64,000 bases of DNA. Source: Lineus longissimus. Taxonomy: Eukaryota; Nemertea; Pilidiophora; Heteronemertea; Lineidae. The DNA lies in assembly GCF_910592395.1 (NCBI RefSeq), contig NC_088308.1, positions 27,791,501-27,855,500 on the forward strand, in the 5' to 3' direction. The notes under the pieces were generated by a model. The model saw only the letters and a program-made list of their open reading frames with translations, was not told the DNA's origin and did not search any database. Within the stretch, counting starts at the first letter, position 1. Each line of letters begins with the position of its first letter. Positions 1 to 64,000 of this stretch are shown piece by piece. A program made the translations under genes and the position numbers.

Positions 1-3000
1 TCCCTGTGGCCTCTTGCCATCATGAATGACAAACTTTCTCTTAAAGTGTGATAAGAACTTCAGGTTTTCTTGTTGCTGAAAGGATAAGGTGAACGAGGTT
101 AAGATCCAGCCACCAGCAGTAGATGAAGTGAGCATTACTCTTGGTCGTCATGGATCAACGGCCACATATTGGGAAATAACGAGTCGAGAAGAGAAGCCTT
201 TCATTCTTACCTGGTGCGTTCTACAAACTTCCAATTTCTCTCCAAAAAGTGTCTCAAACTTCTTCTGTAAACTGAATGTGAAGGTGAGCCAGCCCATGTT
301 ACTGGCGTGGCGTCCTTGCCAGAAGTACACAGTACATTTAAAGTCATCTTCTGGCAAGTCATCTTCATCAACTTCCTTGTCCTCCTCCCCCTCTGGCAGC
401 TCAGGGGGAACCCAGTAGCGACACAGGAACACGTAGCAGTCTTCACTGTAGAAGTGCCCTGAAAATGGAAACCGAAACCTAACAAAAGATGACAAATGAT
501 TGCAATGATGAAGAATAAGGTCACCATACAGAGACAAATCAAGAAATTTGCTGCTGTTCGACAGACACAACTTACCAATTTCTCCTTCAGGCAGACGTAC
601 AAACTTCTTTCCTTCCAAGACGAAGCTCTCCATTCCATCAAGATCCTCGTTCCATTCCAACATCAACTGTTCCTGGAAAGAAAAGATTGATCAGAAAATA
701 AGTATTGGTTGCGCTGTAAAGAAACATGACAATAAAGGCATTATGTAGGCACCTTAATTCACAACAGTTAAGGCAAAGGCCCTAATCTATCAGCGGAGAC
801 AAGGAACACTATTATATTCAAAGTACAATCTATCTGGAGACTTACAGCCTCTTCCTTTGGCATTGGAGGCTGTCTTGGCATAAACAAGGCAGACAGATCC
901 GTCTTGATCTGATCTCGCTCCATGATTTTCTTTATATCAACACCTCTCCTAATCACCGATTCTGAAGTCCTGGTGTAGTCCACAGCCATCACATCATCCC
1001 AACCATGGAACTTACTCTTGAACACCTGCGACTCGGCACTGAAACAAGAACCGAACCTGTGAATCCAAAAGCCATTTAGTGTGACTGTGAGGTCCAAAAG
1101 GGAGACTTGCCTGATGATCCCAATTGGTGCGCAACTGTAGTGCATGCAAATACACTCCCAACTTGGTCTTGGAGGAGAAGTAGTCTGGAGAATAAGCAAG
1201 GACCTTGGAATTCTAGAATGAGCTGACCTCATCACCTAAAGTCATGTGACATGTTAATAAGGTATCGGGCACCCCTTCCAGGCCATGTCTAGTAGAAATA
1301 GGTATATTGTACTCACCCTTCCATGCACCTCTGAACCAGCACAAAGTCTGGCCGCTTGATCATGCCCTGGATCTCTTGAGACAACTTCAAGGCTGCCGCA
1401 CGGATCAGCCGAGTTGACTTCTTACCAATCCTAGGGAGAAATGTGAACAGTACTGATAAGGATTGCATTAGAACATGTCGATGCTAGTACCAGTCCTTCA
1501 GGAGGTTTCTCACACATATTGTTAGCGTTCTGAAACGTCTGAACTGAGTGCAGCCCAGGCAATATTTTAACTTAAATTGGTTCATCGAGATCCAAAAACA
1601 AATCCACATTTTCAGGTCATTTATGGCAGATAACATTCTGATCTGTCAATTTTCATTATCATTATTGTTATCATCAATATTTTACTTACCAAATGTAAAG
1701 CTCGGAATTCAAATCAAGGAGATAGACACATTTAGTGTTCAGCAAATTTTGGGTTAGCTTATGCTGGGGAAGTTCAACTGAAATGAAATAGATACATGTA
1801 CCGTTGACTTTATTCAATACAAGGAGTCAGCAGAGTCCTCAGGATACTACCGTGGACAATGCTGTTAATCAAAGAAACACATTATTTCTAAATCAAATGA
1901 ACCTACCTTGAGGCAGCTCCAGATATCCCATGCCAAGTCTGACATTATACAGGATGGGAGGTGATGGCTTGAAGTTATCAGGAACCCAATCTTGGATTTC
2001 ACCACCTTTCGGTTTCCCGCCCAAGAGTTCCCAGAAGTCATCACTTTCAAATCGGTTGACCAGCATGACAATCTCGGTCTTGTTCTTCCTCTCCACCTTG
2101 TTGATTTTGTCAGCCAGTAACCTATGAATGGAAGATGAAGCCTAAAATGAGATTTTGAACTCACCAATACCACATGAACTTCTAGAAGACTGAAATATCG
2201 TTTCACAATCAACCACTTCAGTGCTGCACGCCAAGTCATTCCACGAGCAGACGTGTCTGACATGAATAACGAAGCCATACATTCACTCCCACTTTTATGA
2301 CAAATCTGCTATCCTTTAGCACTTTTGTTCCTCCAAACACGGCATCTCATGCCAGTTCAGTTACCCAATGTGATTCTAGTCGAGGTGGTTTTCTTCACAC
2401 TTTACCTAGTCTTTGACTTAGTCATCGTCTTGGCATTCTTGCCCATCCAGATGAAGAGCTTCTTAGTCGCATCCAACAGGAACACATATCGGTTATCTAA
2501 CGAACTCCAGTGACATGGCGTCTGAAAAGGTTAATATCATCATTATTTCAGCTCAACTGATAACTTGATGTACATTCTATGGTAATGTGATTTATCTCAA
2601 TGCTGAACTCTGTTTCAAAATGCAGCTCAATCATTTGAAGCCAAGGTGTGCATCATTATACTTACTGCTTCTAGGTGTAGCCTTTGTGTACCAGACGTCC
2701 TGAAGAGTCTTGGTTGGGCAGCCTGAAGTGAAAAAAGTTTCATGCATCAAAACAAGAAACAAGGAATGTCAAACGGAATGCCTCAACACAGATCGAATAC
2801 ATGCATATGTACATGTGCATGGGAAATATTCTGACCAGCAGTTCTGCCAGTCTCATTTTCCGTTTATGTCCAGAGACAAATTTGATCAGCAAGAGCATGG
2901 CCAAAGCTGGCAACTCTGTACCACAACAGTGACATAGCCCCAGAGAGAACATGGAAGAGGTCACCTCATACATTGGAATAAGCAGCAGAACAGTCTCAAC

Positions 3001-6000
3001 TATCAGCATATGTCCCAATCTCTGCAGACCTGCAAAGCGAATCAAGCAGTAATAAGACTTTGCTGTAATAGGTATTTGAACTCACCGTTTCCTCGACCGT
3101 ATAGAACCCACTCGCCGTCCGGCCGCCCTCAATGTAAGCAATATCGTGATCAAAGAGCTCCAGGAATTCATCACTCTCGTCCTCCATCTCTTCCCTGATC
3201 GTACGGCCCTCCGCACCAAGCAGGTTACGTAGATTCACAGCATGGATGGCCGAGCAAGCCTTCTTGTCCAACTAGAGAAAAAAGAACATTAGCAACTGTC
3301 AACGTACAGCTAATGAGACAGGTGGTCAGTGCTCCACAAACACTGGCTTAGAGCTAAGACTCGATTTAGAGTGAAGTATGGGTATGAACTGCTACTATTT
3401 CCATTATCATATTGTCTCATTGCAGAGAAACCTGAACAGACATAACTTACTAACATGTACTAGACCTGGTTGAGAAAAAAGTTCCAACAACTTAACACCC
3501 TTCATCGCCGAACCACGTAGATCGACGTTGCCCAAATCCCCCTCTCTCATGGACTTCATGAAAGAACTACGCCATCGCCATCTTCAGGGCAAGGCAGGAA
3601 CTTCTTTGAGCTAATTATCGGAGTCTCATGGACTTCATGAAAGAACTACGCCATCGCCATCTTCAGGGCAAGGTAGGAACTGGAAAGACCTCTTCTTGTC
3701 TTTTCAGTTCCTCCCTCGCCCTGAAGATGGCGATGGCGTAGTTCTTTATGAAGCTCAAAGGGAGGGGGATTTGGGCCACGTAGATCTACGTGGTTCGGCG
3801 CTGAAGGTGTTAAGCACATCACTACCTCAATGAAACTTGTGCCAACTTACAGTTGCTTTCTTTCCAATCCAATAAAAGATCTCCCAGTTGAGTGAGTTAC
3901 TATCATCAATGTAGGTCTTCAATACGATGTAGCAGTCCCCCTCGTAGAATTTCCCATGTAAAGCTGAAGGAAAAGTTCCAGGTCAGCTTCAAGTCAACAA
4001 CATGTGATAGGCAATGAAAGCCATGATCCCCTTTAAGTTTTATATCTAGAGCAGTGTCAATACTTAGTGTCAAAAGTTTCTCAAATCCAAGCCATTCAGT
4101 TATAAATGCAGACTTCTCAACAGCTGTCAATCAAAAAACTTTTACACGGCAGTGGTCACAATTTGGTTTTGAGCAACTTTACATCATTGCTGAATGACAA
4201 TGATAAATATTGGCGTAATTGAACCCCAAACGCTCACCTTCATCCAAAACATTTGGCAGGAAGTTTTCAATCTCCCAGCAGGTTATTCCTGAAATAGATC
4301 AGACGTCACAGTGACTAATAAACACAGCCGAATTCGGAGGAGGGTGAAGCAATTACATTATAACACTGGGCAGCACAGGCAAAACTGGAATTACACAGTT
4401 ATACATGCTTCTTACAACTCCTTTATTCAAAGCCAATGAAGGATAAAAGTTTTATTCATGAAATAAGGATCGATTGACATAATCATCAATTTCAATAATT
4501 GGAGAATGATCCTTCAATCCAAGACGCTTTACACAAGGTGGCAATGAGCTCGGATAATAGAACTTTTCAAACCAGAAAGAAGGCTAACAAAACAAATGGA
4601 CCAACACATAATCACAGGGGCTACGCATTGTTGGAGAGAGCAAGGCACAAACAGAGGCTAATGTGCCAGAGATTAGTAATAATCTCAAACAAAAATATAG
4701 CCTCAAGCAGACATATTCAATGTTACAGCCTAAATCAATGTGAAGACATGCAGCTATGTTTCATGCAGAAGTCATCGGCCTAACAGTTGTGTGGCATGAG
4801 ACAAGGAAAAGACCCGTTCCATATCTATAGGAAGGCAAACTCCATCGATACAGAGCTGGGAACTCTAGCTGATCATAAACAGATTGGGTTTTGTTGTCTC
4901 TTGATACAGATGTGTGTCCACAGCTACTGTGAACTGACAGAGGGGCGAAGAAATTAAAGAAGGATACTCTACCTATTCATTCAGAATACCTCTGGAAGAC
5001 AGACTACTCCAAAATAAAACCAACTTCTACACTTGTTAAATGCATGCCGAGAAAACTTGGTTCAAACGGACAATTGGAATAAATCAGAGAATATACTTTT
5101 TTATCATGAATGACATGATGAAGATTTTACCCACATCAAGCCCGGAATGCCAAAGTGACCTAGAAGCTCACAGTACTAAGCATCAACAGCTGCAGTGCAT
5201 TACCCAACCAGCCACCAGTCAGTCAGTGGCATTCTGAGCCTACATGTAAGGTGAAAAATCTCCATCATGTAATAATAAAATTTCACCTTGTCACAATTTG
5301 ATGACAGATTTGATCAATCTTAGATCCAATGAAATGAAAAGAAATAATCCATCTTCCAGAAGTAATGGATGCAGCACACATATGTGACTGTTAAAATGAC
5401 CTTACCGGGGCTGGCTCCCTTACCAGGTATCTGTCCAACCTCCTCGTCAAATATTTCACTATAATTTAGGTTGGGTTTTGCCAGGGTTTCTCGCCATGAC
5501 TTGTGCCTGGAATTCAAATTAAGTGGTATAAGATTCCTGATCAGAAATGGATTTGCTAGAAATCAACAATCAAGGGCTGGGTAGTTCAAAACAGGGTTGA
5601 AAACAGCCCTAATTGAGTCAACAGTTCAATACATGTAGAAATGGGGGATAAAGATATCACATTTTTGACTCACTTGATAGGTTCTCCTTCTTCATGATCT
5701 GATGACGGTGTTGTCCCACGTGCCTTGTCCTTAGCAACCTCCCTCATACCCTGAAACACAGACAATTCAAAAGAGTGAAACTTGCTAGGCTCTTCAGAGC
5801 AGACTTTTCAGTAACGGTAACATCCAATCTTCATATAAATCGAAAGGGTTTGAGTTTTGAAGGGTTCAGTCCTGTAGGTTGACAAGAATATAATGATAGA
5901 TCATGAAATGAAATAGGGTAAACATTAACGAATGAACCCACAATCAAGGGTATTCCATACTCACAGCTAACACTTTATCACTGCCTTGCTGGCCATCTCT

Positions 6001-9000
6001 TCTCTTTCTCAACCTCTGTTTCCTTGCAATGGGATCACTCTTCTGAGCTGAAATTAACATACACAGATGTGGCTGATGATGATGCAGGAAGGAGAATAAC
6101 ATTCGGCTTTCATAACAGTTGAATCTGCATGTGAATGATGAAGTTCATAAGAAAAACTCATATCAATCTGTAAACACTTCAACTCTGTTATTCTCTCAAT
6201 TCAATCTGCACTGCTCAACCAGAGTCAGTTCAGTTTGCACCATCACATCTATTTTCCTTTATCTCTCCCTCACCTGCAGCTGGGGTTTGAGAGGCCTGGG
6301 TGACAGCTCCAGCCTTTCTTAGCTGTGTCTGCAGACTGAAATCAATCCCGTAAAACTCGGCGTTCTTCGTCAAGTACTCTGTCGGTTTGGGTGGCATCAC
6401 AAACCCTGGGTTTTCACCCACATCAAATAACTGAAACAGATTCAGGGGACAATCAATACTTGTGTCATAATCATGAAAACGAATGCACTCAATACTGGTG
6501 GTGATTGACGTACGGCTGAGGGTGGAGCAGGCCCTACAGACTTGTCCAACACAAGTGCTGATAGAAGCGAAGATGGCTAGCCACAGCCACTCAGGGGTCT
6601 AATCAGAGACCAACACATTCAAAGATTGTACAGCCGCAACCTTTGTGTTTGAATAAGTGGCAAACACAAATAACATGAAGAATTAAGTTGACAATTAACT
6701 CTTTTGCCGAGGAACTGATATGCTCCCTTACCTCAAGTGTTTCCATGAGCAGATGCACTGTATCAGGTAATGTGATGAGCTTATTTGTGTTCAGAATGAG
6801 TTTCTTCAGTTTACCACACCTGAAATATCAGAAGACGGATAATTATAGAGTGAGACATTTACAGCAATGGTGAACGCTCGAGCCCTTTCTGCTAAAAGAA
6901 TAGGATGACTCATTATCATCATTAGCATCATCGTGCCTCACAGCCATGCAAGACCTTAGGTGGGGCTATTTCATGTCTTACCGGCAGAGTCCTTCAGGGA
7001 TCATCTCCAGGTTGTTATTGGCAGCGCTGAACACCTCCAGCTCATGGAGTTTACCAATACCAGGCGGAATACCCTCAAAGTCCAGCTGGTTACTGTTGAC
7101 AAACAATCGACGCAGGAAGGCCATTTTACAAATCGCAGCCTGAAATGTTGAAATAAAACTTTCAAGATATTCACAAGATACAAACTAACAGTTCCAGCAA
7201 CAAAAAGCTAAATGTACTCACCGGTAATTCTTTCAGTTTGTTGCGGGACAAGTTGAGGAATTCCAAACTCTGCCAATTGTCTGCAATGAATGATGAATAA
7301 CACTTAGAAATGGGCAGTTAGAAGACAGTAGACACAGTGTCACTCAATCCCTCATGTGACAGGAGATGGTAACTGTATGACTGCGTTCTTTCCAAAGTGT
7401 TCCAGCTCGGTCAGACCTTCATCTTTCATAGGCCATGTTGGCTTCTCCACAGTCCCCACACTTCAAACATTGGAAGAAGAAAAGTTCACCAGACAAACCA
7501 ATGATTTGTCGGCCACTAACCAAATTAACCGGCCTAAACTTGAACTTGATATTCAAGGCCACACTTCTAGTGCGTGGACTGAAGTACTTCCAAAACAACA
7601 TATTATTAAGAAATGGGAACCGACAGAAAACTTACCGACCAGGGATGATAATTCAGTGATTTCATTGCTCGAAAGATTAAGACGTTTTAGTGTCTTCACT
7701 TTGTATAAAGTGTCAGGGACTCGTGGAAGTTTGTTTTCACTCACATCAATATCTGTAAATATAAGATAGGCATATAATCAAAATTCTGTCCACAAGATTT
7801 GAACATGTTGAGGCTTTGGAAGTCGGGTGTTGAACAGGAACAAAGGAGTCCATCTCATAACTATCTCAATACTGTCTAGAATCATTAGAAATTCTGCCAA
7901 GTACACGATTATATTCTTGGAAATATTACATGACATGTTATTCTTCAAAATATAACAAAACACACCATAAAGATACCAGTACACACCTGTCAGATTTGCA
8001 CAGTTTTCCAAACCAGCTGGAAAGTTAGTGAGAGTTCGCTGAGTGTTCCTCATGTGAAATGTCTCCAAGTTACACAGAACCGCTATTTGCCTGAACTGGG
8101 AGAGAAACAGGGGATTGTTGTTGACGACGAGAACCTGAAGGTTGACTAGGCGTCGGATCTGCGGTGGGATCGACTCTGTAAACAAACAACAACAGTACAG
8201 TTTTAATTGTGCAACATATTTGCAATACTTTTTTACTTATGTTTAGATCACCTGTAATTTGAAACCTGAATGGACAACGAGAAAACTTTCAAAATCATAC
8301 TCTGAAATGCTCACCTAATTTGTTATTGCTGATGTCGACATAGAAGATATCTGTACAGTTGATAAACAACTGGTTGGGAATACAATCAATCCTGGAAAAA
8401 GACGAGAACCAAGTTAACATTGGACAACATGGTAAACAATGCCTCATGGTAAACAATGCCTCATGTTGATAAACATTTGAGGTGGCATTTAATCAGTTGT
8501 AGATGACTTTCCCAAAAAATGACGATAGTACATTGTAGTTGTAACTAGAAAGGTCAGCTGGATATAGCCACATGGTCTTTGGACAGGATGTCATTCAGTG
8601 AAGAGTGTAAAGCAACCATCATAAGGTATCAGGCTTACCACTCCTATATTCATCACTAGTGATAACAAAACAAACATTTGCAATAACAGATGCCCAACAT
8701 TAAATGATACCCCTGGTAGCGGTAACTAACTTACTGGTTATGGCTCAGATTGAGTACAAGAAGACCTTTGGCTAGTTCAAGATCGTCTGGAGACTTATTG
8801 ATTTGGTTGTGACTGAAATCCTAGAATATAAACAACATGTCTTTATGATCTTGATAGAAGCAGGTAATTTGGAGAAAGTCGTCAGTGGTATGACTTGCAA
8901 TCTTCGTGTGTAAATGGTATACAAAAGCAATTGAGCCATCTCCCAGTTTATATCATGATCATCCTCACAAGCTGAATTATTAAACCATACAAAATCATTT

Positions 9001-10155
9001 TCTGAATAAGATTTCCATGACTTTCAATTCTGATATGTTCATTGAAACCTTCATTCATGCCGATGGATACAATGAAAAACATGTAACTTTGTTTTCAACC
9101 TACCACAACAGCCAGGTCCTCGAGAGTGAATATATCATTAGGAATACTGGAGGCCTTGAGCTTGTTGTGACGACAGACCAGCGCCCGGAGATTCTGCAGT
9201 GTTGAAAGGTCACCATGGATGTTGTTCAGGTTGTTGTAGGTCATGGAAATATGTTCCTGAAAGACAACATGTGAATGAGACACCCTCTCTATCAAGGACA
9301 CTAGTTTTGTCTGTATTTGATTGTCGCCATTCAATTTGACCTCTCTATTAAGGAGAGTACTTGTCAGTCCCGAAGGTGTCCTTGATAGAGAGGAGCAATC
9401 GGAGCACAGTTATGTGGTCAAGATCACAAACAAGTTTGTCAACATTGTCTGAATCATGAACTTTCACCACTGCCACACCAGTTTTGATCCCAGCCTCTTT
9501 CCTGTTATCAACTCACCAGCTTCTGTAGGTTGCCTAGCTCATCCGGTAGCTGGCTGAGACCGACTCTGTTCAGACGGATCCATCTCAATCCTGTCATGTC
9601 AGACACATGAGATGGGAAGTTGTCATCCTGCAAAGATTCATATTTTGTTTTATAGGCTTAGGCCTACATTTGATTATTTTTTTCAAATCTCTGCCTGAAG
9701 TATTTTGGGCTAAACTTTAGAATCCCCGATCGGAAATGACGTAGTTTGATCGCATTCAACTATAAAACCATTGTCATTGAACAGTGGTGCCTGATTAGTC
9801 AACCGATGACCTTTTTTTGGGGTGTGATCGGGGATTCTAAACTCGTTCCGTTGATGATATTCATGAGCTGTGGGATTTGATGAATTGACAGGCATGACAA
9901 GTCACAGGGTTAACTTGCAATTCATTCAGACAGGTCTTGTCACATTATCATCGATTATGGGTGTGGGAACAAACTAGACTTAAGGACATGGAGGATAAAA
10001 AATTAGGTAAAATCGATGCTCCTGTGTTGTACTATTTTACTCTTCAATGAAATGAATATAATATACACCGAAATTGGGAGACAGAAGGCTACCTTGAAGT
10101 CATTTCTAGTCAAATCGACACCCCTCACAAATGGCAAAACCCCGGTCGCTGCCAT
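1..10155 (-). CDS. FLII: Flightless-1 (FLII), LRR plus gelsolin-repeat actin regulator; 3' end cut by window edge
   Basis: Exons in coding order: 10155-10093, 9627-9517, 9256-9104, 8820-8735, 8391-8315, 8175-7987, 7752-7636, 7280-7222, 7139-6982, 6819-6732, 6430-6274, 6047-5965, 5750-5674, 5506-5406, 4288-4238, 3963-3851, 3271-3086, 2722-2666, 2521-2406, 2121-1907, 1777-1690, 1430-1317, 1038-846, 672-576, 458-211, 75-1. Phases agree at every junction and give 1024 residues. The start ([15 protein letters not shown]) matches the family N-terminus. Residues about 1-420 are leucine-rich repeats, about 420-505 a basic linker, and from about 500 on gelsolin repeats ([32 protein letters not shown]). 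The family is about 1270 residues, so roughly 200-250 C-terminal residues lie left of position 1. Known role: actin remodelling and a nuclear-receptor/LRR scaffold in the cytosol and nucleus. The loop between residues about 750 and 757 is shorter than in the human protein. It is divergently paired with the alpha-mannosidase. Confidence 0.96.
3492..3813. mobile_element. Fold-back MITE with TTAA target-site duplication (piggyBac-like)
   Basis: This element lies in the FLII intron between 3271 and 3851. TTAA occurs at both ends (3492-3495 and 3810-3813). Inside them the left end reads CACCCTTCATCGCCGAACC, and the right end is its reverse complement apart from small changes. The inverted similarity continues inwards (CACGTAGATC, then AAATCCCCCTC). 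The centre is a long hairpin: a block of about 58 bp occurs twice in direct orientation (3545-3602, 3624-3681) and once inverted (about 3699-3760), with a loop of about 8 bases near 3690. No transposase is encoded, so it is non-autonomous. Assignment to piggyBac rests on the TTAA duplication alone. Confidence 0.75.
4289..5405. other. FLII intron, no further feature seen
   Basis: This is the longest FLII intron (about 1.1 kb), between the linker exon and the first gelsolin-repeat exon. Short open frames are present on both strands, but none resembles a known domain or carries paired splice sites in a useful phase. I see nothing else in it. Confidence 0.7.
8429..8462. repeat. 17-bp direct tandem duplication in FLII intron
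   Basis: The 17-base unit ATGGTAAACAATGCCTC occurs twice head to tail in the FLII intron between 8391 and 8735. It looks like a small slippage duplication and has no evident function. Confidence 0.85.
9284..9393. repeat. 110-bp stem-loop with 18-bp perfect inverted repeats
   Basis: CCTCTCTATCAAGGACAC at 9284-9301 is exactly reverse-complemented at 9376-9393. A further related copy (CCTCTCTATTAAGGA) lies between the arms, near 9340. The same word family appears on the opposite strand in a mannosidase intron near 20190, so this is a dispersed repeat, probably remnants of a DNA transposon. It lies in an FLII intron. Confidence 0.7.
9714..9843. mobile_element. 124-bp MITE-like element with 15-bp perfect terminal inverted repeats
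   Basis: It lies in the first FLII intron. TTAGAATCCCCGATC begins at 9717 and its exact reverse complement ends at 9840. The trinucleotide ACT flanks both sides (9714-9716 and 9841-9843) and reads as a 3-bp target-site duplication, as PIF/Harbinger-type elements leave. The interior is about 94 bp and non-coding. The superfamily is inferred only from the duplication size. Confidence 0.65.
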
Positions 10156-10577
10156 TTTGTCGTTATTCCATGTATTCCATGTCGTTTCGCTTCCTGACCT
10201 TTTCGCCCCAGTCGTTTCGCTCCAAATCGAAGTCGTTTCGCTCCCTAGGACTTTTGGTTGGGGAATGAGAAAGTACCATCAGAAGCAGGATCTAGGGGTC
10301 ATTGCGCACGGGTATGCTATGAACAGACGTCTGTACGGATGGGGGATCCAGCATACTTGATTACATAGTAAATAGTATTATGTTTTTTAAAAGACTTTTT
10401 CTTTATTTCTTTCTAACAATATGGCGAAATCTCAAAGATCACATGACCTGCTAAGGCGGATTGGATATAACATCGTTCGGTCACGAGACCGTGTTTGTTT
10501 CCACAATCAATCACGTGCTTGAACTCGAGATTAGTTCTCAGCAACTCGTCAGAAGTACCGACTTTCACTCTGTGAAA
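10156..10577. promoter_or_regulatory. Shared divergent promoter region of FLII and alpha-mannosidase
   Basis: The start codons of FLII (minus, 10155) and the mannosidase (plus, 10578) are 422 bp apart, so both 5' UTRs and promoters must fit here or overlap. No TATA box stands out. Three direct copies of GTCGTTTCGCT lie at 10181, 10211 and 10232, close to the FLII start; they could be factor sites or a local duplication. The sequence around 10470-10530 is richer in CpG than its surroundings. Confidence 0.6.
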
Positions 10578-13500
10578 ATGGAAACTTTGCTCTGTTTATC
10601 TCTCCTTTTTGCGACCTTCTGCGGATGCATGGGCACGCCCTGGTATCGGTATTTATTTGAGGAGAACAATAAGGTGACGAGCAGCTCTTCTCAGTGTGGT
10701 TATGAGGTAAGAATTTTGCTTAAACTTGACGTCTTGAGTTTTATTTTTTGGGAATTTTGCTTAGTTCTGTCAAATTCAGGATGAATGAACCAACGACATG
10801 GGCCCTTTTCCAGATGTGCCGGTGATTTTGTATTAGGATAGAATAAATGTCTGAAAATTGTTGTGTCTGTTTCAGACATGTGACCTTGGTAAAGCAGGGA
10901 TGGTCAATGTCCATCTGATCCCACACACACATGATGATGTTGGATGGCTAAAAACTGTTGATCAGTACTACTATGGCTGTGAGTATTTTTATAAACCAGG
11001 CTCATCTGACCTGTCATGTGATTGAGTGGTTTTCCTCCAGGTATCTCATTGTCTATGCCATGTGATGTTGTTAATAATGATATCCATCATTAGTGATTTG
11101 GCCATGTTTTTTGCTTGATAACAGTTCTTCTTGACACACTTTATTGATAATACACACTGTAATGATAATGTGTATTGTCTTCATGTTTGCTGGCCTAAAG
11201 CATAGTTGGCTGTCGGTCTAAACTAAATTTGAATCTGTCCTTCAGCTCGAAATAACATCCAAGATGCAGGTGTCCAGTACATCTTGGACAGCGTCATTGA
11301 TCAGCTCCAGAAAGATCCCAAAAAGAGGTTCATATACGTCGAGATGGCATTCTTCTATCGCTGGTGGAATCAGCAGCATGACCTCGTTAGACATCAAGTC
11401 AAACAACTTGTTAACGAAGGTAGGCTAGAATTACTTGGATATCAACATTTAGACTTCAATGATGACAGATTTAGCTTTTCAAAAGTTGCCTGTTTTAGAT
11501 AAGTGCCATTGATCAACCTGTTGAATTTGCCAGGGGTGCTTTGCAAGCAGTGATATTCTTGGTGTTGGTCAAATATTAAAGGTATGTAGGTACATTATCA
11601 CAGGAAGCTTTCTTTTATGGGTCAAGCCAGTGATGTTCTTGGCTGCAGAAGAAAGATATATGTATTTTAAAGGATGCCCACTTCTGCTTATCAAGAACTG
11701 CATGCTGCAATTTGAGTTGTGTTGCTTTGAATGAAATCTTATGGAGTGCTGTATTTTTCAGGCCGTCTTGAGTTTATCCTTGGAGGCTGGTGCATGAATG
11801 ATGAAGCTGCCACACATTACAATGCCATCATCGATCAGCATACGCTTGGTTTCAAGTTTCTGCGGGATAACTTTGGAGACTGTGCTCGGCCACGTGTGGC
11901 TTGGCAGATCGATCCTTTTGGTCACTCTAAGGAACAAGCCTCACTTTTTGCTCAGGTAAGAATAGAAAAAGGCTTCTAGATTCATTGATTGTGATACTGG
12001 TCAGGCGCAAGAAGTATATTGGATGGAATTTGTGTTCAGAAGTAAAAAAGCTGTGTAAATGTTGCTACAGGTAGAACAAATCAGACTATTTCAAATCCAA
12101 GTGTCGTCTTTCTGCTTTAATTTACTATGAAAACCAACAGATTTCTGATAAATTTATCTGAAGATTCCTGTTTCCTTTCAGATGGGATACGATGGTTTAT
12201 TTTTCGCCCGTATCGACTATGCAGACAAGGCAAAGAGAATTGCAGAGAAGACGCTCGAAATGATGTGGAAGGCGAGTAATAACCTCGGTAAGTTGTCGCT
12301 GGACGACATCTAGCTCAGCCTTTCTATTAACGAAACGAGGGAGATCAAAATGTTCTCTAATGTTGAGAAGCAGATGTATAGTGGTACCCCAGGAGTGATA
12401 CATGTACCAAGTTTCCCCCTTTTCATTAGAAAACACAATACCAACACAATACAACATGCCTGTATTCTCTCTTTAACAGATACTTAGTTTGAACATTGTC
12501 GTTGTTTGCAGATGTTAACTTGTTTAGTGGGGTATTCTATAAGAATTATGATGCCCCCCAGTACTACTGCTTTGATTCAAGATGTAATGCTCAGCCCAAT
12601 AATGACCCAGTTGCTGTAAGTTCTTTGCTTTGTGATTTCAACCCCGTCTTAAGAGTTGTAAAATCAATGTGTTACATGGACTGCTTCATCACCTTACCCC
12701 TAAAGTTGTGTCATTCTGTCTTATCACCTCCCTCCACTCTGACCTCTGTATGACTCCTTGGCACCAATCACCATAGCCTTAACCAACACATGCATTTAAC
12801 AAAGACTAATCATCTTTAGATTTTGAGTGGAAATATGATGGCTTATTAATTACTTGGTACATGACAAAACTTGTCTCTTGCATGGGAGTTGAACTCACAA
12901 AAGCAAAGCCTCCTCTCTCCTCAGCTGAAGGAGCAATTCCATTGTCCATGTAGCAGGATAAATCTGTTTTCATATCCCTCTTACTTCGATTCACAATCCC
13001 TTGCAGATGATACCCTTTTCACTGGGGTGTTTTATGATAGATACAGATCCCCAAATAACTTCTGCTTTGACTCGAGATGTGTCCGACAACCTAATAATGA
13101 GCCTATCAGAGTAAGTCATGGTCTTGTGAATTGTGTGCCCATGATTTAGTTACAACCAGGAACTTCCATAAATTTTTTAAGGTACATTTTTAAAAAGTTG
13201 CCTTGCCCAATCCAGCCTTCCTGAGATATAGGCCCCAACTAGATAGGTTGTTTGATTTGATGAGTGTTCTCCTATGTTTGTGTTCCTTTTATGTCCAGTT
13301 AGCCATGCTCTTCCATTATGTTTCATTCTATATAGGCATACTTCTAACATGGTCCAACTTCGTCCAGAAGTAAATGTTACAACGTAAAACATATCACTGA
13401 CGGTTTTGTATTTCAGCCTTAAGGTTTGAAAGTGTCCTTGTTTCCTCAGAGGGGGAAGGGGGGGGGGACATGTCACCCTCCCCTCAATAAGCAAAAGGAT

Positions 13501-16500
13501 AGTCTTCCTAAGGTTTCCTTTGCTTGCTATTCATCTGTTTACTTTGCTGACTATCTGTTTACTTGGTGTAGGGGAGAGTGCCAACCTTTTCACTGGAGCA
13601 TTTTATGGCCACTACAGTGCTCCATCACGGTTTTGTTTTGATACGAATTGTCGAGATGAGCCAATAAGGGTGAGTTCAAGCTGAAGGTGAAAGAATACAT
13701 CCCAATATCTTTCTGCTGTTTGTGAAACTATTACTAACCTTCCTTTCATCAAAAGCATGTTTCTGTGCAAAAAACCTTCCGCACTTTTCTAGATTTTGCC
13801 GGTAACATTTCACTTGTTTCTCTCCTCCATAGGCAGTTCAGGCAACATATTTACGGGAGCTTTTTATGGAGGATATGGTGCACCTGGGGGATATTGTTTT
13901 GATGAGAAATGTCAGGACACTCCGATCATGGTGAGATTTAAACTCACATTTAGAGCGGGTCTGCTTTCGCTTCTGTTAGAGAAACATACATGTACTTATT
14001 TACTGCGAAATGCTGCTTTATGGTTTGCAATTCAGAAAAGAACACATCTCTATCAGTTAGTAAAGAAGCATGTTTTATATGCTACTAGTAGTTCTCGAGA
14101 TGTTGTAATGTAATGTAATGCACAGTGTGCACAAATAACATGTTTTAAAGTTATGGTACGGATGGTTTTATTTTGGTAAGTCTTGGCGAAACTACATGTA
14201 ATTCATAAAGTGTTTCTCTTAACTCCAGATCTTCCTGTTTTTCCCAAGTCCAATCTTGTAGCCTGTAACCTGTAACCTATCATCACCTTCTTTCACAAGA
14301 AAAAAGAAACCTCTCTCATTCTCAAGAGGGGTGATTTTTTGTCATGTCTTAATTAGCTTTTGTCCCTCCAGGATTCATGCTTCTCTCTTCAATAGCGGCT
14401 CTTTGCTTAGGAATTTGCATATTTTCATCTGCAGAAATGTTGTAGAACATCCTACTCACAGAGAAACGATCAGAAACCTTGCTTTTAATCAGCACTCAAA
14501 AATCCAAAAGAAGATGCTTTGTAGATGTTGAAAGATGCGCTTACTAGATTTCATTTGTAGAAATCTCGAGTGGGATTATTAGTTAAAAAGTTAAGCTATC
14601 AGAGCAAAGACTACTTGGAATGTTTTGACATCAAAGACAGTTAGTTTTCTAGTTTTGTGATTGGCTGATAGAATGGCGACTTGTATTCATTTCAGGATGA
14701 TGACAGGCTGCATGATGATAATGTCAAGGCCAGGGTCGATGAGTTCATGAAGGCAATGAGTGACAGGGTAAGTTGGCTGAGAATGACAAGGATTCCAGAT
14801 CGATATTTAGTAGAAATTGTAATTGGTGTTTTATTGTCTGTTCATTTCCAGAAACAAGATATTATAAATAAACAAAATTGTCTGTTCTTCTTCATTGATA
14901 AGTTTCTTGCAGCATCATATTGAATAAGTTGGTGTTTTGGTAACTGTTCAAAGTTTGGAGAAAAGGAGATGTGGAGAATATGAAGTGTTTTCAGATTGCA
15001 CGTCAATCCACTGGGTCAATCTACTGGCTCACATTCGTTCTTTTTCTTAAACAGGCAAAGGCATTTGCTACCAGTCATGTGATGCAAACAATGGGAGATG
15101 ACTTTAACTTCCAAAATGCCAACATGAATTTCAAAAACATTGATAAGCTCATTAGATACGTCAATGATAGGGTATGTTGTTATAGATTAAGCTTGGTGTT
15201 TCTCTCTTGGTTGACATGCATCCTTCACTGCTTGGCTTTCTGTCTCTTTTCCTCCAGGCAAAGGCTTTCGCTACGAACCACATTATGCAAACCATGGGTG
15301 GAGACTTTCAGTTCCAGAATGCAAATATGAATTTCAAAAACCTCGACAAGCTCATCAAATATGTTAATGATAGGGTGAGTGCTTGTAAGCAATTTGTGTG
15401 TACATAGAAGTGAGTGAAACCCATCTTGTAGCTGAATATCTTTACAAACTTAAAGTGCAAAATACATTTCAAAATACCCTTCTACTGAAGAAAATAGGTC
15501 ATTTAAGTATAAACAGAACATTCTTATTTCAGCAAGCTGAGGGCAGCAAGCTCAACCTCCTCTACTCTACACCATCATGTTATTTGTACGCCCTAAACAA
15601 AGCTAACTACACCTGGCCATCCAAGTCAGATGACTTCTTTCCCTATGCCTCTGACCCACATGCGTACTGGACTGGCTACTTCACCAGCAGGTCCTCACTC
15701 AAGGGATACGTCAGGGAGACAAACAATTTCCTTCAGGTAAGACATGTTGGTTCCAGTTTGAGTTTCATGATAATTTCACACCATTGCCTTCATTTGCAGA
15801 TCACTTGTGTGTGTGGACATCAGGACTTTACCCAAGCCCAGACGTTGCTGCCTACAGGTATACTCAACGCCAAGAATAAGAAAACCGGTTAACAAGTGTA
15901 TTTGTTGGGAGTTCTTGAGCTGCCTTTATTATATTGCAGCTTGTGATCTTGAACCTTCCATAATATGACCCTGAGTGTTACCACGATTACTACTGTCTGA
16001 TAGTTTTCATCTGGGAATGGTACATGTACATATGATGACTTTTACTGTTTTTCAGGCGGTCAAACAGCTCGATACTCTGTCGCAGTTGGGGCCTGAGCAT
16101 AGCAGTAACTACAAGTTGGGTGTTCTCAGTGAGTACGATATCTTGCAGTTTCCATTCACAGGCCATACATGCTGTCTTGTCTTGAGCCTCTATTGAGTAC
16201 ATTGAATGCTTTATGTTAACCCGAATAATGATGTCTGCTTATTGATGTCACATGGTACCAATAGTGCAGTGAACCAATCTGCCTGATGATTGAAATTTTT
16301 TTCAAATAGGCGGTCATGTGGGGTTGTATGAGTTCTGAAGATTTGATGTAGTTTTGCCTGAAATCTTTGTCCTACATGTTATTTCAGAACGAGCCATGGG
16401 AGTAGCCCAACACCATGATGCTGTCAGGTATGTTGAGCAATCTACTCTCTACGGGTCTTTTCATGAAACTGAAAAGAAATGTGAAATTACGCCACACTTA

Positions 16501-19500
16501 CCATAAGAATTTGGATTTCTGGTAATAAAGGTTACTGGCTCTTCACACCCTCAAACATCTACCTTGAATGAGAAGCACTAAGTCATAGTGATGCCAACTG
16601 GAAACAGAGGTTATGCAGTCTGATACCAAAGAGGAAATGCTTTTAGAGCATGTAGCCGTTTGATAATATAGGTATTGTCATGTTTGAAAATGTGACATGT
16701 TTCCTCTTTCCAGTGGTACAGAGAAACAGCATGTGGCGTATGACTATGCGGAGAGACTTGCCAATGGGACTGCTGAATCCCAGCAAGTCGTAAGCCATGC
16801 CTACCAGAAGCTGATGGCCAAGGGATCAGACGTAACACCAGATCATCAGTTCTGTGACCTCATGAACATCAGTAGATGTGCATTCACTGAGTCCCATAGT
16901 CAGGTGAGTGAATGAATGACTGTCAGGTCTCCGACAAGGAAGTGTTTGGACCATTTGATGATAGTCCTCAATATTTGTCACTTTATCATAATCGAATAGC
17001 AGTGAACTTCTGACGTTGTCTCTGATATAACTTCAGGCTTGCATTCGCATGCAACATGACATAAGTCTAAAGCTTTCTCTTTTCTTTCAGTTTGTCCTTA
17101 CTGTCTACAATCCTATCGCCCGACCTGTTACTTCATGGGTGCGCCTCCCAGTGGTGAACAGCGCCTATAGAGTCACTGGCCCTGATGGTAAACCAGTAGT
17201 GACACAGGTGGGTACATCGACCTCCATCTTTAAACAACCAGGCTTCAAGTGTACATGCATCCATTTCGGTACCCAAGTTGGAAGACTAACTGATCTGGAA
17301 GTGCATTAGGACTCACAGCAGCAAAATGATTAACTTCAACAGCATTCTAGGTTATTCAAGATTGATTGAGAATCTCAGTGTAATGAGAAGTAGGTGATCC
17401 ATATGTCAGGCCATTTACTTTAGTATAAAAGATAAAGGAGAGCTGCTCACCAGGCTTATCTATAGCATTTGAACAATTGAAGTTGACCAATGCACTTTAT
17501 TGTTTTCAGATGGTGCCTGTCAGTTCCAGAACCAAAGCCATCCCCGAGAGAAAGCCCAGCAAAGCTCAATACACACTGCTCATGAACGTCAGCCTACCGC
17601 CGTTAGGATTCAGTAACTACTTCTTCAATTATACAACAAGTGAGTTTTGAAAATTCTATTCGAGCTTTCTGTATTCTTAATGATTTTGATGCTGTTACTT
17701 CATGCGAAATTTCAAAATGTTTACGCTGATTTGCTATGAATATAAACTGGAAATGATGCTCTATGAAATATACCATCGATGCATTCTATTTCCAGGCTTG
17801 TTATTCCACCAGAATGAGGCAAGTCGCGTCACCAGGGATAGTACTTTGAAAAAACAGGATGACATTGTAATCCAAAATCAGGTATGTTGTGAACAAAGTG
17901 CTGTTTGTTATATCATTTATTACCACTGCGAACTAAGGGACCCAGGCTGATCGTCAACTCTTCAATGGCAGCAAAGGTGTTAGTGAAAGTCTCCAGATGA
18001 TCTGGCCCTCTTGCAGAACCACAGGTTAAGCAATTGGACAGCACAGGAAAGGTCGAACAAGAAACATATGAGGTCTTTCAAAACATCGTAGCAGGAGGAT
18101 AGGTCATGTTAATACAATTGTGTCAAGTGTGTGACTACTTTTACTTGTCTACTTCAGCATGTATCAGTCTCGATCAACCCAACCACTGGCATGATAGAAA
18201 GCATGACCAACAAAGATAAAGGGATCACCATCCCGCTACAGCAGTCCATCCTCTACTACTCATCTTTCCAAGGAAACCAGTCTGCACCAAAGTGGCGTAA
18301 CTCTGGAGCGTACATCTTCAGACCAAAGGAGAAGTTCCCTCTACCTACAGCAAACTCAGTAAAGGTTACTAAAGTTGAGGTGAGAAACTCAGAAAGTCTG
18401 TTTAGAAATATTGACTAATTTTCAGATAATCTGGCAGGATGTTGCTTTATTTCTGCAGAAAAGCCTTCAGCAAGTTTTCTCAATGTTGCCTTAGCTATAC
18501 CTCCATGGAAGACTTGGCAGCTCAACACTGGTACATGTAAGCGTTGTCTTCATCGTCCTTTTGGAGATAACAAACCTGTTGCTATGTGTTTCAGGGTCTA
18601 CATGTGACAGAAGTACACCAAACAATGAACGAATGGGCAACACAAGTGATCAGATTGTACAACAATGCTAAATATGTTGAACTTGAATGGACTGTGGGGC
18701 CTATTCCTGTTGCGTAAGTTGAAAGTTGGTATGATTGTGAGGCATGATTAATGTATGTTAGCGGCATTGAGAACAAAACCTTTTGTGTTGAAGGGAAAAG
18801 TTCCGAAGTCTGGATAGATGCCTGAATAACAGGTTTTCCACAAACATTTGAACATTGAGGCTTGGACTTCAGCCCAAGTCCCATTGGTGGCAGAGCTGAT
18901 CTGGAGCGCTGGCTATGGCTAAATTTTCTTTTATCCAACATTGAGGCAAAAGAAGTAAACAAAGAAATAACATTGATAACTGCCAGCCATCTGAAGTTCA
19001 AATGGCTGTTGTTCACTTCAATACTGTAGAGCTTGTTTTTAACCGATGATTTATGCTTTTCTTCTTGCAGTGATAAACAGGGCAAAGAAGTTGTCAGTTA
19101 CTTCAGGACTGGACTGGCATCTAATAAGCTCTTCTACACTGATGCTAACGGCAGGGAGATTCAGCTCAGAACGTAAGTAGAGTATTGCCATGAAGTTGGG
19201 TCTGTGCTATTTATCAGAATGTACATGAAAAGTTGCTTCTAGTCTATATACTTCAATGATCTTATCCGTTCTTGTTTCAGTCGTGATTATCGTCCGACCT
19301 GGAAGCTGAATGTCACTGAGCCGGTGTCAGTGAACTATTACCCAGTCAACAGTCGTATCTTCCTTAGGGTAGGTCAATTCTTCCTTCATTTGGACCAATT
19401 CTCCAACATTCGATGCAAGTTAAAGGTGAAGTGCAGGATTTTGTTAGTTATGATTGGGTGGATGACCAAGTATGGTTTCAACTTCCATCCAAAACCTGTC

Positions 19501-22500
19501 CTTATATAGTGTTTTATATAACACAAGAGGCAGTGATCGGCATACTTCGGACACATAGCCAATTCAGGTAATGGTAGAATACACATGAATGTTTTCATTA
19601 GAAACCTTGTTTTTACTCCAGGATGAGGTGAACAAGAAGGCCCAGTTCTCAATTCTAACAGACCGTTCACTAGGGGGTAGCAGTATGAGAGACGGTGATC
19701 TTGAAATCATGGTAGGTAGACAGCTTTCTTACCTGATCTAGTCAACAGCAATGAAGTCAAATATGGCAGTTGCGTGCAGTGGTGTACAGTGCACTGCTTA
19801 TACTTTTGTTGTGATTGTCGAACCAATGCGTCTTTGAAGTCAAGTACTGATGGTCTATCAGCAAGACTATTGTTTGTAGATAAATCATCATTTAACATAC
19901 TGTTGGAGTTGCCAAATTCTCTTGTTTTAGGTGCACCTAGTCAGAGTTCTCTCTTCTTTCAGCTGCATCGCCGGATGCTTCACGATGATGGTTTTGGTGT
20001 GAATGAAGCCCTCAATGAACAGGGCTGCGATAAGAAAGGACTGATCGTCAGAGGTAAATGATATGAGCAACCTAGACTTAGAGGTGTTGCATTTTACTGG
20101 GCATTGTCACTGTGGAACATGCTGGAGCAGGAGGCTAAATGAAGTGGTATTGCACAAGGCTGACTCTTAGATCTCTATTGTATGAGGTTGTCCTTAATAG
20201 AGAGGTGTCCGCTAACAGAGGTTCCACTGTAGTTACAGTGGGTGAAAGGAGTTACCATTCTCTGTTTAGACAAAGTGCTAGCATGGCTTGTGTCCTTTTT
20301 AGTGTTTGATGCAAGGAACCTTCTCCTAGACAATTCCTGAATTGTTGTATATTTACTCTCTTTCTTCTTGATTTCAGGTAAACTGTATCTCCTCTTGGAC
20401 ACCATTGAAGCTTCTGGTAGCCTGCATCGTGACATGGCCGAGAAACTCTTCATGGCCCCTACCTTGTCGTTTATGGAGAACAGTCTTCCATACTCTGCTT
20501 GGACTGCCAAGTACAATGTGATGGTAAGTTACACACGATACCATATTGGAGATTTTGGAGATAGTGTCCTGAACAGTTCAAGACATTCAAGAGTTGCTTG
20601 GAGACATATCAGAACGTAACCTGCTGAGATGCCTAAATGGTTGTACCCATCTTTTGATGAGCTCAAGTTCAGAAAGTTATTTTGGAGGTGCAATGATTGT
20701 TTGCTCCGTCTTTTTTAGGCCTGCTGTTGCAAGAAACCAGTTCATACTTTTCCGTATCATCTTTTCAGTATTCTGGCGTAAAGAGAGCTCTGCCCGACAA
20801 TGTTCATCTGTTGACTATGGAACAGTGGACTGCCAGCACGTTTCTGTTGAGATTGGAGCACTTCTATGAGAAGAATGAAGATGCAACTTTATCTAAGGCT
20901 GCAACGGTTTCTCTTCTGGTGAGTTGCTTCATTTTTGTTAGCCTCCTCGGAAGGAAATTTATTTACATCTTTTTGTTCATATTGGTTTCAATATGGATAA
21001 TGGAAGAGAGAGGGAGTTTGGTTTACTAAGAGCACAATAGATGGCGATGGTAGTGCGGCATGGCTGTGTTATTGTCGTTGGCAATTCATATGTTCTTGTT
21101 CCTAGTTGAAGTTCCCAAGGGCAGTACTTTGACAAAGGGTAAGAACCCTTGCATGTAAATCAAGCCTAAAATCTGCATATATGACAATGATATTAATGAA
21201 TCTCATACTTTGCTGGGAACTGAGCAGCATCGTTTAACTTGGCTTGAGTCCTTGGTTATTTCCTTTTACTGACCAATAACTTGAGACTTATAGAGACACC
21301 TTTGACCGTATGCAAAATGAATAATCTTTTTCAGGGCCTGTTTGCTCCATTTGAGATTGGTTCTGTTGACGAGCTCATGCTTGGGGCCAATCAGCGACTC
21401 GCTGATTCTCATCGTTTGAAATGGAACTTCAAAGATACTCAGAATGGTGAGTAGTCTCATAATCATATCGTTGATGTTGTAACTTGCCCTACTTTGAGTT
21501 GCCACCTGACCAAGCACTGAACACCTGAAGGAAACAACACTGATAGCGGGACGGGGTACATCAAATCATCGTGATGGAAATATCACAATTAATTCCTAAA
21601 TCGCACCCTTGGGGCATTCTGAATTTAAATGACCTCAATTTTACTGCCCATTGCCGACGCACAATAGAATCAAATCACTAATTGCTGTCACTGTAAATAT
21701 GGAAGCTATCTCCAGAATGGCTGGCTAGAAATTCATTTCCTAGCTAAAGTTCAGGGCTCCGTGTAAAAAATTATCTGAAGCATTTAACTATCTATTCAAA
21801 ACTTGATAATGGCGCACACAATCCATGTTAATAACAGGTGGAATCCTTAATCATGCAGTATCATAATTTGTGGTGTGCCTCATAAACCAATTTTAACTTT
21901 GATGTCCCTGGGTAATAGGGTAGACATGAATTCAATATGGCTCCTTCAGCTGTTTTTCAATTAATTTTGAGTAAAAAATATCAAAAGATCCGAACAAGCC
22001 ATACAAATGATTTGAACGTTTTGATAAATACCTGAATAAACTCAAAATTAGGTGCATTAACTTGTTAATTAAGGTTTGAACAGGACATGTGACACCTTTA
22101 GGGGGAAGATTGTGTCAAGCGCAAGATTTCGTCCACCTCAACCTCAGGCTCAGGCCACTTGAATGATTTGCGGGAACCAGGACCCATGGGGTCCGCTGTT
22201 CAAGGGTATACTCCAAAAACCAAACAATAAATGAGTTTATTGGATTATGTTTGGTGTTTTATGTTGTGTCGTTTATTCTGAGGTTATTGTTAGCAAATAC
22301 AACAGTAAAAATTGGAGAGTTAGATGTCATGGGGTTATGGTCAAAGAGGGGAATAGCACGTTTTTCCTGGAACACAAAAGTTATGGCTGTCCTGAAACTA
22401 CCCATGATTGTGGATGTGTCGCTGCCCTCAAATCATCATAAAAGGAATCTATTTTAATCAATTAAATCAAATGATATTCATTCTCGATAAAGTTTCATTG

Positions 22501-25500
22501 TTTACAAAATTTTTGTATGAAAATGACCTGACTATCATTCCATCTGATGTCTAGGAAGACATTAACCCAAAATATTATCACAATCAATTGAATCACTCTG
22601 GAAGTAATCGCTTGATTTTGCCAAATCATCTGATCTATAAATGTGATAAACAAAGGGTGCTCACTCCATTTTGATCTCATTTGTTCATTTTGTCCGTCCT
22701 CCGTTCATCCTCACACGTGACGAAACAATACAATCCTGACCTGGTTTCAAGGACTACAATTAGTTCATTATCTAAATTGACCATTGAGGACATGCCCTTG
22801 TGATTTCATTTCTCTTGGTCACCGGCAGCGGACCGGCCATCTCTCATATGACATGTATGATCTGATGTGATGAATGCGCCCCTGCAGGTTCACTGCTTTC
22901 ATTTAATCATGTCACATTATCATCACCTTTGACGGATGTGTTAATAATTGACCCTGATTCGTAACAGAATTTGATGAGTACAACTCAAGGGGATATTTCT
23001 CCTCCTCATGGTGTCCATCCTTGGGAAAAGATTAAAAGACATGTTGATTAGTCCGAAGGTATTGTTACATAAATCTACTTATCTAGCATTATGACTGACC
23101 ACGTTTCCAATATGAACCATACATGACTGATGTATACAGCCTATTTTTATGTCTTTAGAGTACTGATGTTTATTACATAAATCAAGGGGTGTCTTACAAA
23201 ATAAAACATTTGACGATTGCATAAAAATGGCCCCACGTTAGTTCCGCTTCAGATGGGAGAAAAGACCCATTTGAATGAGCCATCATAATAGGATTCTATA
23301 GAGAGCACAATGCAATTAAGTTGAGGAGAGCCCTAAGTAGCTAAGAATATGCTGGTTTGTGAGCTGGCAAATTAGATCCAGTCATTTAGGAAGTCCTCAA
23401 CAACATCTTGATGTTCTTGCTCTAAATTTTTGTCGAGTGCTCATAGACTTGCGGAGTTCAGGCAATTCTGTAATGTTTCGAATTTCAGTGTACTTGATCG
23501 GGCTTTATTAGGAATTTATTGACGATCTTGAGACAATGGGCTTCCGACTCGTGGTGGAGTACACATGAGTATTTACGATGCAAATTAGATGCAGGAGAGA
23601 TAATTATACATTGGTGCCGCATGTATTCTCATAGTCAAACAGACACTTCAAATGGCTGCACAGTTATATTGTCTTACTTCATGATTCTTCTTTTCTTTGG
23701 GATCAAAGATTAGTTTTGTCTCTTTAAGCACAATCAGAGGAATCACAATGGTGTACCAGTAAGTTGTATCAGTTGGTATGTTTGCAGTCGTGTGGTTGAA
23801 GATCAGAGTGTCAGCCTTTTCCTAGAAACCATGGCAATATGGTGCAAAGATCACAGCATATTTATAGAAGATGAAATAATCATGATGGCGGTCGATAGGC
23901 CAAATATTGGATGCGTTGAATGGTGATTTGTCTATAAGAGACAATCAGGACACGTCGAGTTATTGTCAAGAACGTGGTGACTTTGTTTGCCCTCAATACT
24001 AAAGTAGTCGAGAGGTCCATCATGAAAATGCCGTGGACCAATATACCATGCATGAATGCCCACTAAAAGAAATGAGTTAGATGAGCCCTTGTCGTATCGA
24101 TGGTGCGGTGTGCTGCTACAGCAATACCAGCACCTAAACCAACAATGCACACCAGTCAGACTTTGGCTTTATTGTCCGAGTTGTCTCGCGACCACGTGTG
24201 CGCACCAACACTCCACCTTGTCATGTTGTAATAATTACTGGCCAACACAGGAAAAGCAATCAGCAGAGTCAACACTTAAAAATGATTATTTTTGGGGTCA
24301 TCCACGCAGAAAACGTCATTTTATTCATTATATTTGATTGAAGAGCTAGAACGATGTTTGCATTGGCTACGTTTTTATATCAGTTTCATTTGATTCAATT
24401 CCAAAGCATCGCTTTGTAATAGGTTTGTGACTAAAGGTAGCGAGACTAGCGGTATCCTGCCGACTTCCGGCCGCACAGCCACTACCGTCATATTATCAAA
24501 ACAAACAGGAAATGTTTGTCGTCCTGTGTCGATTTCAAAAGAGGAAATCTTCTTTCGTTTAGAAAGGCTATGAAACGTTTAATGACTGCTAATGGTCGCC
24601 ATTTGCAATTTGGATGATCTCTTTTCCTGACAATAGCAAAGTGCGTCATCCATCCCCAGCAAGGAATCGCCCCGGGATATTTTAAGTTTACGTTTCTGAT
24701 TGACATTAAGAGATGCATATATTTAATTTTATTCAAAGTTTATGAAAACAAAGCCCATGGGTTTAGAATTTAATAAAACATTGAACACCAGGTTCATTGT
24801 TTTGAGTTTCATTCAGATATTGTCTGTATAAACAGAAACTATTGTTTATCAATTTAGATTTGACTCAATCACTCTGTACTCTAATTTATGACAGGGTTTT
24901 AAGTATGTTGTTCTTTCCTGTCAAGGTGACAACCTCCATCGAGATTCAAGTTGGGTCCTTAACCCTGAGTTTTCATTCAGAAATGCCCTGGCAACCAGCA
25001 AGCGTTTATCACCTCCAACAAACCATGAAATTTAAAATACATGTCATGAAAATTCTTAATGAGCCATTATTCAGCACTATAAATCTGAATGCAAGATATT
25101 CAAATGTGACAATTTCACCAGAGACAATAGATGGGACCATCAAAATATATCTTAAAGGCCCTACCCCTTGATCATATCATGTAGTTTGCTGTACCAATGC
25201 TGCATTAATTCAAATTCCCTGAGATCGAAAACAGCTGCAGTTTAACTACCATAGTATATAACCTGCCTTTGGGTTTGATATAACCCCCCCCCCCCCCCCC
25301 CCCCCCCCAGTTCTGATCGTGCCATTCTATAGTATTTGCCATGAAGCGACTGAGTTGATGTGAGAGACCAGGTGGGAAGCCTAGTTCGCCACCAACTCAA
25401 TAGCTCCACCAGCTCATTACCCTTGAACAAATACCCGATGTCAATTAATTAAGCAGTGATCTACAAAGAGTTAAACATCAATTTTCCTATCCTTATGATA

Positions 25501-25939
25501 TGTCAGGTGGGCAGCCTGACCAAAGTCAGTTGGAGTACAATAAGAACGTGAAGTTATTATACATGTGCAGTTTTACTCTGGGCGTGTTTTCATTGTAAAT
25601 AGTCTATTTGAATTTGATAACAATTGTTTGATGATCAAAATGCATTTGTCCGCTTTTGAGGCAACTGCATTGAATTCTTATGCTGATATTCCGAGTCATT
25701 GATTGTGGTGCAATTTCAGGTTGCCGCGATACAAATCACTTGTTTACAGACGTAATCATAGAGATTTCCGCCAACTTTTTCTCAACTCCAATGTTCTCTA
25801 TCATTGTCTACTTCCAGATTACAAGAGCTACGTTGACAAGTCGTATGGCGCAGAATCCAACCACGTCCCCAGCAACGCCTTGGATGTCACTCTTCAGCCG
25901 ATGCAGATTCGCACATTCCAAGTTTCTCTAAAACAATGA
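10578..25939 (+). CDS. MAN2B1: Lysosomal alpha-mannosidase (GH38), MAN2B1-like, with alternative exon sets
   Basis: Exons: 10578-10706, 10876-10978, 11246-11419, 11762-11955, 12182-12287, one of 12512-12615/13007-13110/13572-13669/13833-13930, 14696-14767, one of 15055-15171/15258-15374, 15533-15736, 16056-16128, 16388-16427, 16714-16903, 17091-17207, 17510-17639, 17796-17881, 18158-18379, 18595-18713, 19071-19172, 19281-19368, 19622-19711, 19963-20053, 20378-20523, 20769-20918, 21335-21446, 25818-25939. This gives 1026 residues (1024 with the shorter exon 6). The family hydrolyses alpha-mannosides during lysosomal glycoprotein breakdown. A signal peptide follows the start ([16 protein letters not shown]). 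Zinc and catalytic motifs are present: HTHDDVGW (H62, D64), the nucleophile in [10 protein letters not shown] (D186), GDDF (D310) and QHHDAVSGT (H435), numbered with exon 6a or 6b. Position 10578 is the first in-frame ATG. Confidence 0.96.
12512..13930 (+). other. MAN2B1: Cluster of four tandem alternative versions of mannosidase exon 6
   Basis: Copies are 6a 12512-12615 (104 nt), 6b 13007-13110 (104 nt), 6c 13572-13669 (98 nt) and 6d 13833-13930 (98 nt). Each has its own AG acceptor and GT donor and encodes the same pattern: (N/L/I)-F-(T/S)-G-(V/A)-F-Y, two residues, Y, then P and C-F-D-x-x-C. Copies 6a and 6b share the tail QPNN(D/E)P(V/I); 6c and 6d are two codons shorter. All start in phase 1 and end in phase 0, so only one can be used per in-frame mRNA. 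They correspond to the human segment containing LFTGVLPNGY (residues about 236-270 here), in the GH38 catalytic domain. Introns of 391, 461 and 163 bp separate them, and 6d is 765 bp from exon 7. A 10-base G run (13458-13467) sits about 100 bp upstream of 6c. Confidence 0.92.
15055..15374 (+). other. MAN2B1: Pair of tandem alternative versions of mannosidase exon 8
   Basis: Exon 8a (15055-15171) and exon 8b (15258-15374) are both 117 nt, phase 0 to phase 0, separated by an 86-nt intron. They encode 39-residue segments identical at 33 positions. The differences include GDDFNF in 8a against GGDFQF in 8b; human has GSDFQY, so the second Asp is kept in both. Related mannosidases have a proposed acid/base Asp at this site. 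Because 117 is a multiple of three, using both would not break the frame but would duplicate the segment, so exclusion must come from splicing rather than frame. Confidence 0.9.
16388..16427 (+). other. MAN2B1: 40-nt mannosidase micro-exon carrying a zinc ligand
   Basis: The exon enters in phase 1 and leaves in phase 2. It encodes [12 protein letters not shown]; the second His of the HHDA motif (residue 435) corresponds to the third His/Asp zinc ligand of GH38 enzymes. The motif is completed across the next junction (SGT at 16714). Skipping this 40-nt exon would both shift the frame and remove the metal site. Confidence 0.88.
20180..20235. repeat. Dispersed repeat fragment in mannosidase intron
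   Basis: The stretch contains GTCCTTAATAGAGAGGTGTC followed by AGAGGTTCCACTGTAG. Its reverse complement starts CTACAGTGGAACCTCT and carries CCTCTCTATTAAGGA, the same word found in the stem-loop at 9284-9393. It is probably the end of an old DNA transposon copy. No partner end was identified. Confidence 0.5.
21447..25817 (+). other. 4.4-kb last intron of the mannosidase gene
   Basis: The donor at 21447 (AATG|gtgag) and the acceptor before 25818 (cttccag|ATTAC) keep the frame (G|AT, Asp). The intron is far longer than the other introns of this gene, which are under 800 bp. It is AT-rich, with scattered open frames of up to about 110 codons that resemble nothing known. It contains a run of 25 C (25284-25308). 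No nested gene was found. Confidence 0.75.
25284..25308. repeat. Poly-C tract, 25 bases
   Basis: An uninterrupted C25 run lies in the last mannosidase intron. Similar C runs occur at 36266-36278 (13) and 39725-39742 (18), and G runs at 60968-60981 and 61015-61025, so such tracts recur in this genome. The exact length is prone to sequencing error. Confidence 0.9.
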
Positions 25940-27022
25940 GCGGCTGAACAATTCTTATGTAGTACACAGACCAAATATTAGATGTGGCTAAAGTGATCTA
26001 TGATTTGACTCTGTGGCCTTGGTTTATAACCAATGTGGCCATATTAGTAATAGCTTTTATTATGAAGTCATGTGATATACTGAATAACTTTTGCAACAGT
26101 TTTTTTTGTCATGAAAATTTAAAGTCTGACTGTGTTGTTTAGCGTGTATCAATCAAATAGTACTGTACTGGTCTCGATATTATACTCACATGCTGTGTTT
26201 AATCAGATAATATATTTTGTAATTTATATATATATATATTCAGTGTCTGGCACTGAAGGAGAAGGGGTCACAAAGGTACTTTGCATATATCTCCACTGGA
26301 CCAGCATTTTTTGTCTGTTAATTTATAGGAAATTCAGTACATACATACACCACCAATAGACTTGGTCTTGGGACTTAGAAGTCAGGTCTGTTTTCTGTGA
26401 GTATCCGGTTTAGTGAAGTAGCTTATATCATTATGTGACTATAAAGTTGTAAAGTATCTTGCCGATGTTAAGCATAATGCATTCCACTTGTGATATTCTT
26501 CTGAGTTTCTTGCAATACATGTATCATATTAGGAAGCTGTCAGATTTTTATGAAATTCTCCTTTCCTGCCAAATGGGTAATATGTGCTACTCAATGTTTT
26601 TTTTCATCCCGCATGCAGTATGGAATTGATTACCTACTTTCTGTGTGAGTGGATTAGTTTTGAAACTTATTGTCGTGAATTCATGTTCTATATTTCCTTC
26701 TGCCCTGTCTGTCCCGTTAAGCAGTCGAGAATCAATATCAATGTCGAACAAAATGTGAGTCAAAATTACCAATCATCAGCTGAGTATTGGACCCATGAGC
26801 CTCTTGTTTATACAGCAGTGACTTTCTAGTTCATTGGAAGGTACAGCCCACCTGCCTGCATGATGGGCAGATTCCTGGTATTCTTGATCCACTGTTAAAT
26901 GCTCCATTTCATCAATCCATTGGCTTTGTATCTGTTAGATAAGCTACCAGTTCAAATATATGTAAAAAAATAGTGTGCATTTGAAACTTTCAATCAAACG
27001 CCTGTGATCTGATTACCGTCAC

Positions 27023-27028
27023 CAATAA
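27023..27028 (+). terminator. Possible polyadenylation signal of the mannosidase gene
   Basis: AATAAA near 27023 is the first canonical hexamer I see downstream of the stop at 25939. It would give a 3' UTR of about 1.1 kb. A non-canonical earlier site is possible. Confidence 0.4.
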
Positions 27029-27049
27029 ATCGATTTAAAAAGAATAATA

Positions 27050-30000
27050 GTTTGTCTTTAGTTGAATCATAAGGGAATGTATTTTGACCAGGATCTGTGG
27101 AGGGAGGACTGTCATTCGAAAGGACTGCAAGGTCATGTTTTGGGCATTGTGTCCCTTTAATCACATCATGATTAGTAAGTTGCTCAAAAAGCCTGTTCAG
27201 GATTTGGTACCCGGCCCTTCCGATAAACGACGTTGTAATCGTCTCTGCCGACCTCTGATTGAAAAAGGTTTTGCGGTGAATGCTTTTGTTCTTTTTATGT
27301 TTCCATCACTGCAAGTTATTGAATGGTCACCAGTTGGATTGGTGACGTTCAAGAGGCCGCATTCGTGTTATTGCGGCGATCATCTGAAGAGGTGAGAGAC
27401 GGGATGATGGACTGGCGTCCGTCATCTGGGAGAAGCTCGGCTTGCCAGGGTTGTAAGGACACCTGCAGAGTCTGCGCACCAGTGCCGTCAACATGGCCCA
27501 GAGAGATCAGATCGAGTTTCTGTCACTTTTAATTACAAATGCAATGTTTACAGAGGTTGCCATGCCTCCGCACGTGGCACAACCAACCAGCCACGGCGGC
27601 GAGTGAAGAAAATCGAATCAAACACTTCTTCTCACAAAACGGTCCACGTGTCAGCTAACCAATAAAATCCGGACCCGTATTGTTCCACCGTTTAGGTCTT
27701 CCGCCTTTGAATAAACATCTCGTTTCCAGGCAACGCAAAACATCTCTAATTAGTATCGGTCATGTCGGTGTCCTTCAAGATCTTATGCCAACGCTGTCCG
27801 AGGACAAGACCGGAAAGTTGACTATTGTCAAACTTGAAACCTGATGTCATGGCCAAACTCCGACACTGACATGGCTTTCCACCACACACGTTGGGGACAT
27901 GTGGAACGACGAGACCTCTGTTGTTCATTCAATTGCAATACATATATACCTGGCCCCACGGGGAATCGTCTCAATTGATCCACAAAGGTTCCGTTCTACC
28001 GGGGATTCCTCTACGGTAACCACGCCGATCGCGAGAATATTTCTTACTGAGAAGGCATCATCTGTATGTTTTCTAACACTCGTGAAAGCTTTTCAAAAGT
28101 GTTTTAAGTTGAACTGTGGATTATGTCGTCAGATAATACCAGTGGGCGCGGTCGATCTGATCGGTTGCCACCCGGCCGGCGGCCTCCGATCGTATCACCC
28201 TCCAACCCAGCCCCGCATTAACTAAATATTAGTTCGGTAGCCCACCATCACCTCCCAAATCCTGTAAAACACGTTACCTGCCACAGTTCAATCATTTTTC
28301 TTGTTTTCTCAAACGGAAAATTAATTTTCAGCTGCCTGGATTGACCATGTCCGATGCTGATCAAACGTCGTCTGCGTGCGGTCGGACAGGCGTCTGGACG
28401 CCCTGTCGAACGAGACTGCAAGCCCGTCATTCGCATTTGATTTAACCCATACCTTTGATGCCACTGGTACGATAATTCAATTAGTTCAAGGTGAAAAGAT
28501 CCCTCATCTGAAGGGTTTCGATGAGTGCGAGGGAAGCTGAGGATCATGCTAGCAGGTTAACATCAGTCCAGGCACACCCTTCTCGTTGTGCGACACCTCA
28601 ACCCTGACAACCGTGGTCGCACTCCGTATAGCCCCCCTTTGTCGACACGCTTTCATCTTCGGTAAAAGCCTACCTTCACAGAAGGAGACGGAAAGACAAC
28701 AGTTCGTTTGAATTTAAAGATTCTGGAGTTCGGTTTGCCCTTTTTGCATTTCGATTTTTATTCTTGGATACCATGGCGACAAAGCCAAGTTTATGTCGTG
28801 AGCGTGAATTCCTTTCAATAATTGTCCTCTCGAACTAAAGTCCGCCTGCGGAGACGAAACGGCGCAGTCGTCCGACCTTTTGAGAGTGAATAGACTTTCA
28901 TTCATATGAAATTATGAATGTGTAATAAATAATGATAACCATTGCGCCATAAAATCGGCACAAATTGAAAGACAGGTTCTCACGGAAGCAGCACAACTAA
29001 CCGCTAAACGTGATGGCGGTCACAATCGAAATCGCCTCTCAATTCATTAGAGCTGATTATGGCGTCACAAAGAAATTGATATCGATCCTAAATACTCCCT
29101 GAAAAAGAAACATTTATCAATATTCAACATAACGAATGAGTGTAATTGGTTAAGGTAATCAGTGGAATAGCTGGATTTGTTTCCGTTTGTCTCCGCCCGT
29201 TGGTTCACCAGTCACTGTGTTGACTTTCTGGTTTAATTTTGTCATAATAGCCATATAGAAAGTGCTTTGTAGAACTAATTTTGTTAGTTGAGCGTTCTGA
29301 TGATAATCAAAAAGATACTGACACTGATACTGATTGATAGATGAGCATTTGACTATTTCAAATCCAAAAGTAAAAGCGTGAGAATGTTGGGTTGTGCATC
29401 ACCGGCAGAAAGCGTTCCACTCACACCCACTTACCAAATACATTTGTGAAGTAGAATCATTCTTCAACACATGTCATGGTATAATTGAAAACTTTTGAAT
29501 CATTTGTAAAAAAAAAAACCACTGCCACCTCACCATTTAGATGCTTCTTCAGTTGATGTCACTTTGTCTCAGTGAGAACGACAATGAATAGAGACAGTCA
29601 AACGAGATTAATACAACCGACACCATGTTTCAAGTGAGGTTAAATTGCTCTTGTTCGATACTCTTTCTTCTTTCATCTGCACCAAACAATGAATTAGGCT
29701 CCCATGAGCTGGATTCAACAATGATCAAAACTCACCCAGGGTTGACCGTTTTCATTGCAACTTTTTCATAACTTTTAGGGAAACGCCCATGTTCTGCATC
29801 ATATTGTGATCGGTTGAAAAATGTGCTGATTCTCTGTTGCTGTTGTAATCTCTTGGTGACGTCGGCGGCCACTCCCATCAAGCCAATCACGGCACGAGCT
29901 CCACAGTTGCCAGCTCGGGTCACGCGCACCCCCGTCCCACAGCCAGTCCTTTTACCTTTGAGTAAATGCTCGTAAAATGGCGTGTAATTCATTAGTTTAT

Positions 30001-31700
30001 GGTTGATGAAATAATCATTCTCCGATGGGGTCACAAAGACGACAAAGCAATTAGTTTGTGCGATTGTTTCATGATTTTCACGGATATTAGAAAACATGCA
30101 CTTGATTCGTTTTGCCGGTGGTCGGTTCCTGTTTTATAACAACCAGTCGTCTGCATCTCGCAGGTGCGAAACCATGACATCAATATTGCATGACCAGGGG
30201 CAATAAAAGACATTGAAATGTATTGCATAGAGACCATAAAATTGTATAAAATGATGACCATTTCATTTCCGATATGATCATCATATATGACCAACACAAA
30301 CTTCTACACCAGGATGAAGCATCAAACATTTATGAATCATGAATCAAATTTCAAAATTTTTAAGTGGTCCATTGATTGGGCGAAACAATAAAGGTTGTTA
30401 GTCAGAGCACATCACACCCTTACTGATAATAAGCATTTTGGTTACATATCGTTTACTCTGACAAGATAGAGACGATAACGAAATTTTCCGATGATGAAGC
30501 AATATACTAGTCATCCCAAAATCAAAATGAGGTCCACACATATAGTGTGTAATACATGTATATCCAGATTGGTCGTCGATGAGGACAAAGTTACAACCAG
30601 GACGCCGAGATAAGACGACGACTTCAAATGTGCCAAAATCGACCTATCTTAACGACGGTATCGCTTGCACGGGTATAGTACATTTTCCGTCGCCTACGAT
30701 GCGGTCGAGGCAGTGCGGATGCGCTCGCGATCCAGGCAGTGCGGATGCGCTCGCGGGTACGGAACCCCAGACCAAATGATCCACAATGGTGAAGAGTCGT
30801 TTATAACATCAGCACCATTGACTGATGAGACAGGTTTGTCAACAACCAGCCCATGTTAGCATCAAAGCTATTGTTGGTGCAAAACATAATTTGTAAATTT
30901 GTCCTTTTCATCGAATAATACCGTTGATGATCTGTAATAGCTCGAGGGTGTGTGCTCGTGCGTGTCAACCTCGGATACTGGCTCATTTTTCTGGCTAATG
31001 CGAGGTTGGAGAGTGTGAGCCAACAGTGCTAACCTCGTCAACTCATTATCAAATCGGCTGATCAAAGAATACGCCGAGGTTGGATTGATGGGTTGAAAAG
31101 CAGACGAGATGGAAGGAGGACCAGAGCTTTAGTAAGCCATCGTCCGAGAAGCTCTCTTGTTGCTTACCACCATTACATGCTTGATAAGGACCTTCAGCAA
31201 ACATCACTGCGTCAGCCGAGATTTCGTCTTAGAGTATTGATTGTGACTGTTTCGAATATCGTCTTCGATTCAGACGTCTTGGATGGTTGTGACTGTTTTA
31301 ACGATGACAATGTGTTCTTAGTGGAAGAGATAGAGTGTATAATAAGACTACAGTACACGTACTATCCAAATCTATGACGAGGCTAAGAGACTGATTATAA
31401 CGAAGACATTCATTGGATCGACTTCAATCTTGATCGTTTGAAAAGAAGACACCCTACACTGGATTATTCACCTTCCACCAAACGGGAAACGTGACTTTTA
31501 CACCTTTGCTCTTGGCGTCTTGGAATGAATGTTCACCGAGACAACGTCGCATTTACAAAGATATTGTTGAACAAACACGGAGAGACATCTTATTCTTCTC
31601 AAAAATATAGACAGTTTATTGCAGTGTTAGTTACCGGAAAAACTTCCCATCGAAAATCTTCAGAACTTTTTCCTGTTCATATTTCGTTCAATTTCGTAAG
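27050..31700. other. Gene-poor interval upstream of the Atonal-family gene
   Basis: About 4.7 kb without recognisable coding sequence. Open frames of 60-120 codons (for example 29732-30097 on the minus strand) show no known domain. GC content rises around 27.2-28.6 kb (for example 28145-28210). By position it may hold the promoter and enhancers of the bHLH gene at 31794, but no specific element can be assigned. Confidence 0.5.
30708..30755. repeat. 22-bp CpG-rich direct duplication
   Basis: AGGCAGTGCGGATGCGCTCG, continued by CG, occurs at 30708-30729 and again at 30734-30755, about 1 kb upstream of the Atonal-family gene. It is CpG-dense in an otherwise AT-rich neighbourhood. Confidence 0.85.
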
Positions 31701-31793
31701 GACATCTCTTCGTCGTTCAAGGAGGGTGTGACTGACTTTTGTTTCACTGAATTCCAAGGGACGAAATAGTTCATCGTAGCATTGCATGGCGAA

Positions 31794-32414
31794 ATGGATG
31801 GACATTTGAAAATGGAGGTATCTGGGGCTGGAAGAGTAGACAATTCTCATGCAGCTACTCCGGCGATGACTGGGTTGACTTCCAAAAGCCCCTTGTTCGG
31901 GGCAACTGCATCAACGGACCAAGCCCGTCTTCCTTCTGGTTCAGACGGTTACAGTCTAAGTTATATGACAAGAATAGATTGCGAAGACATAGAAAGCTTA
32001 AAAGATGAAGGAGATTTTGAAATGGCAAATTTAGATTTGGACGCATGTATTGTGTCGTCTGCGAAGACGATGACAGAGACTATCAGTCGGGTTTCGGAAT
32101 CAAAGCGACAAAGGAAACGACTGGAGGGGCAGCGCAAGGAGAAACGGCGGCCAAAGTCAAGTGCAAGTCCAGGGAGATCGGGGAAGCGGAGAGGTCCAAC
32201 GAGGCAACCTAACAGGGACGTGGTCAAAAAGCGGCGACTGGCAGCGAACGCTCGAGAGAGACGCAGGATGCACAGTCTCAATGTCGCGTTTGACGCACTA
32301 AGGGAGGTTGTGCCTGGACTTACTGATGATAGACAATTATCGAAATATGAAACATTACAGATGGCACAAAGTTACATAAATGCGTTGCAAGATTTGCTTG
32401 TGAAACGAAAGTAA
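31794..32414 (+). CDS. ato: Atonal-family proneural bHLH transcription factor, single exon
   Basis: The 206-residue protein has a bHLH domain at its extreme C-terminus. The basic region [20 protein letters not shown] is followed by helix 1, a loop (VPGLTDDRQ) and helix 2 ([20 protein letters not shown]); only five residues follow. Basic region and [11 protein letters not shown] are hallmarks of the Atonal/ATOH1/ATOH7 group rather than neurogenin or NeuroD. The N-terminal half is Ser/Lys/Arg-rich and unconserved, with a basic stretch [18 protein letters not shown] before the domain. I chose ATG 31794 because upstream in-frame codons begin at a TTG after a stop at 31807-127; ATG 31812 is an alternative. 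Known role: heterodimerises with E proteins at E-boxes to specify sensory or neural precursors. An intronless reading frame is usual for the family. The exact orthology (ATOH1 or ATOH7 type) is not settled. Confidence 0.93.
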
Positions 32415-33198
32415 GATGTTTTTACATGTGATGTTTTTTTTATCAAACCCAACTTATTCGCGTGGTGTCTTCGATGCTGCATAGGGGCGATTCGGGTGTT
32501 TTGGTAAGTTGTAATACCACTTTTTTTATTCAGAGTTTTTTCGGAATCGATATCAAATGGCGTAATCCGGACTGCTTTTGATAGATATAATAATGGTCCC
32601 TTGTAGGCCTACCTTGAGAGCCTGTGGTCTGGTTGCAGTTTCCATTCATTCACCCCAAATTCGTCTTGGCGACAAAGTCACAACCATGATGCATCGATAA
32701 GACCACATCATGAAGTTCCACGTGTCCAAATATTGTATTGAGACTGAACCGCTTATGTATCATCAGACACGCAAAGACAAGCTTGCAATATTTTTCTGCA
32801 TGAATTCAGATACATGTACCTACTTGGCATGTATGGTAAGTTGTAACAATCTTTGCACTATTGCTGGTGAATTCTTTCTTGACGAACTGGAAAAAACCTA
32901 TGTTAGTTTGTCCTCGATTTGGGGTGACAATTTATTATATAAAACAGAACGGAATGTGTCGAGTAAGTGCTTGGCGGGAAAATGACACAACGTCGTCGTA
33001 GCTTCTGTTTTCATTTATAATATGACGGGATTGATATCAACTTGGATTAAGCAAATGAGAATATGCAAATTATTTGTACATACCAGTAGTATGATAGTCC
33101 GAGCATTTTGCAATTTATAGTGTGATAGTTTACATGGATTCTGATACATTTTGTATTACTCCGGCGTATGACGTTTTGTAATTGTCAAAATATTTTGA

Positions 33199-33204
33199 AA
33201 TAAA
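33199..33204 (+). terminator. Possible polyadenylation signal of the bHLH gene
   Basis: AATAAA lies 785 bp after the stop codon at 32414 and would end an AT-rich 3' UTR. It was assigned by position only. Confidence 0.4.
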
Positions 33205-33229
33205 ATAACATATATTAAGTTTATCTTGG

Positions 33230-36200
33230 TTGTTATTACTTATGCTACATTCAGAATGATTCCAGACGGCATTGCCAAACTAAACTCGTTCGTTGCTGAC
33301 TGCATTTCTGTTTTCTTCGAGTTGTCGCAGAGGAGTTCCCCTCGCCCGCTCGTGTGCGAGTTACATCAGCCCTTCAAGACAATGTTTGGTGTTTGCGGGA
33401 TATTCAAAGAAAGTATTTTCAAGTGACTCTTCAACATACATCCAGAGCCAACATTCAATTCCACTTGAATTAAATTGTTTAGTTTATGAGATATTTGGCT
33501 CCATTGTCTGTAAAGTGGTTGCTTCAGTTGCGGAAAATATTGAAGTATACAAAATGCCACGCGTTGAAGAACTGGCACTTGCAGGCCCCCGAAACAAGAG
33601 GTATTTGTCTCTTGCAATATGATATCGAAGGTATAGCTATAACTTGGGGCGCTTACATGTACATGCATCTTCACGTCATTTTCATGATTGCATCTTCGGT
33701 TTTATTCATGGACGGAATCACATTTCTCGGTTTCTATGCGACCGCCCCCCTGAGGCGCGGCTGCAGGGCCTATTAGCTCAGACGTTTTGACGGCAATTTT
33801 TTCTTTCTGGTGAAATCAGCCTATCCATTCGTTCATTTATCTAATTACATAGCCTCTGAGGAGTTGTCGTGTCCTATTCAACTCCTAACATCTTATTTTA
33901 GCACCTAACGTGTCGCGTTGCGGAACTTAACTAAGTTAATTTACCAGGGACGACTGTCCTGGCGTATGGTCGCTGGCGTGTTACACGTGTTTGTTGTGTT
34001 TTGTGTCCCTGCAGCAACCCCGGGACCTCTGCGGGGTCGGGCCGACGCTGAGCAACAAACCACCAATACCGTCTTGATCTTTTGAACAGAAAATTGCGGG
34101 ATATGTCTTTTTGTGGCCATTAGATCGAGCCACCCCTTACGATTCGTGGCGGGGACTAGAAGCTCAATTAACACGATAAACAGGTGCGGAGTGTGGACAA
34201 CTTGAAAGACGGCACATCCACTTATGCGGCGCTTGATAAGAAAATTATGGTCTATCTTAACGAACGGTGGCGCATTTTATGCCGGACGCAGCCGACGCAA
34301 CGCAAAAGGAAAATATTGCACTGGAAAAGTTCATATGCCTGTTGAATAAGATGACACGTCCACCTAATTAACCACTTAAGATGGAATCGATCTTGGTAAA
34401 AGACCAATTAAACAAATTGGACTTAATATTTTTGATCCGAGTACTTTAAGCTATTGGCACGCGATTACAAGGAAAAGCGCCCTCGCTAAATTTTATCTTA
34501 GATCAAAGGTTGATACAATGTTATGACAGAAATGAGGGAAATAGTGAATATTTCACATCTCCATGCAGTTAGTGATCACCTTTCCATCATGTTTCCGTCT
34601 ACTTCCCGTCACGTTTCTGCAAATAGAGAGATAGAGTAACATCGAAGGCCCGTATCAATGTTCTCCGAAAAATGAGTCGACGGTTATTCGTTCGGTCTGT
34701 CTTGCGGGACGCGACATCCCTCTGTCTCGGAACGTCGCAAAAGAAGAGGTTTTGAAAAGAACATGATGGAAGTGAGCTAGATCACCTGTACCCGCATAAG
34801 CCGCAACAACGGTCACCCCCTTCCCATGGGCGACCGACCGTGAAAGCCGGCCCACGGCTCAGTGATGGCTGGCGGAGTAATTACGTGACAAGTAATGAAA
34901 TAGAAAATAAACACAATGTATTGTTACAATATGTCATTTTTTATGGGGTCCAGACAGTGAGTTGTGAAAATTTAAAGATTGCAACAAAATGGTATAATTT
35001 GGCACAGGTCCATTGGCCGCGTCATGCTCGACGTGCAAGTCGCACATCATCCATTTATTTCATCAGAAAATAGAACAATAACAGAACATAAAGAATGAAT
35101 GTCCCAACAAAAACAAAAGCTTACGTCCATTCTCCCGGTGATTATCCGGTACCAGCATTTAGACAAAGGCCGGTCACATTTTATGGATAGTTAGTTTTTC
35201 GCCACGCCCATTAGAGGTCCATGCTGGTGGAAAGTTATGTCGGTATATATAGAGTTTCTAAATCTGATAACGTATTGTTTACTGTTGTGGCCAATATTCG
35301 TTATTGTTATTTGGGTTTCATGGATGCACATCAGTTCGCCGGGAAGAAGCAGGAGCAACGGCTAAACGGTGGTAATATAGATGTAGACGCGTCTACATGA
35401 TTCCTTTGGGTCACGAATATTTACAAAGTCAACTCTTCTTTAGTATACAACAAGTATTCTCCAGCTAGTTCTCTGGCCTTCTGCCTAACATAACCTTCAT
35501 ACCCAGTATTCATGGTTGTGTCTTACATCATCTATACATACATATCAACAAAGGCTATTCGTCAACAACCAACACTGTACATGTAAAGCAATACTGGCTT
35601 GGGATTCAATCAAGCGTACAGGAACATAATTATACTCACTAGTCCTTAAAGGGACTATCAAACCAGTCTAACATAGAGCTGTCCATTTTGTGTCCGAGAC
35701 CGGACAGATGTAATCTGTCGTATGGGATGACATATTTGACCACAAACTGCAACAATGACAATGGTACCCTTGTTGTCAAGAAGCGCCAAACGACGTCTCA
35801 GTTAGTTAGTGTTGCGACAAACCACTCTTTATGATTACAACAGCACAGAGGTCTGTCCGGTATCACATTTCGCGACCAGATCTGGACACTGACTTCTTGA
35901 CTTTGGCCCGAGGGCGTGGCAAGGGTCACTTTGCCGGACACCCTGAATACTGCCCGAGGCAAGACCTGTTTTTGCTTCACACCTTTATGAGACTGACACG
36001 GCTTTGAAAATATCCTTGTGGTAATGTCAAAACATTGTCGAGATAAGATCACTAGATTACCAGCCCGGGGGTGAATGGCACCCAGCCCTCTGTTCACGAG
36101 GCGTCTCCTACCCGCGAGGCCTACCCTCGGGACCACACTAATTGACATTATCACCAAGATCTCATGTGTTTCATTATGAAACAAGAAAATTACTGTCAGA

Positions 36201-37215
36201 GTTAATTTTCGTCGGGGGAACGGTTGATGTTATCACGGATAAACCGAATGAACCAATTTCTTTTACCCCCCCCCCCCCGATTTCAATTCCCGCCATTGAG
36301 TACCTCTTCGTATTTACTGGATCTCAAAACTTTGAACGCTCATAACAGATACAGAATGCAAAACGCTCCGTTTACTTCCGACCAGGTACTTCAGATCATG
36401 ATCTGTGCCGCATTTGACTGAGCTGGCATCTCTCTATACTCTGGAACGTGGAAGACTTCCAGAACCTGGTAAACACCATGCCTGCCTTCGACTGAGCTAA
36501 CATATCACTGTGATCTTCCCATTACATACATCATGCGCTACTGCTTGAACCGAGCCAATGGCTGATATGAATAAAGTCTAGCAAATGACTTTACTTCAAA
36601 TTTGTACAGAAAGGCCTGGTGTAAATGTCAGTTACATGGAGTTTTAGATTAAAGCACTTGCTAGTCTTTATTCATATCACCCAATGTCTCACTTTGTTCC
36701 TGTATACATGCACAGCCTGGCCTGTCCGTTCCACTGTGTACGTACGTGTACGTTTGTAGTCTTTGTACTCCTACCTCGTATACAAATGTCGAGAGTGTGT
36801 CAGGAAAGTTAGTAGTATATAGGAGGTCAAATATATTCAAAATGTATATATAATTTAAAAAGTGAATGATTGGGAGTATCAATGAAATATCTATACATTA
36901 AAAAATATATTGACTCATAGTCTATAGGTGCTGCCATCTGAGCTGAGAAAATGGAAATATAGGCGATTGGTTACGGCCGTGAACAATGGTAAGAAGTGTT
37001 GCCCTGAGAAGTTCACTCAGGATGGTCAAAGCCTCGGCGGGACTAGTTAGTTGCACTAGGTATTTTTGCAATGATCATTCAAATGGCTTTTGTCTACCTA
37101 AGTGTGAAAAGAGAAACCGTTAGAGAAGTCTCAACGAAAAACCAAAAGAGCGCAAAACACCGGATACGGAAACCCAAAGCGCCATCTGTTTTTTCAATAT
37201 CGAACCCTTTTGCCC
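33230..37215. other. Gene-poor interval between the bHLH gene and RPL10
   Basis: No coding exon could be supported. Small open frames on both strands (for example 35798-36184 minus) have no recognisable domain. A TATATATA at 35244-35251 precedes a 26-codon ORF (35320-35400), and a C13 tract lies at 36266-36278. Otherwise I see nothing. Confidence 0.5.
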
Positions 37216-37221
37216 ACGTGA

Positions 37222-37237
37222 CTTCCTCTTTCCACGG
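37222..37237 (+). promoter_or_regulatory. RPL10: Probable RPL10 transcription start with 5' TOP leader exon
   Basis: CTTCCTCTTTCCACGG is a pyrimidine tract typical of the start of ribosomal-protein mRNAs (terminal oligopyrimidine motif). It is directly followed by a consensus donor (gtatgtaa). An acceptor at 37410-37411 (cattttcag) lies seven bases before the RPL10 ATG. The first exon would therefore be non-coding and about 16 nt long. This architecture is common for ribosomal-protein genes and would place the mRNA under mTOR/LARP1-type translational control. Confidence 0.55.
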
Positions 37238-37418
37238 GTATGTAATCCTAGTGCTTAGAATTTGTGTAGTATCCTGCAGATATCGTCAATAATCCTCTCT
37301 ATTTCTATACAAAGTACAGTTCAAAAATGTTGATGATTAAGTTAAGTTTTCTGTTTTCATGACCTTTGTGGTATTTCGTTGATATAATATTCTTGTATAT
37401 TGCATTTTCAGCTCAAAG

Positions 37419-39405
<1,987 letters not shown>

Positions 39406-39444
39406 ATTATGAACTTTTGAATGTAAATGGCCTGTAAAAAAGAG

Positions 39445-39450
39445 AATAAA
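39445..39450 (+). terminator. RPL10: RPL10 polyadenylation signal
   Basis: AATAAA lies 40 bases after the RPL10 stop codon, giving the short 3' UTR typical of ribosomal-protein mRNAs. Confidence 0.75.
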
Positions 39451-39479
39451 AAAAGGGAAAGTAAAAGTTTTTGTGTGGT

Positions 39480-41538
39480 TATGGGTTCTTACTCGGTCTC
39501 TTTCATTTGTGTGGATACACATGAATCTTTGAAGGTTGAAATTGAATAAACTGCAGTGGCAATCTGTATACTGACTTGCCCAAGTTCGCCAACAGTATAG
39601 TATTTCTACGCATTGGTCTGTTCTCTTCTTGTCAAGAGATCGATGTGCTGGTTTTGAAGACGACAGATTGACAATTGTTATATCAATGGAATCTTGTCTC
39701 CTCCCTCTAGTAGTATGCATGTATCCCCCCCCCCCCCCCCCCTGTATTTTAATCCAATGGTGATGTCTGCAGCCAGGCCATTATCTCCACGTAGTATGGT
39801 CATCGATCACGACACCACCAAGAACTAGTGATCTTGACCATTAAGCCCATGTGCCATTCAGAACCAGATGGGCCATCAATCCTTGTCACAACTATCTTGT
39901 ATTATGAAGGGGCTAAGCTGGGACCCACCAACTAAAACTTCTTCCAATACTGGGTTTCAGTCTAAGCAGACCATTAGTCCCAGGCGCATGTTGAACAGAT
40001 AAAAGCTTGGTTGGTGAACGGTAAAACTTACCCAGTCGCAACCACCAGCAACTTTGTATGGCACGAAGTCACAATTAACTAGAACCAGAGCTCAGGACAT
40101 GCATCAAGGATTTGCTCTAGTGAGGATTTCCTTATCAATACAATAATAGCTTCCAATCATATCACTGGGAATTCAGTAGTGTCAAGACAAGCATTGCTTG
40201 GGCTCCAGTATTTATGCAAAGGCCAAAGCAGGGGGCATGTCTTTGTACTGCCAGTTCTGAGGTTTACCAGGTGCAAGGACAGAACAATTAGAGGACTATA
40301 TCACAACCAACAAAACACATGCTGTCAAATTGATCAGAACATTCCGTTGCTGGCATCATCAGGTAATCGTATCCATGCGACTGAGCATCCATAGACTGTT
40401 TGCTTGAGGCATTTTTACCTGTCCCGTGTTCACTTGTGTCGTGCCAAAATAAACCTTCTGTAAACTTTGGACGTTCCCATTTGGTTGTATCAGGGAACAT
40501 GCTATGCACACAATGGAAACGACACCACCAGTTCACAAGGGAACAGCTGATAGAAACACCGCCTAATGCTCTAACTTGAATGGTACAAGAGTTCCAGCTC
40601 CAGACATGTTTTTGTAGCAATGGTGAAAACTGCGCTTGGACAAAGTGTCATGTCAGTTATCGTCGACTTTATTGGACAACTATATGATTTGAACTATGGG
40701 GTCGACATGGACATTGCGGGCTGAGAACGTTAACGTTGTCCGAGTGATATCAAATAGAAATTTGCATTTGAAACTTGAACAGAAAATTCTTTCTTTTAAT
40801 TTACTTCAACCATTTACAGAAACATGGCCCGAGTGTCACATGCATAATCTCTGTATGTATACGCATGCAAGCACAAAAGCATGCACTATCCACTATTGTA
40901 TATTGTATGCACTTGAAGCGCTGTCATTGATTGTTTACTTTTTTCACTTCACTTTGATTACTGTTTCTGTTCAGATTCTTCGACAGATTGTTCAGGTGAA
41001 AGTTGTAACGTGATAACTTAGTTTATAAAGAATCGATAAAACATGTTGTCACATAAATCTGATAAAGGCAAAAGGCACAAGCAACGTTTTTTTAAGGATT
41101 CCAAAATAACATTCTGAAATGAAGCCCAATTTCAAGACCACAGCGCATGCGCACCGAAAGTAATTTCGAAGAAATGTTAAATTCATTCGCAGAACTACTT
41201 TTGACCTGAATTTGTAAATCGCGTTGATAGCCACGTACCTAAATACCCTTGGATAAATATGTGTTTAACATAAACCTTAAATCATATGTAATAATTGAAT
41301 AGTGCATCTTTCCGAAATATGAAAGATTGTTGAGAACCATATTCACCCGCGTAAATAAATGATATTGGAATATGATTGCTTCGGTTCTGAAAGACGGTAG
41401 CCATCTTGGTTTGGAACAAAGATTTTGATAGATTTAGTCTATCTGTGCATTGCTGTGTATGCCTTTCTTCGGTGATCTTATACCTCTTCTGGAACACTCT
41501 AATATGGTTTGGAAATCATTCTACAATTTAACGTAGCA
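39480..41538. other. Interval between RPL10 and CNOT3
   Basis: About 2 kb without supported exons. It contains a C18 tract (39725-39742). The region just before 41539 must hold the CNOT3 promoter and 5' UTR, but no TATA box or clear initiator is visible. Confidence 0.5.
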
Positions 41539-51424
<9,886 letters not shown>

Positions 51425-51732
51425 ACTGCCATCCGACATATCTGAGCGGAGAACATGGCATTTCCATCATAGTGATGGATAGTACTCTGCACGCACTAGC
51501 CAACTCTGAACAAGCTGGCCGACGTCAGGAGTGACACGTGCTGTTTCAAAAATTATCAGTTGATCCCATTCAGGACTGAACATAAACTTTTAAGAAATTT
51601 CTATCTTTCCTTTTCAATACCTCACTTCAAAAGTTGTTTGGTATTATTGGAAAATTATCTGAAAAGCTTCAAAACATTAATCCATTATCGGATTATGTAT
51701 GATTTGATGTTTCTTGGTGATCTTTGTGTTCA

Positions 51733-51738
51733 AATAAA
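51733..51738 (+). terminator. CNOT3: First polyadenylation signal of CNOT3
   Basis: AATAAA lies about 310 bp after the stop. Further AATAAA hexamers near 54678 and 55020 allow a much longer 3' UTR, as CNOT3 mRNAs often have. Confidence 0.5.
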
Positions 51739-51759
51739 AAGTTATTTTCAGCCCTGAGT

Positions 51760-54700
51760 GGGTGTTTGCCTGAGGTGGTCAAGCCACACTTTATCCCTCT
51801 AATTTACGGTTTCATGTTGTAGGCTTGGTTGTCCTAGAGAGAACAATGCAGATGTGTGATTTGGATATTTTGTATGGCCATGGGGGCTACCTGTAACTGT
51901 TCCCAAGCTGAGCATTTTGCCATTTAGCCACTGGTTGGCTCTTGTGGTCCCCGGTGCACATTGCTTTAAAGGAACAGTACGGGTTAGCCCACTGCACACA
52001 CTGGACATTTGACTTCTTTCTTTGAAGGTGGTCTGGAGTACAACAAGAGAGAATACATGCTTGCTTTATTTAGTTATCTGTGACACTTGCTACTTTTGGA
52101 TTGTACATTGTATAGTGCAGCCCTTCAGGGACTGAAGATGATTTCCATTTCTCTTTAACAGAAAAAGGACTCTGCTGCTGTTCTCTTTACCTGTTGTAGC
52201 AGGGTAAAATTGACTCTGCCAGGCAGAGAAGTGACTCCGCTATAAATTGAACATGGTGAATCTTTTTCAGTGTAAAATGTTGGCCATTTAAGTGCTCTCT
52301 TTGGACCATGCCAGATCATGATCTGGTCGTCAAATGCTTGTTGAAGAGCTTCCTTTTGGTGCGTTTTTGGTTGTCTATACCAAGGACCAGTCAGTCTTTG
52401 TCCTTGAAGGGTTTTGAGCAACTGCCAAGCAGGTTGAGACATGGTTGAGGATGCACTGTGCATTGGTTTGAGTGCCTTTTGTACATAACTGTATGTATTG
52501 TAAGAAGTGTGAATGTGATGTCGGTGTGAAGCACAGTGCATTCTCAGGGTCAGGTTAGGCTATGTGGAGCAAATGTCATCCAGCCATTTTATCTCATCAG
52601 AACTTGATGGAGACACCGTCTTGGATGGTGCCATCGTCTACCTCATGGTGTCTGAGGAGTTGGTCTTGCTCGTTTTAGTCACAGTAAATTTAACTGGGAA
52701 GTCTTGCCCAAATGGTTGAGAATTACAGCAAATCTGCTGGTGTCCTTGTGCTTTTGGCAGTCCATATCATTACAGTTCATATCCCTTTTGTGGCCTTGTC
52801 ACTTTTATGCATTTACACAGTATGAAGAGGTCAGGAATTGTAGCAGTAGAATTTTGGTAGGATTTCATTTTCCTTGTCTGACTAGTATCGGGTTGTTTCA
52901 CTGTGTTTTTGGAAAAGTATAGATGTGCACCATGACTTAATACACATCCGTTTCTTTCGGCTGACCAATTATTCTTGTTAGAGCTTTTTAGAGTAGCCCA
53001 CCACTTCCTATTACAAATTTAATAGCCAATAACAGGTGTTGCCCTTGTTATTGAGTGTTGACCAACTTCTGAAATTAAACTTTTCTGGAAAATCTTTGTA
53101 ATACCATATCTTTGGCACTTCTCCTTCATGAAGATGAAAGAATAGATCATTTGACAGCATCCTCTTTTCCAAAACACTTTGAAATGACCTCATCATAAAC
53201 TGCTGACCTTAGCTTTGCTTTCTTTTGGCAGTGTCGACCGTCTCATTCTGATTTCGGCTATTTGCTACTTGCCACAGGGACGATGTAAACCCTAAACTGT
53301 GTTATAGCAATAACTTTTTGTGATAGAGAGGCATATATTTATATAATATATTGCAAGTGCTATGGTACATATTGTGTACCTTTGAGAAAATTAGTCAAGA
53401 TGATGTCCCTGTTGCTAGTCGACTGCCCCACCCTAAACCTTAAAAAACATTCTCAAGGAGTTTCATGTGGAGGACCAGGACAGAGTTGTATGCAGTTAAT
53501 AATTTCCTCTTGCTAGATCTCGCTAGATTTACTTTGGTACTTCATTTGTTCGCCTGGGCTGTCGGCTCATTCCTCTTGCTGCCTCTTGTGAAACTTCTTG
53601 AGAGCGCTTCAAAACATGCAAGGACTTACAATTGTGTTCTGGTGCATTGTCCACTGTAGGACAAGCACATGTGATGCATTGTTTGTATTGAAGACACTGG
53701 ATTGTGATTGCTTTCCTTGAGGTATTTCATGTCATGATTTCTGCATAATTTTCTTGGATGCCAGTCTAAATGAGAGCATATTTTGTACAGCAGGGTTTCC
53801 CCTGTAATTTGTACCAGTATACATGTATGTGTCACTACAATTGTTACATCTGTCAAAGACTTTTGGTACATTGATTTTAAGAAAACGGTTCAGTTTCTAT
53901 GAATGTTATTGTTTCACAACGTTATTCAAGTTGTTAAAATCAAAATGAAAAAAACCCAAATGAACAGATTATGATTGGTATTCCGAGGTTATTTTGTAGG
54001 GTCAGGGAAGAATTGGCATTATTGAGAAATCATTTGCGAAAAAGCAGTCTCTAAATGTCACCCCCGTAACTGCTACGTTCTATTTCATATCATAGGAAAC
54101 CCTGCAAATTTGTTACTTTTGTCAATTGCTGACAAGTATTGTGATTACGCTTCAATCTCGCACGAGGAGAGCGAGTTAATTTTGCTCCGCCGATTTGCGC
54201 ATTACGCATTACAATGGTGCCCAATGCTTCGTGCAATATGTGCTTCACTATGGCCGTATGAAATGTTCTAATCAGATCAGGTTACTCTCAACACTACTTC
54301 TTTCGTGGTATGAGATGGTGAAATTATGAGACTTCAAGAAAATCCACCATTTGGTACCAGTCCTGGGAAATTATAACTTATTTAAAGTTGGGGAAAAGTA
54401 AACTTTGTTAAATCTGACCAAATATATTTGCCAAGTGCGCTTGGTTTCGCCATCTTTGGAAGAAAGAGTGTTGTCCAGTGCCATGTCTGAAACAAGGGTT
54501 CCCCTTGCACTAAATAGTCACATTTCTCTTCTTTCCATTGTATTGTTTTACTCTCTAGAGATGAGCCCTAGAAACACTTTGTTGAGGGCTTTTGGTGATC
54601 ATGCATTTGCAACCAAGGATCTCGGACATTTGTGCTATTTCAGAAATCATCATGTGTGTGGTTCCAAAGCCATGGAAATAAAATCCTAGAAGTTAGTTAT

Positions 54701-55610
54701 TGTTTTTATCCACAAGTCCTACTAGCAAGCAGAAAAAATCATGGTTATTTGTTGAAAAAATGGGGGCGCGTCTGGGGTAGCAGATTGAACAATGATTGAC
54801 CATTTGGTTTTAGACTTATAAATACTTGTATACTTTGTCCTTATTTTTGTACAGCACACAGTGACACACTCGCAAGGTCTCATGTCTGGATGGAACCCCC
54901 CTCTACATTGTATAATTTGGTTCAAGCTGTGGTGTTTTCAAGCCATGGCTGGGATCGTTTTGTAAATATCTGGGGAGCAGGCAGTGATCCTGTGAAACTT
55001 GCTGGTAAAAAGCATTAAAAATAAAATGACTTTGTCTGTGTACACATTTGCCTTTTCTTACCTTCTTTCAGTCCTCACCACCAGTTTTGAGTCGTTACTT
55101 GGACATACACTGTAGGACATGGTTTTGGAGATGACAGCTTGCCATCGAGTTTGTCTCAATCTTGACAAGAGAATTGGTCCCGATATGCAGTATGCATGTA
55201 GGATTGGTTCACTCCAATTATTGGCAGCTTGGCCCAGACAGTTGATGGCTCCATTTTGTAGGTTGACCCAATTTCCACCAGAGAAGAAGACTTCCACAAA
55301 ATGGCTATCGTAATGAAGTGGATGGCCCTGCCAGCTGGGCTTGAATGTGACACTGCCTGATCAATTGTCTTTACTGGCAGATCTAACCACATAACATACA
55401 TGTGAAGTACATATATGGAGGTAGGGCTTAGGTGAATTCGATGTGTACGTGTACATGTACATCATCTTTCACCAGGAAATATTCGTCCTGATCAAGCAGT
55501 GTCAAAGAGCTACATGTCAACAGGTTGTGTGCATTTTGATATGTTCAGCAAGTCCTGGCATGTACATGTATCGCACAAAAAATTGTTGTAGGTATTTTAT
55601 ACAAAAAGCT
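51760..55610. other. Interval between convergent CNOT3 and MIEF genes
   Basis: About 3.9 kb with no supported coding exon. Two AATAAA hexamers on the plus strand (near 54678 and 55020) suggest that part or all of it is an alternative long CNOT3 3' UTR. I see no domain in the small open frames. Confidence 0.5.
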
Positions 55611-55617
55611 TAAGAAT

Positions 55618-55623
55618 TTTATT
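55618..55623 (-). terminator. Probable MIEF polyadenylation signal
   Basis: TTTATT on the plus strand reads AATAAA on the minus strand, 614 bp after the MIEF stop codon at 56237. Confidence 0.5.
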
Positions 55624-56236
55624 CAATAAATATTACAGAAAACATGTACCGGGGTAGCTAAATGTATTTACACAAAAAAGAGCAAGGCAATGGCAATGCT
55701 GAACACCAAATGGCCACATCAACATGTAATAAGCTTGCGCAATTCAAAAAAAAAAAAAAAGAACAACATTCTCGTTTTGTCTAAGTTGGCTTTAGACAGA
55801 GAGGCTAAGTAGGTGGGTTTTAAAAATCACATGCATACTAAAGGTAGCTCTCAACAATCCACAAAAACCCAGATCTGCTATTTAAAGGACAACCTGAATC
55901 GGCCAATTCAACAACTTAAAATCAGATAAAGTTCACATCAACAGATCAGAGTCAGAGTCAAAAATTAGTACCCTCCATTCATAGTATACTGAGCTGTGTC
56001 CTGATCGAACTGAGATTTCCGCAGCAAAACATCCTTACATGTATGTGTATTTGTCAAACTGATGCCTCTATGCATTGGTGGTACAATAAATTTTGATTAG
56101 ATTTCTGATCCGGCTGGTCTCAAGTCTAAGTGAATTTTAGGGTTCCATCACAACTTCAACAACATCAGGCACAAGAATCACCCTGGAACTCTGAATCAAT
56201 TTTGTAACTTGATATCGCATTACTACAAACAGAGAT

Positions 56237-57982
56237 TCAGAAATCTTTCCCTGGACTTTTCTGGCGGAGTAGAGTACTGAACTTGTTCCTTGTAATCACA
56301 TGGTTGACATAATGCTTGAGCTCACGCAGATAAATATCAGTGTAACTCTCAAACAAGTTCACATCTGCGTTGAAATAATTTGGCAATTTCCTCTGGTCAA
56401 GGAACCTGTCCAATACCATGAACATATCAATCACTCTCTCGGCTAAAACTTGTTTGTCCCAGTTTTCCTCAATCTGACTCAGGTGAAAGAGGATGGTCTT
56501 GAAGACATAGGGTTCAACTAAATGCAAAGGAGAACCATAGTCATTCATGCTAATTGCCTTCAGAATTCTCAAGCAGTCTTTTTGACAACCATTTTGTGAG
56601 GTCAAGGATTTCATCATTGCTTCCTCTTCCTCAACATAGCTTCGCCTCCACAAATTTTTGTATCCATCCATCCCGAATAAAGCAAACTTTGGATGCAGCC
56701 TTCCTGCCATTGTGACATCACCAATCTTCACCATTGGGATGATATTTAGTCTCAGTTTCTGATCACTTCCATAGATCACTGTCACACTCAACGAATTTTC
56801 CTTCACAGATGGTTCAATTGTGAATCGCTTTTTCCCTGGTCCTACAGAACGTTGGAGCAGGGCTTGAAAATACTGCAAGATCTTCTGAGGGGACAAGTAA
56901 TATCCAACAAGAAACCTGTCCCATGGAACTGAGCCTACTTTAAAGAACTCCTGATTGCTACGCTTGACCAATGCATATCCTGGAGAATCTAGGAGTGTGT
57001 CTTTACCATCAATTAACTCCCATTGTGATGAATCTAATCTGAGCTGCAGGAAGGTATCAAAATCGTCAGGTGTGATCACTTGGAGGTCTTCGTAAGCACT
57101 TCCTGAAGCATTAAGAGAGATAAAGTAAACTTTCGGAGGTAGTTTGGAGGGAACAGCAGTACAAGGATATCAGAAACCTTTGTCAAATTTATATTTCCAG
57201 TTATTTTGCATCAAACAAAATTAGATATTGTCTTTTTCTTAGACATAGTTACTTAGACTGATATCAGCTGTTTCTGAATAATGAAGGGGCAACCAGAGTC
57301 ATCACTCACCAGTGTGTATCAGTTTTCCAATGGGAAGCTCGGGACAGGATTGATCTAGCATTTCAAGGACATACTCTTCTAACTCTGCCACAACTTTCCT
57401 AGCTGTTTCTACCTCGCTCATGCTTGGCTTCACATAAGATTCAAAGTAGTCTTCCAGGCTTTTCAATAGATTCACAGGCTGCGCCTGGCGGTGGCTGTCT
57501 GGTCTTATATCTATGTCTGTGTCTTCTTCAGTTTCTGGAAAATTGACAAGAAAATATCTAACAATCCATTACTTTTAATATATCCATTGATAATTCAACA
57601 ATTTCTTTTCAACTCTGCATTGGCATCAATCAGCTGATCAATTAGTGAATTATGCTACAATGAATGGTAAGCATGCAGGTCCTAAAAAGCCAGCAAAAAT
57701 TGTTTAAATGAAACTTTTCATCCTGCTCCTGACATCCTGTTCCATCTTGAAGAATTGACAAAAGTTGACTTCTCGATTTCAATAGTACTGACCTGACTCA
57801 GAATCACCTGGTCCTTTAGTAGGTTTATCTTCGACAGCTTGTCCACTTACAGCTCCTCCCTTCCAATAGTCTTCATATAGTTTCTTTGCTCCATAAAAAG
57901 CCAGTCCGCTGATTACAGCTCTACCGACCGCTCCAACCAGAAAAGACATGGTGCTTTGTTTCTTCCTGTCACCAGAAGACAT
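56237..57982 (-). CDS. MIEF1: Mitochondrial dynamics protein MIEF (MiD49/MiD51 family)
   Basis: Coding exons are 57982-57793, 57534-57310 and 57102-56237, totalling 1281 nt or 426 residues (human MiD51 463). Residues about 10-30 form one hydrophobic segment after a basic start (MSSGDRKKQ), as expected for an outer-membrane anchor. The cytosolic Mab-21/nucleotidyltransferase-like domain shows GSAYEDLQV (human GSLYDDLQV), WDRFLVGYYLSP, LRILKAI and NADVNLF. Known role: an outer-membrane receptor that recruits the fission GTPase Drp1; MiD51 binds ADP. The acceptor-like gtctttcctttgcag just upstream of the ATG implies a 5' UTR intron. The segment aligned with the Drp1-recruiting loop PEYFP of MiD51 reads QEFFK (189-193). 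I cannot tell whether this gene predates the MiD49/MiD51 split; a single pre-duplication gene is likely. Confidence 0.9.
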
Positions 57983-58009
57983 TATCTCTGCAAAGGAAAG
58001 ACCAACCAT

Positions 58010-60060
58010 GCAGTTGTCAGTTGCAAATGTTTTTCAACGACAACATATGTATATCATGTATGTCAGTATGTATACTTCATCCCATGACCTATAGGTCTCG
58101 TTAGGGAGTTTCTCCCGAATGTACGCGATGATGACGTACCCAAATAAAAAGGACGTAACATCTATTTTAAAATGCTTTCCAAAGTGATTGCATGAGGACA
58201 ACCTATTTGTGTCGTATATCACTGGAAACGCCCGATTCCGCTGATTCGGCAGGATGTTAAATCGGGCATTTTATTTCTTTAAATAAATCATGAGCGTCGC
58301 ATTTGCTCCTAGCTCTGTTCACCATCCAAAATGGCAAAAATGCATGCAAAAATGGCAATAATATTGCCAATAATTGGGCCGGACAATCACGGCAAACACC
58401 AAATATTATTAACTATTTCCTGAATATTTCTTACAGCGACCATTCTCATGTGAAAGAAAGTTCCTTACGCTACACAAAATTTTTTTAAAAATCGTGGGTT
58501 AACCATTGAACTTTTGAGATATGTTGAACTTTGCACAAATCAGCAAAAAAAGCGCACCAACTGGCACTGGACGGCATTGAAACACAAGGCCGACGCACAT
58601 TCCAAGTTCAGTGTACACATACGCCGGCAACAACAATAAAATGCGTAGTTTCTTGTTAGCCGCCTATTGAGAAGCGCTCTAGGTTTTATAAACTCCAAAA
58701 GAACATGTCTTTGCCAAAACAACTGCTAAATCAACACTGGCATACTTTAAAGACCAAGAAATTAATGATTTTTTAGAAACTACGGTTAGGGTTTGGCCGC
58801 GCCTGAATACAAAGAAACTCTCTAATGAGACCTGTGGCCCCGCACTTTCGAAAACGAGGCTATCAATCAAGATGGACGAACGGCAAGGGCGAACGGGACG
58901 CGAGGTTTTTTTTTACAGGTAGGTTCGTACCATCGTGTACATTGACCGCCAATCAGAGCTCAGTAACTTCGCCTGACGTCATCAAGTAAGACACGCACGT
59001 GTTGTTAGTCAGTAAACAAGATCAGCGATGCACATTGACAATTGGTGCGAGTTCGAATCTCGAAGGACCCAAACAATTATGCACTTTTTGTTTTTATTGC
59101 TTTGTTCATTTACTTAGTTATTTTTGATAATAAATTAAATGTACACAGTGGTACGAACCAACCTCCGGGACTACCAGTTGTTTAAGGCCAGGGGTGGCAG
59201 CATAGACAATTGACCTGCGACGCACCTGCTACCTAAGTGCCAAAGTGGATGTAATGCCGAGAGAATTTGCACAGTATATAAGGGTCTCGTTATACATGTA
59301 TATTAAACCATGTTCATGCTTGCTTTGACTTGATGATATGAGGGAGCTTGTTCAGGGGTTCCAGCTGTAAATCGTCCCCCGCCCTAAAAACGGGCGATAT
59401 TTTTAATTTTTAGTAATTGCCAAGTTCTATTTTCTTAGCACAGATGGCAGCACTAGAGAAGATGAGTGTTGCGCGGATATATCAGCTTCGAGGACGTACC
59501 GGCGTGTCCTTCAGAAATGACTTCTGTCAATGAGACACTAATACTGAAATGGGTCATAACTTAAGTACGTTTGCATCTCGTCAAGCGCGGGGGGGAGGGG
59601 CAACGCTGCTAGGGTCTTGATCACGAACATTGGAGATAATTGACCAACTTATATCTGTAAGTCACACACTCTCCGAAGACAGTCACAACCCTGGAGGAGA
59701 CACTACAAATTGTATTTTGCTTCATCATTACATCATCGGAGACTGACCCACAGATTACCAGCTCAAAGTCAGCAAGTAGGATCTGATATATTGAACCAAT
59801 CAAAACTCAATATAAGAACATGATCGATCGAATTCTCCGTCTCATCCTAGAATCGTGCAATGTAGATCTAACACAACAGCTCGACCCTGCCACAGAGAAG
59901 ACAGTTATAATCAATTTATGTCTTCGATATTCAGATTGAGTCTTGTGTGTTTGAAAGATTCTTGTGTTTATTGGCAACTGTCTCCCACCTTCCCGATATT
60001 ATTGTGTTGTAGCCTGACTATCGTTGTGACAATTAGGTTACAACCTGGTCTACCTAAGGG
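58010..60060. other. Interval upstream of MIEF
   Basis: It must contain the MIEF promoter and 5' UTR exon or exons on the minus strand. No LYR-motif upstream ORF like that of human MIEF1 was found. It holds the inverted-repeat element at 58918-59163 and a diverged partial copy of the 85-bp satellite unit near 59877-59910. Nothing else is evident. Confidence 0.5.
58918..59163. mobile_element. 246-bp element with imperfect 23-bp terminal inverted repeats
   Basis: GGTAGGTTCGTACCATCGTG at 58918 is matched on the opposite strand at 59163 (GGTTGGTTCGTACCACTGTG), with about 19 of 23 positions complementary. The interior is AT-rich and non-coding. It contains a tRNA-like B-box word (GAGTTCGAATCTC) near 59050 but no cloverleaf. 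No clear target-site duplication was seen, so this may be a MITE or chance. Confidence 0.4.
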
Positions 60061-60063
60061 TTA

Positions 60064-60743
60064 GACACCTCGACATGACCACAGAGAAGACAGTTCACAG
60101 CCTTGCTGCCACAGAGACAATGTTGACTCCTGGCCTATCTGAGGGTGAGACACCTCGACATGACCACAGAGAAGACAGTTCACAGCCTTGCTGCCACAGA
60201 GACAATGTTGACTCCTGGCCTATCTGAGGGTGAGACACCTCGACATGACCACAGAGAAGACAGTTCACCGCCTTGCTGCCACAGAGACAATGTTGACTCC
60301 TGGCCTATCTGAGGGTGAGACACCTCGACATGACCACAGAGAAGACAGTTCACAGCTTTGCTGCCACAGAGACAATGTTGACTCCTGGCCTATCTGAGGG
60401 TGAGACACCTCGACATGACCACAGAGAAGACAGTTCACAGCTTTGCTGCCACAGAGACAATGTTGACTCCTGGCCTATCTGAGGGTGAGACACCTCGACA
60501 TGACCACAGAGAAGACAGTTCACCGCCTTGCTGCCACAGAGACAATGTTGACTCCTGGCCTATCTGAGGGTTAGACACCTCGACATGACCACAGAGAAGA
60601 CAGTTCACAGCTTTGCTGCCACAGAGACAATGTTGACTCCTGGCCTATCTGAGGGTTAGACACCTCGACATGACCACAGAGAAGACAGTTCACAGCCTTG
60701 CTGCCACAGAGACAATGTTGACACCTGGCCTGACTGAAAGTAG
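60064..60743. repeat. 85-bp minisatellite, eight tandem units
   Basis: Unit starts are at 60064, 60149, 60234, 60319, 60404, 60489, 60574 and 60659, each opening with GACACCTCGACATGACCACA. The units are almost identical; variation is confined to a few sites (CACAGCC, CACCGCC or CACAGCT in mid-unit; GGGTGAGA or GGGTTAGA at the junction), and the last unit diverges at its end. Diverged partial unit sequence lies just upstream (59877-59910, 60037-60063). Since 85 is not a multiple of three, it is not a coding repeat. Confidence 0.97.
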
Positions 60744-60821
60744 ACATCCCGATTATTTTTATCGAATTTCCCTCTTCCTTGGTTCCCCAATTGAAGAAAC
60801 AACAGTTTAAACAAGAAGTAT

Positions 60822-60827
60822 TTTATT
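60822..60827 (-). terminator. DRC3: Probable DRC3 polyadenylation signal
   Basis: TTTATT on the plus strand gives AATAAA on the minus strand, about 400 bp after the DRC3 stop. The 3' UTR in between contains two C-rich tracts in RNA sense (G runs at 60968-60981 and 61015-61025 on the plus strand). Confidence 0.5.
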
Positions 60828-61222
60828 TTATTTACAAACAAATAATTCTGTACACAACATGTCAAAGTAAAATAATAATAATACATGTAAATGGATTCTT
60901 ATTCTCATGCTGCCCTAGACAGAATCAGTCTGCCAGAGGACAGGGCTGTATTTAAATGTTTGGTCATGGGGGGGGGGGGGGCAGAAGGCTCTCTAGGAGA
61001 AGGTGTGTGTGTGTGGGGGGGGGGGTCAGAACACCTCTTTTCCTCCCAAATCTACATACACCCTCTCCACACGGCGTCTGGCATGGAAAAAGCAAGCTGA
61101 TTGCTTTCCACTGATATCACTCTCAGTATCCCAACCATTCATACCATACTTCCTAACGGTTCTGAAATGTTTCTTACTGGATTTCCTGATCCTCTCTATT
61201 GATCAAATCAATACCTAATAAT

Positions 61223-63742
61223 CTAGTAGTTGCCATACTGTAAGTCTAGAGTGTCAATTTCATCTCGTAAGTGATCAATCAGATTTGTGATTTCTGATAC
61301 TCTGTTTCGATTCCTTGTGATCTCGTCCTCATGCAACCCCTCGATCATATTTGACATCCAGGAGTTGATCCTTGTCACAATGTCGTCCTCTCGGTTGTCA
61401 ATCTTCAAGAGATGGACGTCGTGGCTGGATGTGACAGCATTGATGATCGTGTCCTTGTCAACAAACAGCTGAAATAGAAACAGGTCATTGTATGGTTTGT
61501 TTCGCAGCAAAGTAAACCTTAATTTCAAAGTCAACAACTTCTAGTAAAAGAATGTTTCATGTCTGAAAGGACTGCCTTTGATAGAACGGGAGTCGACTGG
61601 ACAGACCACTCACCAGTCTGAGGTCTTCAGGGATCTCATCATCGAGCTCATTCTTCACCACCTTCTCGAGAGTAACAATGGCAATCTCCAAAAGCTTCTC
61701 ATGATGCATATTCTCAAGGTCACGGCATTGCGAAATTAAACCTTGCACATTCTCTATGAAGCTTGACACCATGTCTGCCAGGTTGCGCTCAAAGTCTTTG
61801 ATGGACTCCTGTAAGATAACAAGCAAGCGATGAGACGAGACTGCAACACTCTTGCATAGGCCTCCACAGTACCACACTGTTGAAAGAAAGATATAATGAA
61901 GCAACTTATATATGGTATGGTATTGGCATCCCAGTAATAGACACCGATTCTCACTAGGGGATGTGTCAACATATGCAATACCCTGTTATAACAGTCACTG
62001 AATGTGGCTAGAAATTCGACAACACAGGAGAAAGACATTTCTGTGTTTGCTGCCAACTTTAAATACTTGCCTCCAGCTGATCCACCAGTTGTAATTCATA
62101 TCCCATCAGTTTATCTCGAAGTTCAGACACTTCATTATGATAGTCCGTAATGCTGGTCTCCACTAGCTTCTGTTCGGTATACTGCGGCAGTTCTTGGAAT
62201 AACTGGAAGAAACCATTTATCTGGGTAAGATATCTCTCCTACATGGATGTAAACAAAAGGTTATTCGAGGTTGTGACATTGTCCTTTCCTGGAGGAGATA
62301 AAACAAGGGGTACTTAGCTTCTTTCCACAACTGCTTTTTTAGTTTCAAGACCATGATTGCAAGTTGGCTAGGATACCATTTATTGTCTAGCCCACTGCAC
62401 AGTGTTTTAGGCAAGAGCACTGTTTTTAAAAACATCTAATTTCTATAAATAAAAACAGAACACTTCTCAGTAATAAACTTAAGTAAGTATGCTAACCTTC
62501 TTTTTAAACTCCATGAAGTACGCAATGCCTAGCATGCCCATCTGCTTGTTATCTTGCTTGGCTTCATCGACACATTCAGTAAACTGGTGGACTTCCTCTT
62601 CACGTTTACTATGCTCCTCGAGACCATACTCGAATATCTGTAGACACACTTGCACAAACTTCTCTTTGAAGGTAATAAGGAGTTCATCCACAGTTGGCAT
62701 GAAGTTGAGTTTCTGGCCCTCAGTATCCTCCTGGTATAGACTATCAAACAGATACGGCCCATTCAGGTTTTCGATGTAACCAGCCTTGTGGCGTTTCAAT
62801 TCTCCATCCCTCATAGTCCTCTCTCCTTCTTCTCTCTCCTTCTTTGCTTCATCATGATCAAGCTCCTCAATGGCAGTCTGGTAAAGTTCATACGCGGATC
62901 CTTTCTGCAAGTTTAACAGAAGATTTTTACAACAATGACCGATGTTCTTTTGTCACGGAGCTCAACTAATGATACATGGAAGCCAAAGTGGCAGAAAAAG
63001 CAATGCAAAGATTGTCTCAATGCCAGTGGAGTTTGATATGCCAATAAGTTGGCTCACATAATTGAAACAAAAAAATGCACAGGCAAAAGTACAAATTTTT
63101 GAAACAAATCTGGTATAGAGTGAATCATATTATCTCAAGACTCATACTCACAGAATTCTCATCAATCAGTCTGTAGTCAAGATAATCGAGGTTTGGCAGA
63201 TGAGCAATCACAAACACTTTGTACTCTGAGAGATCACAGAAGGGATTTCCACTTAAGTTTAGCGTCCTCAGCTTCTTGAACCTCCGTAAGTATACCAGCT
63301 GAACAGGAAAGAAAAATAGTCACATCAATAAAGGTACAGCAGTAAAAATTAGGCAATTTATTACAAGCTCTTGCTCTGGTTCTCTTCTAGTAATGCCGGA
63401 AAACCAAAATCACGTATGGCTTCTTAAGTTGATGAAGGTCACTGTGACTGAGGACATTTCCAAACTCAGCATGTACGTGTATGACCAGGTTTCAAGGGAT
63501 GAAGGAGGTTGGGCTTCAAACTGGCTAACCCCATCCACCATAAGAAAAGTTTTATAATCCAGCTGCCTGGGTACTCACATTGTCCAGTTCTTTTAAGTTG
63601 TTATTTCCAATCGAAAACACATGGAGATTAAGTGTCTCCATGTTCTCAATTCGAGATATTCTGTTGTTGTAAAGTGTGAGGTCTTCAAGTCTGGTTAATT
63701 TATCCAGGCCCTCGATGGCTTCGATATTGTTGAAGGATAAAT
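61223..63742 (-). CDS. DRC3: Dynein regulatory complex subunit 3 (DRC3/LRRC48), 3' part; 5' exons beyond window
   Basis: Exons in coding order: 63742-63579, 63298-63152, 62904-62497, 62238-62071, 61808-61614, 61468-61223 (stop at 61223-61225). The first visible exon starts in phase 1 within leucine-rich repeats ([20 protein letters not shown]), so the protein begins right of position 63742, and 63743-64000 reads as intron. The LRRs end in an LRR cap (exon 63152-63298: [20 protein letters not shown]). A long coiled coil follows with [35 protein letters not shown] and [12 protein letters not shown], all family signatures. Known role: a component of the axonemal nexin-dynein regulatory complex in motile cilia and flagella. 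The intron after 62071 uses a GC donor (GAG|gcaagt). Confidence 0.95.
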
Positions 63743-64000
63743 CTGCAAACAACGAATGAATAAGGTTAAGGAAAATACTGCACAGGAAAACTTCAATTCA
63801 TTTCTGGTCAACAAAGGAGATTCTATCTATGAATAAATCTATTCTAAGTCGTCACACACGCATGAGCGGGATATGGTCAAATCTTCAAGCAATAATATTA
63901 CAAAACTTGATTAAGAATAAGATAAGAATAAGATTAACATTTTTCTCAAAAGAGGATGAAAATCAGTGTCCTTGAAATCAACTGGTAGCATTCATAAACT

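Follow-up and report, generated by a model that had tools for sequence, protein, structure and literature searches.

Two clusters of putative alternative exons in a Lineus longissimus lysosomal alpha-mannosidase gene and their possible role in tuning one substrate pocket

The locus described here raises the question of how two adjacent clusters of tandem homologous exons in one transcript of a lysosomal alpha-mannosidase gene might each be limited to a single exon, when the reading frame does so for only one of them. In the proposed explanation, the four copies of exon 6 and the two copies of exon 8 would be old tandem exon duplications retained as alternative exons, one of each entering an mRNA. 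Alternative use of the copies is highly probable; the entire proposal, namely two alternative-exon clusters that tune one substrate pocket and yield up to eight isoforms, is likely, its pocket step being the weaker.

Identity of the gene and layout of the exon clusters

The window, that is, the whole stretch of DNA analysed, covers 64 kb of the nemertean Lineus longissimus and contains on its plus strand a gene that runs from ATG to TGA through 25 coding exon positions (10578..25939). Judged by its protein sequence, the product is a lysosomal-type GH38 alpha-mannosidase, with lysosomal location and activity predicted. The preliminary description had made the same assignment, which is upheld by the match to Pfam Glyco_hydro_38N (E 4e-84) and by identity to an annotated protein: spliced with exons 6d and 8-1, the gene model reproduces letter for letter the Lineus longissimus “lysosomal alpha-mannosidase-like isoform X2” (P0001). 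This protein is the one readable member of a cluster of four member sequences on one contig, and 6d with 8-1 is the only combination seen in it. The families PF01074, PF09261, PF07748 and PF17677, representing the GH38 N-terminal, middle and C-terminal domains, score above their cut-offs; PF21260 stays under its own (24.5 vs 27 bits), and an NCBIfam search of P0001 returned no match. The translation has a hydrophobic N-terminus. The predicted structure of P0001, the single isoform folded, takes the GH38 lysosomal alpha-mannosidase fold; in the structural alignment jack bean 6b9p is 42% identical to it, and chains of Drosophila Golgi alpha-mannosidase II (dGMII) are 22-24% identical.

Between the donor at 12287 of constitutive exon 5 (12182..12287, plus strand, donor phase 1) and the acceptor at 14696 of constitutive exon 7 (14696..14767, plus strand, 72 nt) lie four copies of exon 6, exactly where they had been placed before, each preceded by AG and followed by GT. 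Copies 6a (12512..12615) and 6b (13007..13110) measure 104 nt, copies 6c (13572..13669) and 6d (13833..13930) 98 nt; all are on the plus strand, and the introns separating them are 391, 461 and 163 nt long. They share their phase and both flanking constitutive exons, and all are open, encoding 35, 35, 33 and 33 residues if the one base contributed by exon 5 is counted. The motifs F-[ST]-G-x-F-Y and C-F-D-x-x-C, together with one Tyr and one Pro that never vary, are common to the four. Their homology is far above chance: used as a tblastn query on the 64 kb window, every copy recovers the other three (E 2.6e-12 to 0.008), and any two copies share 42-61% of their amino acids across 31-35 codons. 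The subtypes a/b and c/d recognized earlier are backed by length and indels; in nucleotides, neighbours are about equally close (identity 0.63 for a-b, 0.63 for b-c, 0.61 for c-d) and non-neighbours stand at 0.52-0.53.

A second tandem homologous pair, absent from the preliminary description, is formed by exons 8-1 (15055..15171) and 8-2 (15258..15374), both on the plus strand, 117 nt long and carrying the catalytic acid, with 85% protein identity; constitutive exon 9 (15533..15736, plus strand) follows. The 86-nt intron between them (15172..15257, plus strand) is the shortest of the gene; adenines resembling branch points lie 43 and 56 nt downstream of its 5' splice site. The two copies differ at six residues, five of them conservatively (S/N, V/I, N/Q, I/L, R/K), and the sole non-conservative difference falls on the equivalent of human residue 318, adjoining catalytic acid 319, which is Asp in 8-1 and Gly in 8-2. 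A search for further or decayed copies gave no match at E < 0.2 in the window outside these six exons.

Beyond the general possibility, nothing suggests that haplotypes or misassembled paralogues have been mistaken for exon copies, and such an artefact, whose probability is negligible, is rejected because the copies are too divergent, differing at 37-48% of aligned nucleotides. Against it stand also the 79-fold long reads on which the assembly was built, according to the consulted part of its report (PMC8593623), and the paralogue in the same genome, P0002, which lies about 6.4 Mb away and whose exon is different. This paralogue has one exon 6, to which 6c is the nearest copy, and one exon 8, in the same phases; the 10 kb of its locus hold no extra copy at E < 3 beyond these single exons.

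Reading frame, splice sites and retention of the copies

Only the inclusion of a single exon 6 remains in frame, because 104 and 98 nt both leave a remainder of two on division by three and the exon joins a donor of phase 1 to an acceptor of phase 0. Four of the 16 subsets of exon 6 copies are open, each consisting of exactly one copy, and the other 12 run into a premature stop at codon 237-328; RNAs with zero or multiple copies would presumably be removed by nonsense-mediated decay. When one exon 6 is combined with one exon 8, all eight combinations are open to the same TGA. At exon 8, with its 117 nt, the inclusion of both copies or of none preserves the frame, and this cluster is therefore classed as a tandem alternative pair without enforcement by the frame. 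Its members may be separated by other means, possibly by the short intron between them.

All six copies have GT/AG borders and donors inside the constitutive range. Among the acceptors, 6a and 6b take ranks 16 and 18 of 22, and 8-2 likewise falls inside the constitutive range; 6c, 6d and 8-1 score lower than every one of the 22 constitutive sites from which the matrix was built, and isoform X2 uses 6d and 8-1. Decoy AG sites reach or exceed the score of the copy acceptor at 89 of 686 sites for 6c, 322 of 686 for 6d and 140 of 686 for 8-1. The putative mutual exclusivity claimed earlier for exon 6 has indirect support from the frame, open with a single copy only, and from the restrained replacements described below; against it stand the acceptors of 6c and 6d, below the constitutive range, although isoform X2 uses 6d.

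No docking-selector RNA pairing was found around exon 6 except for a low-complexity G run. Exact inverted 10-, 11- and 12-mers (overlapping words) among the five introns around exon 6, considered as competing RNA structures, number 6, 3 and 1; over 60 shuffles the average counts were 2.7, 0.8 and 0.2 and the highest ones 10, 4 and 4, so that the observed numbers are not significant. The outlier of the duplex scan is the G run at about 13450-13468, which pairs with pyrimidine tracts of other introns. Its three best energies sum to -86.6 kcal/mol, and the lowest sum among 12 shuffled sets is -70.1. This control is unmatched, the scan having used a step of 12 for the shuffles and a finer one of 6 for the real introns, and the duplex was treated as low complexity and dismissed as a competing structure. 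U12 introns were also discarded as candidates: by inspection, the introns around both clusters start with GT, end with AG and appear ordinary.

Synonymous sites near saturation and restrained replacements mark the copies as ancient and selected: pS is 0.68-0.92 and pN 0.28-0.38 among exon 6 copies, and pS is 0.79 and pN 0.08 between those of exon 8. One-sided Fisher tests give p of 3e-5 to 0.0017 for the six exon 6 pairs, which are not independent, and 1.3e-10 for exon 8, indicating purifying selection on open copies in both clusters. In agreement with the earlier statement, the exon 6 copies are all open with their Cys intact. These data bear on a rather improbable alternative, in which 6d and 8-1 alone are used and the other copies are relics that have dropped out of splicing. 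The readable annotated isoform does use 6d and 8-1, and neither another isoform nor any Lineus protein occurs among the best 120 of 1088 and the best 120 of 1513 matches listed for two shorter protein queries (top listed identities 64% and 63%), but relics should not show, in every pair, so restrained a rate of replacement when synonymous divergence is close to saturation. Simulated neutral copies at 0.9 changes per site rarely keep an open frame with GT/AG (537 of 40000 for exon 6, 499 of 40000 for exon 8), the donors of 6a-6c lie inside the constitutive range, and 6a and 6b have better-scoring acceptors than 6d.

Residues 262 and 318 and the substrate pocket

Residues were mapped on positions 261, 262, 268, 273, 318 and 319 of bovine lysosomal alpha-mannosidase (LAMAN) and on Tyr269-Asp270 and Asp340-Asp341 of dGMII, whose numbers were counted by hand from Asp341 with an offset of 30. 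In the exon 6 alignment the equivalent of human residue 262 is Asp in 6a, Arg in 6b, Ser in 6c and Gly in 6d. A 2026 review assigns, in its accessible text, 262 and 318 to a single selectivity pocket that is not conserved and is formed by Asp270-Asp340 in the Drosophila Golgi enzyme and Asn262-Ser318 in the lysosomal one, a role based on docking in other GH38 enzymes; the same text states that the anchor-site loops of dGMII are missing from the bovine lysosomal enzyme (PMC13204073). The variation between the copies thus appears to hit the same two positions that inhibitor chemists use to separate Golgi from lysosomal mannosidase. One of them, 318, is mutated in human alpha-mannosidosis, S318L being recorded, together with P263L, as an activity-defective disease mutation in the portion of PMC11931667 consulted, where residues 268-273 are given as a disulfide. 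This Cys pair is present in all four exon 6 copies, and the catalytic acid is Asp in both exon 8 copies.

On balance we lean towards exon copies that tune the substrate pocket, in which case the charge of the 262/318 pair would give the isoforms different preferences for mannose linkages or branches, or a different response to pH. The preliminary description had the gene identity, which stands, and the alternative-exon reading, which is supported indirectly, but it lacked the exon 8 pair and the common pocket. A rival that we regard as distinctly less probable accepts that several isoforms are made, the swap being without effect on specificity; what then sets the isoforms apart would be their folding, stability, pH optimum or site of action, or the differences would reflect limited drift. 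Much of the difference between copies indeed sits at family-variable positions (e.g., 265 and 271-272), and basic function may be equal, since no exon 6 copy has lost the Tyr, the Pro or either Cys. The equivalent of human 263, moreover, is Ala or Ser in all four copies vs Pro in 110 of 118 database proteins, a count that includes P0043, whose row is visibly misaligned at exon 8. What such a rival leaves unexplained is that the sole non-conservative change in exon 8 and the four-way change in exon 6 hit both residues of one described pocket.

If the isoforms are made, they would offer a ready-made natural series of as many as eight enzymes differing mainly around one pocket, and the residue basis of GH38 specificity would therefore become directly testable. 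It is tempting, though speculative and rather doubtful, to go further and suppose that the two clusters jointly specify 262 and 318, giving 4 x 2 enzymes that range from an Asp-Asp pair like that of Golgi mannosidase II via neutral to Arg pairs, so that splicing alone would set which linkages or branches are attacked.

Relatives and comparable systems

Three protein searches named no heteronemertean relative among the best 120 of 4611, of 1088 and of 1513 matches, many of which carry no species name. Within the family, bovine 1O7D and Lineus P0002 have the same catalytic acid and loop, and P0002 also the same phases at exons 6 and 8, but both have one version per segment, the bovine pair being Asn262-Ser318. 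A Lineus enzyme with 6a and 8-1 would have Asp at both positions, like Asp270-Asp340 of Drosophila Golgi alpha-mannosidase II, although the Lineus protein is of lysosomal type.

The literature searches listed no tandem alternative-exon cluster for a lysosomal glycosidase, and the earlier assertion that no such cluster had been described in this enzyme is not contradicted by the papers listed. Tandem alternative exons that rebuild an active site are already known, the clearest case being coq-2. As far as the available text of PMC7434440 goes, its homologous exons 6a/6e in helminths, annelids and molluscs are mutually exclusive and swap part of the enzyme core and hence substrate choice, much as proposed here; that system, however, has one cluster of two and is proven by RNA and genetics, whereas the Lineus clusters of four and two concern a glycosidase and one pocket and are proposed from sequence. 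Exons 4a/4b of OGDH likewise go back to an ancient duplication in the gene of a metabolic enzyme, and the two copies persist as mutually exclusive exons. There, one cluster of two switches calcium sensitivity, whereas at Lineus exon 6 the reading frame is the obvious enforcer.

Exon 6 copies and the reading frame

The coding part of the lysosomal alpha-mannosidase gene occupies 10578..25939 on the forward strand, with 25 coding exon positions that encode the GH38 domains. The four tandem homologous copies of exon 6 reported in the preliminary description lie exactly where it placed them (6a, 12512-12615; 6b, 13007-13110; 6c, 13572-13669; 6d, 13833-13930), with AG/GT present at 8/8 borders, and in tblastn against the window each copy retrieves the other three (E 2.6e-12 to 0.008). 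F-[ST]-G-x-F-Y, Tyr261, Pro264, Cys268, Phe269, Asp270 and Cys273 (human/bovine numbering) are retained in all four. The two subtypes of the preliminary description are likewise recognizable, set apart by a gap of two residues close to the start and an insertion of four residues past the second Cys; the full insertion occurs in 0/118 database proteins having the exon 6 segment, as aligned from the listed matches (120 minus one removed for length and P0052, a match without the segment, with the annotated Lineus protein P0001 and its paralogue P0002 included).

All copies are entered in phase 1 and left in phase 0, and their lengths (104, 104, 98 and 98 nt) are every one 2 mod 3. When all 16 exon 6 subsets were translated with the rest of the gene, the frame stayed open only in the 4 single-copy subsets, the other 12 meeting a premature stop between codons 237 and 328. 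These stops precede the last junction by many exons, so RNAs with no copy or several copies of exon 6 would be expected to undergo nonsense-mediated decay. The gene's last intron (21447-25817) is also its longest at 4371 nt, followed by that from 6d to exon 7 at 765 nt; a G run at 13450-13468 in the 6b-6c intron could pair with pyrimidine tracts in the cluster's other introns, and is probably low complexity.

A tandem exon 8 pair and splice acceptors

The four-copy observation is not only upheld but extended by a second cluster, absent from the preliminary description. Exons 8-1 (15055-15171) and 8-2 (15258-15374), both on the forward strand, 117 nt long and with AG/GT borders, are separated by 86 nt, the gene's shortest intron. 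The length of 117 nt is divisible by three, so the choice between them is not enforced by frame. Structure prediction for the 6d/8-1 protein (pLDDT 84, pTM 0.87) places one strand, the acid-bearing loop and most of a catalytic-domain helix in exon 8, so a protein with both copies would probably be disturbed in its fold. For steric exclusion, a limit of about 50 nt has been put forward (PMC7969005); of two branch-point-like A candidates in the 8-1/8-2 intron, one agrees with it and the other does not.

In a small matrix derived from the gene's 22 constitutive acceptors, those of 6c, 6d and 8-1 score lower than every one of the 22, against which 6a, 6b and 8-2 rank 16, 18 and 7. Decoy AG sites scoring at least as high as the acceptor number 89/686 for 6c, 322/686 for 6d and 140/686 for 8-1. 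The gene model with 6d and 8-1 is identical, residue by residue, to the Lineus longissimus protein annotated as lysosomal alpha-mannosidase-like isoform X2 (1024 residues), and since both exons are used there, a low score in so small a matrix is no bar to use; low scores may reflect regulated exons. Alternative use of the copies is likely. The annotated P0001 cluster, named isoform X2, has four member sequences, of which one, the representative, was compared; this fits several isoforms, and differences in the remaining members may lie outside exons 6 and 8.

Age, retention and relatives

Exon 6 copy pairs differ by 0.68-0.92 synonymous and 0.28-0.38 replacement differences per site, and 8-1 versus 8-2 by 0.79 and 0.08. 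The six exon 6 comparisons, not independent of one another, gave p values of 3e-5 to 0.0017 in one-sided Fisher tests on rounded counts, and the exon 8 pair gave 1.3e-10. In neutral simulations with substitutions only, indels being ignored, open frame and GT/AG survived in 5355, 1374 and 537/40000 exon 6 copies and in 6009, 1425 and 499/40000 exon 8 copies at 0.3, 0.6 and 0.9 changes per site. Judged by these comparisons, the copies of both exons are old and retained. The suggested successive tandem duplication matches its stepwise prediction, as neighbouring copies are most alike in nucleotides (identity a-b 0.63, b-c 0.63, c-d 0.61; remaining pairs 0.52-0.53).

The paralogue P0002, 62% identical and ~6.4 Mb away on the same contig, has a single exon 6 and a single exon 8 in identical phases, so the clusters are not common to this paralogue. 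Its exon 6 (L009:7946-7848, minus strand) is nearest to 6c (58% amino-acid identity), with Ser and Arg replacing both 268-273 cysteines; these are intact in all four window copies and missing also in three bivalve homologues (P0028, P0032, P0062). The best 120 of 4611, of 1088 and of 1513 protein matches included no other Lineus isoform and no named heteronemertean enzyme besides Lineus, many matches carrying no species name; among those listed, two related proteins belong to the nemertean Tubulanus polymorphus, and each forms a one-sequence cluster. The published genome size of Lineus longissimus is 391 megabases (PMC8593623), and the assembly containing the window has 391,118,348 bases.

Substrate pocket residues and precedent

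Residues were mapped by alignment to bovine lysosomal alpha-mannosidase (LAMAN; 1O7D) and Drosophila Golgi mannosidase II (dGMII), whose numbers were obtained by counting an offset of 30 by hand, starting at Asp341. In LAMAN numbering, exon 6 contains Tyr261, residue 262 and the 268-273 disulfide pair, and exon 8 contains residue 318 and the acid Asp319. A review from 2026 on inhibitors of Golgi mannosidase II describes a non-conserved pocket made up of Asp270 and Asp340 in dGMII and of Asn262 and Ser318 in its lysosomal counterpart, and counts Tyr269 of dGMII among the residues hydrogen-bonding substrate (PMC13204073). P263L and S318L are listed as activity-defective disease mutations in a study of human LAMAN (PMC11931667). 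With 262 in exon 6 and 318 in exon 8, the two clusters thus supply both residues of one described selectivity pocket.

Positions 260, 262, 265 and 266 are among the columns in which the four copies of exon 6 all differ. Residue 262 is Asp in 6a, Arg in 6b, Ser in 6c and Gly in 6d; 118 database proteins among the listed matches have mostly Gly (53), Ser (25) or Asn (23), with Asp in one and Arg in none. Exons 8-1 and 8-2 differ at six residues, five conservatively, the sixth being 318 (Asp in 8-1, Gly in 8-2), where 119 listed proteins have Ser (86), Asn (14), Gly (5), Glu (5) and Asp (4, including P0001 and P0002). Combining 6a with 8-1 would recreate the Golgi-type Asp-Asp pair (dGMII Asp270-Asp340), 6b with 8-1 would yield Arg-Asp, and the remaining combinations would give neutral or single-charge pairs. 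Tuning of the substrate pocket by exon choice is plausible, if only moderately so, and isoforms may differ in specificity.

Tandem alternative exons are already known; here two clusters converge on one active site. The nearest known parallel is coq-2, in which two exclusive exons remodel the enzyme core and switch its substrate (PMC7434440). Titles and abstract openings, with few subscription journals covered, contained no report of mutually exclusive exons in alpha-mannosidase, mannosidase, glycoside hydrolase or Nemertea, nor one on tandem mutually exclusive exons together with active site and substrate specificity; the listed part of the broader literature on tandem exons gave general work, the widest query being too unspecific to be conclusive.

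Three further GH38 matches in the same genome (L001, L002 and L003, contig C3) each fall in a long, uninterrupted open frame (1070-1129 residues); they share about 25-27% identity with the window enzyme and are possibly intronless copies of a different GH38 mannosidase. Elsewhere in the window, open frames encode a bHLH domain (PF00010; 31782-32411, forward strand) and MID51-like/Mab-21 domains (PF21297, PF20266, PF03281; 56240-57079, reverse strand).
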